55,537 nt of DNA from Aeropyrum sp. (lineage in GTDB: Archaea; Thermoproteota; Thermoprotei_A; Sulfolobales; Acidilobaceae): positions 1 through 55,537 of the forward strand of contig WAKF01000086.1 in the NCBI GenBank assembly GCA_015523465.1, written 5' to 3'. Numbering within the stretch: position 1 is the first letter of the stretch; the number at the start of each line of letters is the position of its first letter. Of the stretch, positions 1-55,537 are shown in pieces. Both the position numbers and the translations under genes were made by a program. The notes below the pieces were generated by a model, which did no database searches, was not told where the DNA came from, and saw only the letters and a program-made list of their open reading frames with translations.

Positions 1-185
1 ATATATTTGTGCTGATAGTCTATAGGTAATTATCATTATTTCTATATCTTACAAATCATTTTAATACCAATGCTTTATGTCACTTTAGACCATATGTCAT
101 TATGGTTTAGAGCTAATTCAGTAAGACGCGAGGCCTTAATGTTTATACAATTTAATAATCATATTTTTATTATACACGATATATG

Positions 186-1022
186 TTATTTGACACTTCT
201 TGCGAGATCGAGACTCTCAGCTACATAGTAATCTCCGCCTACCTGCGCTATGACTAGTAAGCTACCATTAGTTAATTTTAATAAGCTACCCGGGTCGTTA
301 GGGTCCTCTAGCGCCAGGGCTATGTAGAAGGTCATGTTATCCCCGGGCTGGAGAGTGTAGAGCCATAGTGGCGCCTCGGGGTAATATGACACCCCAAAAC
401 CCCTATATAAATCCTCTACTGAGAATCCTTCAAAGAGTACTATGCGTGAAAGCCCAGCGTTCGCGTCAGGCCTTATGTAAGAGTCCCAAATGCTCGTAGA
501 ATAAACTTCCCTACATGAAGGCATTAGTTCTGTCAGGCTTGTAAGTGTTCCAGCCGTGCCCCCACTACCCACAAGATCTATTAATCCATCTCCATCAAGG
601 TCTGTAAGCAGATAAAGCCTGAGGTTTAGGAAGGATTCGGGGGCTAGGGGGTCTGTAGAGGCTGGGTAGGGATATATTGAGGCTAGGTCATCGGTGAATG
701 CAGTAGTAGCGGTTATCGTTACAGGCAGGACCGTTAAGTATATCGTCAAGGGTGAGGCGGACTTGTTGGATATTGAAACTGTGAAGCAGTAGACAGAGGG
801 AGCTGTAGAAGTATCGCTCTCAACGCCAACAAGCATTACATCAAGCCCTCTAGCATAATCTAACAGGACATTTTCAACGGCTAGCCTCTGGAGTAGAGTT
901 GCTGCCTGACCTTGAAAGAACGCATAAACCCCTAATCCTAGAAGTATAGTAACTCCTACAAGTATTGCAACGGTGATTGGAGAAGCTTGTCCTCTCCTAT
1001 ACCATGCCAAGCTAAGCCCCAA
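186..1022 (-). CDS. Surface protein with class III (type IV pilin-like) signal
   Basis: A 278-residue protein starting ATG. Near the N terminus it has RRGQ followed by about 20 hydrophobic residues. This is the class III signal peptide cut by archaeal prepilin peptidase (PibD), so the mature protein should begin with the hydrophobic helix used for pilus assembly or anchoring. The rest is a Ser/Thr-rich beta-type ectodomain with a DLDGDG motif, which resembles Ca2+-binding DxDxDG loops. It is far longer than an archaellin core and has no recognisable partner domain. It is divergent from another RRGQ protein 133 bp away, so both probably build one surface structure. The function beyond pilin-like export is unknown. 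Confidence 0.8.
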   Translation of the reverse strand: MGLSLAWYRRGQASPITVAILVGVTILLGLGVYAFFQGQAATLLQRLAVENVLLDYARGLDVMLVGVESDTSTAPSVYCFTVSISNKSASPLTIYLTVLPVTITATTAFTDDLASIYPYPASTDPLAPESFLNLRLYLLTDLDGDGLIDLVGSGGTAGTLTSLTELMPSCREVYSTSIWDSYIRPDANAGLSRIVLFEGFSVEDLYRGFGVSYYPEAPLWLYTLQPGDNMTFYIALALEDPNDPGSLLKLTNGSLLVIAQVGGDYYVAESLDLARSVK

Positions 1023-1155
1023 TGATCGGAGTACGGCTACCAGGGGCTACTAAATTTTAAATAAAGGGGGGGAAATACACAATACCACTTATTAACTACC
1101 AATAGCATATTACCCAGGGTCCCCTTTAGAATCCCTAAGGGGTGGGTATACCAAT

Positions 1156-3528
1156 ATGATGTTAAGGGCTTCCCGTAGGGGGCAAGCCGAGATAATAGGG
1201 GGTCTTATAATACTAACTATCATATTCCTGATGGCAGTACCCTTGATGTTCTCATTGTATGAGAGGTCTGTGAGGAGCGTAGAGGAAGGCACCAACATAT
1301 TAACTGAGGCTGGGACTATAGCTAATGAGAGATTAACAATTATCCCTGTCGATCCTAGTAATGAAGACTACGTTAACCTGGGTTGGGTGCCCGGGGTGTT
1401 CATAATTAATAGGGGCGTTGTAGAGGTCCAACTAGTTAAGGCTTACTTGATAAACGTCCAAGTTGATAGGATAGTCTATATACTAGATTTGACTACGCTT
1501 AGGCCTGAAGTCCTAGGCTCCAATCCTATAGTAGAGTACATAGCCCTTAACGCCACCCCACTCAACCCCAACGGGGACCCCTTACCACCCGCTGGAGAGC
1601 CTATAACGCTGGCACCCGGAGACAGCCTACTCCTAGTCTTTAACCTATTAAACCCTGAAGACTATGTCATAGCCGTTGAGAGCGCGAGGGGAGTCCTACA
1701 CCCTGTAGGCGGAGGTAGTGAGGGGGGAAGGCTAGTCCCGCAAGGAGGGGGGGCAGGTGGTGGAGCCCAGTCCGTGTCGTTGAGACCGCTCTTTGCACCT
1801 CAAGGAGGATTTAGGCTTGAGGGGGCTCAGGACCTGCAGGCAAAGGGAGCACTTTCTGCATGGAGACCTGCATATAGCGTTAGCGCTGTCTCTAACTTCT
1901 TCGGAGAGCCTGCGATAAGCTACATTAGCTCCTTCATCTACGACGATCCAGACCCCGAACATAGGGGCCTTTCCTTAGTCTACATAGAAGCTTATGATGT
2001 AGGGACTCTCTATGTAGGCCCCGATTCGTGTCCAATAGAACCCTATAGTGAGATTTATATTCACGGCTACATAGGAACATACTATAACTATGAAGGACTC
2101 TTTGGGTTCAACTTCACTTATCTAGACGGATATGCCGTCAGGGTCGAAGTAAGATATACTGGAGGTTCCTCATGTATAGTAGAGGCGCCTGTGCCTTTCG
2201 TTAGTCTTGACCCCACTACTAGCTCGTCTTTCAATGTAGACTTCGATGGTAACAACGTTACTGAAATGGCCGTTTATAGTTTCTATAATGCACCCTTGCA
2301 AACTCCTAATAACGTTGACGCTGACGGCGATGGCAGCCAGCGTAGGGATGTGCTAGTGTGGCAGTATATTGTAGCTAGGGATATTGGTAATAGCGATTAC
2401 ATCAGGATTACCGGCAAAATAAACTATTATTGGACGGCCGTATTCTTTTCAGGATGTCCGTCTTCATTTAGACCCTTAAAGACGTTTAGCGTTGTAGTAT
2501 ACAAGTTCGACGAGGCAACGGGCACATGGGACTTAACTCACTGGAAAGACTTCTATTTCGTTAAGGATAAGCCTAGGCAGTTCCACTTTACAGTTCTCTT
2601 CCCTGTCGACAGGAATTCGATTTACAGGGTTGGAGTTCTCTTCTACGATTACTACCAGGACTTCCTTGGCGATTGTTATATAGACTTCACTTACACTCTA
2701 GAGTTCCTCAATATTGAGTTTGGAGTTGTGAATCCGCTATTCAGGGAAACACCTCCCATATACGTTGTTGCTATACCAGACCCTAACTTGATCTCTGGTA
2801 TTGGCGAAGATAGTTATGCTTCCTGGGCGGGTGTTACTTTAGATGAAGCTAAGCTTGCTGTGCAAAATGAACTGTTAAACGCTATTGATACGGCGCTTAA
2901 TCTAGCTGGCATTGGCAACTACACTGTAGTGGATTCTGTATCTAAACTGTGCAACTTGCTATTTCCTGATAAAATTGCAGGAAGCACTATGGCGCCTCCG
3001 AGAGACGCCATTATATTTTGGCTCCAGGGTGACGTAAGCCTGAGTGACGTAACCCTCACGCCTGGATCTCCATGTTTCGTCACGGAGCAGGACCTAGCAT
3101 CATACATCGAGACTTACGGGTGGATTTTCATACAGGCTACAGGCACCCCCTTCTGGGGTTCTCCCACTAGCATACTTCCACAGAATACAGTAAACCTGCT
3201 GGCTGGCGGCGAGGCAAGCCTCACACCTGAGGGCGAGGCTGCTCGAGTCAAATACTCGGCCTTCGCGATGACAGACACGCTACAATTCAATACCCTAGTA
3301 GAGGTTACAGACACCGGGTCGTCATACTTACTCCCCCAAGCGTCTTTCTACGCCCAGCCTGGAACAAGCGTTTACGGCCATGCAGCATTCACCCTCACGG
3401 GGACGTCGAAGGGTGCCTACATAGTCATGCACGTAGTGCCGGTATGGGGCTCTCCAGGGCCCACGCCAACCACTGTAGCCCAGCTATCCGTCTACGCTGG
3501 GCTTGAAGCCTACGCAGCCCTCAAGTGA
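1156..3528 (+). CDS. Large surface protein with class III signal peptide
   Basis: A 790-residue protein with SRRGQ-AE before a hydrophobic segment (about residues 8-34), the PibD-type class III signal. The body is a large predicted extracellular region with Gly-rich linkers (about residues 192-210), many aromatic and Thr/Ser residues, and a DADGDG calcium-loop-like motif near residue 390. I recognise no catalytic domain. It is divergently transcribed from the 278-residue RRGQ protein and shares its signal and Asp-loop style, which suggests a paired filament or adhesin system. Either ATG of the initial Met-Met pair could be the start. There are no pilus-assembly ATPase genes nearby. Confidence 0.8.
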   Translation: MMLRASRRGQAEIIGGLIILTIIFLMAVPLMFSLYERSVRSVEEGTNILTEAGTIANERLTIIPVDPSNEDYVNLGWVPGVFIINRGVVEVQLVKAYLINVQVDRIVYILDLTTLRPEVLGSNPIVEYIALNATPLNPNGDPLPPAGEPITLAPGDSLLLVFNLLNPEDYVIAVESARGVLHPVGGGSEGGRLVPQGGGAGGGAQSVSLRPLFAPQGGFRLEGAQDLQAKGALSAWRPAYSVSAVSNFFGEPAISYISSFIYDDPDPEHRGLSLVYIEAYDVGTLYVGPDSCPIEPYSEIYIHGYIGTYYNYEGLFGFNFTYLDGYAVRVEVRYTGGSSCIVEAPVPFVSLDPTTSSSFNVDFDGNNVTEMAVYSFYNAPLQTPNNVDADGDGSQRRDVLVWQYIVARDIGNSDYIRITGKINYYWTAVFFSGCPSSFRPLKTFSVVVYKFDEATGTWDLTHWKDFYFVKDKPRQFHFTVLFPVDRNSIYRVGVLFYDYYQDFLGDCYIDFTYTLEFLNIEFGVVNPLFRETPPIYVVAIPDPNLISGIGEDSYASWAGVTLDEAKLAVQNELLNAIDTALNLAGIGNYTVVDSVSKLCNLLFPDKIAGSTMAPPRDAIIFWLQGDVSLSDVTLTPGSPCFVTEQDLASYIETYGWIFIQATGTPFWGSPTSILPQNTVNLLAGGEASLTPEGEAARVKYSAFAMTDTLQFNTLVEVTDTGSSYLLPQASFYAQPGTSVYGHAAFTLTGTSKGAYIVMHVVPVWGSPGPTPTTVAQLSVYAGLEAYAALK

Positions 3529-3592
3529 GCATGAAGCCTCCGGGATAAATACGTTAATCATTACATACATAAAGTAGGGAGTAGCGCGTTCC

Positions 3593-3669
3593 AGACCGCA
3601 GTGAGGAAAGCCTTGGTGGGCACTGAGCCTTCAGGGGGCCGTGAAGAGGGAGGGAGCACCGAGCGGTCT
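3593..3669 (+). ncRNA. Candidate C/D-box sRNA
   Basis: Intergenic. A 7-bp terminal stem (AGACCGC 3593-3599, GCGGTCT 3663-3669) encloses, in order, a C box GTGAGGA (3601-3607), D' box CTGA (3623-3626), C' box GTGAAGA (3641-3647) and D box CCGA (3659-3662). The single nucleotide between stem and C box fits the three-nucleotide bulge of a kink-turn. C-box position 5 (G) can pair with D-box position 2 (C), and C' position 5 (A) with D' position 2 (T). The D' guide is 15 nt and the D guide 11 nt. The 14-nt D'-C' spacer is longer than usual. The targets were not identified. Confidence 0.55.
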
Positions 3670-3742
3670 CGGGGCAATTAGCATTCTTTAGCGGCCTAAC
3701 GGCTAGCATGCAGAGGTTAATAGATTCGGTTATAGACTGTGA

Positions 3743-4525
3743 TTGATAGTGGAGGATGCGAGGTGTTATAGGTTGGTTGATAGAGTCAAGACGGGAATTC
3801 CAGGTATGGATGAGATTCTAAACGGAGGCATTCCTCGGAGGAACGTTGTTCTGCTGAGTGGAGGACCTGGCACGGGTAAGTCGATCTTCTCGTACCAGTA
3901 CCTTTGGAACGGACTGAAGGAGGGCGAGCCCGGCGTTTTCGTAGCTTTAGAGGAGCACCCTGTTCAAGTTAGGATAAATATGTCTCAGTTCGGCTGGGAT
4001 GTTAGGTCCTACGAGAAGGAGGGGAGTTTTGCCATTGTAGATGCGTTTACCGGCGGGGTGGGCGAGGCTGCTAAGCGTGAGAGGTACGTTGTCCAAGACC
4101 CGGAGGATGTGGGGTTGCTTGTGGATGTGTTGAAGGAGGCTATTAGGGATACTGGGGCTAAGAGGGTTGTTGTTGACAGCGTATCTACACTCTACCTGGC
4201 TAAACCCGTGCTTGCTAGGAGGACTGTTATGCTCCTTAAACGTGTTCTTTCGGGGATGGGGACTACTAGCATACTTGTGAGTCAGGTTAGCGTTACCGAG
4301 AGGGGTTTTGGGGGCCCTGGGGTGGAGCATGCTGCAGACGGCATAATCAGGCTTGATCTAGACGAGTATAACGGGGAACTCGTTAGGAGTCTTATAGTGT
4401 GGAAGATGAGGGGTACTAGGCATAGCATGAGGAGGCATCCCTTTGAGATCACTGATAAGGGTATTATAGTGTATCCTGACAAGGTTGTAAGACTGGGTAA
4501 AAGGTTCTCTGTAGAGGAAGTTTGA
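3743..4525 (+). CDS. KaiC-like RecA-superfamily ATPase
   Basis: A 260-residue protein with a single KaiC domain: Walker A GGPGTGKS (residues 40-47), an acidic pair in LEEHP (about 69-73) and Walker B RVVVDS (141-146). The N terminus ([16 protein letters not shown]) is the typical KaiC/RadA-like entry. Archaeal KaiC homologues of this size are ATPases implicated in signalling or motility complexes; no specific partner is evident here. The start is TTG at 3743, in a poorly conserved leader. It is followed 6 bp later by the IMPDH gene, so the two are probably cotranscribed. Confidence 0.85.
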
Positions 4526-4531
4526 GCTTCC

Positions 4532-5851
4532 TTGAGGCTCTGCGGTGAGGATGCGGTGGCAGGTAACTCTTCTGTAGTGGGCGAAGTCCTAACCTTCGAT
4601 GACGTCATTATAGTGCCCGGTAAGAGCCCTGTAGAACCTAGAGATGTAGAGCTGTCTTCTAGGGTGACTAGGAGGATTTGGATTTCTATCCCGCTGGTTT
4701 CGAGTCCTATGGATACTGTGACTGAGTGGAGGATGGCCCTTATACTAGCTAGGCTGGGGGCTGTAGGCGTTATACATAGGAATATGAGTGTTGACGAGCA
4801 GGCCATGCAGGTTAGGAGGGTTAAAGAGTCTCCTCCCAGCCCCTGGTACGAGGTCGCAAAGAGTACGCCGGAAGAGCCTCTAAGCCACCTAGATTTCAGG
4901 CTCTCGGAGATCGGTGTTGGAGCTGCAGTCCTCTTCGAGGGCTCGGAGTTTAAGGGTGTCTATGTAGCTAAGGGGGTTAGAGGCGAGTTCTGGCTTAAAA
5001 AGGCTGAGGCTATAGCTGCTCTAGTATCAAGCGTGAAACCTATACCCAGCATAGACGAGGAAGGTAGGCCTAGGGTAGGAGCTGCAGTTAGCCCCTACGA
5101 CGTTAAGAGGGCTAAGGCGCTCGAGGAGGCTGGGGCTGACTTCCTGGTAGTCGACGTAGCTCACATACACAATGTAAACGCCCTTAGAGGCCTGAGGCAG
5201 CTAGTAAAGGATGTATCTATAGACGTCGTCGTGGGCAATCTAGGGACTAGAGAGGCCGTCCTAGACGTTATCAGTGTTGCAGAGGATGTTGGAGGGCTTA
5301 GGGCTGGGATCGCAAGCGGAAGCATATGTACTACCGGGGAGGTTACTGGAGCCTCTATGCCCACACTAACGGCGGTCATGAATGCTTTCGACGCCCTTAA
5401 GGAGCTGGGGGCTGAGAGGGAGGTGCCTATAATAGCTGATGGTGGAGTAAGGAATGCTGGAGACGCTGCAAAGGCTCTCATAGCGGGGGCCTCCTCTGTG
5501 ATGGTGGGTAGAATGCTGGCTGGTACTGAGGAGGCTCCAGGGTCTCTAGTGTCTGTGGGGGGTAGGTTATACAAGCAGTATAGAGGGATGGCTAGTAGGA
5601 GTGCAATTGAAAGGAGGCACGCCAGCGATAGGTACGCGGGGAGGAGTAAGCTTATAGAGGAGGGCGTCGAGGGTCTTGTGCCTTATAGGGGTAGTGTGGC
5701 TGAGGTCCTACTAGAGTTCGCTGCAGGGCTACAAGCTGCTCTAGGCTACGCTGGAGCTTCTAACGTGGGTGAAGCATGGAAAGCCAAGCTAGCTAGGGTA
5801 ACCCAGGCGGGCTTAAGGGAGATTAAACCCCATGACATAGTGCTGGGGTGA
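4532..5851 (+). CDS. guaB: IMP dehydrogenase-family protein lacking normal CBS domains
   Basis: A 439-residue protein of the IMPDH/GMP reductase family. Visible are the N-terminal LTFDDVIIVPG, the substrate-site SSPMDTVTE, the catalytic-Cys loop GSICTT, phosphate-binding IADGGVRNAGDAAKAL, an Arg-Tyr flap dyad in SDRYAG, EGVEGLVPYRGS, and a C-terminal KPHDIV. The Arg-Tyr dyad favours IMPDH (IMP to XMP with NAD+, guanine nucleotide synthesis) over GMP reductase. The region where two CBS domains usually sit (about residues 100-160) is only about 60 residues, so a complete Bateman module is absent. After GSICTT the usual Arg is Gly. The start is TTG at 4532; GTG at 4556 is an alternative. Confidence 0.85.
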   Translation: MRLCGEDAVAGNSSVVGEVLTFDDVIIVPGKSPVEPRDVELSSRVTRRIWISIPLVSSPMDTVTEWRMALILARLGAVGVIHRNMSVDEQAMQVRRVKESPPSPWYEVAKSTPEEPLSHLDFRLSEIGVGAAVLFEGSEFKGVYVAKGVRGEFWLKKAEAIAALVSSVKPIPSIDEEGRPRVGAAVSPYDVKRAKALEEAGADFLVVDVAHIHNVNALRGLRQLVKDVSIDVVVGNLGTREAVLDVISVAEDVGGLRAGIASGSICTTGEVTGASMPTLTAVMNAFDALKELGAEREVPIIADGGVRNAGDAAKALIAGASSVMVGRMLAGTEEAPGSLVSVGGRLYKQYRGMASRSAIERRHASDRYAGRSKLIEEGVEGLVPYRGSVAEVLLEFAAGLQAALGYAGASNVGEAWKAKLARVTQAGLREIKPHDIVLG

Positions 5852-6315
5852 GGGGAGTGAAGAGGAAGCTAGTGGCTCCAGGAAGGATGTACGCAGTCAA
5901 GCTAGAGGAAGGTGAGGAGGTCTTAGAGACCCTTAAGGAGTTGTTGGAGTCTCAAGGAGTTGATGCAGCATTGATCATGGGTATAGGGGGGCTTAGTGAG
6001 GCCGTAATAGGCTTCTATAGCCCCGAAGAGCGTAAGTATAAGGTGGCGGAGGTCAAGCCTAGGGAGGGAATGGTAATAGAGGTAGCTTCTATCGAGGGTA
6101 ACGCTGTAAATACCGAGAAGGGGGTGCACGTGCACCTCCACACGGTACTCAGCATAGACCCTGAGAGGACTATAGCTGGGCACCTTGTCAAGGGCGTAGT
6201 AAGACCCCACATGGAGGTGTTCGTAATAGAGGCTCTCGGCAGGCCCGGAGGAGTGTTAGAAGTGTTCGAGCATAGGAGGAACTTGAATGTGGGCTATGAG
6301 AAGTGGAGGGGGTAG
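5848..6315 (+). CDS. PPC (DUF296) domain protein
   Basis: A 155-residue protein with a PPC/DUF296 fold signature: LEEGEEVLETLKELLES, a Gly-rich GIGGLSEAVIGFYSP strand, HVHLHTVLS, and GHLVKGVVRPHMEVFVIEA. The His cluster in HVHLH resembles the metal-binding triad seen in structures of prokaryotic PPC proteins. Prokaryotic members are usually trimers of unknown function, and plant relatives bind AT-rich DNA through an added hook that is missing here. Its GTG start overlaps the stop of the IMPDH gene by four bases (GTGA), indicating translational coupling. Confidence 0.85.
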   Translation: MRGVKRKLVAPGRMYAVKLEEGEEVLETLKELLESQGVDAALIMGIGGLSEAVIGFYSPEERKYKVAEVKPREGMVIEVASIEGNAVNTEKGVHVHLHTVLSIDPERTIAGHLVKGVVRPHMEVFVIEALGRPGGVLEVFEHRRNLNVGYEKWRG

Positions 6316-6318
6316 GTC

Positions 6319-6867
6319 CTGGATAGAGCGTCTAGGGTTAAAGTCCTTCTCGTTGGGGTTGGCGGTGTAGACCCTTCAACATTGCTCCGTGTAGCCCGCG
6401 AAGCGTCAAAGTACTTGCCTGTTGATGGCGAATGGCTTGTATCGCCTGAGAAGCTTGAACCCCCCATGAAGGCGTTTAACTGGAGCAGAATGCAGTTTAG
6501 AGCTGACGAAGTAAACTACTCAATCTACAATGGTTTTCGAGGGCTTGCAAGCGAGGGTGTAAAGATAGTAGCGGTTGTGTGGGGAGACGGCTATGTCGAG
6601 GGAATGAACTTCGTATTTGGCCTGGCAACCCCCGAGTTAGGCGTCGCCACAGTATATACTAGAAGGCTTGAGTCCGAGGGTAAGCTTGAAGAGAGGCTTG
6701 TGAAGGAGGTCCTACACGAGCTAGGCCATCTACTTGGTCTGGGCCATTGTAACAATAAGAAGTGCGTTATGAGCTTCAGCCTCACGCTAGCTGAGGTAGA
6801 TGAGAAGGGGCCCGGGTTCTGTAGCGAGTGTAGTATTAGGCTGGCTAGAGCCCTGGGTAGGGGTTAA
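6319..6867 (+). CDS. amzA: Archaemetzincin (zinc metalloprotease), probable non-canonical start
   Basis: A predicted peptidase with the archaemetzincin signature: HELGHLLGLGHC, then a Cys five residues on and a downstream FCSEC, giving the three-His catalytic zinc plus a four-Cys structural zinc site. The first ordinary start codon (TTG 6382) would delete the first beta strand. The same frame is open back to a stop at 6313 and encodes RVKVLLVGVGGVDP, which matches the usual N terminus of the family. Upstream of 6382 there is no ATG/GTG/TTG in frame. CTG at 6319, preceded by a GGAGGGG at 6305-6311, gives 182 residues, close to the family length. The physiological substrate is unknown. Confidence 0.85.
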   Translation: MDRASRVKVLLVGVGGVDPSTLLRVAREASKYLPVDGEWLVSPEKLEPPMKAFNWSRMQFRADEVNYSIYNGFRGLASEGVKIVAVVWGDGYVEGMNFVFGLATPELGVATVYTRRLESEGKLEERLVKEVLHELGHLLGLGHCNNKKCVMSFSLTLAEVDEKGPGFCSECSIRLARALGRG

Positions 6868-7316
6868 ATGTCTACTACGAACTGCGTTTTCCAACATCCG
6901 TCACCCTCCCTCTTAACCTCCATCTGAGCATACGTCATAGCCTTCACTATAGTCCTGTGCTCGTGCCTTTCAGGGTCGAACTTTTCACCCCAGATTATTG
7001 ACTGTATCCTCCAAGGCTTTTCATCATCTCCTTCCTCTACCCTACAGACTCTGAAAAGGCCGAATACCAGGCCCTCGCTGTCTGTATATGCTAGCATGGC
7101 CTCTATCCACCTGTATATGAGGTTGTAGAGGTCTATCCCTTCAGTCTCGACTTCTATCTTGACGTGAGGCTTGATCTTGGAGGTGTCGGTTATAACTTCA
7201 TAGACCGCTCTAGCAGCCTCCTCAAGGGATTCCTCGAGTGTTCGGCCCCAAGCTTCTATTAGGACGTCTGCTGTGTGCTCGCTATGCCTCCACCCAGGGC
7301 ACTTCCTCTCCGACAA
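6864..7316 (-). CDS. Archease, RNA ligase cofactor
   Basis: A 150-residue archease. The N-terminal HSEHTADVLIEAWG, the mid-protein IDLYNLIYRWIEAMLAY and the C-terminal HRTIVKAMTYAQMEV are the family's conserved blocks carrying acidic and His metal-binding residues. Archease activates the RtcB-type tRNA ligase by promoting its guanylylation and multiple turnover in tRNA splicing. No rtcB gene is in the window. The start is TTG at 7316, and the gene overlaps the archaemetzincin stop tail-to-tail by four bases. The TATA-like box at 7341-7349 implies an almost leaderless mRNA. Confidence 0.93.
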   Translation of the reverse strand: MSERKCPGWRHSEHTADVLIEAWGRTLEESLEEAARAVYEVITDTSKIKPHVKIEVETEGIDLYNLIYRWIEAMLAYTDSEGLVFGLFRVCRVEEGDDEKPWRIQSIIWGEKFDPERHEHRTIVKAMTYAQMEVKREGDGCWKTQFVVDI

Positions 7317-7340
7317 AGCCCCTCACCCACGTCTTCCAGC

Positions 7341-7349
7341 AATATAAAC
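7341..7349. promoter_or_regulatory. Shared bidirectional TATA box
   Basis: AATATAAAC reads as a TATA box on the plus strand and as GTTTATATT on the minus strand. Assuming about 26 bases to the transcription start, it would place starts near 7371 for the endonuclease III gene (start codon 7387) and near 7319 for archease (start codon 7316). It is the only AT-rich element in the 70-bp divergent gap. Confidence 0.45.
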
Positions 7350-7386
7350 CCGGGTAAGGCTGAAATCTCTCGCGGGCCCGAGCGGC

Positions 7387-8079
7387 TTGGGGAGTATAGC
7401 TGAGAGGGCTAGCGGCGACCTCGTGCTTGAGAGGCTTAGGTCGGCGTTGAGAGTTGACTGGAAAGAGTATGTCGCCCTAGTGGCAGAGAGGACTGATGGC
7501 AGACCCTTCGCAGTCTTAGCAGCCATAGTGTTAAGCCAGAACACCAACGACAAGAATTCTATAAGGGCTTATGAAAGGTTAAGAGCTATGGTCGGGTTGA
7601 AGCCTGAAGACGTGGTAAACGCTGACTTCCACCTCTTAGAGGACGCCATACGCCCTGCAGGTCTCTCAAGACAGAAGGCTAGAACTCTCAAGGAGCTTGC
7701 TATGAAGGTAATCGAGTGGGGCGGGGAGGAATACCTTTTAAGGGAGGATCCGAATGTGCTAAGGGAGAAGCTCCTTTCGGTTCCCGGGGTAGGTCCTAAG
7801 ACGGCCGACGTATTTCTAAGTCTTGTAAGGAAGGCTCCAGGCGTGTTCGCCGTTGACACCCACGCTGCAAGGATAGCTAGGAGATGGGGTCTTGTGAGGG
7901 ATAAGGCGGGCTACGAAGAGACTTCTAGAGCCCTCCTACAGTTCTTTGGCGAAGGCCGCAGCGAGGAAGCTCATAGACTGCTCATAGCCCTGGGTAGGAC
8001 CTATTGTAGGGCTAGGAATCCCCTCTGTAGTGAGTGCCCGGTGAAAGATCTATGTCCGAGTGCCCAACTGCAGTCATAG
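7387..8079 (+). CDS. nth: Endonuclease III-type DNA glycosylase/AP lyase
   Basis: A 230-residue HhH-GPD glycosylase. The helix-hairpin-helix LLSVPGVGPKTADVFL carries the catalytic Lys (K138), and FAVDTH carries the catalytic Asp (D157). The C terminus has the C-x6-C-x2-C-x5-C 4Fe-4S ligands (C207, C214, C217, C223). It removes oxidised pyrimidines and cleaves the abasic site in base excision repair. The start is TTG at 7387, and the extra N-terminal residues are not conserved. Its 3' end overlaps the THUMP gene by 28 bases. Confidence 0.93.
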   Translation: MGSIAERASGDLVLERLRSALRVDWKEYVALVAERTDGRPFAVLAAIVLSQNTNDKNSIRAYERLRAMVGLKPEDVVNADFHLLEDAIRPAGLSRQKARTLKELAMKVIEWGGEEYLLREDPNVLREKLLSVPGVGPKTADVFLSLVRKAPGVFAVDTHAARIARRWGLVRDKAGYEETSRALLQFFGEGRSEEAHRLLIALGRTYCRARNPLCSECPVKDLCPSAQLQS

Positions 8080-8579
8080 TCGCTAAGCCGAAGAGGCAGA
8101 GCTGGGCCCTCGAGGAGGCATGGGACTTAGCTGTAGCCTCTCACCCTGAAGGTAGAGCTGAGGCTACTAGGTTCCCAGGGGTTATACTAGTCTACACCCC
8201 CGAGAGAGATCCTTATAGGTTCTCCGTGATAGCTGCTCGGGGGAGTAGGGGGTTTATACAGCGGATTGTCCCTGCAGAGAAGTGTCTGACGCCTAGGACC
8301 CCCGAGGATATAACTAAGCTTGTAGAGGCCGCTTTCTCCAGTGTGTTAAACCTAGCGGCCTACAAGGGAGTTAGGTTGATAGCATCTATGAGAGGTAGGG
8401 TTAAGGAGCTTTTGGACGTTAACGATATAATTAACACAGCGTTGAAGGCTGGGGTAAAGCTTGATAGAAAAGGTAAGGCCGTAGTGGCCGTTGAAGGTAT
8501 AGACGATATCGTAATAATATCTGCTGGTATTACTTACCAGTGCGGCCCTTCATGCCTACTTGTATATTTAAAGAGGTAA
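8052..8579 (+). CDS. THUMP-domain protein, probable RNA-binding
   Basis: About 175 residues from ATG at 8052; an in-frame ATG at 8034 would add six residues. The segment from about residue 70 on (RIVPAEKCLTPRTPEDI..., KGVRLIASMRG, LLDVNDIINTALKAGVKLDRKGKAVVAVEGIDDIVIISAG) matches the THUMP fold of RNA-modification enzymes. No methyltransferase or thiolase domain is attached, so it may be a stand-alone partner in tRNA modification, as Tan1-like proteins are for cytidine acetylation. The specific role is not established. Confidence 0.75.
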   Translation: MSECPTAVIVAKPKRQSWALEEAWDLAVASHPEGRAEATRFPGVILVYTPERDPYRFSVIAARGSRGFIQRIVPAEKCLTPRTPEDITKLVEAAFSSVLNLAAYKGVRLIASMRGRVKELLDVNDIINTALKAGVKLDRKGKAVVAVEGIDDIVIISAGITYQCGPSCLLVYLKR

Positions 8580-8589
8580 AGGATTATGT

Positions 8590-9900
8590 ATGAGTACCAG
8601 CCCCCCTTTTCTTTCGGAGCCCTGTGTAAGATGTGTACGGGGGTGTACGATAGTGTATATAGGGGGCCATCAGGTCTTCACTGATAAAGCAGTCTTTTCA
8701 GAATCCTACGTACCTTCGGAGTTGAGGGTTAGAGCCAAGGAGGCTGACATGCTCTTCAAAATATATTATAACAAACTATTCTCTACTGCGGGGCTTTCAG
8801 ACATAACTATTATATACGGTAGTATTGGGAGAGTTGGTATAGGAAAGACTACGATAGCTAAGTACGTAGCTAGGATGATTAGGGAGAAAGCTTCTAGGGA
8901 AGGCATTAAGGTTAACACTGCATACGTGAACCTGTTCACAGGCCCAAGCCTTTACTCGATACTATCTATGATAGTGAGGGACGCAGGCTTTAACATAACA
9001 GTTAGAGGCAGCCCGGTAATAGACATTCTTAAAGCCATAGTTGACAACCTATATATAAATAATTCCTACCTTCTAGTCATACTAGATGAGTTTCAGAATA
9101 TGCTTACCTCGCCTAGAGTGAACCCCGAGGACCTATACGCCCTCCTCAGGATCCACGAAGAAGTTCCGTCCAAGGATGGAGTTGCCAGGATAGGGTTTAT
9201 ACTGGTAGCCAGCGATATCCGAGCACTTAGTTATATGAGAGATATTATACCTCAAGTAGAGTCGCAGATAAGCTTTAAGCTCCACATGCCCGCCTATAGG
9301 TCTCACGAGCTATACGAGATCCTGAGGCAGAGGGCTGAGCTAGGACTAAGACCTGGGTCTTGGAGCGATGATATCCTGATGATGATAAGCGAGACCTATG
9401 GCGAGGATAGAGGTGGTGATGGTAGTGCTAGAAGAGCTATAATGGCGCTTAGAATGGCTGGTGAAATGGCTGAAGCTCGAGGTATAGGCATTATAGAGCC
9501 CAACCTCGTCAGGAAAGCTCTCTCAGAGCAAGAAGCTAGTAGTATTCCCGTCCGCGAGATAGAATCCCTAGGGCTACACGAGCTCCTCATACTAAAAGCT
9601 GTAGCAGACGCTACGGTCGAAGGGATCGAGATCCTAACTGCCGGAGAGCTTAGAAAACGCTATGAACTACTATGCGAGTCTTATAACGTGAAGCCTCGAG
9701 GGTACACACAATTCTACAACTACATTAGGCTACTATCCTCTACAGGCCTCATAGAGTCTAGGCTCTCCGGCAAAGGTATGAGAGGGAGGACTACCCTTGT
9801 GAGACTGACACCTCCAATACCGGCAGATAGACTTAAAGAGGTAGTAGAGAAGGCCATAACCCTTTCTATGAGTGGCGAAGGCAAGGGTGAAACCCAGTGA
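8590..9900 (+). CDS. Divergent Orc1/Cdc6-like AAA+ ATPase
   Basis: A 436-residue protein with Walker A GRVGIGKT (residues 80-87), Walker B LLVILDEF (161-168), a sensor-1-like VASD and a C-terminal winged-helix region from about residue 325 (LGLHELLILKAVADA... to RTTLVRL). The order matches archaeal Orc1/Cdc6 initiators, which bind ORB elements and recruit MCM. It is divergent: the N terminus has an unusual C-x2-C-x3-C (C12, C15, C19) that I do not associate with Orc1/Cdc6. No ORB-like dyads are visible beside this gene; the origin-like region is about 45 kb away. A related P-loop ATPase with another function cannot be excluded. Confidence 0.7.
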   Translation: MSTSPPFLSEPCVRCVRGCTIVYIGGHQVFTDKAVFSESYVPSELRVRAKEADMLFKIYYNKLFSTAGLSDITIIYGSIGRVGIGKTTIAKYVARMIREKASREGIKVNTAYVNLFTGPSLYSILSMIVRDAGFNITVRGSPVIDILKAIVDNLYINNSYLLVILDEFQNMLTSPRVNPEDLYALLRIHEEVPSKDGVARIGFILVASDIRALSYMRDIIPQVESQISFKLHMPAYRSHELYEILRQRAELGLRPGSWSDDILMMISETYGEDRGGDGSARRAIMALRMAGEMAEARGIGIIEPNLVRKALSEQEASSIPVREIESLGLHELLILKAVADATVEGIEILTAGELRKRYELLCESYNVKPRGYTQFYNYIRLLSSTGLIESRLSGKGMRGRTTLVRLTPPIPADRLKEVVEKAITLSMSGEGKGETQ

Positions 9901-10160
9901 ATGTAGAGGACCTACTCAGTAGCAAGGGTAGAGTTAAGATATTAAAGGTCCTATTCAGAGACGGCCATTCCAATATAACTAGGCTCGTGAGAGAAACTGG
10001 GTTAAACCACAAGCTCGTCTCTAAGCATATAGAAGAGCTTAAGAAAATGGGCCTTGTAGAGGAGAGAAGGTACGGAAGGATGAGAATAGTCTATGTTAAC
10101 CTCTCGGACCCCAGAGTAAGTGCTATAAGGGAGGCACTTAAGATCCTAGGGATTCTCTGA
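9897..10160 (+). CDS. Small winged-helix (ArsR/MarR-like) DNA-binding protein
   Basis: An 87-residue protein that is essentially one winged helix: GRVKILKVLFRDG, recognition-helix block ITRLVRETGLNHKLVSKHIEELKKMGLV and wing EERRYGRMRIVYVN. GTG start overlapping the Orc1/Cdc6-like stop by four bases (GTGA), so the two are translationally coupled and may act together or regulate their own operon. No ligand- or metal-binding domain is present. Its 3' end overlaps the convergent TrmB-like gene by 23 bases. Confidence 0.8.
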   Translation: MNVEDLLSSKGRVKILKVLFRDGHSNITRLVRETGLNHKLVSKHIEELKKMGLVEERRYGRMRIVYVNLSDPRVSAIREALKILGIL

Positions 10161-10872
10161 GGCCCCCCGCAACTCTAGAGGCGTAAGAGGGGTCTCGCAC
10201 GTAAATCCCCTTAACACCCCCAGACCGCCTATCAGGAACTAGATACACCACGCTTCTCTCAGAAACGATCATGTCAGGGAGCCAAGTGGCCATCTTAACC
10301 GTCTTAACCTCCCCTGGAAGGTCCTCGAGTCGTGTGGGCTCTCTAAGAGGATAGACTATAACTACTTTAACACCTCGTGAGACCGCATCTCTCACTAGGG
10401 GAAGTATCGCGTCCTCCCGGCCCGGAAGGGCCTCAGAGACTATTATGAACAGGATTGAAGTCTTCTTAAGGTCCTCGGCCGAGGCTGACACAGCCGAGTA
10501 GAGCCCTTCTATGACAGTAACCTCTACCTCCTCCCTCGCAGCAGCGATTAGGTCCTCTAGAGTCCTTGCAGCCTCCATTATCTGTCTTACCCTACTTCTA
10601 GCCTCCCCCTCGACCCTAGCTATCTCAGCTATAGCTACGGCTGAGGGCGGCAATGGTCTATACCAGCCTTCAGAAGGTACCACAAAACCCTTGGATTCCA
10701 ACACCTTTATCACATCATAAATCCTGGGAAGAGGAACCCCGCTCATACTACTAGCCTCCTTAGGGTTAGATGCCCCCTTTAGAAGAGCCAGGTATAGTTT
10801 AGCCTCATACCTAGTAAGCTTAAAACTCCTCTGAAGCATGGATACCAGGTCTTCCTCACTAGCCCCTGTCAT
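10138..10872 (-). CDS. TrmB-family transcriptional regulator
   Basis: About 244 residues from ATG 10872, chosen because the upstream ORF extension is not conserved in style. The N-terminal winged helix (LTRYEAKLYLALLKG..., PLPRIYDVIKVLESKGFV) is the TrmB signature. A coiled segment (EGEARSRVRQIMEAARTLEDLIAAAREE) follows, then a C-terminal Rossmann/PLD-like effector region. TrmB proteins in archaea sense sugars or other metabolites. It overlaps the upstream membrane-propeller gene by 14 bases, so it is in the same minus-strand operon. Confidence 0.8.
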   Translation of the reverse strand: MTGASEEDLVSMLQRSFKLTRYEAKLYLALLKGASNPKEASSMSGVPLPRIYDVIKVLESKGFVVPSEGWYRPLPPSAVAIAEIARVEGEARSRVRQIMEAARTLEDLIAAAREEVEVTVIEGLYSAVSASAEDLKKTSILFIIVSEALPGREDAILPLVRDAVSRGVKVVIVYPLREPTRLEDLPGEVKTVKMATWLPDMIVSERSVVYLVPDRRSGGVKGIYVRDPSYASRVAGGLRESLGS

Positions 10873-12130
10873 TATCAACACCCCTCTTATTAGCGCCCAC
10901 AGCAAAAGCTCCCTCTAAGGTCTCTGAAAGCGACAGCGCTATCAGCACGGCCCAAGGAGCTAGAAGGACTGCAGCAGTAAATAGGGCTTGCAGCCTCGGC
11001 ACCCCTGGCCTCGTAATTTTCTCTTCTATCGTGAGCGGCGTAAGGGTAAGAGGCTTTTTTACATCGAGGATAGACCACGACGCTTCATACTCATGCGCAA
11101 TCACGTCAATGCTAGACTGAAACGCTTGGATGCCTCTAGAAGGAGCTACGAGGGCTATACTATAATTCCCGCCAGGTATTACAGCGTAACCGGGTCTGTA
11201 GACTTTAAGCGCTACATAGCCAATATCAATTAGTGTCATGTACATGTAAGCCCCACTCTCTAGAGAAGCTGATCCATTATATATCATCGGCGCTGAGGGG
11301 TAGACTCTGTAGGAGCCCAGAAGCCTCGGGGGGTCTAGAAGAACTTCTACAATGAAAGGAAGCCTTCCTTCAGGTATGACTACTGCTACAAGACTTCCCC
11401 TACCAGCAGGATAAACTGCATCAACCTTAACTTCCTGGGCACCTAGAGAAAATTCTAAGCCCTCTCTATCAACACCTGCTATGAAACCCCTCCCGCCTAT
11501 AGAGCCAAACAACACTAGGCTTCCCTTCCAGAAAATAGCTCCCTTAACGTCACTCCCAGGCACCCGATAAACCCTAAGAACTCCATCCTCTAAAACAACA
11601 GCTACATCACTAGCTACCGCAGTTTTCACACCCCATATAGTGGGGGCTAACCTAGCCTCCCCCCTCCAACCTTCAACCCCCACTATAGCCTCGGCTATGG
11701 AAGGAGGCGAATCTGAAGGCCAATACACTAATGACAATTGCCCTCGTTGTACAATCCCAATTAGAGCCCAGCCAGGCCCGCAAGCAATGCTCGAAACAGA
11801 ACCTGGCACGTCAACTCTAGCCCCAACCCCCTCACTAGAAAGTCTATATAACGATGAAAGGCCTCCGCGCTCAGCAGCAACCCAAACATTGGATTCATCC
11901 GAGCACGCAGCCTTAGGGGTAGGTCCTACAATCCTCCAGCCCTCACTACCCAGTTCAACCTGAAATCCTGCAGGAAGCGAATACACCCTAGCACCCTCGC
12001 TCCAATAAACCACCTTATCGCCGGCTTCCAAAGCCTCGATACCCGGAGGGGTAGGAACTGCATACATTGATAGCGTTACAGCCAGGTAAAATATGCCGAC
12101 TACAATGTAGGGTGAGAGCCCTCTAGCCAT
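10859..12130 (-). CDS. Membrane-anchored ectodomain protein, possible beta-propeller
   Basis: A 423-residue protein of unknown function. A hydrophobic segment at about residues 8-26 looks like a signal anchor. Repeated short beta patterns rich in Gly, Val and Tyr follow (GWALIGIV, GVKTAVASDVAVVLEDGVLRVYRV, KGSLVLFGSIGGRGFIAGVD), which would suit a propeller-like fold. A second membrane segment lies near residues 385-405 (LFTAAVLLAPWAVLIALSL), followed by a short charged tail. So most of the protein should be outside the cell. It is between the two-TM protein and the TrmB-like regulator in one operon. Confidence 0.7.
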   Translation of the reverse strand: MARGLSPYIVVGIFYLAVTLSMYAVPTPPGIEALEAGDKVVYWSEGARVYSLPAGFQVELGSEGWRIVGPTPKAACSDESNVWVAAERGGLSSLYRLSSEGVGARVDVPGSVSSIACGPGWALIGIVQRGQLSLVYWPSDSPPSIAEAIVGVEGWRGEARLAPTIWGVKTAVASDVAVVLEDGVLRVYRVPGSDVKGAIFWKGSLVLFGSIGGRGFIAGVDREGLEFSLGAQEVKVDAVYPAGRGSLVAVVIPEGRLPFIVEVLLDPPRLLGSYRVYPSAPMIYNGSASLESGAYMYMTLIDIGYVALKVYRPGYAVIPGGNYSIALVAPSRGIQAFQSSIDVIAHEYEASWSILDVKKPLTLTPLTIEEKITRPGVPRLQALFTAAVLLAPWAVLIALSLSETLEGAFAVGANKRGVDNDRG

Positions 12131-12158
12131 AGCCAGTCCTAACCACCCCCTCCCCTCG

Positions 12159-12656
12159 CTATGAATGAAGTCTCTTCACACTCCCCCGGGCCTCTAGGAG
12201 AGTATTCGCTTCCCTACAAGAAAGGGTTAGTACCTCTCCGTCCCCTAGGGGAGTGGCTGCATAGAAGTTTAGGGGGGCTAGAGGGTTTATCTTAACCTTT
12301 CTTAAAACCCTGCTTATCTCTACTTCAACCTGGTCTCCGTAGACTAGATCCACACATATACATTTGCCGTTAGACATGCAGCAAGCCTCCCTACCGACCC
12401 TATGCACTATAGGGCATGTACCGCATAATTCGGCTAAGCGGGCTATCATGCTGGCTCTTTCCGTCAACCATTTACAAGCCCTATAGCATACCGTCATGGA
12501 TACTAGTATCGTGATGAGGATAGCTATCATGTTCACAGGGGGGTAGAGATAGAGTGCGAGTACCAAGGCCATCGCTATAGTTACTATAGCGTCCCCTAAG
12601 GCTACAACTACAGCTAATCCCTTATAGATTCTCTCATAAATGCAAGGCTCCTTCAA
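12159..12656 (-). CDS. Two-helix membrane protein with Cys-rich domain
   Basis: A 165-residue protein that I do not recognise. Two hydrophobic segments (about residues 13-36 and 40-60) precede a region with clustered cysteines (CGTCP, ACCMSNGKCICVD), then a C-terminal beta-rich part (VEVEISRVLRKVKINPLAPLNFYAATPLGDGEVL). The Cys cluster could bind a metal or form disulfides. Its TTG start overlaps the stop of the Clp1-like gene (TTGA), so it is coupled to that RNA kinase although it looks unrelated. Confidence 0.65.
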   Translation of the reverse strand: MKEPCIYERIYKGLAVVVALGDAIVTIAMALVLALYLYPPVNMIAILITILVSMTVCYRACKWLTERASMIARLAELCGTCPIVHRVGREACCMSNGKCICVDLVYGDQVEVEISRVLRKVKINPLAPLNFYAATPLGDGEVLTLSCREANTLLEARGSVKRLHS

Positions 12657-13936
12657 ACCCAGATCCTACCTCTAGCCTCTTCCCTATAATCCTCATCAAT
12701 CCTAATCCTGCCAAAGTAAACCTTCCTAACCTCACCCATATACCTAGTCCTAAACGTGGCCTTCAACGTATCCAAATCTAGCTCGATGAGGAGAGCTGGG
12801 TAGTCATTACCGTCCGGGCCTGTAAGGGCTGAGAGAACACCCTTCATAGTACCCCTTGTGACGACTATAAGCTCTCCCTCACCCACCTTCTTCTGCACAG
12901 GCTTCAGTGACTGGTGGTCTACGTATCCCGGAGCATCTAGAGCTACACACAGCCCCCCAGGATACCTAGCCATATACTTTACCTTGTAGCCCGTCTGCGA
13001 CTCTATCATAGCCTTCACGCTCTCGTTATCGTATGGTGGAGACCCTATGCATCCTCCTTGAACTTTAACTTTGGTCAAATCAATAACCCTTTCCTCGCCG
13101 TCCAAGAACCTCCTATAGTTATCCCTTCTCAGCTCTCTTCTCTCCTCAACGCTTCTAGCAGCCAAGACCTGGGGGCTCCTAACGTAGGCGACCTCAGCAT
13201 CCACGACTCTCTGCATGTACGAATATAGTGTGTGGTCTCCCACTACTACCACATAGTGGGCTTCAGCAAGCCTAGCCAAGTCAGCTTTATACTCGAGAGC
13301 GGCCCACCCGGTCACCCAGCCGTCAGTATCTACAAATATATTAGCGGCGCCTCGGCTTCTTGCAAGCCTAGCGAGCGAAGATACCGATGTGAGTATCCTG
13401 CCAGCTACAGGGCCAGGCTCTATAGATCCTATGAACCTTATGGCTTCAGGTTCGAGCTGCCTCAACCAGAGAACCCAGTTGTCGGGCATAGCCATTGATA
13501 TAAAGCCTGGAGGACCTATGTCGGCTTGACCCACATCAGCATCTATGATCGCCGGGGGGAGACCTCTCCTTAAGCTTCTATTAGCCAGTAAAGCGGTAAA
13601 ACTGGTCTTTCCGGCATCTGTAGGCCCCATAACAGCCACTACACAGCCGTCAGGGCACGAGTCTATTATGGAGTCTGCAACCATAACCCATTCATCCAGA
13701 GGCTCTTCACCATCACCAGGAACCTCGACCCTACCTCTACCCATAAGCTCGATCTTAACCCTACTCCTCTTCAAAGCCTTGAGTAAGTAACTCCTTCTAC
13801 CTCCAACAACAACCTCCTCGCCAGCCCCTAACTCGGCCCCAAGTATCATAGCCAGGCCTGACTCAACGCCTAACTTCGCAGGCCCAAACACTCTTAATCC
13901 TTCACCTTCAACAAGGTCTGCTATAAACGCTGGCAC
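12653..13936 (-). CDS. Clp1/Grc3-family polynucleotide 5'-hydroxyl kinase
   Basis: A 427-residue protein. Walker A GPTDAGKT (residues 104-111) is followed by IDADVGQADIGPPG, the Clp1-specific DxDxGQ block, and FVDTDGWVTGWAALEYKADLARL. N- and C-terminal beta domains flank the P-loop core, as in Clp1 and Nol9/Grc3. Archaeal members phosphorylate 5'-OH ends of RNA (and DNA), and may act in RNA processing or repair. It heads a minus-strand operon with two membrane proteins and a TrmB-like regulator. Confidence 0.88.
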   Translation of the reverse strand: MPAFIADLVEGEGLRVFGPAKLGVESGLAMILGAELGAGEEVVVGGRRSYLLKALKRSRVKIELMGRGRVEVPGDGEEPLDEWVMVADSIIDSCPDGCVVAVMGPTDAGKTSFTALLANRSLRRGLPPAIIDADVGQADIGPPGFISMAMPDNWVLWLRQLEPEAIRFIGSIEPGPVAGRILTSVSSLARLARSRGAANIFVDTDGWVTGWAALEYKADLARLAEAHYVVVVGDHTLYSYMQRVVDAEVAYVRSPQVLAARSVEERRELRRDNYRRFLDGEERVIDLTKVKVQGGCIGSPPYDNESVKAMIESQTGYKVKYMARYPGGLCVALDAPGYVDHQSLKPVQKKVGEGELIVVTRGTMKGVLSALTGPDGNDYPALLIELDLDTLKATFRTRYMGEVRKVYFGRIRIDEDYREEARGRIWV

Positions 13937-13991
13937 CCTTAGGCCCCCCAGGTTAAGGTAAATTCTCCCACAAAACCGAAAATCCTATCCA

Positions 13992-14050
13992 AGGGGATGA
14001 AGAGCTGGGCCCTACCCTGAGCGGTGAAGAGGTTTTCGCGTACCGACCCT
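13992..14050 (+). ncRNA. C/D-box sRNA candidate
   Basis: Intergenic between divergent genes. C box ATGAAGA (13997-14003), 13-nt guide, D' box CTGA (14017-14020), 3-nt spacer, C' box GTGAAGA (14024-14030), 12-nt guide (14031-14042), D box CCGA (14043-14046). AGGG before the C box, separated by one nucleotide, can pair with CCCT after the D box. All spacings fit compact archaeal methylation-guide RNAs. C' position 5 (A) and D' position 2 (T) can pair. Targets would be 2'-O-methylated at the nucleotide paired to guide position 5 upstream of D or D'; they were not identified. Confidence 0.65.
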
Positions 14051-14168
14051 CCATAGACCCAGGGAAAGAACGTTACCGCCGGATATTATACAAACCCCTT
14101 CAATCTCCCCACGTAACCTTAATCATGCTAAAGAGGCTCCCGACTCTCTTAATTGTGTTTGGTGGCTT

Positions 14169-14657
14169 ATGATGGTTGTTATAGCCTTCTTCAGGCATGG
14201 TAAGGCTGAGCCTAAAGGAGAGGGAGTTAGCGACGAAGAGAGGAAGCTTACGTCTGAGGGTAAGAGGGACGTTGAAGCTGTAGCTAGACTCTTCCCCTTT
14301 AAACCTTCCATCATATTTACAAGCCCGCTAAGGAGAGCCGTGGAAACTGCCGAGATCGTGGCGAGGGCGCTGGGTCTGAGTGGTAATGCTATACTTGTTG
14401 ATGAGAGGCTTAGGCCTGGTAGTCCTCACGGCGTCGAGGTCCTGGAGAGTATGGGTTTAAGGGGTTATGAGGTGCTAGTAGGACATAACCCCTGGCTCCT
14501 AGAGACTGTGGAGGAGCTTGTAGGTGGTAGGATAGCTTTACCGCCTGGAGGTGCTGCTCTAGTTGACGTTGAAGCGTTTAAGCCTGGGGGCGGGGTGCTC
14601 TTAGCCCTTATAATCCCCCAGGCTGCTCGAAACTGTATGGTTAGGAACTCTTCTTAA
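14169..14657 (+). CDS. SixA-like histidine phosphatase
   Basis: A 162-residue member of the histidine phosphatase superfamily. The RHG motif (FFRHGKAEPKGEG) is close to the N terminus, SPLRRAVETAEIVARAL holds the second Arg, and VLVGHNPWL holds the second catalytic His. The short, single-domain form matches SixA, which removes phosphate from His or phosphoproteins. In an organism without obvious two-component genes in this window, the substrate may be a small phosphorylated molecule. A TATA-like ATATTATAC around 14082-14090 is upstream. Confidence 0.85.
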   Translation: MMVVIAFFRHGKAEPKGEGVSDEERKLTSEGKRDVEAVARLFPFKPSIIFTSPLRRAVETAEIVARALGLSGNAILVDERLRPGSPHGVEVLESMGLRGYEVLVGHNPWLLETVEELVGGRIALPPGGAALVDVEAFKPGGGVLLALIIPQAARNCMVRNSS

Positions 14658-14709
14658 TGCCTTATACTAGCCCGAGGGCTTGTGACTGTGTAGTGGAGGC
14701 TGGTGTCTT

Positions 14710-15288
14710 GTGGAGCAGCAGGTGAATTCATTTGAAGCTGGGCGTGGCGGTGGAGGGCTCGGGTTAACGGTGCTGGCAGCGATGTTAATTCCTTGGGCCT
14801 CCTTCATATTATCACTAGTTGCTGGATTATCCAGTCCCAACTACAATCTAGTGGAGAGTTTCGCTGAGACTGTAGGCTCGAGGTTTGCAGAGCTAGATCC
14901 CTTCTCCCAGACCCTATTCATATTCGTGTCTAACATGGTGACAACGATCCTAGTCTACATACTAACCCTCGCGCTAATACTACCCGGAGCCCTACTCATA
15001 GCTTTTAACGGATTCGTGATAGGGTCAACTATTTCCTATGCAGTCAACGTTAAGGGACTTACCTTCATGCAGGTGATCGGGCTACTAGCCCCTCACGGCG
15101 TAGTAGAGTTGCCCACCTTTCTTGGCGTCGCTAGTGCTGGAGCATACTGCTTACTACGCTGCAGGGGGTTCACGAGGTTAATGAGCTTCACAATAAAAGT
15201 CCTTACTATAGCTGCAGCACTACTAATGGTGGCAGCCCTCATAGAAGTCTTCGTGACACCTATAGTTGGTAGGGCTCTGGGGGCGTAA
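14710..15288 (+). CDS. SpoIIM/DUF95-family membrane protein
   Basis: A 192-residue integral membrane protein of about four to five helices. The family pattern is visible: SNMVTTILVYI, then PGALLIAFNGFVIGSTISY, then LLAPHGVVELPTFLGVASAGAYCL (the conserved P-HG-E motif). Archaeal SpoIIM homologues have no sporulation role. They are found near membrane remodelling or transport genes, and their function is unknown. GTG start at 14710. Confidence 0.85.
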   Translation: MEQQVNSFEAGRGGGGLGLTVLAAMLIPWASFILSLVAGLSSPNYNLVESFAETVGSRFAELDPFSQTLFIFVSNMVTTILVYILTLALILPGALLIAFNGFVIGSTISYAVNVKGLTFMQVIGLLAPHGVVELPTFLGVASAGAYCLLRCRGFTRLMSFTIKVLTIAAALLMVAALIEVFVTPIVGRALGA

Positions 15289-15294
15289 CAGGAC

Positions 15295-16146
15295 TTGGGT
15301 CCTAGGACCTGCTGTAGCGGGCCCGGTTATGGATGCGATGTTGTAGTATTAGCTGAAAGACGTGACGGAGAGAGAAGGCAGTATTATATTAAACTTGGTA
15401 GGGGCCAAGCCTACCCTACCATAGCGGGGATGCTGAAAGCCGACGATGTTGCGGGGGAGAGGTGGGGCTGGAGTAAGAGTGGGAGGCTCGGTAGAGTCTC
15501 CGTGGTACCTCCTACCACATTCGACCTTATGGAGGGGTTCCTTGAGAGGAAGACCCAGGTTATATACCCTAAGGACTTGGGGTTGATGGTGCTTCTTGCA
15601 GGCATAAGGCCGGGTAGCCATGTAGTGGAGGCTGGAGCTGGAAGCGGCTTCCTAACTATAATGGCTGCGCTTGTGGCATGCCCTACAGGCAGAGTTTACT
15701 CGTTTGACGTTAGAAGGGATAGCCTAGAAGCCGCGAGAAGGAACCTTGAGAGGGTTGGAGTTTCTGATTGCGTCGATCTCCGACTGGGCGATGTGCGGGA
15801 TCCTAAAGCCTTGGAGGACCTACCTCTCCTAGACGCCGCGCTCCTAGACCTGCCAGACCCCTGGAACGCCCTTCCGTCACTCTATCCAAAGCTTAGGCCG
15901 GGGGGGCCTGTGGTGGTGTTCCTCCCCACCGCTAACCAGCTCGAGAAATTACATACTAACCTGGGCGGCTGCTGGGCTATACAAGATGCATACGAAACTA
16001 TGGCTAGAAGGGTGGAAGTCAGGCCCGACGCCATAAGACCTGGTAACTGGCTTGCCGGTTTCACAGGCTACATAGTAGCTCTGAGGAAGCTGGAGGACGG
16101 CTCGGAAGACTGCGTTAGACGTGGCTTAGGTGGCGGTCATGGCTAG
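15295..16146 (+). CDS. trmI: tRNA (adenine-N1)-methyltransferase TrmI
   Basis: About 283 residues. Before the Rossmann fold is QVIYPKDLGLMVLLAGIRPG, the conserved TrmI block; the SAM site is VVEAGAGSGFLTIMAA, and LLDLPDPWNALPSLYPKLRPGG is the catalytic-site motif. Archaeal TrmI methylates A57 and A58 in the tRNA T-loop as a tetramer, aiding thermal stability. The N-terminal beta domain is present but starts with a weakly conserved Cys-rich stretch, so the true start may be downstream of TTG 15295. Confidence 0.9.
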   Translation: MGPRTCCSGPGYGCDVVVLAERRDGERRQYYIKLGRGQAYPTIAGMLKADDVAGERWGWSKSGRLGRVSVVPPTTFDLMEGFLERKTQVIYPKDLGLMVLLAGIRPGSHVVEAGAGSGFLTIMAALVACPTGRVYSFDVRRDSLEAARRNLERVGVSDCVDLRLGDVRDPKALEDLPLLDAALLDLPDPWNALPSLYPKLRPGGPVVVFLPTANQLEKLHTNLGGCWAIQDAYETMARRVEVRPDAIRPGNWLAGFTGYIVALRKLEDGSEDCVRRGLGGGHG

Positions 16147-16165
16147 TCCCCGCTTGCACCCCTCC

Positions 16166-17179
16166 TCACAGCCGCCCCCTGCATAGCATGTTGAGAGCTG
16201 AGGCTATTATCATGGAGGCCTTCACAACCTCATCAACACTAACCCTCTCCCAGGGGGTGTGGCTCAGCCTGGGGTCTCCGGGGCCGAAGGCCGCTATACT
16301 CCCAGTTATAGCTTGTAGGAGGTTCATGTCACTAGTACCCCTCTTAACTACAAGCTTAGGCTTTAAGCCCCTCTCAAGGAGGGCCCTCTGCAAGCTCCTA
16401 ACCACAGGGGCTTGAGGCTTGACCTTTACCGGAGGCGTATATGAAAGCGCCCTTAACCTACAGCCGGGGACTATCGTTAGCTTGTAGCCCCTCATGAACC
16501 TGAAGTCAACCAGGCCTCGAGCCTCCGTAGGCAACATGTTATGAGCAGGACTTGAGGCCTCGAGCCTCACTATAGCCGCCGAGACGCCTTCTAGCTCGCC
16601 CGCCGAGGAGGCTATCGAGAGTAACTTATCCAGAGCTGAGTCTCCTATCTCGGGGCTCGAAGAGTGACCTCCAGCACCCTTACACTCGATACTTACAAGG
16701 TTTGACCCCCTATACCCTATAGCTATAGCTAGGCCCGTAGGCTCTCCTACAACAATATGGTCAAACTTCTCGCCAGATGAAATGAGAGACCTAGCGCCCC
16801 GGCTGTCACCCTCTTCCGCTGCAAGCCCTGAAACCCTAATCCTACACCCCTCTACCATAATCCCGGCTAGCATGAAAGCTGTGAGAGGCCCCTTTGCGTC
16901 TACAGCCCCCCTTCCCTGGAGAAACCCGTTTTCCTCTTTCACTTCGATATAGCCGGGAACTGTGTCAATATGACCTGCAAGTAGGACTTTGGGGCCTTGG
17001 CCTCTTTCAGCATGAAAACTACCGACATCGTCTACCCACGAATCCTCGTAACCGAGCCTGTAAGCTTCGTCGGCGGCAATCTTAGATGCATTCCACTCAC
17101 TACCCGTAGGGCTGTAAGCCTCGAGTAAGCGTCTTAGAATTCTCAAAGCCTCGGCCCTAAGCTGATAGGCAGGCTTCAA
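16166..17179 (-). CDS. lysK: [LysW]-lysine/[LysW]-ornithine hydrolase
   Basis: A 337-residue M20-type metallopeptidase. The metal-binding sequence blocks LLAGHIDTVPG, GRGAVDAKGPLTAF and GLAAEEGDSRGA carry the His, Asp and Glu ligands. It releases lysine (or ornithine) from the LysW carrier protein as the last pathway step. It is the last gene of the minus-strand lysW-lysX-lysJ-lysK set and overlaps lysJ by 23 bases. ATG start. Confidence 0.92.
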   Translation of the reverse strand: MKPAYQLRAEALRILRRLLEAYSPTGSEWNASKIAADEAYRLGYEDSWVDDVGSFHAERGQGPKVLLAGHIDTVPGYIEVKEENGFLQGRGAVDAKGPLTAFMLAGIMVEGCRIRVSGLAAEEGDSRGARSLISSGEKFDHIVVGEPTGLAIAIGYRGSNLVSIECKGAGGHSSSPEIGDSALDKLLSIASSAGELEGVSAAIVRLEASSPAHNMLPTEARGLVDFRFMRGYKLTIVPGCRLRALSYTPPVKVKPQAPVVRSLQRALLERGLKPKLVVKRGTSDMNLLQAITGSIAAFGPGDPRLSHTPWERVSVDEVVKASMIIASALNMLCRGRL

Positions 17180-18317
17180 GGCTCTCTACAGCCCCCCCAA
17201 CGTCATCCTCATCTATAAGATACGGGGGTAGGAACCTAACCACAGTAGCCCCCGCCTTCAAGGCTAGGATCCTACGGGACTGGAGGCACTTTAGGTAAGG
17301 CGTGGGCGGCCTTCTAAGTTCAACACCCACCATAAGCCCCTTAACCCTAATCTCCCGTATAAGCCTGTGGCCTTCAAGCCTCTCTCTAAGAACCTCCTCG
17401 AAGACTCTTCCCATTCTAGCCGCCTTGGAGGGCACATCATCTTTTATCAGAGCTTCTACACCGCCAACTATGGCTGCAGAGGCTAGAGGGTTGCCTCCAT
17501 GAGTTGAGCCATATTCGCTCTTAGAGAGAGCATTAAACTCTGGCTTTACCATGACAACGCTCACAGGAAACCCTCCACCAATACTCTTACCAGCGGTAAA
17601 GATGTCTGGCTCTACTCCCAGGCACTCCCAGCTCCATGTACAACCGGTTCTCCCAAAGCCTGTTTGCACCTCATCTACCACAAAGAGTGCCCCCGCCCGT
17701 GAAGCCTCCTTCCTTACAGCGTGGAGGAACTCTCTGGAGCCCGGTATAATTCCGCCCTCGCCTTGAACGGTCTCCACTATAATAGCGGCAGTGTCCTCGT
17801 CAACATACTTATCTAGGGAATAGGGATCGTTGTAAGGGGCAAATGCTACTGGATAGCCGTGTCTAGTGAAGGGGCCCCTATAAGCGGGGTTCCACGTTGC
17901 CGATAGAGAGCCTAAGGTCCTTCCGTGAAAGCCTCCCTTAAAGGCCACGATCTTACTCCTACCCGTAGCCTTCACGGCGATCTTGAGGGCTAACTCTACA
18001 GCCTCGGTACCAGTATTAAGCATGTACATAACCCACCGGCCAGGGGTTATCCGTGAAAGCGCCTTTGCCGCCTCTTCCCTCCAAGGGCTAGAGAACGCGG
18101 CTCCAACAGCTATAACCCCCGAGTCTAGGACCTCCCGGAGCCGTGAGATGACCTCAGGGTTCTTGTGGCCTAGGAACGCGGCTCCGTGTCCCGTGTGAAA
18201 GTCTAGGTACCTCCGGCCCTCTGCGTCCCACACGAACTTACCTAGCCCCGATACTATACTAAGCCCCCTCTCACCATAGACGGGGGCAAGCTCTACAATG
18301 CCCTCCAGAACCCTCAC
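17157..18317 (-). CDS. lysJ: [LysW]-aminoadipate semialdehyde/glutamate semialdehyde transaminase
   Basis: A 386-residue class III PLP aminotransferase. Seen are FHTGHGAAFLGHKNP, NTGTEAVELALKIA for the cofactor phosphate, FVVDEVQTGFGRTG with the pyridine-binding Asp, and FTAGKSIGGGFPVSVV with the Schiff-base Lys. It transfers an amino group from glutamate to the LysW-bound semialdehyde. The GTG start overlaps the lysX stop by four bases. Confidence 0.92.
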   Translation of the reverse strand: MRVLEGIVELAPVYGERGLSIVSGLGKFVWDAEGRRYLDFHTGHGAAFLGHKNPEVISRLREVLDSGVIAVGAAFSSPWREEAAKALSRITPGRWVMYMLNTGTEAVELALKIAVKATGRSKIVAFKGGFHGRTLGSLSATWNPAYRGPFTRHGYPVAFAPYNDPYSLDKYVDEDTAAIIVETVQGEGGIIPGSREFLHAVRKEASRAGALFVVDEVQTGFGRTGCTWSWECLGVEPDIFTAGKSIGGGFPVSVVMVKPEFNALSKSEYGSTHGGNPLASAAIVGGVEALIKDDVPSKAARMGRVFEEVLRERLEGHRLIREIRVKGLMVGVELRRPPTPYLKCLQSRRILALKAGATVVRFLPPYLIDEDDVGGAVESLEACLSA

Positions 18318-19165
18318 CTCCTAGCATTCTCTCTAGCGTAGGATAGTATATACCTCTCTACAGGGACTCCAGTCGCCTCCCTTAACCCCCTAAACTCGGG
18401 CACTCCATTAACCTCTAGCACTCTCATATCACCGTCACCATCAATTATATCCACGCCGGCAACCTCGGCCCCCAGAGCTTCGGATGCTCTTACAGCAAGC
18501 TCCTCTATCTCGCCTCGAGGGCTAATAGGCTCAACTAGGGCTCCCCTGCTAACGTTAGCTTTCCATCCTCTAACAGCGCTCCTCTTCATAGCAGCCACAG
18601 CTTCACCACCAACAACGAGGACCCTATAATCGCTCCCTCCAGCTTCAATGTACTCCTGGATTACATGCAATCTGGAGGTGGGTGAGGGTATGGCCTCTTT
18701 AAGCTCTAGTAGCTGCTCCAGCTCTTCAGGACTCCCGGCCTTTGCAGAGAGCATCCCCCAGCCTCCCGAGACTGGCTTTAAAACTACCGGAAAGCCTAGA
18801 GCCTCTGCAGCCATGAGAGCAGTCTCCTTCCCTAATGCTAGGTAGGACCTAGGAACTGGTACCCCCCGGGAGGCTAATAGCGCTATCATGGCTGCTTTAT
18901 CGCCTGTTGCCTGGAGTGCCCTAGGCGAGTTTATTGTGACTGCTCCAAAAGACTCTATCACCAGGGCTGAGGTGACGGCTGTGGTCCTACTTACAGCCCT
19001 TATAAGATAGACCTTAGCATTGCCTGGGGGCTCCGTGAGGCTGATGAAGCGGGACCTGAGATTTACTAGAGATAGGTTTAATCCCATGATTTCGGCTGCT
19101 TTTAGTAGGATCTTCTCTTCCCACCTTACTATATCTACTATCATAGCTAGCAGAGTCTTACTCAT
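18314..19165 (-). CDS. lysX: alpha-aminoadipate--LysW ligase (LysX; possibly also glutamate)
   Basis: About 283 residues, ATP-grasp fold of the RimK/LysX group: NSPRALQATGDKAAMIALLASRGVP, FPVVLKPVSGGWGM, IQEYIEAGGSDYRVLVVGG and VLEVNGVPEFRGL. It joins the amino group of aminoadipate to the C-terminal Glu of LysW. ATG at 19165 is used because it overlaps the lysW stop (ATGA). Only this one ligase is present (no ArgX paralogue nearby), so it may serve both lysine and arginine/ornithine routes; this is inference. Confidence 0.92.
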   Translation of the reverse strand: MSKTLLAMIVDIVRWEEKILLKAAEIMGLNLSLVNLRSRFISLTEPPGNAKVYLIRAVSRTTAVTSALVIESFGAVTINSPRALQATGDKAAMIALLASRGVPVPRSYLALGKETALMAAEALGFPVVLKPVSGGWGMLSAKAGSPEELEQLLELKEAIPSPTSRLHVIQEYIEAGGSDYRVLVVGGEAVAAMKRSAVRGWKANVSRGALVEPISPRGEIEELAVRASEALGAEVAGVDIIDGDGDMRVLEVNGVPEFRGLREATGVPVERYILSYARENARR

Positions 19166-19329
19166 TCTCCCCAATCCTCTAATATCCCCTCCAGTGCCTT
19201 GAGCTCCACCTTACCATTAGAGACCTTAACCTCCAACACCACGCCACAGTCATGCTCTATGACTTCGCCTTCAACCACGTCGTCGGGGAGTGCAACCTCC
19301 AGCTTGCATACCGGGCATACAGCCTTCAC
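19162..19329 (-). CDS. lysW: LysW amino-group carrier protein
   Basis: A 55-residue carrier from GTG 19329. The N-terminal CPVC and the later HDCG supply a zinc-binding site, and the protein ends in EDWGE, the invariant tail whose terminal Glu is conjugated to aminoadipate or glutamate. A longer ORF reaching back to 19488 has no family similarity and runs through the promoter, so I reject it. The stop overlaps the lysX ATG. It is acidic overall, as expected of LysW. Confidence 0.93.
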   Translation of the reverse strand: MKAVCPVCKLEVALPDDVVEGEVIEHDCGVVLEVKVSNGKVELKALEGILEDWGE

Positions 19330-19364
19330 GCATACCACCGGAAACACATTTTTTCCCTTTGGAA

Positions 19365-19376
19365 TTATTATAATTA
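19365..19376 (-). promoter_or_regulatory. TATA-like promoter of lysWXJK
   Basis: On the minus strand the 12 bases read AATTATAATAAT, a good archaeal TATA element. Its centre is about 42 bases upstream of the lysW GTG, giving a predicted short leader of 15-20 bases. Confidence 0.5.
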
Positions 19377-19462
19377 ATCTATGGAACCCTATGGTTACAA
19401 ATATAACTGGAAGGAGGCTCAAGAACTCAATAATAGTGCGATTAGGTGCTAGTATGAGGGTA

Positions 19463-19472
19463 CGTTTAAAAC
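19463..19472 (+). promoter_or_regulatory. TATA-like promoter of lysYZ
   Basis: CGTTTAAAAC on the plus strand is a plausible TATA box, predicting a transcript start near 19494 and a leader of about 55 bases before the GTG at 19549. The inverted repeat at 19501-19518 lies directly downstream. Confidence 0.4.
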
Positions 19473-19500
19473 TTGAGGAGGCCGGCACCAGCTATAACTT

Positions 19501-19518
19501 TACACGTGTCCCCGTGTA
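19501..19518. repeat. Inverted repeat in the lysW/lysY divergent promoter
   Basis: TACACG (19501-19506) and CGTGTA (19513-19518) form a 6-bp inverted repeat with a 6-bp spacer, just after the predicted lysY start site. A second one, GTTA (19394-19397) and TAAC (19404-19407), also with a 6-bp spacer, lies upstream of the lysW TATA box. GTTACA is shared, in opposite orientation, by the two sites (19394-19399 and 19515-19520). They could be operators for an Lrp-like regulator such as LysM, but no such gene is adjacent. Confidence 0.4.
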
Positions 19519-19548
19519 ACATAGTCTCTTAGCTTGGGGTGGCTAGCG

Positions 19549-20607
19549 GTGGTTAGGGTAGCAGTTGCAGGGGCTAGCGGCTATACTGGAGGCGAACTGT
19601 TAAGAATACTCTACATGCACGGGGAGGCTGAGGTAGTATATGCCAGTAGTAGGGAGTACGCTGGGAAACCAATTCACTTCGCCCACCCTCACTTAAGAGG
19701 ATTCTATAGGGGGCTCGTATTCCAGAATCTCAGTATAGACTCGATCCTCAAGGCCGACCCCGACGTAACCTTCCTGGCGCTCCCACACGGCGTCGGGCTA
19801 GACCTACCACCATCCCTCCTAGAGTCGGGAGTTAGGGTTGTAGATTTGAGCGCTAACTATAGGCTAAAGGACCCGGAATCATATAGAAGATGGTACGGCT
19901 TTGAGCATCCTTACCCGGACCTCTTATCCAAGGCTGTCTACGGATTGCCAGAGCTTAGAAGGGATGAGCTTAGGGGCGCTAAGCTAATAGCGTCACCCGG
20001 CTGCAATGCAACAGTTACTATAATTGCTGCTGCTCCTCTAGTTGTAGGTGGACTTGTTGATGGACTCTTAGTGGCCGATGTTAAGGCCGGTAGTAGTGAG
20101 GGTGGGGCTCAGCCCTCGAGAGGCAGTCACCATCCTGAGCGTGAGGGAGCTATAAGGCCCTATAGTATAATAGGGGGTCATAGGCATCAGGCTGAGGTCG
20201 AACAGGAACTCTCAAGGCTTTCTAGCTCGACTATCAGAGTTTCTATGGCAGCCCATGCAGTATCAAGCGTTAGGGGAGCCCTTGCATCGGTACATGCGGT
20301 CCTCAAGGATAGAGTTGGCTTCGACGTGGTATGGAGGTCCTACGCATCTATGTATGGCAAGGAGAGGTTTGTTAGGCTAGTCCACCCCCGCCTAACCCCT
20401 AGAGGCCTAGACGTCAAATACGTCGTCGGGAGTAACTACGTTGACGTTACCATAGGGCTCGACGACTCCGCTGGAAGGGTTACGGCATTCGCTGCCCTAG
20501 ACAACCTTGTAAAGGGGGCTGCCGGGCAAGCGGTCCAAGCATTCAACATAGCACTGGGGTTCCGCGAGGATGAGGGGCTAGACATGCCTCCCATTCACCC
20601 GGTATAA
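19549..20607 (+). CDS. lysY: [LysW]-aminoadipate 6-phosphate reductase / glutamyl-phosphate reductase
   Basis: About 352 residues. VRVAVAGASGYTGGELLRIL is the NADP-binding start, ASPGCNAT has the catalytic Cys, and SSEGGAQPSRGSHHPER and GHRHQAEVEQEL form the active-site region. It reduces the LysW-bound acyl phosphate to a semialdehyde. GTG 19549 fits the family start; TTG at 19534 would add five residues. Divergent from lysW, followed by lysZ after 11 bases. Confidence 0.92.
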   Translation: MVRVAVAGASGYTGGELLRILYMHGEAEVVYASSREYAGKPIHFAHPHLRGFYRGLVFQNLSIDSILKADPDVTFLALPHGVGLDLPPSLLESGVRVVDLSANYRLKDPESYRRWYGFEHPYPDLLSKAVYGLPELRRDELRGAKLIASPGCNATVTIIAAAPLVVGGLVDGLLVADVKAGSSEGGAQPSRGSHHPEREGAIRPYSIIGGHRHQAEVEQELSRLSSSTIRVSMAAHAVSSVRGALASVHAVLKDRVGFDVVWRSYASMYGKERFVRLVHPRLTPRGLDVKYVVGSNYVDVTIGLDDSAGRVTAFAALDNLVKGAAGQAVQAFNIALGFREDEGLDMPPIHPV

Positions 20608-20618
20608 GGGGTGAGATA

Positions 20619-21440
20619 GTGACTCGATCCCTTGTAGTTAAAGCTGGGGGTAGGACCTTAACCTCTAACCTAGACGGCATTGCAGAGAGTATATCCAGAG
20701 TCGTACGCATGGGCTTTAAGGTTGTTTTTATTCATGGAGGTGGCGACGAGGTCACCAAGTACTCAAGGATGATGGGTATAGAGCCCATGTTCGTAGTTTC
20801 CCCTGGAGGCGTTAAGAGCCGTTATACTAGCTGGGAGGAGCTCCAGGTGTATATAATGGTTATGGCGGGCCTCGTTAATAAGAGAGTGGTCTCGGCCCTC
20901 GTTAACCGGGGGGTTAACGCTTTAGGTGTGACCGGGGTAGATGCCGGGCTTGTCAAAGCCGTGAGGAAGAAGAGGATTATTATAGTGGACGAGAGGGGTA
21001 GGAAGAGAGTGATAGAGGGAGGGTATACTGGGAAGATCACTGAGGTATCCTTGGAGGTCCTACAGAGGCTACTAGCAGCATTCGAAGCCCTGGTAATAGC
21101 ACCAATAGCCCTCGGAGACGAGGGGGTACCCCTAAACGTTGACGGAGATCAGATGGCCTATGCTATAGCCGCTAGGCTGAAGGCGGAAAAGCTTGTATTG
21201 CTTACAGACGTTGAAGGCGTTATAGTAGACGGGAAGGTTGTAAATGTGTTGACTCCAAGCCAAGCGGAAGATCTGGCTTCGAGGGTGGGAGCCGGGATGA
21301 ACAGGAAGCTGTTAATGGCTGCGAAGTCCGTGAAGGAGGGTGTGGGAGAAGCTGTGATCGCGTCGGGGCTCGGGGAAGATCCCCTAGCTAAGGCTCTAAA
21401 AGGCTCTGGTACGAGGATAGTTAAAGCCGCTAACACTTAA
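20619..21440 (+). CDS. lysZ: [LysW]-aminoadipate/glutamate kinase
   Basis: A 273-residue amino-acid kinase. VVKAGGRTL and VFIHGGGDEVTKYSRMMGIEP bind substrate and phosphates, PLNVDGDQMAYAIAARL and VLLTDVEGVI are the conserved core and GAGMNRKLLMAAKSV the C-terminal ATP-site Lys. It phosphorylates the LysW-bound carboxylate. Forms the plus-strand half of the LysW pathway with lysY. GTG start. Confidence 0.92.
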   Translation: MTRSLVVKAGGRTLTSNLDGIAESISRVVRMGFKVVFIHGGGDEVTKYSRMMGIEPMFVVSPGGVKSRYTSWEELQVYIMVMAGLVNKRVVSALVNRGVNALGVTGVDAGLVKAVRKKRIIIVDERGRKRVIEGGYTGKITEVSLEVLQRLLAAFEALVIAPIALGDEGVPLNVDGDQMAYAIAARLKAEKLVLLTDVEGVIVDGKVVNVLTPSQAEDLASRVGAGMNRKLLMAAKSVKEGVGEAVIASGLGEDPLAKALKGSGTRIVKAANT

Positions 21441-21479
21441 TAATCTCAACCCCACCAACACACTCAGGGTGCACGGCTA

Positions 21480-21767
21480 GTGCCCAAGAAGAGGGAGAAT
21501 AGAGGTAGAAGGAAGGGGTCGAAAGGCAGGTCCGGGACAATACAATGTGATAACTGTGGCAGAGTGGTTCCCGCTGATAAGGCGGTGTGCGTAACAAGAA
21601 TGTATAGCCCCGTAGACCCGCAGCTAGCCCAGGAACTAGAGAAGAAGGGAGCCATAATAATGAGATATCCAGTAACAAAATGCTACTGCGTTAGCTGCGC
21701 GATACACTATGGCATAATAAAGATAAGGCCTGAGGAGCAGAGGAAGCCCAGGCAACTCACCATATAA
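21480..21767 (+). CDS. rps26e: Small ribosomal subunit protein S26e
   Basis: A 95-residue S26e: a basic N terminus (KKRENRGRRKGSKGRSG), QCDNCGRVVPADKAVC with two zinc Cys, then KCYCVSCAIHYGIIKIR with the other pair. It sits near the 3' end of 16S rRNA in the mRNA exit path. GTG start. S26e is characteristic of Crenarchaeota and eukaryotes, supporting the taxonomic call. Confidence 0.95.
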   Translation: MPKKRENRGRRKGSKGRSGTIQCDNCGRVVPADKAVCVTRMYSPVDPQLAQELEKKGAIIMRYPVTKCYCVSCAIHYGIIKIRPEEQRKPRQLTI

Positions 21768-21809
21768 CTTCAACACTCAGCTACGTGTCGAGGACTTTAG
21801 GGAGTAGTA

Positions 21810-22304
21810 TTGCATGGTAGGAGCTTGGGTCTAGTAGATGTTCTGTGGGGCCTAGAGGTTATTGCTGGTAGGGCGGCCTATGGAGGTTCTGATTTTCTAC
21901 TGGCAGGCCCTCTAAACCTTTGGTTTAAGAGAATGACTCGGCGGGTTCATCCCTATCTTGTACTAGTAGCTAGTAGCGTGGGAGCTGAGAGGCTGAGAGA
22001 GGTTTTAAGTATTGGTGCTGAGATGGTGGCGTGGGAGGATTGGTGGCAGGGCGTTGAGGGTAAGATTTTTAGGGGAAGGCTTAGGGGGCTAGAGATAGCA
22101 CTTCTAGCAGATCCCGTTCTTATTGTTGGCGGCGAGAAAGTAAGGTTTAAAGCTAAGGAAATGTCTCGTAGGTCCTCCTTCGTAGTCCTAGGTAAATCGG
22201 TAGTAAGGCTGGCACCCTTAGACTTCGAGGTTGCTCTCTGGGAGAGTTTGGGTGGCAGGACAAGTTGGCGGGCGGAAGGGCTAGGAAGAGTAGCGAGTCC
22301 ATAG
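21810..22304 (+). CDS. Hypothetical protein, unknown family
   Basis: 164 residues, TTG start. No motif I recognise with certainty. The early segment GGSDFLLAGPLNLWFKRMTRRVHPYLVLVAS has a faint resemblance to minimal nucleotidyltransferases, but key acidic residues are not evident. It ends inside the next gene (40-base overlap), whose TTG start it contains, so the pair is probably cotranscribed. It could be a helper of the PD-(D/E)XK protein. Confidence 0.55.
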   Translation: MHGRSLGLVDVLWGLEVIAGRAAYGGSDFLLAGPLNLWFKRMTRRVHPYLVLVASSVGAERLREVLSIGAEMVAWEDWWQGVEGKIFRGRLRGLEIALLADPVLIVGGEKVRFKAKEMSRRSSFVVLGKSVVRLAPLDFEVALWESLGGRTSWRAEGLGRVASP

Positions 22305-22903
22305 CTGCTACTATATTAGAGGAGTCTGGCTTTAGGGTCATCGCTTTCAATAAGCCTGTTAAGATAAGCGGTGTTGACGTATCAGAGATCGATATAGTCG
22401 CCGAAAAGGATGGGAAGCTTTATGCGGTTGAAGTTAAGGCTGGTATGGCTGACGTCAACGCTGTGAGGCAAGCTTATGTTAATGCTCTTATAGCGGGAAT
22501 GAAGCCTCTTATAGTGGCTAGGGGGATAGATGAGAAGGCTAGAGCCCTAGCCTCGAGGCTAGGCGTCGAATACATAATTCTCCCCGACGAGCTACTAGTT
22601 ACAACTGACGACCTAAGGCTTACCGTCGAAGATGCCGTCTACTCTGCTCTACTCAACATAGTCTCCACCCTATACTGGTGTGGCAAGCTAAGCAAGGATG
22701 AAACAAAGATAGTAGAAGCCATAGCCGAGGGAAGGGATTTACTAGAGGCTTCAGAAAGGTTGGGCGTAGACTTAAAGGAGCTTTCTAAGGCCCTCGCAGA
22801 GCTTAGAAGGAAGGGGGTCCTACCCAAGACTCATGGGTACAAGGCTCTAAAGGCTGCTGCTATGGTGCTCAATGCATGCATTAAAGGGAGTGTAGAGAGT
22901 TAA
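22265..22903 (+). CDS. PD-(D/E)XK nuclease-like protein
   Basis: 212 residues. The N-terminal half has the core of the PD-(D/E)XK superfamily: a helix SSESIAATILEESGFRVI, then EIDIVAEKDGKLYAVEVKAG with Asp and the E-x-K, then MADVNAVRQAYVNALIA. The C-terminal half is helical with a possible winged-helix (KDETKIVEAIAEGRDLLEASERLGVDLKELSKALAELRRKG). This suggests a DNA-acting enzyme of unknown target; repair or restriction is possible. TTG start within the preceding gene. Confidence 0.75.
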   Translation: MAGGRARKSSESIAATILEESGFRVIAFNKPVKISGVDVSEIDIVAEKDGKLYAVEVKAGMADVNAVRQAYVNALIAGMKPLIVARGIDEKARALASRLGVEYIILPDELLVTTDDLRLTVEDAVYSALLNIVSTLYWCGKLSKDETKIVEAIAEGRDLLEASERLGVDLKELSKALAELRRKGVLPKTHGYKALKAAAMVLNACIKGSVES

Positions 22904-22920
22904 TTAGGACGTATGCAGGG

Positions 22921-23004
22921 TGTACCCCGCCCCTGACACCCGCGCTCATCCACCCCTAAACCCCCTGGGGGTTCGGGGGAGTAGCGCGGGCTCTTTTAGC
23001 GGGG
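22921..23004 (-). ncRNA. Strong composite hairpin, possible H/ACA-like RNA or terminator
   Basis: Between convergent genes. An outer stem CCCCGC (22925-22930)/GCGGGG (22999-23004), an 8-by-8 internal loop, and an 8-bp stem CCCGCGCT (22939-22946)/AGCGCGGG (22983-22990) enclose a further GC-rich hairpin (AACCCC/GGGGTT). On the minus strand an ACA trinucleotide follows 15 bases after the upper stem, matching H/ACA geometry. However, no kink-turn (tandem G-A) is visible, and the TATA-like box at 23006-23014 would start transcription inside the structure. A bidirectional terminator is the simpler alternative. Confidence 0.3.
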
Positions 23005-23032
23005 CCGTATTTATAGTTCTCGTAGGTAAACC

Positions 23033-23221
23033 CTAAACCCTTATCCCCCTCCTTCGAGCTTCTTCTCTGAGGTGTTCTAGCACCCAGTATGGGTCGCCTT
23101 CATACTTGTCCTCAAGCTGCTCTAGCACGTCTATCCATCTTCTACCGTAGAGCGCTTTAGCTAACCTTACTGTCTCTTCTAGTATTCTCCGTGCTTCCTC
23201 TATTCCTTCCCTACCAGTCAT
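23033..23221 (-). CDS. Small helical hypothetical protein
   Basis: 62 residues, ATG start, almost entirely amphipathic helix (EEARRILEETVRLAKALYGRRW, DVLEQLEDKYEGDPYWVLEHLREEARRR). No recognised family. It lies 39 bases downstream of the NMD3-like gene on the same strand, so it is probably cotranscribed. Charge pattern and Trp/Tyr content look like a real protein rather than a shadow ORF. Confidence 0.6.
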   Translation of the reverse strand: MTGREGIEEARRILEETVRLAKALYGRRWIDVLEQLEDKYEGDPYWVLEHLREEARRRGIRV

Positions 23222-23260
23222 GACGCCTACTCCGGCCCCGTATTAGGTCGGATGGGGTTA

Positions 23261-23977
23261 TTATGCTTCTCTCTCCCCCTTCAGTCTCACAACTATGGTC
23301 TTCCGGCTTCTAACACGCCCCCTTGATGAGACTCCCACGATCTCGTGCTCCAGCTTACCTATACTCTCTATCATGGCATGGCGTGCTAGCGCCTTAAGGA
23401 ACCTTGAGGCTGCGCCCCTGTGCATGAAATACACATCCACCCCTTCGGGGGCCTCTATAACCTCTATGAGGCTATCCCACTCCTCTAGGTCTTCCAAAGC
23501 TCTTTCAACGACATCCTTAAGTGCACCTTCACCTCTAACTTGAACTAGAGTGTCATACTCGCCGCTCCTTTTCACAGCGCATCGCGGGCATGTGACCGGT
23601 TTGAGCCTCACAGTTACTATAACTTCGGATTTAACCCTCACACTCTCAACTTTACCTTCTAACGTGAGCATCACCCTAGTTCGCCAATCAGGGAGAGTCT
23701 CGAACCTCCACCCGGCTATGCCAACATCCTCTATAGGGCTGGCAGGTTTAAGGGATAGGGACTCGACAACCCTGGCTACTGCCTCGTCGAAGGATGCAGA
23801 AGGGAGCCACCTACCTCTAATCCTAACGCTACCACAAAACCTGCAGATAGCAACTTCAACCTCCCCTGGAAGCCCTCGAGCTATAGGTTGCCTTTGAGCG
23901 TAGCAGTCGGGGCAAAGACCCGAAATAACTATTTCGGTTGTTCTACCACATGAAGGGCATATTCTAGCTCTAGCCAC
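23261..23977 (-). CDS. NMD3-family ribosome export/assembly protein
   Basis: About 238 residues. The N-terminal zinc ribbons CPSCG...CPDCY and CRFCG and a later CPRC are typical of NMD3; the rest is the NMD3 domain without the eukaryotic export tail. In eukaryotes NMD3 binds the large subunit at the tRNA sites; archaeal versions are thought to have a ribosome-related role. I choose GTG 23977 because a good Shine-Dalgarno GGAGGTGA lies eight or so bases before it. An in-frame TTG at 23992 overlaps that site. Confidence 0.85.
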   Translation of the reverse strand: MARARICPSCGRTTEIVISGLCPDCYAQRQPIARGLPGEVEVAICRFCGSVRIRGRWLPSASFDEAVARVVESLSLKPASPIEDVGIAGWRFETLPDWRTRVMLTLEGKVESVRVKSEVIVTVRLKPVTCPRCAVKRSGEYDTLVQVRGEGALKDVVERALEDLEEWDSLIEVIEAPEGVDVYFMHRGAASRFLKALARHAMIESIGKLEHEIVGVSSRGRVRSRKTIVVRLKGEREA

Positions 23978-24084
23978 CCAGGTCACCTCCAAGATCGTCT
24001 ATAGACTCTAAGGCGCAGAGAATGACTCCCGAGAATCTAAGATAGCTACCGGGAGAAATAAGAGGCGGGCTAGGGAGGCGGGGC

Positions 24085-24621
24085 TTGGAGCCGAGAGGAT
24101 CACCTATATACAAGGTCTTGCTAGAAGCGGGCTTCAACCTTCACACTTGCATGGACGCCGGGTTATGTGTAATGGTCTCGGGTAGGTCCTATGGAGCGTG
24201 TTATAGAGCTGGAATCCCTGTGGATTGGCCTATGAAGCCTGCTCCCGTAAATAAGGGATATGTAAGGTTGCCTGCAGGGATTGAAGGCAGCTTGCTTAGG
24301 GTTAGGGACCCTACTAGCCTCGAGGTTCTAGCTGAGGTTGAAGCTACGAGCAAGTACGTGAAGGTGACCGAGCTAGAGGGTAGGGGGCCTTCTTGGGTCC
24401 TAATAGACCCCTTGGGAGGACCTCCCCGAGAGTTAATTGATCGTGCCGAGAGGCTCGTAGAGTTAAAACCGCTCCTAGTATACGCTATCAGACTCTATAC
24501 TATGGGTGGCTCGTGGCATAAAATTGTGGTCCGTAGGCTACAGCTTCCTCTAATAGACCCGGAGGGCGAGGGAGCCTTTGATAAGTCCGAGGATGCGTGC
24601 ACTGCGTCCCTAAGGGACTAG
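24085..24621 (+). CDS. Hypothetical protein, unknown family
   Basis: 178 residues with TTG start. No recognised domain. The N-terminal half contains several Cys (HTCMDAGLCVM, YGACYRAGIPVDWPMKPAP) and a small beta-rich part (GYVRLPAGIEGSLLRVRDPTSLEVLAEVEA). The middle segment GPSWVLIDPLGGPPRELIDRAERLVELKPLL looks globular. It is convergent with the FAU-1 gene and overlaps its end by four bases. Probably a lineage-restricted crenarchaeal protein. Confidence 0.55.
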   Translation: MEPRGSPIYKVLLEAGFNLHTCMDAGLCVMVSGRSYGACYRAGIPVDWPMKPAPVNKGYVRLPAGIEGSLLRVRDPTSLEVLAEVEATSKYVKVTELEGRGPSWVLIDPLGGPPRELIDRAERLVELKPLLVYAIRLYTMGGSWHKIVVRRLQLPLIDPEGEGAFDKSEDACTASLRD

Positions 24622-26042
24622 GGGTAGTTTGACCTAAGCATCCCTACAGCTCTTTCAGCCTCTTCCCTAGCCCTCCTATACAGAGCCTCGGTAATTAAGC
24701 CCTCTACATAAGCTTTTTCAAGCTCATCCATATCAATTACTTCCGGCTCTTCGCCGGGCTTCTTTACTACGTCCACGTACAAGTCGAGATACTTTATGTC
24801 TGTAGAGCCCACCTCTGGAGGCGTGTTTATGTTCACATAGACCCCTATAAGCTCCCCGCTATAGGAGTAGTACTCGTGCACCACATGCCACCTAGAGGAG
24901 TTAACCCTTGTAACCCCCTTGTCTCCAGGTCTTCTCTCGACGCCAAGCCCATCGTAGGTGCCATAGGACCTAAACACCCTCTCAAGAAGGACTTGAACTT
25001 CTCCGACCCCTCGGCCCCTAGAGACCCCCGAAACCGTGAAGGGACCTATAGAGATCCTCCTTCTATCAGGTGTCACATGCCTCAGGTATACCCTCCGTGA
25101 CTCCGATAGCTTCGAAGCTATGAACTCTGCCGCTAGGTCTCCAGCTTCAGGCCCCCACAAACCTCTCTTAACTCCCTCTTCAGCAAAGTCTACTATAGCT
25201 GATTCCACCTCACCGCCCCAAGACTTTATCTCATGGTGCCTGTTAACTGTAGGGTAGAGGCTACGCCTTAGCGAGTCCATAACAGCCTTAGCGGTCTTCG
25301 GGAGTGTGATTAGCGAAATGTACTCTCCCCTAGAGACTATTCTAGGCTCTTCAGAGGGCTCCTCTGCAACTAGCCTAGAAGCCTCATTGAATAGCTTCTC
25401 CGCCTCTTCACTAACCTCTGAAGGAGATGCAAGGTTAGCCCCACTCCTAAACCTAACATGAGCCTTAGAAAGGTCTACTCTACCCTCTATAGCCTTGAGT
25501 AGCTCAGGCCTCAATTCATCCCTTATGAACTTACTAAAACTCACTCCACTTCCTGGCATAGAAACTCTCACAGTTAACCCTACAAGCTCTACCCCATACC
25601 TCACAACTGGAATCTCATCTACCTTAAGTGCCTCCTTCACAACAGTACCCCTAACTCTCTCCCCCTCCCCAGGGCACTCAGTTAAACCCTCCAACGACAC
25701 ATTAACTCCCCCAGGACCTCTAGCTTTGCAGCCACCGATGCTTACCACATCAACTACGCTATGGAGTCCCAGCTTCGCCCTAACTACAGAAGCCTCTCTA
25801 ACCTCTTCCAAGATAGCCCTCTCAACCTCGACTCCCGCCTCCCAGGGAAACCCCACGATTAGAATCTCGTCTAGACTCTCATCCGAAGTTTTCAATGTGA
25901 CGTGAGGAGGCCTATCAGTTACGGGCACATCTATCCTACTTCTAAGCACCCTACTTAAGTCGGTTAAAAGAAAGCCGTGCTTCAAAGCTAGAGCTGCAAG
26001 GGCCGTAGCATATATCCCCCTTACCCTTACAAGCCTAACCAA
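24618..26042 (-). CDS. RNase E/G-like protein FAU-1
   Basis: 474 residues. The pattern is that of archaeal FAU-1: N-terminal S1-like/RNA-binding region, a central RNase E/G-like segment, and a C-terminal DUF402 domain (SSRWHVVHEYYSYSGELIGVYVNINTPPEV, IKYLDLYVDVV, IDMDELEKAYVEGLI). FAU-1 binds AU-rich RNA and has been linked to RNA processing. The ATG starts 20 bases from UPF0147, placing the two in one transcript. Confidence 0.88.
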   Translation of the reverse strand: MVRLVRVRGIYATALAALALKHGFLLTDLSRVLRSRIDVPVTDRPPHVTLKTSDESLDEILIVGFPWEAGVEVERAILEEVREASVVRAKLGLHSVVDVVSIGGCKARGPGGVNVSLEGLTECPGEGERVRGTVVKEALKVDEIPVVRYGVELVGLTVRVSMPGSGVSFSKFIRDELRPELLKAIEGRVDLSKAHVRFRSGANLASPSEVSEEAEKLFNEASRLVAEEPSEEPRIVSRGEYISLITLPKTAKAVMDSLRRSLYPTVNRHHEIKSWGGEVESAIVDFAEEGVKRGLWGPEAGDLAAEFIASKLSESRRVYLRHVTPDRRRISIGPFTVSGVSRGRGVGEVQVLLERVFRSYGTYDGLGVERRPGDKGVTRVNSSRWHVVHEYYSYSGELIGVYVNINTPPEVGSTDIKYLDLYVDVVKKPGEEPEVIDMDELEKAYVEGLITEALYRRAREEAERAVGMLRSNYP

Positions 26043-26063
26043 GACCCTCTACACCGCCCAGCA

Positions 26064-26348
26064 TCAATCCCTAACTGTTTCAAGTATAGTGATCACTTGC
26101 CATATCCTAGTCCTAGCGTAAAAGGGCATGTTAGGGTCCTGGCTAACCTCGTCTAACACGCTTATAGCATTAGCCGCTCTTACGGCTGGGCTAAGCCTTG
26201 GATCTCTAAGATGCGTGAGAGCACTAGCAGCAGCCCTCCTAATATTACGCGGAACACCAGTATCGTTTATGATCGTTATAAGTATACTCATAGCAAGCTT
26301 AATCTTACCTTCGTTATCCGCAGGTATATTCATAGCCATTACTACCAC
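26064..26348 (-). CDS. UPF0147 family protein
   Basis: A 94-residue helical protein with [21 protein letters not shown] and [34 protein letters not shown], diagnostic of UPF0147. Function unknown; conserved through archaea. The first Met (26348) is one of three close Met codons, and the third (26333) may be the real start. It precedes the FAU-1 gene. Confidence 0.9.
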
Positions 26349-26396
26349 CCCCGGACCTTCGCGTTATCTAAACGTAGGCTTGCAAGCCGAATTAGA

Positions 26397-26443
26397 GTTT
26401 CAGCCTAAATACTGCAGAGAAGCCGGAAGCCTACTCTGAAACG
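26397..26443. repeat. Inverted repeat upstream of UPF0147
   Basis: GTTTCAG (26397-26403) and CTGAAAC (26437-26443), or bases within one position of these, flank a 33-base spacer between the divergent UPF0147 and SAM-hydrolase-like genes. It may be an operator pair or form an RNA hairpin on either strand. No other support. Confidence 0.3.
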
Positions 26444-26557
26444 TTAACGCTTGTTAAACCCTTCTTTTACATGTAAAGAATCTCTACATATAAATTGATA
26501 AGCCTTAAATACCCCTCGACTAATCTAGGCTGGAGGCTCAGGGGTTGGGGAGAATCT

Positions 26558-27550
26558 ATGAGTAAACGTGTGGTAGGCCTTCTCTCAGACTTCGGGGAAG
26601 GACCCTACGCAGGCATAATGAGGGCCGTAATAAGGAGTGTAGGCGGAGACGATATAGACGTTATAGATATAGACCACTCGATACCCAGCTTCAACGTGAT
26701 CTCAGGGGCTTACGTACTAGCCCATAGCTATTATTGGCTTCCTAAGGGTAGCGTTATAGTGGCTGTCGTAGACCCAGGCGTAGGGTCTTCAAGACCCGCT
26801 CTAGCAGTCAAGACTAAAAACTACGTTTTCATAGGACCCGACAATGGCCTCCTATTTCCTGCAGCCCAAAGGGATGGTATTGTCAAAGTGTATAAGCTCG
26901 ACGAGAAAAAGGTAGTGCAAAGAGCTAAACTCAGGTTTAGAGGCTCTCTACCCAACGGTAAGTGGGTTATAAGTAAGACCTTCCATGGAAGAGATGTCTT
27001 CGCCCCCGCAGCCGCACTAATAGCCTCGGGCTCCGCAGACCTCGAAGAGCTTGGAGACGAAATAGGGGTTGACAGGATTAGAAAGGCTAGCATTGACTAC
27101 GTTGAAAGAGTTAATGGGGGCAATGACACACTTAGGGTCCAAGTAGTTTACGTTGACAAGTTCGGCAACGTTGCACTTAGTGCTAGAGTCGATAGGCTAC
27201 CTTGGAGCCCCAAGCTCATGGGAGAGAAGAATGCATTTATCATCGTAGACGTTAGCGGTCAAGCTTCTATGACGAAAGAGTCGGAGCCCCCCACAGGCAT
27301 GGTTCAAGTGGCTAGGTTTGTGTCAACCTTCTCAGAAGGAAGGCCTAACGAGCTGATAGCATACTTCAACAGCTTCGGCCACCTAGAGCTTGCTGTTAAC
27401 AGGGGTAACGCCGCTAAGAGGCTAGGAGTGCATCCCGAGATGAAGGTCACCATAACCCTGGAACTACTACCTCATGGAGGTCATGGAGGGGAGAGAAGGG
27501 GGGCTAGGAGAAGACATAGCGATGACCTAGCTTATACAGCAATGCCCTAG
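26558..27550 (+). CDS. SAM hydroxide adenosyltransferase (DUF62/fluorinase family)
   Basis: About 330 residues from ATG 26558. VGLLSDFGEGPYAGIMRAVI, IDHSIPSFNVISGAYVLAH, VVDPGVGSSRPALAV and FIGPDNGLLFPAA are the family blocks, and HGRDVFAPAAALIASG and YVDKFGNVALS complete the two-domain architecture. Members hydrolyse S-adenosylmethionine to adenosine and methionine, or are chlorinase/fluorinase relatives; archaeal members are the hydrolase type. An ORF extension to 26495 lies over the AT-rich promoter and is not used. The C terminus is a Gly/Arg-rich tail. Confidence 0.88.
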   Translation: MSKRVVGLLSDFGEGPYAGIMRAVIRSVGGDDIDVIDIDHSIPSFNVISGAYVLAHSYYWLPKGSVIVAVVDPGVGSSRPALAVKTKNYVFIGPDNGLLFPAAQRDGIVKVYKLDEKKVVQRAKLRFRGSLPNGKWVISKTFHGRDVFAPAAALIASGSADLEELGDEIGVDRIRKASIDYVERVNGGNDTLRVQVVYVDKFGNVALSARVDRLPWSPKLMGEKNAFIIVDVSGQASMTKESEPPTGMVQVARFVSTFSEGRPNELIAYFNSFGHLELAVNRGNAAKRLGVHPEMKVTITLELLPHGGHGGERRGARRRHSDDLAYTAMP

Positions 27551-28026
27551 ACCTCCCAGAGCCTCTCAACCCTTAAACCCTCGAAAATCCTTTTAACTCT
27601 CTCGAATAGGCTACACTCTATCACAACGTCTTCCCCCTCTTCAACTATCACCCTCACCCCTTCAAGCTCAAGGGGAGGGGGTTCTGGGAGCCCCCGAGGC
27701 TTAACTCTGCCGGCATAGATTAGCCTTCTCCTCTTACCGTCTTTTGCAATCTTCCACCAATATCTCCCATAGTACTCGTAAACCCTCAACCTACCGCTAC
27801 CATCTCGATAGTAAACCTTGTGAACAGGTTTCAAATAGTAGCCTAGAGACTTTATAGCCTCGTTATATTCGTATAATGTGGGTTTTAAAGAGTCAAGCCA
27901 CTCCCTAAGCCTTCTATACCCCCCATACACCCTTACGAAACAACTACTAGGGGCCGAGGGCTCATTCGGCTCTTCCTTCTCACAGCCCCCTTCACGGGAG
28001 CTCCTCTCGTCGCAGGCTTTAGTCAC
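27547..28026 (-). CDS. Hypothetical crenarchaeal protein
   Basis: 159 residues with a poorly conserved, charged N terminus (about 30 residues) then a compact, Tyr- and Arg-rich region (SLKPTLYEYNEAIKSLGYYLKPVHKVYYRD, YYGRYWWKIAKDGKRRRLIYAGRVKP), and an acidic C terminus. No recognised motif; the basic, aromatic part could contact nucleic acid. Convergent with the SAM-hydrolase gene and overlapping its stop. Confidence 0.6.
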   Translation of the reverse strand: MTKACDERSSREGGCEKEEPNEPSAPSSCFVRVYGGYRRLREWLDSLKPTLYEYNEAIKSLGYYLKPVHKVYYRDGSGRLRVYEYYGRYWWKIAKDGKRRRLIYAGRVKPRGLPEPPPLELEGVRVIVEEGEDVVIECSLFERVKRIFEGLRVERLWEV

Positions 28027-28156
28027 GGCCCCCGGCCCCCAAGTTTCCCCTATGCTCCGTGAAGATTTTAAGGTGGCTCGGCGACCCTAAAGCTTCTGGA
28101 TGCCCCGGATGAAGAGTATGGCGGAGTAATGAGCCCTTAGCGGGGGGCTTTGATTG

Positions 28157-28999
28157 TCAGGCCGGCTCCCCTAGCTGACGGGGAGCTGGAAGCTCAGTAT
28201 AAGTTCCCCTGTGCAACCTTGAAGGCCTCATGCATCTATAATATGATGTCATTAGGCTCGAGGGGCTCCACTTAGCTCGAGTATATTTTTCTAGGCAGAG
28301 AGAAAGAGCCTGACGGTGCAATCTTTCGGGGGAGTCCATCCAGGGCGACCCTAATATCCTACGTAAAATACTCAACACTACCTGCATAGCGTTTTGAGGG
28401 TTTAATGCCAGAAACCTCGACACATTTGCCGGGTTATACTTAGCTGGAGTTACCTCCCCCTTCTCAACCCTATCCCATCTAGGCTTGATTACAGCCTTGA
28501 GCAGCTCAGTGTTAGATGCTACCAGTAATGTTGCATGGGCTAGAGTAGCTTTTGACCGTATTGCTAAGCTAGAGCCAGACACCTTCCACTTATCTACAAC
28601 CACGTCGTTATAATTCTCTACATGACCTTTAAGTCCGGCCTCGGCTAGGACCTTTAATATAAAGCCCGTTATCAACTTATACCCATCTGAAACACTCAGC
28701 CTCTCCGGGATCACAAGACTAATATTAACATTACCCATGTCATGGAACACAGCACCACCCCCGCTCACACGCCTAACAATAGGTATGCCGAGAGCCTCCG
28801 CCAGTTTACACTTAACCTCGATGCAAGGGTCGAGAGTATATCCTATTACAATGCTATCTGGATTAATCCACACTCTAGCAATATTACCTAGCTCATCGGA
28901 GAGATCTAGCATGGCTTCCTCAAAGGCTACATTATACCATGGAGAGCCTCCAATATGAGCTATCACCAGGTTAATATTATCGAGAATCCTGTCTAGCAT
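28157..28999 (-). CDS. Lipoate--protein ligase A family protein
   Basis: 280 residues. SPWYNVAFEEAMLD, IGYTLDPCIEVK, the Gly-rich RRVSGGGAVFHDMGNVNIS, and KVSGSSLAIRSKATLAHATLLV (with the catalytic Lys) are the BPL/LplA signature. It attaches lipoate (or octanoate) to carrier domains such as GcvH or dehydrogenase E2. Divergent from the YeeE-TusA-SelD-TusA operon, so lipoylation may be linked to the same sulfur metabolism, as in lipoate-dependent sulfur oxidation loci; here the sHdr genes are absent. Confidence 0.85.
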   Translation of the reverse strand: MLDRILDNINLVIAHIGGSPWYNVAFEEAMLDLSDELGNIARVWINPDSIVIGYTLDPCIEVKCKLAEALGIPIVRRVSGGGAVFHDMGNVNISLVIPERLSVSDGYKLITGFILKVLAEAGLKGHVENYNDVVVDKWKVSGSSLAIRSKATLAHATLLVASNTELLKAVIKPRWDRVEKGEVTPAKYNPANVSRFLALNPQNAMQVVLSILRRILGSPWMDSPERLHRQALSLCLEKYTRAKWSPSSLMTSYYRCMRPSRLHRGTYTELPAPRQLGEPA

Positions 29000-29234
29000 C
29001 GCCTCTTTAACCCCCTCACAACTAGGCTGTAACCTCCTATAATATAAAGCTGTGAATGTTTCAAAGGGTGAGACTGTTCAAACCTAAATGTTAATTTTAA
29101 ATAAATTTTTACTTGTAGTTTGAAGGTTCTAAGAGGTTTTAATATTATAGATTAACTTTTAATAAGATGTGTTCAAAGCTATGCTAACGGTGAATAACCT
29201 GTAAAAACTTCATGGCTTGTGGGGTAGATTATAG
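29000..29234. promoter_or_regulatory. Divergent promoter region of lipoate ligase and YeeE operon
   Basis: AT-rich. A minus-strand TATA-like element (TTTATATT, about 29042-29049) suits the lipoate ligase, and TTTTAATAAG around 29157-29166 suits the YeeE gene. TTCAAA occurs four times, as TTCAAAG near 29060 and 29172, TTCAAAC near 29077, and in reverse near 29118, which may be binding sites of one regulator. Confidence 0.35.
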
Positions 29235-30440
29235 ATGAACTGGAGCTACATACAGTACCTTTTGGACACTCTTAGAAAAGTAGTTACTAGACCTTGGCCT
29301 GAATGGCTGGCGGGCTTGGCCTTCGGCCTAGTGAACATACTATTCTTTGTAGTAGCCTTCAAACCATTTACAATCTACACGGGAATCTACGTTTGGGGTT
29401 CCACGCTTAAAGACCTCATCGCGGGCTCGGGGCTTGACAACGCGTACAATGTATTCACTAATTTTACAAGCGTTAGCGACCTAGGGCTGGTGGCAGGGGC
29501 CTTCATAGCCGCTCTTCTAGCCGGAGAGTATAGGATTAGGAGTGCCTCTACGGGCGACTATCTTCACGCGCTCACTGGAGGATTCATAATGGCTCTGGGA
29601 GTAGCTTTAGCGTGGGGATGCAACTGGGGCGGGTTCCTCTCAGCTATAACAGCGCTCAGCCTTCACGGGTATGCAATGCTTCCTGGGCTAATAGTAGGCG
29701 GCTTCCTAGGTTCGCGTTATCTAGAGTGGAGAGCAGAGAGGATGCTTAGAGCTATAGAGTTGCCGCCTTTAGAAGAGGCAGTAGCTCCAAGGCCCCCGAG
29801 AAAAGGTATTGTTAGTGTAGGAGGCGTTATTTCCAGCCTTATAATAACGTTAGCATTCACTGGTGGCATAGCAGCTTACGCCCTTGGGGGAGGCAGGCTC
29901 TTAGCAGTATATGCTCTAGGCTTGACAGTCGGATTCATAATACAGAGGTCTAGGTTCTGCTTCGCCACAGCGTTTAGAGACTTGCTTGGAGGTCCTGAAA
30001 TGGCTAGGTCCATAAGGCTTCAGGTCGGTATAGCGATAGCTATGGCTGTGGGCGCTACTGGAGTAGCCCTCCTCAAGTATATGGGATTCGTTGACCCAGA
30101 AGCCTACGTTAAGTACGTTGGCATATCAAACTTCCTCGGTGGCATCCTCTTCGGCTTCGGCATGGTAATAGCTGGTAGCTGCGCATCCGGCATGCTATGG
30201 AGGATTGGAGAGGGCCACTTAAAGGCCTTGGCAGCCCTACTGGGAGCCGTGCTAACTTACCCCTTCGCTAAGGATTACTTAAGGCCTGTAGTGCTGGAGT
30301 TCCTGGGAGGCTACAAGGTGCCATTGACGGTTTTAGGAGGCTATGGTGGCGCTCTAGCACTAGTATACCTCACAGCCATAGCATGGGCTACCTTCGTACT
30401 TTACCTAGCCTATAGGAGGGGGGTGAAAATCTATGGTTAA
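29235..30440 (+). CDS. YeeE/YedE-family sulfur (thiosulfate/selenium-type) transporter
   Basis: 401 residues, about nine or ten membrane helices in two homologous halves. Three cysteines lie in conserved motifs: AWGCNWGG (C129), RSRFCFATAFRD (C242) and AGSCASGM (C316). In bacterial YeeE, buried Cys residues relay thiosulfate, and YedE relatives are linked to selenium use. Its stop overlaps the TusA start by eight bases, as commonly seen for this transporter family. ATG start. Confidence 0.87.
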   Translation: MNWSYIQYLLDTLRKVVTRPWPEWLAGLAFGLVNILFFVVAFKPFTIYTGIYVWGSTLKDLIAGSGLDNAYNVFTNFTSVSDLGLVAGAFIAALLAGEYRIRSASTGDYLHALTGGFIMALGVALAWGCNWGGFLSAITALSLHGYAMLPGLIVGGFLGSRYLEWRAERMLRAIELPPLEEAVAPRPPRKGIVSVGGVISSLIITLAFTGGIAAYALGGGRLLAVYALGLTVGFIIQRSRFCFATAFRDLLGGPEMARSIRLQVGIAIAMAVGATGVALLKYMGFVDPEAYVKYVGISNFLGGILFGFGMVIAGSCASGMLWRIGEGHLKALAALLGAVLTYPFAKDYLRPVVLEFLGGYKVPLTVLGGYGGALALVYLTAIAWATFVLYLAYRRGVKIYG

Positions 30441-30690
30441 ATTCTATAGGCGCGACGACGGGACATACGTTCTAGACGTTAGAGGCTACACTTGCCCTTA
30501 CCCTGTAATATTCACAAGGAAAGCTCTCTCCAGGATAGAGCCTGGAGGGCTACTAGAAGTTGTCATAGACAACCCGCCTTCCTGCGAGACCGTGCCAGAC
30601 GCGGCGAAGAGCGAGGGTCATGATGTGCTGGGAGTTGAACAGAGGGGGCAGGGCGTGTGGATTATTAGAGTTAGGAAGAGAGGAGGGTGA
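30433..30690 (+). CDS. tusA: TusA/SirA-family sulfur carrier protein (1)
   Basis: 85 residues. The CPYP motif (C21-P24) after LDVRGYTCP and the KALSRIEPGGLLEVVIDNPPSCETVPDAAKSEGHDV region match TusA/YedF. The Cys carries persulfide sulfur to acceptors. Likely receives sulfur after uptake by YeeE, with which it overlaps. Confidence 0.9.
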   Translation: MVKFYRRDDGTYVLDVRGYTCPYPVIFTRKALSRIEPGGLLEVVIDNPPSCETVPDAAKSEGHDVLGVEQRGQGVWIIRVRKRGG

Positions 30691-30692
30691 TC

Positions 30693-32141
30693 ATGATGGA
30701 CCCCAGATTCAAAGAGGTCTTAGAGGAGGCTAGGAGGAGAGTTGATGATTATAAGAAGCTAGGAGTTAATCCCTTAGCCTTAGCTACCGGATGCGCCGTC
30801 AAAGTAGACCTCGAGCGCGTGGTCTATCCAGCTCTTTCGAGGCTTAAGAGAACTCTTAGAGGCAACGTTGAGATAGCGCCTAGAGAGGATGCAGACCTTA
30901 TAGAGGCTCCTAAGGGTGGGGTCGAGGTCGTCAGGAAAATCTATCCTCTAGAGAACCCTGAGTCTATGAATGAAAGTGAAGTTAGAGAACTATCAGGCTC
31001 ACACGTGATAGTTCTCATACAAGTTCACCAGAGGCATGCATTCGACGAAGAGAGTTTCTACGCAAGGATAGCCCCCTTCTATAAGAGACTTGAACGCTCC
31101 GGAGGAAAGTTCTACATAGGTAAGGGCCACTCCATAGTGACCCCCTTCGAGGGAGACGAGTTTATATTGATGGATTTCGTTAGAGTTTCGGGAGAGGAGC
31201 CTGACGGGTTTACCGCAGTCAACAACGATACTATACACATTATAGACCCTACAGCCGATCCCACAGATTATAGGCAGGTTGCAGGGGCTCTAAATAACTC
31301 TCTCAACGACGTCTACGTAATGGGTGCTACCGAGGACGTTACTATAGCGCCTGTCGTCAACGCCCCCACAGAAGAGGTTAGGGAGATGCTAGAGGCTAAC
31401 GTTGAGAGATACTCTAGAGAGTTTGGAGCTAAGGTCCTACCTCTAGCTAGGCCTAAGAGGGGAAGGTTGCTGCTAGGTGCTACAGTAATGGCTTTTACAG
31501 ACAGGACGCCTCCGATATTCTATGATAGGGTTAAACCTGGGGACAAGGTATTGGTTACTAGGCCCATAGGAGAGCTTGCTCCTATAAACGTGTTCCTGGC
31601 TGCTGTAATGGATGATAGGGTTGTCGATGACCTAGAGGAGTATGGTATAAGTGGCGAGGAGGTCCTAGAGGCTAAGGAAAAGGCTTTCAATACAATAGCA
31701 AAGTCTAATAGGGAGGCCGGGAGAGTCATAGCAAAATATCTGCCTAGGTACGGGGAGGAGTTTAGGGATGGAGAGCACATATATGCCACCATAGACGTGA
31801 CGGGCCCCGGGGTCTATGTAGTCTGGGAGCTAGCTATGAACGCTAAAGCACATATAAAGCTATGGGAGATCCCCCTACTCTACCCTAAGTTCTCTAGGTA
31901 CGCTACTGATAGATATTTAATGCTAAATGCGACTGCCGGGACCAATGGAGCTTTCATAATATTAGCGCCGGATTCTATAGCAGAGAGTATCGTGAAGGAC
32001 TTACGGGCTCTAGGTTACCCTGCCAGTGTCATTGGCGAGGTGGTAGATGTAGGCTCGCCAAGGGTAGAAGCCCCTAAGGAGCTAGCGGAGTACGTAGCCG
32101 ATAAACGTGTCCTAGAGAAGTTCACTCTCATGGGGAGCTAG
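30693..32141 (+). CDS. SelD-like (selenophosphate synthetase homologue) with long insertion
   Basis: About 482 residues. An AIR-synthase/PurM-type ATPase of SelD form: TGCAVKVD retains the C-x-x-K pair (C36 and K39 when numbered from an upstream GTG), GALNNSLNDVYVMGA is the SelD core helix, and VKPGDKVLVTRPIGELA and TGPGVYVVWEL sit in the C-terminal domain. It is about 130 residues longer than bacterial SelD; the extra residues are mostly between the Cys-Lys motif and residue 190. ATG at 30693 has a spaced Shine-Dalgarno AGGAGGG; GTG 30687 overlaps the TusA stop. Selenocysteine machinery is absent from the window, so the phosphorylated product could be selenium or sulfur. Confidence 0.8.
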   Translation: MMDPRFKEVLEEARRRVDDYKKLGVNPLALATGCAVKVDLERVVYPALSRLKRTLRGNVEIAPREDADLIEAPKGGVEVVRKIYPLENPESMNESEVRELSGSHVIVLIQVHQRHAFDEESFYARIAPFYKRLERSGGKFYIGKGHSIVTPFEGDEFILMDFVRVSGEEPDGFTAVNNDTIHIIDPTADPTDYRQVAGALNNSLNDVYVMGATEDVTIAPVVNAPTEEVREMLEANVERYSREFGAKVLPLARPKRGRLLLGATVMAFTDRTPPIFYDRVKPGDKVLVTRPIGELAPINVFLAAVMDDRVVDDLEEYGISGEEVLEAKEKAFNTIAKSNREAGRVIAKYLPRYGEEFRDGEHIYATIDVTGPGVYVVWELAMNAKAHIKLWEIPLLYPKFSRYATDRYLMLNATAGTNGAFIILAPDSIAESIVKDLRALGYPASVIGEVVDVGSPRVEAPKELAEYVADKRVLEKFTLMGS

Positions 32142-32143
32142 GG

Positions 32144-32368
32144 GTGGCCGTGAAGAGGCTCGACCTTAGGGGGGCTGAGTGCCCTAAGCCCCTTTACGAG
32201 GTCGCCAGGACTATAAGAGAGTCTAGGGCCGGAGACTTAATAGAAATCCTAGTTGACTCCAAGGAGTGTGAGGAAATGATAGTTGACATGGTAACCGCAG
32301 TTGATGCTGGCAGAGTGGAAAAGGATGCAAAACCAGAATCTACAGTGATTAAAATATACGTTAAGTAA
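32144..32368 (+). CDS. tusA: TusA/SirA-family sulfur carrier protein (2)
   Basis: 74 residues with CPKP (C13-P16) in RLDLRGAECPKPLYEVARTI and the C-terminal TVIKIYVK strand. Starts GTG, two bases after the SelD-like stop, completing YeeE-TusA-SelD-TusA. Having one carrier on either side of the SelD-like gene suggests distinct steps, for example uptake side and delivery side. Confidence 0.88.
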   Translation: MAVKRLDLRGAECPKPLYEVARTIRESRAGDLIEILVDSKECEEMIVDMVTAVDAGRVEKDAKPESTVIKIYVK

Positions 32369-32376
32369 ACCTAGCC

Positions 32377-33753
32377 TTACTGCTTTTTACACCTCTCTGA
32401 GAGACTCTTAGCAACGCTTTCTGCAAGTTCCCTAGCCCTCTCAGGACTCCTAGCTTCAACCATAATCCTTACTACAGGCTCGGTACCGCTAGGCCTAACA
32501 AGAACCCAATAGTCCTCTCCTACAGCCTTTACTCCATCTATAAGTATCAGCCTTTCCCCGGAGAACATCGACTTAGCTTCCTCAACGAAACATTGTACCT
32601 CGCTTCTCGTAGACACTGGTACTTTAGTCTTTACCGCGTAGTACTTGGGGAGCTTTGAGAAAAGTCTGCTGCTATCTAACCCCTCGGTAACCAACATGTA
32701 AAGCATTAACGCCATCGTCATTCCACCATCTCTCACGTACTGGTGAGCCGGGTGTATGTAGCCACCGTTTTCTTCGAACCCTGCAACTCCAGGCTCGTTC
32801 ATCATCCTTCTACTGATAGTTACTGCTCCTACAGGGGTCCACACCACCTCTATTCCGGCGGGCTTTAGGTATTCTTCCACTAACATACTACTAGAAACTC
32901 CGGTATAGACCCTCCCGGGGGCGTTTACTAGTTTATTCTCGTAGGCGAACCTAGCTAGGAGAGAGCCGCTCCTATCTCCCCAGTGCACTTCTCCTCGAGA
33001 ATCTATGACTATAGCTCTATCCCCGTCGGCGTCGTGTCCCACACCTAAATGAGCTCCTATGGCCCTTACTACGGCTGCAGAGTCTCTTAGGCTCTCTGGC
33101 GTGGGTTCTGGATGTCGTGAGGGGAATTGGGGGTCTGGATTACAGTTGAGAGTTAGAGGCTTAGCGCCCAGCTTCCTAGCTATGTATGGTGATGTAAAGC
33201 TTGTCGCCCCATTACCACAATCTATAACGACGCGGGGCTTCACCTTAGCTATCTTTTCCGAGTCAACCCTCTCAGCAACCTTCTCGACATAGTAGTCATT
33301 AACTCCCTCAACCCTTACAGGCGAGGATAATAGTCCCCTAACTTCGGGCCCTCCGAACTCTCCTTTAAAGTATAACTCCTCTATCCTCTCTTCATCCTCC
33401 CTACTGATCTCGACCCCGTCAGGCCCCACAACCTTAACTCCATTATACTCTGGAGGGTTATGACTAGCCGTTACCATGACACCCCCGTCAAAACCATGAT
33501 CCCTAACATAGAGTTGAAGACTGGGAGTAGGCGTTATCCCTGCATAATACACTTTAACACCCTCATACATTAAACCGGCAGACACCACTCCTACAGCCAA
33601 GTCCCCCCCACGCCTGGTATCTCGACCCACTAAAACCCTAGAGCCAGGGCCAAAGTATGCCCCAATCGCTCTAGAGAGCCTTAAGAGGAGCTCGGGTGTT
33701 AGGCTCTCGCCCCATACACCCCTAACTCCATCGGTTCCAAACAACCTACCCAT
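32377..33753 (-). CDS. Phosphohexomutase (phosphoglucomutase/phosphomannomutase or GlmM)
   Basis: About 458 residues from ATG 33753. GRLFGTDGVRGVWG at the N terminus, catalytic Ser in VMVTASHNPPEYNGVK, metal-binding GVGHDADGDRAIV, sugar-binding GFEENGGYIHP and phosphate-binding RPSGTEPVVRIMVEA are all intact. It interconverts hexose-1-P and -6-P forms. Archaeal members are often bifunctional; glucosamine or mannose specificity cannot be settled. An earlier in-frame start would add 13 residues, but the family start is at 33753. Confidence 0.92.
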   Translation of the reverse strand: MGRLFGTDGVRGVWGESLTPELLLRLSRAIGAYFGPGSRVLVGRDTRRGGDLAVGVVSAGLMYEGVKVYYAGITPTPSLQLYVRDHGFDGGVMVTASHNPPEYNGVKVVGPDGVEISREDEERIEELYFKGEFGGPEVRGLLSSPVRVEGVNDYYVEKVAERVDSEKIAKVKPRVVIDCGNGATSFTSPYIARKLGAKPLTLNCNPDPQFPSRHPEPTPESLRDSAAVVRAIGAHLGVGHDADGDRAIVIDSRGEVHWGDRSGSLLARFAYENKLVNAPGRVYTGVSSSMLVEEYLKPAGIEVVWTPVGAVTISRRMMNEPGVAGFEENGGYIHPAHQYVRDGGMTMALMLYMLVTEGLDSSRLFSKLPKYYAVKTKVPVSTRSEVQCFVEEAKSMFSGERLILIDGVKAVGEDYWVLVRPSGTEPVVRIMVEARSPERARELAESVAKSLSERCKKQ

Positions 33754-33838
33754 AGGGCCCCCAGGCAAACGAGTCTTCGAGAGGGGATACAAGTTTTAAT
33801 GAAGACGTAGGGGGTAGGACCTAGCCCTACCCTGCCGT

Positions 33839-34555
33839 TTACCTCTTCCTCCTTCCGGTCCTCCTAGCGGCTATATGACCCACCTTCCTGCCGGGAGGAG
33901 TCTCTCTAGCAACAGTTGAGGGGTGGCTCCTTCTCTGGTGCCTACCACCTCCAAATGGGTGATCGACTGCGTTCATAGCAACGCCTCTAACTCTGGGCCA
34001 CTTCCTAGCCTTCCTCTTCCACTTGTGATAGGAGTTTCCAGCTTTCATGAGCGGCTTCTCAGTCCTGCCAGCCCCTGCTGGTATGCCTATGGTGGCTCTG
34101 GCCGTGTTAGGTATCATCTTCTCCTTCCCGCTTGGCAGCTTGACTATAGTCTTATCACCAGACCTTCCCACAACCAGGGCATAGCTACCAGCTTGTCTAG
34201 CCAGTTTGCCCCCATCTCCAGGCCTTAGCTCTATGTTGTAGACCATTGTCCCCTCAGGTATCTTGCCCAGCGGCAATATGTTACCCGCTTCCGGCCTAGC
34301 TTCCGGCCCCAACTCTATTACTTGTCCCACGTACATGCCCTCTGCAGCCGGCATCAAGAATTCAACACCCGTCTCAGTAACAACCCTAGCCAGAGGCACG
34401 TACCTTCCAGGGTCATGAATTAGGTCTACCACCCTAGCCTTTACAGTCTCGTTTAATATAGGAGGGTACTTAGCCGGACCCGGGTGTATATGACCCGGGC
34501 TCCTATAAGTCGGCGTACCCCTACCAGCCCTCTGCTGCCTCAGCCTTTTACCCAT
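33839..34555 (-). CDS. rpl2: Large ribosomal subunit protein L2
   Basis: 238 residues: GKRLRQQRAGRGTPTYRSPGHI at the start, PAEGMYVGQVIELG, KLARQAGSYALVVGR, and near the C terminus HPFGGGRHQRRSHPS with the conserved peptidyl-transferase His. It overlaps the 3' end of cedB by 16 bases. In typical archaeal genomes rpl2 follows rpl23 in the S10-type operon; here ribosomal neighbours rpl3, rpl4, rpl23 and rps19 are missing. Confidence 0.95.
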   Translation of the reverse strand: MGKRLRQQRAGRGTPTYRSPGHIHPGPAKYPPILNETVKARVVDLIHDPGRYVPLARVVTETGVEFLMPAAEGMYVGQVIELGPEARPEAGNILPLGKIPEGTMVYNIELRPGDGGKLARQAGSYALVVGRSGDKTIVKLPSGKEKMIPNTARATIGIPAGAGRTEKPLMKAGNSYHKWKRKARKWPRVRGVAMNAVDHPFGGGRHQRRSHPSTVARETPPGRKVGHIAARRTGRRKR

Positions 34556-35955
34556 AATTCTCCCCCGCTACCCGGGATAGCACCACTGCCACCCGGCCTA
34601 TTAAGATATTCGTGGAAGCCCAGAACCCTCACAACCTCTAGTCTGGAGGAGCCCACCTTAACTAGAGCCTCGCCGACCTCAAGACTCTTAACATCGTTAA
34701 GCCTTCCTTCGGGCACGCCTAGCTTAGCCACAGCTTCTAGGTAGCTAGCCTCAGAACCGCCGAACACGATGATAGTTCTAGTGTTGAATAACATATCCCT
34801 GGGTAGGTCATCAGGACTTTGTGAAGAGTATATCAGGTGGAGGCCCCTGCTCCTACCTTCCCTAGCCACGACCTTGAGAAGCTTCTCAGAGCCACCGATT
34901 CTCCAAGCCTCGTCAACTATAAGCAGAACCCTGCCTGGAGGCCTCCGAGATACCATGTAGTCCACTATAGCCTCTGCTATCCTTGAAGCCTCTACTCCTT
35001 TAGCCCTCTCTGGGAGCGAGCCTAGGTTGAATACTGCAAGTCCCGGCACTACGGGCGACCCGAAGCATGACCTATTAACTCCAGCTATCCTTACACCTCC
35101 AGGTTCTACAACATTATCTGCTACATGAGAGAGGAGCCTAGCTAGGTCGCCCTTAGGGTCGATCACAATCGTGGAGTAGGGACCGTTCTCAGATGAGTTG
35201 AGCTGCGCTGCAACTCCCGCAAGAAGCACAGTCTTACCTCTCCCAGTGGGGCCGAAGATTCCTACGTGTGCTTCAAAATCTGAGGGCCACGATAAAGTGA
35301 ATAAACCCCCGCCTCTCCTAGAGCCTAACAGCACCTTTAAGCCTCTAGGGTGAGGTACTGGCGGTGGGGGTACATGAGGCGATGCTATCGTAGGCCTCAC
35401 TCCAGACAACATCTCGGCTAGCCCCTTATACTCGCTTATCCTAGCTTGAACCCCTAGCTCAGCCTCTATTATTCTCTTCAAAGTCTCAACCTTCTCTTTA
35501 GAGTCTGATATTGCAAGAACGTGTAGCGTAGATGCTACCGGAGTATGGAGTCTTGCCAAGGTCTTATAGATGCTCCTAAGGAACTCTAGTTTAGCCTGGT
35601 AACGTGGGAGCCTAGTAGTAGAGTATTTGAACTCTAGACTCCGTAAATCCTCTTCCAGCCTTCTAAGCAAGTCGCCTTTGTCTACCGGAATGTAAGTTAC
35701 TAGAACCCCCGTAGCATCTCCAAACCCCCTGATAACCTCGGCTAGCCTAGAAACTCTACTTTCAGAGAGCCCCTCCTCCCCTTCCAACGTTAAAACATAA
35801 ACTCTACCCTTTACCCCTTCAATCTCTACTTCACCGTTCCCCAGTCTCCAGGCTTTAAGCTTGAACTTTTCAGATACGAGACTCCTATACACTATGAAAG
35901 CCGAAGTCGCCATCAAAACCATAATTGCAATGTCTAAGATAGCCACTAGGACCAC
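34540..35955 (-). CDS. cedB: CedB-type DNA-import ATPase (HerA/VirB4-like)
   Basis: 471 residues. A membrane segment (about residues 4-23) precedes a cytosolic HerA/VirB4-type ATPase: Walker A GPTGRGKT, IDPKGDLARLL, Walker B VLLIVDEAWR, and YSSQSPDDLP, the arginine-finger/sensor stretch of the family. This is the organisation of CedB, the motor of the crenarchaeal Ced system that takes up DNA from kin. It is directly downstream of cedA with a four-base gap and overlaps rpl2 at its end. Confidence 0.85.
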   Translation of the reverse strand: MVLVAILDIAIMVLMATSAFIVYRSLVSEKFKLKAWRLGNGEVEIEGVKGRVYVLTLEGEEGLSESRVSRLAEVIRGFGDATGVLVTYIPVDKGDLLRRLEEDLRSLEFKYSTTRLPRYQAKLEFLRSIYKTLARLHTPVASTLHVLAISDSKEKVETLKRIIEAELGVQARISEYKGLAEMLSGVRPTIASPHVPPPPVPHPRGLKVLLGSRRGGGLFTLSWPSDFEAHVGIFGPTGRGKTVLLAGVAAQLNSSENGPYSTIVIDPKGDLARLLSHVADNVVEPGGVRIAGVNRSCFGSPVVPGLAVFNLGSLPERAKGVEASRIAEAIVDYMVSRRPPGRVLLIVDEAWRIGGSEKLLKVVAREGRSRGLHLIYSSQSPDDLPRDMLFNTRTIIVFGGSEASYLEAVAKLGVPEGRLNDVKSLEVGEALVKVGSSRLEVVRVLGFHEYLNRPGGSGAIPGSGGELWVKG

Positions 35956-35959
35956 CTAC

Positions 35960-37354
35960 CTAACTTAGCCTTAACTTTATTGAAGGGCCGCCTCCTAACA
36001 CCTTTGCGAGGCTCGTCGTGGCTATGAAGAGAATAGATATATATGCAAATGGGAGAGTTATATAGTATATTAAGATAAGCTTTATTATATCTACAGTCAA
36101 ATAGTCAAATAGTGATGTGAACTCAGCCCTATAATCTTTAAGCCCTCTCAAAACGGCCCTCTCCAGGTCGGGGCACGAACCCTCCTTGAAGCCAACAGTA
36201 ACCTCAACAACACTATCTTCTAAAGCCTCTAGATAGAGATACCGGCCTACAGCCCCCTTCCACTTCCACAAACCCTCATCAGTTTCTACAGACCCATCGA
36301 CAACCATATAGTTAACCTTAACGTCACACTTAAAGTGCCATAGGACCTCCGAGAACTCACTCCGAGGCAGTATTATCTTTGCCTTAAAGTACCGCCATCC
36401 ACCCTCAACCCATTCCTCGCTATCCCCTACACTGCTTGTAGAGTATAACATTAACGAGTCTACGGGAGCCCAGATAATGGCGGGTACCTTGACTTGGATC
36501 GAATCTAGCATGCCCAGCTCGGAGGCGTTTATGATGCTGGGCTCAACCTTTTTAAACCTAGTCGCCATGTGGACTACTTCAATCCTTAACTCCCCGGAGA
36601 GCGGTAGTGCTACTATTGGGATCATCTCTGGAATACTAGTAGCCTTTCCATCTAATATCGGGTAGATCGCTATTAACTCGTTTCCACTATAAATCCATAG
36701 TTGACCCGCTGGAAGCGGATCTCCATTCGCGCCCACAACGTTGATCGACGCCAAATTATATTCAAGCTTTAAGCTGAGTTCGTCAGGGTCTCCCACAGCC
36801 TCTAGAAAGACAGGCATTAAGGGGAGGCCCGCATTAAAGACTAGAACAAAACTTATTATCCACGCTCCCGCAGGCTTAGTTATCCTGAAAGGTATAGAAT
36901 ATAATATTAGACCTACCAGCAACAGAGAGCTTCCATACCTTAGAGCTAGCTGGGTCAAGGCTGTAATGAATACTATGAGAACTACGATCGTGTATGCTAA
37001 ATCGCCCGCAACTCCGGAGAGTAGAGAGGCTAACGGCTTGCTAAGCCCCACCTTATCCGATATGAAGTCTACAATCATTGATATAGCCTTCAGGACTGCA
37101 GCATAAGCTAGGGCTGTCTGTGCCCATGTAGAGAGGAGATGCCATGATCCTCCCCCAAGGTCTGCTATAAAACCTGAAAACGCGTAGAGAGTCCTGTAAA
37201 TGCTTATCAAAGCTATAGCTAGGAGTGAGTCGTAGATGAGGGCTGGCGCCCATTTCTTAACAAAGCGGACTGGTATCGGAAGAGCATAGACTATGACTCC
37301 TAGGTGGAATGTGAGGACTGCTAGCTTAAACGCCAGTACCTCAAGCCCCTCCAC
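35960..37354 (-). CDS. cedA: CedA-like DNA-import membrane protein with ectodomain
   Basis: 464 residues. A first block with about six membrane helices (to near residue 185), then a non-membrane region of about 220 residues rich in beta strands and aromatic residues (about 195-415), then two C-terminal helices (LTVDIIKLILIYYITLPFAYISILF). CedA of Sulfolobus is a shorter multi-helix pore-like protein; the inserted ectodomain is the distinctive feature here. Position directly between a CedA1-like pilin and CedB supports the call. GTG start. Confidence 0.75.
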   Translation of the reverse strand: MEGLEVLAFKLAVLTFHLGVIVYALPIPVRFVKKWAPALIYDSLLAIALISIYRTLYAFSGFIADLGGGSWHLLSTWAQTALAYAAVLKAISMIVDFISDKVGLSKPLASLLSGVAGDLAYTIVVLIVFITALTQLALRYGSSLLLVGLILYSIPFRITKPAGAWIISFVLVFNAGLPLMPVFLEAVGDPDELSLKLEYNLASINVVGANGDPLPAGQLWIYSGNELIAIYPILDGKATSIPEMIPIVALPLSGELRIEVVHMATRFKKVEPSIINASELGMLDSIQVKVPAIIWAPVDSLMLYSTSSVGDSEEWVEGGWRYFKAKIILPRSEFSEVLWHFKCDVKVNYMVVDGSVETDEGLWKWKGAVGRYLYLEALEDSVVEVTVGFKEGSCPDLERAVLRGLKDYRAEFTSLFDYLTVDIIKLILIYYITLPFAYISILFIATTSLAKVLGGGPSIKLRLS

Positions 37355-37357
37355 AAC

Positions 37358-37615
37358 CTACCCACCCAGCCCCAGGGCTTGAGTTATAATGTCCGCGAGC
37401 TTCACTATCCCCGCAAAGACTGTTGAGCCCAGAGCTAGCCAGAAGGCAGCCCATATAGCATCTTCAGCCAGCGAACTACCAACCCTCTTAACCTTGCTAG
37501 ATGGTATAGGGGCGCCCTTCAGGGTCCATGCTATACTCCACGTTAGCAGGAATAGAGACCAGGCTAGAGCTGCAATCTTCTCCGTAACAGAATCTATCAA
37601 TTCTATTATATCCAT
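37358..37615 (-). CDS. cedA1: CedA1-like pilus subunit
   Basis: 85 residues from ATG 37615 (TTG 37627 would add four). Two hydrophobic segments (about 14-31 and 54-76) are joined by a short basic loop (TLKGAPIPSSKVKRVGSS). That is the two-helix architecture of CedA1, which is related to VirB2-type conjugative pilins and forms the DNA-import filament in crenarchaea. It is first in the cedA1-cedA-cedB operon, with three bases to cedA. No separate cedA2 is recognised. Confidence 0.75.
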   Translation of the reverse strand: MDIIELIDSVTEKIAALAWSLFLLTWSIAWTLKGAPIPSSKVKRVGSSLAEDAIWAAFWLALGSTVFAGIVKLADIITQALGLGG

Positions 37616-37669
37616 TAGCGCCCCCAATAGCCATAACCACTCAAAGGGGCTGCGGGGAGGGGTGTGTGT

Positions 37670-37691
37670 GGTTAACCTTGATAACCGGTTA
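37670..37691. repeat. Palindromes in the ced promoter
   Basis: GGTTAACC (37670-37677) and TAACCGGTTA (37682-37691) are perfect palindromes. Further TAACC copies are at about 37634 and 37697. A minus-strand TATA-like element around 37707-37716 predicts a start near 37688, within the second palindrome. A repressor or activator site controlling ced expression is a reasonable guess. Confidence 0.4.
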
Positions 37692-37727
37692 GTAAGTAAC
37701 CCTACACTATATTACAACATTATCTAA

Positions 37728-38570
37728 TTACACATCATTCTGTGAGTCGCGGCATCGAAAGTTTAGGATTGCTAAAGTTGCTGCTAGCGCTTCCTCGGTC
37801 CTCACAGTCTCGGCTCCCTGCATCGGTACTGTATTAATAACCATATCATAAGTTCTAGGATCTGTATACTCAAGTAATCCTCTCCACGGCCCTCCGAACA
37901 CTATGAGTATCGGCCTCCCGCATTCAAGTCTAAATTCACACTCTCCGAACTTGCTGGTAGCCACGATCATAAAACCCCTCCTCTTATAGCTACCTACTAC
38001 ATCCTCTACACTATCATACACGCTAACTTTATAACCTAGATAAACGCCTACAGAGTCCTCGTCTAACACCTCGAGCCAGGCCTTAGGCCCCTTTGCCTCA
38101 ACAATTCTAACTAGAACTAGCGAGCCAGGCCTTAGAGTGCTCCTAGCGATTCCATAACCCGCCTTTCCCAAGTAAACCCTACAGTAGCTTCCTCTACATG
38201 CTTCAACATAACCATACATGACTACTCCTTCTTCAAGCTTCTCTGGAGGTGTATGTGAAGGTATCTTGAGGGGTGGTATCAAGCCTGCGTATCTGAATTC
38301 CTCGGAGATCCTGTAAACTCTCTTCTTAAGGTGGGGCGGAGTGACTTGATAACTTAGAAGTTTAGCTAGTAACTCCGTATCCTCACGGCTAGCATCTGGA
38401 TCCCTAAACACGGCTACCTCGTCGACCCTAAAGACTGCGAGCAACCTGCCTATGATGCCTGCCTTAACAGTCTTCATAAGAAGCCCATGTTCCACAGTTA
38501 AAACGCTCCCGGGTATTGCGACAGCTAGCTTAGAGGCCCTGCGGCGCGAGGGCCATTCCCAACATGTCAC
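37728..38570 (-). CDS. SPOUT-type RNA methyltransferase (C9orf114/DUF171-like)
   Basis: 280 residues. SRRRASKLAVAIPGSVLTVEHG, then IGRLLAVFRVDEVAVFRD, a central beta insertion (DUF171), and the C-terminal knot (KFGECEFRLECGRPILIVFGGPWRGLLEY). These proteins are the archaeal relatives of the SPOUT methyltransferase encoded beside rpl3. GTG start overlaps the stop of the upstream 29-codon ORF. The SAM-binding Gly-rich FGGPWRG is intact. Confidence 0.85.
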   Translation of the reverse strand: MTCWEWPSRRRASKLAVAIPGSVLTVEHGLLMKTVKAGIIGRLLAVFRVDEVAVFRDPDASREDTELLAKLLSYQVTPPHLKKRVYRISEEFRYAGLIPPLKIPSHTPPEKLEEGVVMYGYVEACRGSYCRVYLGKAGYGIARSTLRPGSLVLVRIVEAKGPKAWLEVLDEDSVGVYLGYKVSVYDSVEDVVGSYKRRGFMIVATSKFGECEFRLECGRPILIVFGGPWRGLLEYTDPRTYDMVINTVPMQGAETVRTEEALAATLAILNFRCRDSQNDV

Positions 38571-38656
38571 TTCCTCTTCTTCCCTCTCCTACCCTCCTCC
38601 TCTTCAGCCTTCTTACTAGTATCCATGAAGAGTGTCGTCCTCTGTCTACCCCCCAT
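38567..38656 (-). CDS. Candidate 29-residue basic protein coupled to the SPOUT gene
   Basis: Too short for usual gene callers. ATG 38656 gives MGGRQRTTLF-MDTSKKAEEE-EGRRGKKRK (29 residues, hyphens added). Its TGA overlaps the SPOUT GTG (GTGA), as in real operons, and a GGTGAAGGGG Shine-Dalgarno-like segment lies upstream. The basic-acidic-basic composition suggests RNA or ribosome association. I do not recognise the family. The ORF alone is weak evidence, but the coupling raises it. Confidence 0.4.
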   Translation of the reverse strand: MGGRQRTTLFMDTSKKAEEEEGRRGKKRK

Positions 38657-38764
38657 AGCCCCTTCACCCAGTAGGGGGTTAGCTGCCAGAGCCTATTACT
38701 CGTCCTCTCTAGCCCGCGTTAAGCTATTATCGCTACACTTCTCCAGCAGGCGTGGGGGAGGAGC

Positions 38765-39673
38765 TTGGCTTTCCTCTATAAAGCCCCCCTGGAAGATCCT
38801 GGGGCTGAGCTTAGGGCGCTTTTAAAGAAGGAGGATGTGATAGTAGCGCCTGGAGTTTATAACGCTGCTGTAGCGCTACTTGCCGAGAAAATGGGGTTTA
38901 AGTCGGTATATCTTTCCGGGGCGGCGCTGACAGGTAGCCTTGCAATGCCCGACTTAGGCTTGATAACTCTCACCGAGCTATCCATGTTTACACGCTATAT
39001 AACTAGGGTCATTAGGATCCCTGTAATCGTTGATGCCGACACGGGGTTCGGGGAAGCAATCAACGTTGAGAGGACTGTGAGGGAACTTGAAGATGCTGGG
39101 GCCGCTGCAATACAGATCGAAGACCAGATTCTACCCAAAAAATGCGGTCACCTAGCAGGAAAGCAGCTCGTAAGCCCCGACGACATGGTGAGAAAGATAG
39201 TCGCCGCAGTAGAGGCTAGAAGGAAGGAGACACTAATAATAGCTAGGACGGATGCCCGGGGCGTTGAAGGGCTAGAAAAGGCTATAGAAAGAGCTAACAT
39301 GTACGTAGAGGCTGGAGCTGACATCATATTCCCTGAAGCTCTAGAGAGCCTAGAAGAGTTCAAAGAGTTCGCTAGGCGCGTGAAAGCACCTCTATTAGCC
39401 AACATGACCGAGTTTGGGAAAACCCCATACATAACTGTAGACGAGTTTAAAGAAGCAGGCTACAAAATAGTTATATTTCCTGTAACGACATTCCGAGCGT
39501 CAATGAAAGCGTCAAAGGAAGTATTAGAGGAGATAAAAATGAGAGGGACCCAACGCTATATACTAGATAAGCTAATGACTAGAAGAGAATTCTACGAGCT
39601 AATAGGATATTATGAATATGAGCACAGAGACAAGGCTATCGACGAGAAAGCAAGAAAGCTTCTATCCAAATAA
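38765..39673 (+). CDS. prpB: Methylisocitrate lyase / PEP mutase family protein
   Basis: 302 residues. IVAPGVYNAAVALLAEKMGF, VIVDADTGFGEAINV (Mg2+ Asp), QIEDQILPKKCGHLAGKQL with the KKCGH catalytic loop, and IIARTDARG and MTEFGKTP. KKCGH is the methylisocitrate/isocitrate lyase loop; PEP mutases lack this Cys. It would split 2-methylisocitrate to pyruvate and succinate, but prpC and prpD are not in the window. Start TTG 38765 after GGGGGAGGAG. Confidence 0.88.
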   Translation: MAFLYKAPLEDPGAELRALLKKEDVIVAPGVYNAAVALLAEKMGFKSVYLSGAALTGSLAMPDLGLITLTELSMFTRYITRVIRIPVIVDADTGFGEAINVERTVRELEDAGAAAIQIEDQILPKKCGHLAGKQLVSPDDMVRKIVAAVEARRKETLIIARTDARGVEGLEKAIERANMYVEAGADIIFPEALESLEEFKEFARRVKAPLLANMTEFGKTPYITVDEFKEAGYKIVIFPVTTFRASMKASKEVLEEIKMRGTQRYILDKLMTRREFYELIGYYEYEHRDKAIDEKARKLLSK

Positions 39674-39941
39674 TTCATACTAAAGTTTCAGCATAGCTTT
39701 AGCACGTGTCCGAGGCTGTATAAGACTTTTGCTTACATCCATTTAATCCCCACACATTATACCTTTTAATTTATACTATAATATTATATTCTTTATACAA
39801 TAATATAGATAATTGTGCTCTTTGTCTTGCGTTGATCGAGAATGCGTGTTTTTATGTTTTTGCGTGTATCAGGGATTCTTTCTGGGTTGTAAGGGCTTTG
39901 ATATAGCTTGCAGTCCATCTTGATCTTTATGGTGAAGGGAG

Positions 39942-40868
39942 TTGATCACTATTCTTGGCGCTGGTAAAGTTGGTATGGCTACTGCTATCATGCTCATGAT
40001 GCGCGGTATCGACGACCTAGTTTTGATCGCTAGGACGCCGGGTAAGCCTCAGGGTGAGGCTCTAGACCTTGCCCACGCCGCCGCCGAGCTAGGAATAGAC
40101 GTCAGGATTGAGGGTAGTAACGACTACTCGGCTATGAGGGGTAGCGATATAATTCTTGTTACAGCGGGCATCGGGAGAAAGCCTGGTATGACTAGGGAGC
40201 AGCTTCTGGCAGAGAACGCCAAGACGATAGCCGACCTTGCAGAGAAGATTAGGACCTACGCTAAAGATGCCATAGTAGTGTTAACTACTAATCCTGTAGA
40301 CCCCCTAACATACGTTATGTACAAGAAGACAGGGTTCCCTCGGGAGAGGGTATTGGGCTTTAGCGGGATACTAGACTCTAGTAGGATGGCTTACTACATA
40401 GCTAAAAGGCTCGGCGTCAGTCCCGCAAGCGTGAACGCTATAGTGATGGGCATGCACGGAGAGAAGATGTTCCCTGTTCCAAGGCTCTCGAGCGTTTCAG
40501 GAATGCCCCTAGACAGGCTACTCTCTCCTAAGGACCTAGAGGAAGTCGTCACCGAGACCGTCAAGGCCGGGGCTAGGATAACCGAGTTAAGAGGCTATAG
40601 TAGCAATTATGGTCCGGCCGCAGGCCTTCTACTCACAGTCGAGGCTATTAAGAGGGATGCTAAGAGAGTATACCCATTTAGCATCTACCTCCAGGGAGAA
40701 TACGGCTATGAAGACATAGTAGCTGAAGTCCCAGTAGTGCTAGGAAGAGGGGGCGCAGAGAAGGTGATAGAGCTACCTCTCACCGAGGAGGAGAAGAGGA
40801 GGATGGATGAGGCCGTAGGGGCTGTGAGAAAGCTTATAGAGAGTCTTCCAGAGGAGCTTAGAAGATAG
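39942..40868 (+). CDS. mdh: Malate dehydrogenase
   Basis: 308 residues. TILGAGKVGMATA is the NAD-binding site, DIILVTAGIGRKPGMTR has the substrate-binding Arg in the mobile loop, LTTNPVDPLTYV, and MGMHGEKMFPV includes the catalytic His. The LDH/MDH family member most consistent with archaeal malate dehydrogenase; lactate activity cannot be excluded. TTG start, overlapping a good GAAGGGAG ribosome site. Confidence 0.9.
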   Translation: MITILGAGKVGMATAIMLMMRGIDDLVLIARTPGKPQGEALDLAHAAAELGIDVRIEGSNDYSAMRGSDIILVTAGIGRKPGMTREQLLAENAKTIADLAEKIRTYAKDAIVVLTTNPVDPLTYVMYKKTGFPRERVLGFSGILDSSRMAYYIAKRLGVSPASVNAIVMGMHGEKMFPVPRLSSVSGMPLDRLLSPKDLEEVVTETVKAGARITELRGYSSNYGPAAGLLLTVEAIKRDAKRVYPFSIYLQGEYGYEDIVAEVPVVLGRGGAEKVIELPLTEEEKRRMDEAVGAVRKLIESLPEELRR

Positions 40869-40870
40869 GG

Positions 40871-40930
40871 GCTGTGAGGACGACCTTTGGGGCTGAAGTG
40901 GTGGATGAGGAACCCACCCTTAACCGAGCC
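40871..40930 (+). ncRNA. Candidate C/D-box sRNA
   Basis: Directly after the malate dehydrogenase stop. C box GTGAGGA (40874-40880), 12-nt guide, D' box CTGA (40893-40896), a C'-like GTGGATGA (40901-40908) with an extra G, a 15-nt guide, and D box CCGA (40924-40927). GGC before the C box, one nucleotide away, pairs with GCC after the D box. C-box position 5 (G) complements D-box position 2 (C), as in the 3593 candidate. The imperfect C' box and longer second guide make it weaker than the other two. Confidence 0.35.
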
Positions 40931-40990
40931 GTATTTAACCATTTACTTTAACCCTTTTCTTAACCCTACTATACCCTAGGCGTTTAGGGC

Positions 40991-42067
40991 ATGGTGGTAG
41001 CTAGGGATACTCTAAGATTGAAGAGTATGATCGTAGGTAGCCCTGAAAAGGCTCTACTAGCTGGCAGTGAAAACCTTTACATGGCACGCGGGTGCGACCT
41101 TTGCTTTCCCGGGCTTAAGGCTGTCATATTTATCACTGGTATATGTGATGATAGCTGTTTTTATTGTCCTGTTAGCAGGTCTAAGCTTGGTAGTGACGTG
41201 TTCTACGTTAACGAGGTTAGGGTATATAGCGTTGATGAGGCTGTAGCTGAGGTAGCTAGGGTGGGTGCGGAGGGGGCTAGCTTTACTGGGGGTGACCCTC
41301 TGATAGCTGCTGAGAGGACCTTAAAACTTGCTAGAGCATTGAAGGAGTCTTTTGGTCCCGGGTTCCATATACACTTGTATACGAGCGGTAGAAGGGCTAC
41401 TCCCGGGCTCCTTAAGTCTCTTTGGGAGGCTGGTGTCGACGAGATAAGGTTTCACCCGACGAGCCTTGAGCTGCTTGACAGGATCTCTATGGCTAGAGAG
41501 TATACTGGTATGAGCGTGGGAGTAGAGATTCCCGTAGCACCAGGCATGGAAGAGTGGGCTATCAAAGTTATATCAGAAGCTGAGAGGAGAGGGGCTGAGT
41601 TCGTAAACCTAAATGAAATGGAAATCGTTGAGCCCAACGCTAGAGCCTTAATGGCCAGGGGCTATAGGGAGGATCCTGTTAGGCCCTTTACTGTAAAAGG
41701 CTCATTGAAAGCCGCTCTAAAGGTGTTGGAGTGGGCTTCAAGGAACTCGGGGATACCGGTCCACTTTTGCCCCGCGTCATTCAAGGATAGACTGCAGACG
41801 GGTAATAGGCTTAGGAATACTGCCTGGAGAGATGCCTACTGGTATGAAGAGCCTACTCAGGATGGTACTGTAGTCTGGGGCGAGCTTAGAAGCTCGTCTG
41901 CTCCCCCCGGGCTTGGAGTCGAGTGCCGGCCCCGAACTCTATGTCTACCTCCAGACCCTACGTTGCTTTTAACGCTAGCCTCTATGTATGGAGGTGAAGC
42001 TTACATAGTGGAGGCGCATCCTACACCTGATAGGATGCCTGTAGTGAGGGAGGAGAAGATTGAGTAA
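40991..42067 (+). CDS. Radical SAM protein
   Basis: 358 residues. C-x3-C-x2-C in TGICDDSCFYCPVSR binds the 4Fe-4S cluster for SAM cleavage; GASFTGGDPLIAAERTL is the GGE-like motif and IHLYTSGRRATPGLL the central barrel. Another N-terminal pair C-x2-C (GCDLCFPG) and later Cys may bind a second cluster or metal. The C-terminal part is not a known specificity domain. Its stop overlaps the start of the next gene by eight bases. Substrate unknown. Confidence 0.85.
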   Translation: MVVARDTLRLKSMIVGSPEKALLAGSENLYMARGCDLCFPGLKAVIFITGICDDSCFYCPVSRSKLGSDVFYVNEVRVYSVDEAVAEVARVGAEGASFTGGDPLIAAERTLKLARALKESFGPGFHIHLYTSGRRATPGLLKSLWEAGVDEIRFHPTSLELLDRISMAREYTGMSVGVEIPVAPGMEEWAIKVISEAERRGAEFVNLNEMEIVEPNARALMARGYREDPVRPFTVKGSLKAALKVLEWASRNSGIPVHFCPASFKDRLQTGNRLRNTAWRDAYWYEEPTQDGTVVWGELRSSSAPPGLGVECRPRTLCLPPDPTLLLTLASMYGGEAYIVEAHPTPDRMPVVREEKIE

Positions 42068-42512
42068 CAAGGCTCTCGCCGAAGAAGCTTCCAGCGTCTT
42101 ATCCGAGGTTCGCGGTTTTACTGTGGAGGCTATAGAAAAAATTGGTGTGGGAGGACTTGAAACCATAATATTAGACCTGGGCCTCGTCGGGGGTGCCAGA
42201 TCTGTAGTGGTGGTCTTACCGCCTAGGACTCAATTAAACCTTAAAAACTCTAGGAGAGCCCTCGCAGCCGGCTTAGAGGCTCTAGAAGCTGGAGGGAGGG
42301 AGGCTAAGTTCGCAATAATTATATATAGTAGGGGTGGAAGGGTTACCATGCCGGCATACCTTTATCTAGGGCTTGCTGGGTCTAGGCTTGGAGGCGAGAT
42401 CGTGATCGTTAATGGGCCTCCAGGCGAGGTGAGGGAGGTCCTACGGGCCCTTAAGGCTTTTGGGAGGGTTTATGTGAGGGAGGATAGGGTGTACCCCGCA
42501 AAAATATTATAG
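42060..42512 (+). CDS. Hypothetical protein coupled to the radical SAM gene
   Basis: 150 residues with TTG start overlapping the radical SAM stop. Amphipathic alpha/beta pattern: LSEVRGFTVEAIEKIGVGGLETIILDLGLVGG, SVVVVLPPRTQ, FAIIIYSRGGRVT, VIVNGPPGEVREVLRALKAF. No recognised domain. Probably works together with the radical SAM protein, being cotranscribed and overlapping it. Confidence 0.6.
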   Translation: MSNKALAEEASSVLSEVRGFTVEAIEKIGVGGLETIILDLGLVGGARSVVVVLPPRTQLNLKNSRRALAAGLEALEAGGREAKFAIIIYSRGGRVTMPAYLYLGLAGSRLGGEIVIVNGPPGEVREVLRALKAFGRVYVREDRVYPAKIL

Positions 42513-42522
42513 TAGTATTATA

Positions 42523-44991
42523 TTAGATACCTCTTTCTCTAAGTCTCCTCTCCAGCTCTTCCAGCCTTTCCAGCATTAGCTTCCTCTCTATGCTAGCAAC
42601 TAGCCTCCTAACTCTTACAACGGCGTCCGGGTTAACGCTTATCGAGTCAATCCCCTTCCTAACCAGGAATTCCACTATCTCTGGGTACACGCTGGGGGCT
42701 TGTCCACAGATACTTACTGTGACGCCGTTTGCATGTGCCTTCTCTATGAGCATCTCTATAGCCCTGAGGACCGCTGGGTCCCTCTCGTCGAAGTAGCCCA
42801 TCTTAGCCAGTAGGCCGCTATCCCTGTCGGCTCCCAGCACTAGCTGCGTGAGGTCGTTGCTTCCTATGCTGAAGCCGTCTACCATCTTGGCGAATTCGTC
42901 AGCGAGTATAACTGTGCTAGGCACCTCTACCATGATCCAGACTTGGAAGTCCTTACCCCTCTCCAGCCCTTCTTCCTCCATTATCCTAAGTGCCTTCTTT
43001 AGCTCCCAGGTCGTCCTAACGAAGGGGAACATCACCCAGACGTTCTTAAGCCCCCACTCGTCCCTAACCTTCTTTATAGCTCTAACCTCTAGCCTGAATG
43101 CTGGCTCGTAGTTGGGGTGTATGTACCTTGATACACCCCTCCACCCTATCATCGGGTTCCTCTCATCGATCGTCTCATACTTCTCACCGCCCTTCAGCCT
43201 CCGGTATTCGTTAGTCTTGAAGTCACTAAACCTGACGACGACAGGCCTTGGATAGATGGCTGAGGCCACCTTAGCTATACCTTCAGCTAGCTTGTCAACA
43301 AAGAATACTCCCCTACCCTGCTCTATCAGGTACATTGGATGGTAGCCTATCCAACTAGATATTATAAACTCGATCCTCATTAACCCTATACCGTCGAACG
43401 GCAGGTCCTTATACCTATCTATCTCGTCAGGGTGACCCAAGTTCATGTAGATCTTAGTTGCCGTCACTGGGTATAGATTAACTAGGACTTCTGCCGGGGG
43501 CGCAGCTACCGCTACAGCCTCAGCCTTAGCCTCAACCTTCTCCTCCTTCTCCTCCGCTATCTTCCCATAGTACACGACACCCCTACTACCATCAACAGTC
43601 ACCACCATACCATCCTTTAGGACCTGGGTAGCGTTACCCGTACCTACTACAGCCGGTATTCCGAGCTCCCTAGCTACTATAGCTGCATGTGCCGTCATAC
43701 CACCCTCGTCCGTGACTATAGCGCTAGCCATCTTCATATAGGGGACCCAGTCGGGGTCTGTCATCTTAGTTACTAGCACATCACCCTTACCCATCTTTTT
43801 GGCGGCCTCTTCGACAGTCAACGCAACCTTTACTGCGCCAGAGGCTACTCCCGGGCTCGCTGGAACCCCTCTTACAAGCACTTCTCCGACCTTAACGCCC
43901 TCAGCCTCCTCCGATACCTCTTCCTTGCTCCCTCCGAGCGCTGTGACAGGCCTTGCTTGCACTATTAATATGCTCTCGGGGTAGTTTAAGTCCATGTCCA
44001 CAGCCCACTCTATATCCATAGGCTTGCCAAAATGATTCTCAACCTTGATCGCGAGCCTCGCTAGAGTCTTTACCTCCTCCTCAGTAAGAGAAGGAGCTTC
44101 GGGTTTTACGCCAGCCTTAGCTATAATCTCCGCTATTCCGGGGTAGGACCTCCTTAAGTTCTCAAGCTCCTCCGAGGTTCTAGGCAGCTCGACCTCAACG
44201 TTGCCTCCACGAGCCTCGTCGTAGAAGAGCGCCTTCTTCTTCTCAGAGATCTTCCTCTCTATGACCTCCAGAGTCTTCTTGTCAACCACGAACCTATCAG
44301 GGGTAACCTTACCACCCACAATGTACTCGCCCAGCCCCCAGATCGACTCTATCACTATCTTATCGGGCTCTCCAGTAACCGGGTGAACCGTGAACATGAC
44401 ACCGCTAGACCTACTATTAACCATTTTCTGGACTATCACAGCCATTAACGCGCTTTCATGTTCTATGTTAAGGCTATCCCTGTAGCTTAAGGCCCTTGCA
44501 GTCCATAGGCTAGCCCAAACTTTCTTAACGTGCTCGACAACCTCATCCTCACCCCTGACATTGAGGTATGTTTCCTGTTGCCCTGCAAAGCTAGCCTCTG
44601 GTAGGTCCTCCACAGTTGCACTACTCCTAACAGCTACTCTAGGCTCCTCTACGCCAATCCTCCTAGCCAACTCCCTGTAGGCGTCTATTATGGACTTTCT
44701 AATCCTGGGTGGCACGGGGGTCCTTATGAACTTGCTCCTTATCAGCTCGCTAGCCTCTTCGTACTCCTTCGGGGCTCCAGTAGTTATCTTCTCCTCTATA
44801 ATATATTTTATGTAACCCGCTATCCCCGTCTCATATATGAAGCTTTTGTAGGCCTCGCTCGTTACAACGAAGCCCGGAGGCACTGGTATGCCGGCCTTTA
44901 TGAGCTCCCCTAGCCCTGCAGCTTTGCCGCCCACTAGTATCAAGTCATCCTTTCCTATCTCATCTAGCCATACAATGAGTTTCTCTGCCAA
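42523..44991 (-). CDS. ppsA: Phosphoenolpyruvate synthase
   Basis: 822 residues. N-terminal ATP-grasp ([51 protein letters not shown]), swivelling His domain [21 protein letters not shown], and C-terminal PEP/pyruvate barrel with [25 protein letters not shown] and VSICGQAPS (catalytic Cys). It makes PEP from pyruvate and ATP (AMP + Pi), the entry to gluconeogenesis. A charged Ala/Glu/Lys-rich linker near residues 480-500 separates domains. An imperfect palindrome with TTTAAA (around 45002-45017) may form the promoter. Confidence 0.93.
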
Positions 44992-45103
44992 AAGGAGGAC
45001 ACCCCTTTAAATGGGGTTTCAAGATCAGGATTTAAGCGTGGTAGTAATAGGGGCCCTGTTTTAGACAGATGTAAATAGGAGAATTGAAGGGGTCACCATA
45101 ATT

Positions 45104-46402
45104 TTATAACAAATTAATTACTTTACCGGCAGCTTCTTCAAGTTTAGTCTCAACCCTTTCTCCCGTCCTGGTTGAATACAACGTGATCGTGCCTGACTCC
45201 GCCTCCCTAGAGCCTATAAAAGCTATCACTGCCACCCCTAGCCTAGAAGCTTTCCTTCTTTGCACTTGACCGCTAGCTCGTGATAAGTCTATCCTCACGC
45301 TTAGACCAGAAGACCTCAATAACCTTGCAGCCTTCCAGGCATACTTATAGGCCCCCCTATCCAAGACTACTATATAAACCTGCGTTAGCGTCTGCCGGTT
45401 GACACTGAATATCCCAGCTTCAATGCCAGCATCTATAATCCTATCAACCCCTATGCTCACCCCCGTAGCAGGAACCTCTCTCCCAGAGAAGAGCCCTATA
45501 AGTCCATCATACCTACCACCACCAGCAATGCTACCTACAGGAAGCCTCTCGGACACCACCTCCAGTATGGGCCCGGTATAGTAGTCGAGCCCCCTAACCA
45601 GGCTAAGGTCTATAATAACCCTATCATCGTCTACGAGAGAGAGCATCTCTTCTAAATGGCTCACAGCCTCGGTAACCCTCCTATTAGACCCGTACCTCTT
45701 AGAGACTTCAGGTAGGACCTCCCCAGGCCTACCCCTAAGAGAGATGATATCCATAATCTTCTTTATGGTTTCCTCCGAGAGGCCCAGCTTAGCTAGCTCA
45801 CCCTTAACACCATCAACCCCGATCTTGTCTAGCTTATCCACAACCCTATATACTGGTGTGGGATCCTCGATACCCAACTCTTCCTCGAAGATCCCAGCCA
45901 TAAGCCTCCTATCGTTAACCCGAACAACAACACCACCAACACCTATCTCGTCCATAACATCCAGAGCGAGGCTAACTATCTCGGCATCAGCCTCAGGGTG
46001 AGGGCTCCCAACAATGTCTGCATCGCACTGAGTAAACTCCCTAAACCTTCCCCTCTGGGGCTCGTCATGCCTCCAAACCTTCCCTATATGATACCTCTTA
46101 AAGGGCATCTGCAGCCCCGGGTTCGATGCAACAAAGCGCGCCATAGGTACTGTGAGGTCGTAGCGGAGGGCGTACCACCTCCCACTGAGGGGGTCCTGGA
46201 ACCTCCATATAAGCCTGTTCTCAGCCTCCTCTCCATACTTGCCTGCGAGGGTCTCCCAGTACTCGAGAGCTGGAGTATCTATAGGATCAAACCCGTACCT
46301 CTGAAACACCCTTTCAATCTTACTTAACACCTCTAGTTTAAGTATCATCAAGCTCGGAGGAAAGTCCCTGAAGCCCCTTGGAGGCCTCGGTACTTTACCC
46401 AC
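45104..46402 (-). CDS. hisS: Histidyl-tRNA synthetase
   Basis: 432 residues. RGFRDFPPSLM at the N terminus, motif 2 WRHDEPQRGRFREFTQCDADIVG, the His-binding LVRGLDYYTGPILEVV and GGGRYDGLIGLF, and motif 3 ATGVSIGVDRII, then a class II anticodon-binding domain (VYIVVLDRGAYKYAWKAARLLRSSGLSVRIDLS). Complete. GTG start. It transcribes away from the symporter gene. Confidence 0.95.
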   Translation of the reverse strand: MGKVPRPPRGFRDFPPSLMILKLEVLSKIERVFQRYGFDPIDTPALEYWETLAGKYGEEAENRLIWRFQDPLSGRWYALRYDLTVPMARFVASNPGLQMPFKRYHIGKVWRHDEPQRGRFREFTQCDADIVGSPHPEADAEIVSLALDVMDEIGVGGVVVRVNDRRLMAGIFEEELGIEDPTPVYRVVDKLDKIGVDGVKGELAKLGLSEETIKKIMDIISLRGRPGEVLPEVSKRYGSNRRVTEAVSHLEEMLSLVDDDRVIIDLSLVRGLDYYTGPILEVVSERLPVGSIAGGGRYDGLIGLFSGREVPATGVSIGVDRIIDAGIEAGIFSVNRQTLTQVYIVVLDRGAYKYAWKAARLLRSSGLSVRIDLSRASGQVQRRKASRLGVAVIAFIGSREAESGTITLYSTRTGERVETKLEEAAGKVINLL

Positions 46403-46601
46403 GCCAGCAACCCCCCAATTTAGTCCAAAGGGATTAACATTAATCCGCTACACTTTAATAACTAATCCTTTATAACACTTAATAATAAATGTATTAATTG
46501 TTATAGTTATATTTATAAACCGGCTTTAAGTTTGTAACTCAAGATAACATATATGTGACTATCCGCAACCTTTTATATTTCCATGTGTAATTTCATATAG
46601 T

Positions 46602-47897
46602 GTGGTGGTGAGCCACGTGACATCAATAAGCAGCGCCTTGAAAAGATATTTAGAGGTATCAGTACTGTATAAGATAGCCGCTGGGTTCATTCTTGGCGTC
46701 ATTGTAGGAATTATCGCTGGAGACGCGATGTCCATTATTAAACCTTTGGGCGATTTATTCATTAGACTGCTCAAAATGATAGTGGCTCCCATAATATTCT
46801 TTAGCCTTGTAGTAGGGGCTGCGAGCGTTTCACCCTCAGTTCTGGGAAGAATCGGTGTGAAGATCTTCGTTTACTACATATTCACTACGGCGGTAGCCAT
46901 TACTATAGGGCTCGTTGTAGCTAACATATTCCAGCCTGGAGAAGGTATAGAGCTAGCTGGCGAGGCCAAGCAGATCCAAGTGAAACAACCCCCTCCCGTA
47001 AGCGAAGTTATATTAAACATAGTACCCACAAACCCCTTTAAAGCGCTCGCCGAAGGCAACGTACTCCAGATTATATTCTTTTCTATAATATTAGGTATAG
47101 CTATAGCCGTGTTAAGGGCTTCCAGAGAAGAGCGGATACGGCGATCCGGGGAAACTTTATTTACAGTCTTTGAGGGGTTAGCGGAATCATTGTACAAGGT
47201 CATCAGAGGGATTTTAGAGTACGCTCCAATAGGTGTATTCGCCCTAGTAGGCTATGTAGTTGGAATTTACGGCCCCAAGATACTAGGTCCCCTGGCTATA
47301 GTTGTCTTAGCACTCTATGCCGGTCTTTTCCTACATATAGTCCTTGTCTACGGGATACTACTAAGAATCTTTGGATTTAACCTAGTCAAGTTCCTCAAGG
47401 GCGCGGCTGACGCCATGATAACAGCGTTTGTTACTAGGAGTAGCAGTGGTACTTTGCCCGTAACTATGAACGTTGCAGAACAAAAGCTTAGGATAGATAA
47501 GAGAGTATATAGTTTCACCCTACCTCTGGGAGCTACTATAAACATGGACGGAACTGCAATGTATCAAGCTATAGCAGCACTATTCATAGCAAATGCTCTA
47601 GGGATAGACTTAACCTTGGGCCAACAGTTAGCTATAGTCCTTGCAGCTACACTAGCCTCCATCGGAACCGCCGGAGTCCCTGGAGCAGGACTCATAATGT
47701 TAGCAGTAGTCCTTGATGCCATAGGCCTCCCCCTAACAGACCCCAACGTAGCCTTAGCATACGGTCTCGTAGCAGGCATAGATGTAATCCTTGATATGGG
47801 GAGGACTATGGTTAACGTTACCGGCGACCTAGTAGGAACTACCATCATAGCTAAGACAGAAAATGCAATAGATACTAGAGGCGGAGTGTGGGCTTAA
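46602..47897 (+). CDS. Dicarboxylate/amino acid:cation symporter (GltPh-like)
   Basis: 431 residues, about eight helices with two re-entrant hairpins. [12 protein letters not shown] is hairpin 1, [16 protein letters not shown] the NMDGT sodium-site motif, [17 protein letters not shown] hairpin 2, and [16 protein letters not shown] the substrate-contacting helix 8. Such carriers take up glutamate or aspartate with sodium or protons. TATA TTTATATTT at 46572-46580 sits so that the mRNA starts almost at the GTG, suggesting leaderless or near-leaderless translation. Confidence 0.92.
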
Positions 47898-47992
47898 CAC
47901 GTTAGCCTCTATTTACTTGAATATTATACATAATAATGTTTTTAGCATTAATAAAAACCGTATTAAGTTCACAAACTATTAAGCTAATACTA

Positions 47993-48004
47993 TTACGTAC
48001 GTAA
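47993..48004. repeat. Perfect 12-bp palindrome upstream of the ABC operon
   Basis: TTACGTACGTAA is fully self-complementary. It is within the 266-bp AT-rich gap before the ABC-importer genes. The same gap contains GTTCACAA near 47968 and its reverse complement TTGTGAAC near 48038, separated by about 60 bases. These could be regulatory sites; a metal-dependent regulator would suit an iron importer, but this is speculative. Confidence 0.35.
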
Positions 48005-48163
48005 AACCATTTAACTCTCCTAATTTATATAGCGTTGCGTTGTGAACAACTTAGATTCTCAACTAAACTTTTAATTTCACCATGAAAACACATACCATTT
48101 AAAACTCTATGCCCTCTTTATCAGCTAAACCAGGTTATTAATTAGGTACTGAGGGGGTTTTCT

Positions 48164-49297
48164 GTGGGAAATGCTAGTACAAGGAAAGGAGCATTCACCT
48201 CGTCGAGATATCTTATAGCTGCCGCTTTCGCCGTGTTGATTGTGTTAGTTATTGCATTCGTACTCTTTGGAGGAAGAGGTCAAGAAACGCAGGCTCAAGG
48301 TCCTGTGATCGTTTACGCAGCTATACATGAGTTCGAGATGGATAGGCTCGCTAAGGCTTTTGAGGAAGAGACCGGCATAAAGGTGGAGTACGTTAGGATG
48401 TCGGCTGGCGAGATAGCTGCTCGAGTAAAGGCTGAAGCCGCTGCCGGCAACGTTCAAGCGGACGTCATAGTAGGCGGGCCTATGATATTCCACGAGGAGT
48501 TGAAGAAAGCCGGTCTCTTATATAAGTGGGATGAGCCTCCACCCAACGCTAAAGATATAGACCCTATATACCACGACCCAGACGGCTACTGGTATGGATT
48601 TTACCTGGGGGCTATCGGAATAGCTATTAACACTAAGAAGCTAGAGGAGCTAGGGCTACCTAAGCCTCAAGGCTGGGAGGACCTGGTAAAGCCTGAGTAT
48701 AAGGGGTACATAGCCGTAGCAGACCCTAGGACATCGGGCACGGCATACACCATACTAGTAACACTACTATCTCTTTATGGTGAGGATAAGGGGTGGGAGT
48801 ATGCTAAAAAGCTCTGGGGTAACGCGGGCGTCATAACTAAGTCGGGAGCAGCCCCAGCAAGGTTAGTGGGGATAGGCGAGTATCCCATAGGCATAGCCTT
48901 CGGGCACGATATACTTAAGGTTAAGTCGGCAGGCTACAAGGTAGAGCTTATATATCCCAAGGAGGGTACGGGATGGGAGATAGGAGGCGTCTCAGTACTC
49001 AAAGGAGCCCCCCACCTAGAGGCTGCTAAGACCTTCGTAAACTGGCTCCTAGGCAAGAAAGCCGGCCAACTCCACACAGACCTCTCCTTCAGGCTCTCTA
49101 CGAGAGAGGATGTAGAGCCTCCGCCAGGAACCACGCCTTTGAGCGAGATAAAAGTGCTGAGAGATTATAAGTGGAAGTGGGCTACCGAGAATAAAGATGA
49201 TATATTGAAGAAGTGGGAGAGCGTGGTTCTTGGAGGCGGCTCCCTAGAGCCTAACATAACCCCGTTAATGGCGCCGCTAGCTTCGAGAGAACAGTAA
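48164..49297 (+). CDS. ABC importer substrate-binding protein, iron(III)-type
   Basis: 377 residues. A membrane/signal segment at about residues 16-36 (LIAAAFAVLIVLVIAFVLF) anchors it outside. VIVYAAIHEFEMDRLAKAFEEETGIKVEYV is the class D-type type-2 binding protein entry, GPMIFHEELKKAGLLYKW and WYGFYLGAIGIAINTKKL follow; the family includes Fe(III), thiamine, phosphonate and polyamine binders. Ligand uncertain. GTG start after a GAGGGGG ribosome site; first gene of a three-gene operon. Confidence 0.85.
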   Translation: MGNASTRKGAFTSSRYLIAAAFAVLIVLVIAFVLFGGRGQETQAQGPVIVYAAIHEFEMDRLAKAFEEETGIKVEYVRMSAGEIAARVKAEAAAGNVQADVIVGGPMIFHEELKKAGLLYKWDEPPPNAKDIDPIYHDPDGYWYGFYLGAIGIAINTKKLEELGLPKPQGWEDLVKPEYKGYIAVADPRTSGTAYTILVTLLSLYGEDKGWEYAKKLWGNAGVITKSGAAPARLVGIGEYPIGIAFGHDILKVKSAGYKVELIYPKEGTGWEIGGVSVLKGAPHLEAAKTFVNWLLGKKAGQLHTDLSFRLSTREDVEPPPGTTPLSEIKVLRDYKWKWATENKDDILKKWESVVLGGGSLEPNITPLMAPLASREQ

Positions 49298-49314
49298 ATA
49301 GGCGGTATCGGGCC

Positions 49315-50976
49315 ATGATTTCGAGGTTGTCTAGAGACGACCCGTTGGCTAAAGACCCTACAACAATAGCCTTATACATGTTTGCCCTATTTTTTATATC
49401 ACTCTTTGTACTCTATCCTTTAGCTAAAGGTTTCGTGCCTACGCTTAGCGATGGTGGAGTGTACTACAAGAAGTTCCTTGATGAGAGATTGTATAGGGAT
49501 GCCGTTATAAACACGCTGTTGATGGTAGCCCTCTCAACCCCTACAGCCACAGCCCTGGGATTCATATATGCCTACGCTCTAGCAAAATGGAGGGTACCCT
49601 TTAGGAAGTTCTTCACCTACACTATACTCTTACAACTTATAGCCCCTCCATTCGCCTCGGGCCTAGCTTTCCTAATGTTGTTTGGAAGAAACGGCATAGC
49701 TTCTAGACTCTTAAACGATCTCTTAGGTGTAGAGCTTAACCTTTACGGGGCTATAGGGCTATGGATAGTCCAAACTATAACGTTCTTTCCAATAGCGTTC
49801 CTAGTACTTTATGGGGCCATTAAAGCTTTAGACCCTACTTACGACTACGTAGCTCGTACCCTAGGGGCTCCACCTCTTCGGGCGTTCATAGACGTCGATC
49901 TCAGGCTCCTTAAACCCGCTATTCTAAGTGCTTTAACCCTAGTAGCTATGTACGTTCTAGAGGATTTCGGCAACCCTCTCCTTGTGGGAGGAGACTTTTA
50001 TGTTTTAGCGGTCCTAGCCTACATGAACGTCGTTGGATGGGGAGATTATGTGGGTGGTGCTGCAACGGCCTATGTACTCTTAATCCTAGTACTACTATTC
50101 TTTGTTGCACAATGGAAGATCTTGGGGAGGGCTAGATATACTACAGTAACCGGTAGAGAGAGTTATGTGGAGGTTCGCGAGCCCCCGTTTTGGGTGAAAG
50201 TGCCGGCTCTCGCCATAATGACTGCTTCCTCTCTCTTCATAGTAACTATATATTCGTCTATAATTTTAGGGGCTTTCACTAAGACCTGGGGTGTTGATTA
50301 CACGCCCACCCTAGACCATTTTAGGCAAGTCTCTTACGCCGCTACATTTACCTTGAGGAACTCCCTCACAGTCGCTATTGCATCAGCGATATTTTGTGCT
50401 CTTCTAGGCTTTCTAGTCGCCTACATGATCTCATTTAGGAGGATATCGTTGACTAACAAGTACTTGGAAGTTGTGGGTACCATGCCTAGCGCTATACCAG
50501 GTACTCTCCTAGGAATAGCATATATACTCGCTTTCGCGGGGCCTCCACTAGTTTTAACAGGCACGATATTCATAATAATTGTCAACAATGTAGTCAGGTT
50601 TCTACCTCTCTCCCTCCAGTCTTACAAGTCCGTTCTAACCAAGATAGACCAGGCAATAGAAGAAAACTCGGTGGTCCTGGGGGCTGGGGCTGTAACCACA
50701 ATGACTCGAGTTATACTACCTCTAGCGAGCGTAGGCTTCCTTTCAAGCTTCGTCTACGCCTTCATAAAGTCGATGAATACCGTCAGCGCAGTCATATTCC
50801 TTGAGACACCCCGTACAAAGCTCCTTGCACCCTTCATACTAGGCCTTGGGACGCACGGATACTGGGGGCAAGCTGCAGCGTTGAGCACACTCTTAATAGC
50901 AACTGTAGTGGTATTCCTAGTATCATTAAAACTCTTAATGGGGAGGAGGGTGAGGGTGTTTGAAGAGTTCCTGTAG
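49315..50976 (+). CDS. ABC importer permease, FbpB-type (fused two-domain)
   Basis: 553 residues, about twelve membrane helices, i.e. two six-helix MetI-type permease domains in one chain, as in FbpB/ThiP. The EAA motifs, interacting with the ATPase, appear as TLGAPPLRAFIDVDLRLLKPAI (first half) and VLGAGAVTTMTRVILPLAS (second half). Starts 17 bases after the binding protein and ends 13 bases before the ATPase gene. Confidence 0.9.
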   Translation: MISRLSRDDPLAKDPTTIALYMFALFFISLFVLYPLAKGFVPTLSDGGVYYKKFLDERLYRDAVINTLLMVALSTPTATALGFIYAYALAKWRVPFRKFFTYTILLQLIAPPFASGLAFLMLFGRNGIASRLLNDLLGVELNLYGAIGLWIVQTITFFPIAFLVLYGAIKALDPTYDYVARTLGAPPLRAFIDVDLRLLKPAILSALTLVAMYVLEDFGNPLLVGGDFYVLAVLAYMNVVGWGDYVGGAATAYVLLILVLLFFVAQWKILGRARYTTVTGRESYVEVREPPFWVKVPALAIMTASSLFIVTIYSSIILGAFTKTWGVDYTPTLDHFRQVSYAATFTLRNSLTVAIASAIFCALLGFLVAYMISFRRISLTNKYLEVVGTMPSAIPGTLLGIAYILAFAGPPLVLTGTIFIIIVNNVVRFLPLSLQSYKSVLTKIDQAIEENSVVLGAGAVTTMTRVILPLASVGFLSSFVYAFIKSMNTVSAVIFLETPRTKLLAPFILGLGTHGYWGQAAALSTLLIATVVVFLVSLKLLMGRRVRVFEEFL

Positions 50977-50989
50977 GGGGTGACTTAAC

Positions 50990-52063
50990 GTGGCTAGCGA
51001 GATCCTAGTAGTCAAAGACGTCTGGAAGAGGTTTGGTGACGTGGTAGCCCTTAAAGGGGTATCGCTTAAGGTAAAGAGAGGCTCCTACGTTGTGATACTG
51101 GGGCCTTCGGGCTGCGGTAAAACCACTCTTCTCAGGATTATAGCCGGCCTCTATGAGCCCGATACTGGTGAGGTTTGGATAGATGGAGTGAAGGTTAATG
51201 GTGTTCCCCCTCATAGGAGGGGTATCTCTATGATGTTTCAGAACTACGCTCTCTTTCCTCACATGAAAGTGATCGATAACATAATTTATGGATTGAGGGT
51301 TAGAGGCGTCGATAGGGAGAAGGCTGAAGCTAAGGCTAGAGAGATAGCTAAGATGTTGGGGATAGAGGAACTACTAAATAGGTATCCACATGAACTCAGC
51401 GGAGGGCAACAGCAGAGAGTCGCCCTTGCAAGGGCCCTAGTGATCGAGCCTAAAATACTACTCCTAGACGAGCCTCTAAGCAACCTAGATGCCAAGATAA
51501 GGGCTAAAGTCAGGGTGGACCTTAGGAGGATCCAGAAGGAGCTAGGCATAACAACTATACACGTCACTCACGACCAGGAAGAGGCAATGAGTGTTGCAGA
51601 CGAGATTGTGGTTATGAACGCTGGCAGGATAGAGCAGGTAGGGACGCCCGAAGAAATATACTTTAGACCATCTACAATATTCGTGGCAGACTTTATAGGG
51701 TCTATGAACTTCCTAGAGGGTAAGGTCCTATCGCTAACGGACGATGGAATTCTCGTCAAGGTAGCTAAGCTAACACTGAAATCCTTCAATAGAGTTAAAG
51801 GCGTCCATCCGGGAGACAAGGTTTTACTAGGCTTTAGACCCGAGCATGCTCAATTACTCTTAGACCCCTCCGGAAAAGAGAATGTACTTGAAGCGAGGAT
51901 AATCGACGCTAGATTCATGGGGGCAAGGGTAACTTACATACTTGATTTCGAAGGCAGCACAATTATAGTAGATGATTATACTGGCAAGCCTGCTAAGATG
52001 CCTGCTGGGTCCAAAATCCACATTTACATCCCCCCCGAGAGGCTACTTATCTTTAAAAGCTAG
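50990..52063 (+). CDS. ABC importer ATPase with TOBE domain
   Basis: 357 residues. Walker A GPSGCGKT (38-45), Q-loop MMFQNYALFPHM, signature LSGGQQQRVALARAL, Walker B LLLDEPLSNLDAKI and switch His in VTHDQEEAMSVAD; a C-terminal TOBE/OB region (GFRPEHAQLLL...) follows, as in FbpC/PotA/MalK-like proteins. Supplies energy for the importer with the preceding permease and binding protein. GTG start. Confidence 0.93.
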   Translation: MASEILVVKDVWKRFGDVVALKGVSLKVKRGSYVVILGPSGCGKTTLLRIIAGLYEPDTGEVWIDGVKVNGVPPHRRGISMMFQNYALFPHMKVIDNIIYGLRVRGVDREKAEAKAREIAKMLGIEELLNRYPHELSGGQQQRVALARALVIEPKILLLDEPLSNLDAKIRAKVRVDLRRIQKELGITTIHVTHDQEEAMSVADEIVVMNAGRIEQVGTPEEIYFRPSTIFVADFIGSMNFLEGKVLSLTDDGILVKVAKLTLKSFNRVKGVHPGDKVLLGFRPEHAQLLLDPSGKENVLEARIIDARFMGARVTYILDFEGSTIIVDDYTGKPAKMPAGSKIHIYIPPERLLIFKS

Positions 52064-52086
52064 GTCGGCGATTTGGGGAGTCTACC

Positions 52087-52899
52087 ATGTTGGTGCTAGT
52101 GACTAACGACGATGGCATTGACAGTTTAGCCACGATAAAGCTAGCATTTTCTCTCAAGGACCTGGGATACGAAGTTATACTTGCAGCTCCCTCGAGGGAC
52201 TGGAGCGGTTCGGGGAAGGCGTTAGGTAGTATGAGTAGTGTGAGGATTCATAGGAAAGATGATATAAATTGTATTGACGCTTACTCGGTAAACGCTCCTC
52301 CCGCAGCTATAGTAGCCCTATTCATAGACATCATGGGGTTTGACGTTGATGTAGTGGTTTCAGGCATAAACTACGGGCCCAACCTTGGATTCCACGATAT
52401 ACTAACTAGCGGCACTATAGGAGCCGCTTTAGAGGCCGCCTTTAGAGGCGTGCTCGGCGTTAGTATTAGTTCATATTGTTTCAGAAGCGATGGCGTGTGT
52501 ATAGACTATGCCGTAAACTATTCAAAACGAATAATAGAGTTTATGTTTGACTTGAGAAATATACCATTTAATGTTGTATCAATAAACATACCTAAACCTC
52601 CGCCTCGAGGAGTAAAATTCGTTAAACCTTCACCTATATTGCCCAAGCTTGAGGGAATAGCCGAGCCTGCAAATAATGGTACCATTGTGAAGGTGAAAGC
52701 TAAGAACCACGCAGAGATCTATAAGGAAGAAAGCGACGAGTACGATGGAGGAGCCCTTATAAAGGGGTTCATAACAATGACACCTATCATGGTGGGCCCC
52801 AGAGGATTATCCATTCCCTTGGAGGAGGCACTGAATTCTATGAACATTAAAGAATTAGAGCGTCGTATAGGGTCGATACCCACTAACAAACCGTTATAG
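52087..52899 (+). CDS. surE: SurE family 5'/3'-nucleotidase
   Basis: 270 residues. LVTNDDGIDSLATIKLA binds the metal (DD), DVVVSGINYGPNLGFHDILTSGTIGAALEAAFRG holds the SurE core, and NVVSINIPKP is conserved. Acid phosphatase/5'-nucleotidase acting on nucleoside monophosphates. Family length is typical. Confidence 0.93.
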   Translation: MLVLVTNDDGIDSLATIKLAFSLKDLGYEVILAAPSRDWSGSGKALGSMSSVRIHRKDDINCIDAYSVNAPPAAIVALFIDIMGFDVDVVVSGINYGPNLGFHDILTSGTIGAALEAAFRGVLGVSISSYCFRSDGVCIDYAVNYSKRIIEFMFDLRNIPFNVVSINIPKPPPRGVKFVKPSPILPKLEGIAEPANNGTIVKVKAKNHAEIYKEESDEYDGGALIKGFITMTPIMVGPRGLSIPLEEALNSMNIKELERRIGSIPTNKPL

Positions 52900-53036
52900 C
52901 CTCCCTTAAACTATACGGGGAGGAATGTTGTGTTAGTTTATGAAGAAACTGTTGAAGCGTAAAGTCATGAACCCTTTCCTTTTCAGGCATAACACATATA
53001 TTCTATCCTGGCGTTAGAGTGTGGAGGGGTTTGGGT

Positions 53037-53279
53037 ATGGTTGAGGCATTTGTCGCGATTACAACGGCTCCGGGCGCTGAGGATAAGGTTTTCGAAGAGC
53101 TATGCAATATGCCAGAGGTTAAGGAGGTCTACATGATCTATGGACCTCACGACCTAATAGCCTATATTGAGGCTCCCAACACAGACCACGTGAGGCAGGT
53201 GGTCCTCAGGATCAGGCAGATTGAGGGAGTGAAGACAACTACAACCATGACAGTGTCGAGGAAGAAGATTAAGAGGTAG
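53037..53279 (+). CDS. Stand-alone Lrp/AsnC ligand-binding (RAM) domain protein
   Basis: About 80 residues from ATG 53037, nine bases after GGAGG; a GTG at 53019 would add six. MVEAFVAITTAPGAEDKVFEELCNMPEVKEVYMIYGPHDLIAYIEAPNTD is a RAM/Lrp effector fold with no DNA-binding domain. Such lone RAM proteins may sense amino acids or tune Lrp partners. Ends two bases before the TiaS gene. Confidence 0.85.
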   Translation: MVEAFVAITTAPGAEDKVFEELCNMPEVKEVYMIYGPHDLIAYIEAPNTDHVRQVVLRIRQIEGVKTTTTMTVSRKKIKR

Positions 53280-53284
53280 AGGTG

Positions 53285-54622
53285 ATGGAGAAAGCCCCCC
53301 TGGTATCAGTAGCTGTGGATGATGTGGACTCTCCCTGGGGAGGGTGTACTACTCACTTTTCAGGCCTTCTACTAAAGAGGCTTCTAGACCTTGGAGTCGA
53401 GCTTGCAGACTATCCCCTCCTAGTAAGGCTAAACCCAGGGATTCCTTGGAAGACTAGGGGCAACGCTGCAGTTGTTCTAAGAGTTAGGGGGCTAGAGCCC
53501 AAAATCGTTATGGAGGAAGCCGTGTCCCTGGTTGATGAGTATGCTGGGTGGAGAAGGGAGCCTGGCAAGGGGCCTGGAGTAGTGGTCCTTGAGGGGAGCC
53601 CCTGGGACCCTAAGCTTAGGTGGCTTTACCGTAAAGCCCTTACTTCCATAGTGGTGCGCGATGTTGCATTGAAGGTTATTGAGAGTGTTGGGGGCTTGTG
53701 GTTTGGTGGTAGGGGCGTTGTGGGTGCTGCATCTTCTATTGCAGCTCTAGCCCCCGGCGACGATTACACGTGGGAGCTCACGGCTTATAGGAGGCCTGAT
53801 GTGTGGGGCTCTCCGAGGTGTATAGACCATGAGGCTGCTGCAAGGGTTGAAGCTAGACTCCCTCCATGTACATTCAACAACTATGACTTGATAGAGGGTA
53901 AGTTCTCAGCAGCTCCTCAGGGTCCCGACCCCGTGTTAGCCGGGTTCCGGGGTGATTGCCCTTGGGCTTTGAAAGCCTACTCAGAAGTCCTCTGCGAGAA
54001 GCCGCACTTCTGGGTGCTGTATAGGAGCAACCAGCACACAGACGCCCCTGCAGCTCTAGGACTAGTGGCTCCTCCAAGACCTTACAATTACGTTGTTATT
54101 GAAGGTTTAGTTGGGGGGAAGCCAGAGGTCCTACCCGGGTCTCACATTATAGTTAGGGTGTTAACCGGGGAGTTTACATTGGAAGCGGCATTCTACAATG
54201 AAGCATACCCTCTAAACAAAATAGCCTCTAGGCTGGCTGAAGGGGATAGAATAGTTATCCAGGGAAGCGTTAGACCCTACAGGCCTAGAGGTTACATGGT
54301 GGTGGCAGTAGACAAGCTAGTCGTAAAAGAGCTAGCCCCACTAGAATATACTACCTCCCCTCCATGCCCTAGATGCGGGAAGAGAATGAAGAGCGCCGGG
54401 AGAGGTAAAGGGTACAAGTGCCCGTCCTGCGGCTACAAGCTCAAGACTAGACCTATACACATAGACCTCCCCCGTAGGACCTCCCCCGGCATATACGCCC
54501 CGAGAGAGGGAAGGCTGAGACACCTAACAGCGCCTCCAGGACGAAAGCCTAAGAGATGGAAGCCCCCTGGCAAGATAGAACCTTCTAAAACAGTTTCATG
54601 GAGCATTCAACCCCCCGGTTAA
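53285..54622 (+). CDS. tiaS: tRNA(Ile2) agmatinylcytidine synthetase TiaS
   Basis: 445 residues from ATG 53285 (GTG at 53282 is the other choice). VAVDDVDSPWGGCTTHFSGLLLKRL is the TiaS N-terminal motif, followed by GLWFGGRGVVGAASSIAAL, DHEAAARVEARLPPCTFNNYDL, an OB-like region and a C-terminal zinc ribbon (CPRCGKRMKSAGRGKGYKCPSCG). TiaS modifies the wobble C34 of tRNA-Ile(CAU) with agmatine so it reads AUA. The last ~50 residues are basic and Pro-rich. Its 3' end borders the origin-like region. Confidence 0.95.
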   Translation: MEKAPLVSVAVDDVDSPWGGCTTHFSGLLLKRLLDLGVELADYPLLVRLNPGIPWKTRGNAAVVLRVRGLEPKIVMEEAVSLVDEYAGWRREPGKGPGVVVLEGSPWDPKLRWLYRKALTSIVVRDVALKVIESVGGLWFGGRGVVGAASSIAALAPGDDYTWELTAYRRPDVWGSPRCIDHEAAARVEARLPPCTFNNYDLIEGKFSAAPQGPDPVLAGFRGDCPWALKAYSEVLCEKPHFWVLYRSNQHTDAPAALGLVAPPRPYNYVVIEGLVGGKPEVLPGSHIIVRVLTGEFTLEAAFYNEAYPLNKIASRLAEGDRIVIQGSVRPYRPRGYMVVAVDKLVVKELAPLEYTTSPPCPRCGKRMKSAGRGKGYKCPSCGYKLKTRPIHIDLPRRTSPGIYAPREGRLRHLTAPPGRKPKRWKPPGKIEPSKTVSWSIQPPG

Positions 54623-54648
54623 CACCCCCCAGTTTCCACTGGAACTCC
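54623..54648 (-). repeat. ORB-like element 1
   Basis: Minus-strand reading: GTTCCAGTGGAAACT followed by a GGGGGG run and TG. The dyad TTCC-N3-GGAA is at 54634-54644 and the G-run at 54625-54630 (as C on the plus strand). Directly after the TiaS stop. Confidence 0.65.
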
Positions 54649-54676
54649 TTGCAATATCCTCCACGCCTGTATAGAG

Positions 54677-54710
54677 ACCCCCGGCCCCCCTAGCTTCCGT
54701 TGGAATACTA
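54677..54710 (-). repeat. ORB-like element 2
   Basis: Minus-strand dyad TTCCAACGGAA (54695-54705), then GCTA and a six-G run (54685-54690), with a second G-run beyond (54678-54682). Same orientation as element 1. Confidence 0.6.
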
Positions 54711-54862
54711 GTCTCGCCGCGCATTTGCCGATGGTTCAATGAAGGCTTCTTCTCGTTGAGACTTAGGCTCTGTGTACTTTGAAGGTAAGGTTTTACTATA
54801 GCTTTTGCATTATGTAGCTTTACCGAGTTTAAGTGTTTTTAAAGAGCTTACAGTTGGAGGTA

Positions 54863-54890
54863 GAGGGTTCCACCGGAAGTAGGGGGGTGG
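54863..54890 (+). repeat. ORB-like element 3
   Basis: Plus-strand dyad TTCCACCGGAA (54868-54878), then GTA and GGGGGGTGG (54882-54890). Opposite orientation to elements 1 and 2, across the AT-rich stretch. Confidence 0.65.
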
Positions 54891-54932
54891 GAGGCTACCA
54901 TTATGCTAAGGCATCCAAGCCTCTGTGCACCC

Positions 54933-54941
54933 CTTATAAGG
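54933..54941 (+). promoter_or_regulatory. TATA-like promoter of rpiA
   Basis: CTTATAAGG lies between ORB-like elements 3 and 4; 26 bases downstream is about 54963, upstream of all candidate rpiA starts. Confidence 0.4.
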
Positions 54942-54964
54942 ACCCCTCTGTTTCCTGTGGAGCG
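54942..54964 (-). repeat. ORB-like element 4
   Basis: Minus-strand CTCCACAGGAAAC then GAGGGGTC. The dyad's left arm is imperfect (CTCC), but this variant occurs in described crenarchaeal ORBs. It overlaps the predicted rpiA transcription start, so initiator binding could affect rpiA. Confidence 0.6.
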
Positions 54965-55015
54965 TTAAACGCATTCTACCCAGGCCACGTGATAGTTTCG
55001 CGGAGGGTGCTGGGA

Positions 55016-55537
55016 GTGGCAGTGTGCGACCCTAGGGTTGCTGCTTCGCGTGGTGCGCTGGAGCTCGTAGAGGGTTTGGGCGGCCTTTCGGGGAGGATTG
55101 TGGGCCTTGGTACCGGGTCTACGCTTCAAGCGTTTCTCTCTGAGGCCGCCAAGGCTTTAATGAGTGCTGAGGGTGTCGTTGCTAGTAGTATTGAAACAGC
55201 CCTCAAGGCTAGGTCCTACGGGTTTAGAGTACTGGATCCCAGGGTTTACCGGGGGGTTGACATTTATGTTGATGGAGCTGACGAGGTTGAGCTGATGTAT
55301 GGGAGCATGATTAAGGGTGGAGGGGGTGCTTTGCTGGGTGAGAAGGTCCTAGCCAGATCTAGCAGGCTCAACGTGTTCGTTGTAGGTGTTGATAAGGTTG
55401 TGGAGGTCCTAGGGTCTAGGAGGCCTGTGCCTGTCGACGTAGAATCCTCGTTCCTCTCAATGGTACTGGGCTTTGTGGAGGAGCTTGGATGGAGAGCCGA
55501 ACTTCGTATGGCGGGGGGTAAGAGGGGGCCTGTAGTG
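55016..55537 (+). CDS. rpiA: Ribose-5-phosphate isomerase A (5' part; runs off the window)
   Basis: 174 codons seen, no stop. ASRGALELVEGLG, GLGTGSTLQAFLSEAA (phosphate loop), VDIYVDGADEVELM, KGGGGALLGEKVLA and PVPVDV match RpiA, which interconverts ribose-5-P and ribulose-5-P. GTG 55016 follows a GGAGGG site at about 8 bases; GTG 55007 and GTG 54989 are in frame alternatives. Confidence 0.9.
   Translation, partial: MAVCDPRVAASRGALELVEGLGGLSGRIVGLGTGSTLQAFLSEAAKALMSAEGVVASSIETALKARSYGFRVLDPRVYRGVDIYVDGADEVELMYGSMIKGGGGALLGEKVLARSSRLNVFVVGVDKVVEVLGSRRPVPVDVESSFLSMVLGFVEELGWRAELRMAGGKRGPVV

Follow-up and report, generated by a model that had tools for sequence, protein, structure and literature searches.

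A predicted chromosomal replication origin of the Ori1 type between tiaS and rpiA in an Aeropyrum relative

Introduction

Does the short interval between tiaS and rpiA in a draft genome of Aeropyrum sp. contain a chromosomal origin of replication, and which initiator would act on it? The question is raised by a group of ORB-like elements at the end of the window, as we call the whole stretch of 55,537 nt analysed here. An earlier note, made from the letters of the window, had read this group as oriC. Strong support for that reading comes from the experimentally characterised Ori1 of Aeropyrum pernix, to which the locus is orthologous, and from a four-ORB layout found in about 30 relatives. Judged from sequence, the tiaS-rpiA cluster is almost certainly the chromosomal origin oriC1 and the ortholog of A. 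pernix Ori1. This call is made because of the identity of the ORBs, their uniqueness in the genome, the orthology with Ori1, the conserved layout and the presence of an Orc1-1 ortholog. The points at which the case is weakest are a weak ORB2, a diverged ucm motif (8/10), an offset minimum of the GC skew and a right flank that continues on a different contig. The features discussed below are collected in Table 1.

Table 1. Features of the predicted origin and related elements, in positions of the window
Feature	Position	Strand	Remarks
Orc1/Cdc6 paralog, A. pernix ORC2 ortholog	8590..9900	+	546 bits to 1w5s
Perfect palindrome away from the origin	20901..20918	+	inside an argB/acetylglutamate-kinase-like ORF (name from reading the ORF)
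tiaS	53282..54622	+	left flank; gene name from the title of the earlier note
Palindrome, second copy, 1 mismatch	54160..54177	+	inside tiaS
Palindrome at outer edge of ORB1, TTCAACCCCCCGGTTAAC, 2 mismatches	54606..54623	-	overlaps the end of tiaS; position -19
ORB1, TTCCAGTGGAAACTGGGGGG	54625..54644	-	G-string adjoins the tiaS stop codon; PWM 34.2
ORB2, TTCCAACGGAAGCTAGGGGG	54686..54705	-	weakest of the four; PWM 17.6
Presumed duplex-unwinding region	54706..54867		between ORB2 and ORB3; AT-rich core about 54765-54850
ucm-like motif, TTTGCATTAT	54804..54813	+	8/10 to TTTGTATAAT; aligned with TTTGTATCAT of A. pernix Ori1
ORB3, TTCCACCGGAAGTAGGGGGG	54868..54887	+	PWM 28.4
TATA-like box TTATAA, presumed rpiA promoter	54934..54939	+	abuts ORB4; conserved in Aeropyrum-type origins
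ORB4, CTCCACAGGAAACAGAGGGG	54943..54962	-	near match of the earlier note; best score, PWM 36.7
rpiA, 5' part	54989..55537	+	contig C86 ends inside; 3' end starts contig C45
Palindrome, third copy, 2 mismatches	55244..55261	+	inside rpiA

The ORB cluster

The window holds only three TTCC-N3-GGAA dyads, against an expectation of 0.9, and they lie exactly where the earlier note had placed them (54634, 54695 and 54868), each with a G-run on the same strand at a fixed distance. A fourth dyad, TTCCTGTGGAG at 54952-54962, had been listed as a near match; it is present, but it belongs to a full fourth ORB with the best matrix score of all and is not a lesser site. The G-run stands in the same register to every dyad (TTCCN3GGAA-N5-GGGG), on the minus strand at sites 1, 2 and 4 and on the plus strand at site 3. 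The inversion of sites 1 and 2 relative to site 3 around the AT-rich stretch 54765-54850 holds as proposed, while site 4 departs from simple mirror symmetry, the orientations from tiaS to rpiA being < < (AT-rich) > <. ORB2 and ORB3, which point in opposite directions, flank the interval between them.

The genome that was searched amounts to 1.80 Mb in 92 contigs and is 96.6% complete. It contains three exact matches to the dyad with its G-run, all at the tiaS-rpiA locus, and four exact matches to the family ORB consensus YTCCANNGGAANNNNRGGGG, which are the four ORBs themselves, within 340 bp; a single further match to the consensus appears at one mismatch. Dyad-plus-G-run clusters at many non-origin loci, which the earlier note had named as a sign against an origin, were looked for genome-wide and did not turn up. 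A genome-wide search of the ORB pattern with two mismatches gave noise, with more matches for the reversed control. Single dyads are not rare at an expectation of about one per window, and a chance gathering of palindromes and G-runs must therefore be weighed. This reading is refuted by the confinement of all exact genome-wide matches to 340 bp and by the conservation of the cluster at orthologous positions, and the probability left to it is vanishingly small.

A position weight matrix (PWM) was trained on the relatives with the present genome left out. In this ORB-profile scan, which the earlier note had suggested, the four sites stand clear of the window background (next best score 7.2; maxima of 20 Markov-shuffled windows under the same matrix 0.7-22.2), the matrix being circular for the relatives, whose training sites were picked with the core pattern, and not for the present genome.

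Orthology with A. pernix Ori1

In the genome presumed to be that of A. pernix K1 (G004; one contig of 1,669,696 bp), ORBs are found at 444917, 444992, 445148 and 445197, and these are the only high-scoring ORBs in the 400 kb from 245 to 645 kb. They fall into the published Ori1 at 444,909-445,231, of which the four ORBs are bound by Orc1-1 (PMC8287685), and rpiA lies directly beside them at 444319-444876. The spacings of the ORBs are 61/182/75 in the window and 49/156/75 in A. pernix. Because the same gene, rpiA, the same order and orientation of the ORBs and similar spacings are found at both loci, the tiaS-rpiA locus is, as far as sequence can tell, the ortholog of A. pernix Ori1. Marker frequency has identified two active origins in A. 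pernix (PMC10769869).

The layout ORB<, ORB<, AT-rich, ORB>, ORB< is common to about 30 relatives, mostly beside tiaS, and was recognised in most family genomes among those whose tiaS or rpiA locus was examined. Genome G009 is complete, and its 1.55 Mb contain just four sites with a score of 15 or more, all in one cluster at 549 kb.

The genes around the cluster have been rearranged in some lineages. In A. pernix and A. camini the origin stays by rpiA and tiaS lies about 3 kb off, having been relocated in A. pernix (L012, L044) across the origin to the flank with rpiA, which implies a rearrangement breakpoint at the origin. In two other genomes, G029 (L014/L047) and G047 (L018/L045), about 1.1 kb containing rpiA splits ORB1 from the rest of the ORBs and the ucm occupies the other strand, so that the origin is both rearranged and split. 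Outside the family, ORB clusters are seen directly downstream of tiaS in other families of the order (f3, f4, f10 and weakly f2; L076-L086), which suggests that the linkage between tiaS and the origin is ancient.

The cumulative GC skew has its minimum at 46.6 kb in the 80 kb obtained by joining contigs C86 and C45 (whose only links are an overlap of 12 bp and the rpiA gene divided between them), about 8 kb to the left of the origin and confounded by gene direction. In A. pernix, the minimum within 400 kb around Ori1 is at 455.6 kb, and gene orientation contributes there as well. The skew is consistent with the origin, but weak as support because of this contribution.

The unwinding region and the rpiA promoter

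The stretch 54765-54850 is 66% AT, compared with 50% for the whole window, and is in the top 2% of equal-sized windows. It forms the core of the presumed duplex-unwinding region, whose position matches that of the AT-rich region between ORB2 and ORB3 of A. pernix Ori1, which becomes P1-sensitive (PMC8287685). Most relatives have a ucm motif in their unwinding region, on the same strand and often at 10/10. The ucm-like motif of the window has p=0.16 on its own; what speaks for it is its position in the alignment, together with the 9-10/10 matches that relatives show on this strand. In Sulfolobus oriC1 the ucm is essential, and it is bound by UBP (PMC12141716).

The ORBs could also be read as transcription-factor operators for rpiA or tiaS at a locus that is no origin at all. 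This would fit the position of ORB4, which abuts the TATA-like box upstream of rpiA, but the four-ORB layout persists even with rpiA or tiaS at a distance of several kb, and Orc1 binds and melts the orthologous site of A. pernix (PMC8287685), which makes a purely regulatory role extremely improbable. An influence on transcription may nevertheless accompany the origin function: as ORB4 abuts the TATA-like box, Orc1-1 bound to ORB4 may compete with transcription of rpiA.

The initiator and its predicted mode of action

Two full Orc1/Cdc6 genes are present in the genome. The Orc1/Cdc6-like gene that the earlier note had pointed out at 8.6 kb of the window does exist, but orthology links it to ORC2 of A. 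pernix, whereas the ortholog of the ORB-binding Orc1-1 is encoded on contig C49 (G000:C49:34579-35664; 631 bits to the A. pernix ORC1 structure 2v1u). A. pernix ORC2 did not bind oriC1 (PMC5333045), and its ortholog in the window is probably not the initiator of the tiaS-rpiA origin. The predicted ORB binder and putative cognate initiator is the Orc1-1 ortholog on C49. That no cdc6 gene lies alongside the origin was seen correctly in the earlier note; the arrangement is not unusual, as it had been called there, since neither orc gene adjoins an origin in A. pernix either, as stated in a review (PMC5333045). Autoregulatory ORBs were considered for orc1-1 and orc2, and the upstream regions of both genes lack a convincing ORB.

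From the published work on A. pernix and Sulfolobus, the following course of events can be proposed for the present organism. The Orc1-1 protein would bind the four ORBs through the dyad and the G-string of each. Once all four were occupied, the AT-rich region between ORB2 and ORB3 would be distorted and melted, as published for A. pernix, and MCM would be recruited to and loaded at the melted region. A UBP-type protein at the ucm would help to release MCM, and forks would leave oriC1 in both directions. That oriC1 fires in the present organism is what we infer.

A candidate second origin

A protein with winged-helix features and a length of about 250 aa, here called wHTH-B, is encoded repeatedly in regions with several copies of the palindrome described below, and at the best copies in A. 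pernix and A. camini. It is usually preceded by the gene of a second winged-helix protein, wHTH-A. In most of 30 such loci a palindrome precedes the wHTH-B stop by about 0.8-1.1 kb and/or follows it by 0.15-0.35 kb, and in most of them a ucm (9-11/11) stands 55-137 bp past the stop. Genome G009 has six exact copies of the 11-bp ucm, one of them in ori1 and another after wHTH-B at 1.277 Mb, and the wHTH-B locus of this genome at 1.275-1.277 Mb (L238) is close to a second skew minimum at 1.27-1.30 Mb. The A. pernix locus is at about 1.260 Mb (L233). In the present genome wHTH-B is split between contigs C8 (1-561) and C56 (4-510; loci L221 and L118), with palindromes beside the two parts at C8:641 and C56:510. 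Genes for wHTH-B also exist in families f3, f4, f7 and f11. In the PDB the winged-helix protein was paired with viral spike constructs, and these matches were set aside as spurious.

The second origin of A. pernix is reported to depend on WhiP (PMC10769869). On account of this dependence and of the ucm, palindrome and skew context, wHTH-B may be WhiP, and its locus is probably a WhiP-type second origin. The Sulfolobus oriC3, a WhiP origin, likewise has a ucm next to the gene of a winged-helix protein.

A second candidate origin in the family bears on the question whether the tiaS-rpiA cluster, though a genuine Orc1-1 cluster, might be dormant or secondary, while the WhiP-type locus drives replication. 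Dormant origins are known from archaea (PMC4595724). Against this stand the four ORBs, the AT-rich region and the ucm, all kept intact across many genera, and the activity of the A. pernix ortholog by marker frequency (PMC10769869). A dormant origin is thus very unlikely, and an active oriC1 at the tiaS-rpiA locus is the preferred reading.

A palindrome near the origins

Alignment of the flanks of the ORBs brought out an inverted repeat outside ORB1. It has the form GTTAAC-YGGGGR-GTTAAC, of 18 bp, or 24 bp in the best genome; the full consensus in G009 is ATTGTTAAC-YGGGGR-GTTAACAAT, with little conservation beyond it. The spacer length is almost constant in this genome, as GTTAAC-N6-GTTAAC occurs 29 times and all other spacings from 0 to 15 account for one occurrence in total, where 0.1 would be expected per spacing. 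The GTTAAC pair is also the most frequent repeat with 6-bp arms at N6 spacing in G009. The reversed control of the pattern gave zero matches in all family genomes, and the palindrome is nearly absent outside the family Acidilobaceae, whose genomes carry it dispersed and in up to 29 perfect copies. The present genome has 14 copies at no more than one mismatch.

When two mismatches are allowed, 22 of 32 family origins have a copy at exactly 19-20 bp from the outer side of ORB1 and 27 have at least one within 1 kb, compared with 0.001 palindromes per origin in shuffled sequence. A second copy accompanies 23 of the 32 origins, at a distance of about 135-775 bp towards tiaS or of 280-360 bp towards rpiA. 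The 400 kb of A. pernix sequence contain only three palindromes, two of which bracket Ori1 (444595 and 445219). Clustering near the origins of G009 is modest (p about 0.06-0.13 in a blind scan with windows of 20-50 kb), and the weight of the link to origins is placed on the positions that are fixed across genomes, not on the clustering in G009 alone.

In its general features the palindrome resembles a partition or origin-control site. Like SegB sites and parS, it is palindromic, has tens of copies and clusters near origins. SegB sites have the consensus TCTAGA-S-TCTAGA and are mostly intragenic (PMC12284271); the palindrome differs from them in its arms and its asymmetric G4 spacer, and it is mostly intergenic (23 of 29 copies in G009). 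One reading, put forward tentatively and held to be possible rather than probable, is that in these SMC-lacking archaea of the Acidilobaceae the element brackets both Orc1- and WhiP-type origins at fixed distances, with about 30 copies at most, and might serve as a site for a partition or firing factor.

Three other identities were considered and rejected. A SegB site is not compatible with the GTTAAC arms, which differ from the TCTAGA-S-TCTAGA core (PMC12284271). A KOPS-like polarity does not agree with the mixed orientations of the palindrome in G009. ORC2 as the binding protein was discarded, the orc2 gene having no site with a G4/C4 spacer and ORC2 being reported not to bind oriC1 (PMC5333045). 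Provisionally, the palindrome is apparently undescribed: literature text searches, which did not cover the 2007 comparison of A. pernix origins, found no archaeal description of it among the papers listed.

Significance and comparison with known origins

The tiaS-rpiA origin is of a known type, that of A. pernix Ori1, and the absence of an adjacent cdc6 gene was already known for A. pernix. The analysis assigns an oriC1 to a new relative of Aeropyrum and follows the Ori1 module over many genera, mostly beside tiaS; fragmented metagenome assemblies can therefore be annotated for origins even where no orc gene points to them. The palindrome at both origins offers a testable lead on chromosome partition, or on joint control of two origins, in archaea without SMC proteins.

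Ori1 of A. pernix K1, reportedly characterised by Grainge in 2006, resembles the present locus in its four ORBs, which agree in order and orientation, in the AT-rich region that separates ORB2 from ORB3, and in having rpiA alongside. Both organisms lack an orc gene next to this origin and carry their Orc1-1 and ORC2 paralogs elsewhere. The two loci differ in the position of tiaS, which abuts ORB1 here and in A. pernix is found on the side of rpiA at a distance of about 3 kb, and in the sequence outside the ORBs, which has diverged and includes the ucm (TTTGCATTAT here, TTTGTATCAT there).

The oriC1 of Sulfolobus lies beside orc1-1 and carries the C2/C3 palindromes (PMC3718332). By contrast, no orc gene is found at the present locus, and GTTAAC-YGGGGR-GTTAAC is set apart from C2/C3 by description only. 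What the locus shares with oriC1 of Sulfolobus and Saccharolobus is the core of the origin, namely ORBs of the Orc1-1 type with a G-string, an AT-rich DUE and, in a diverged and putative form, a ucm.
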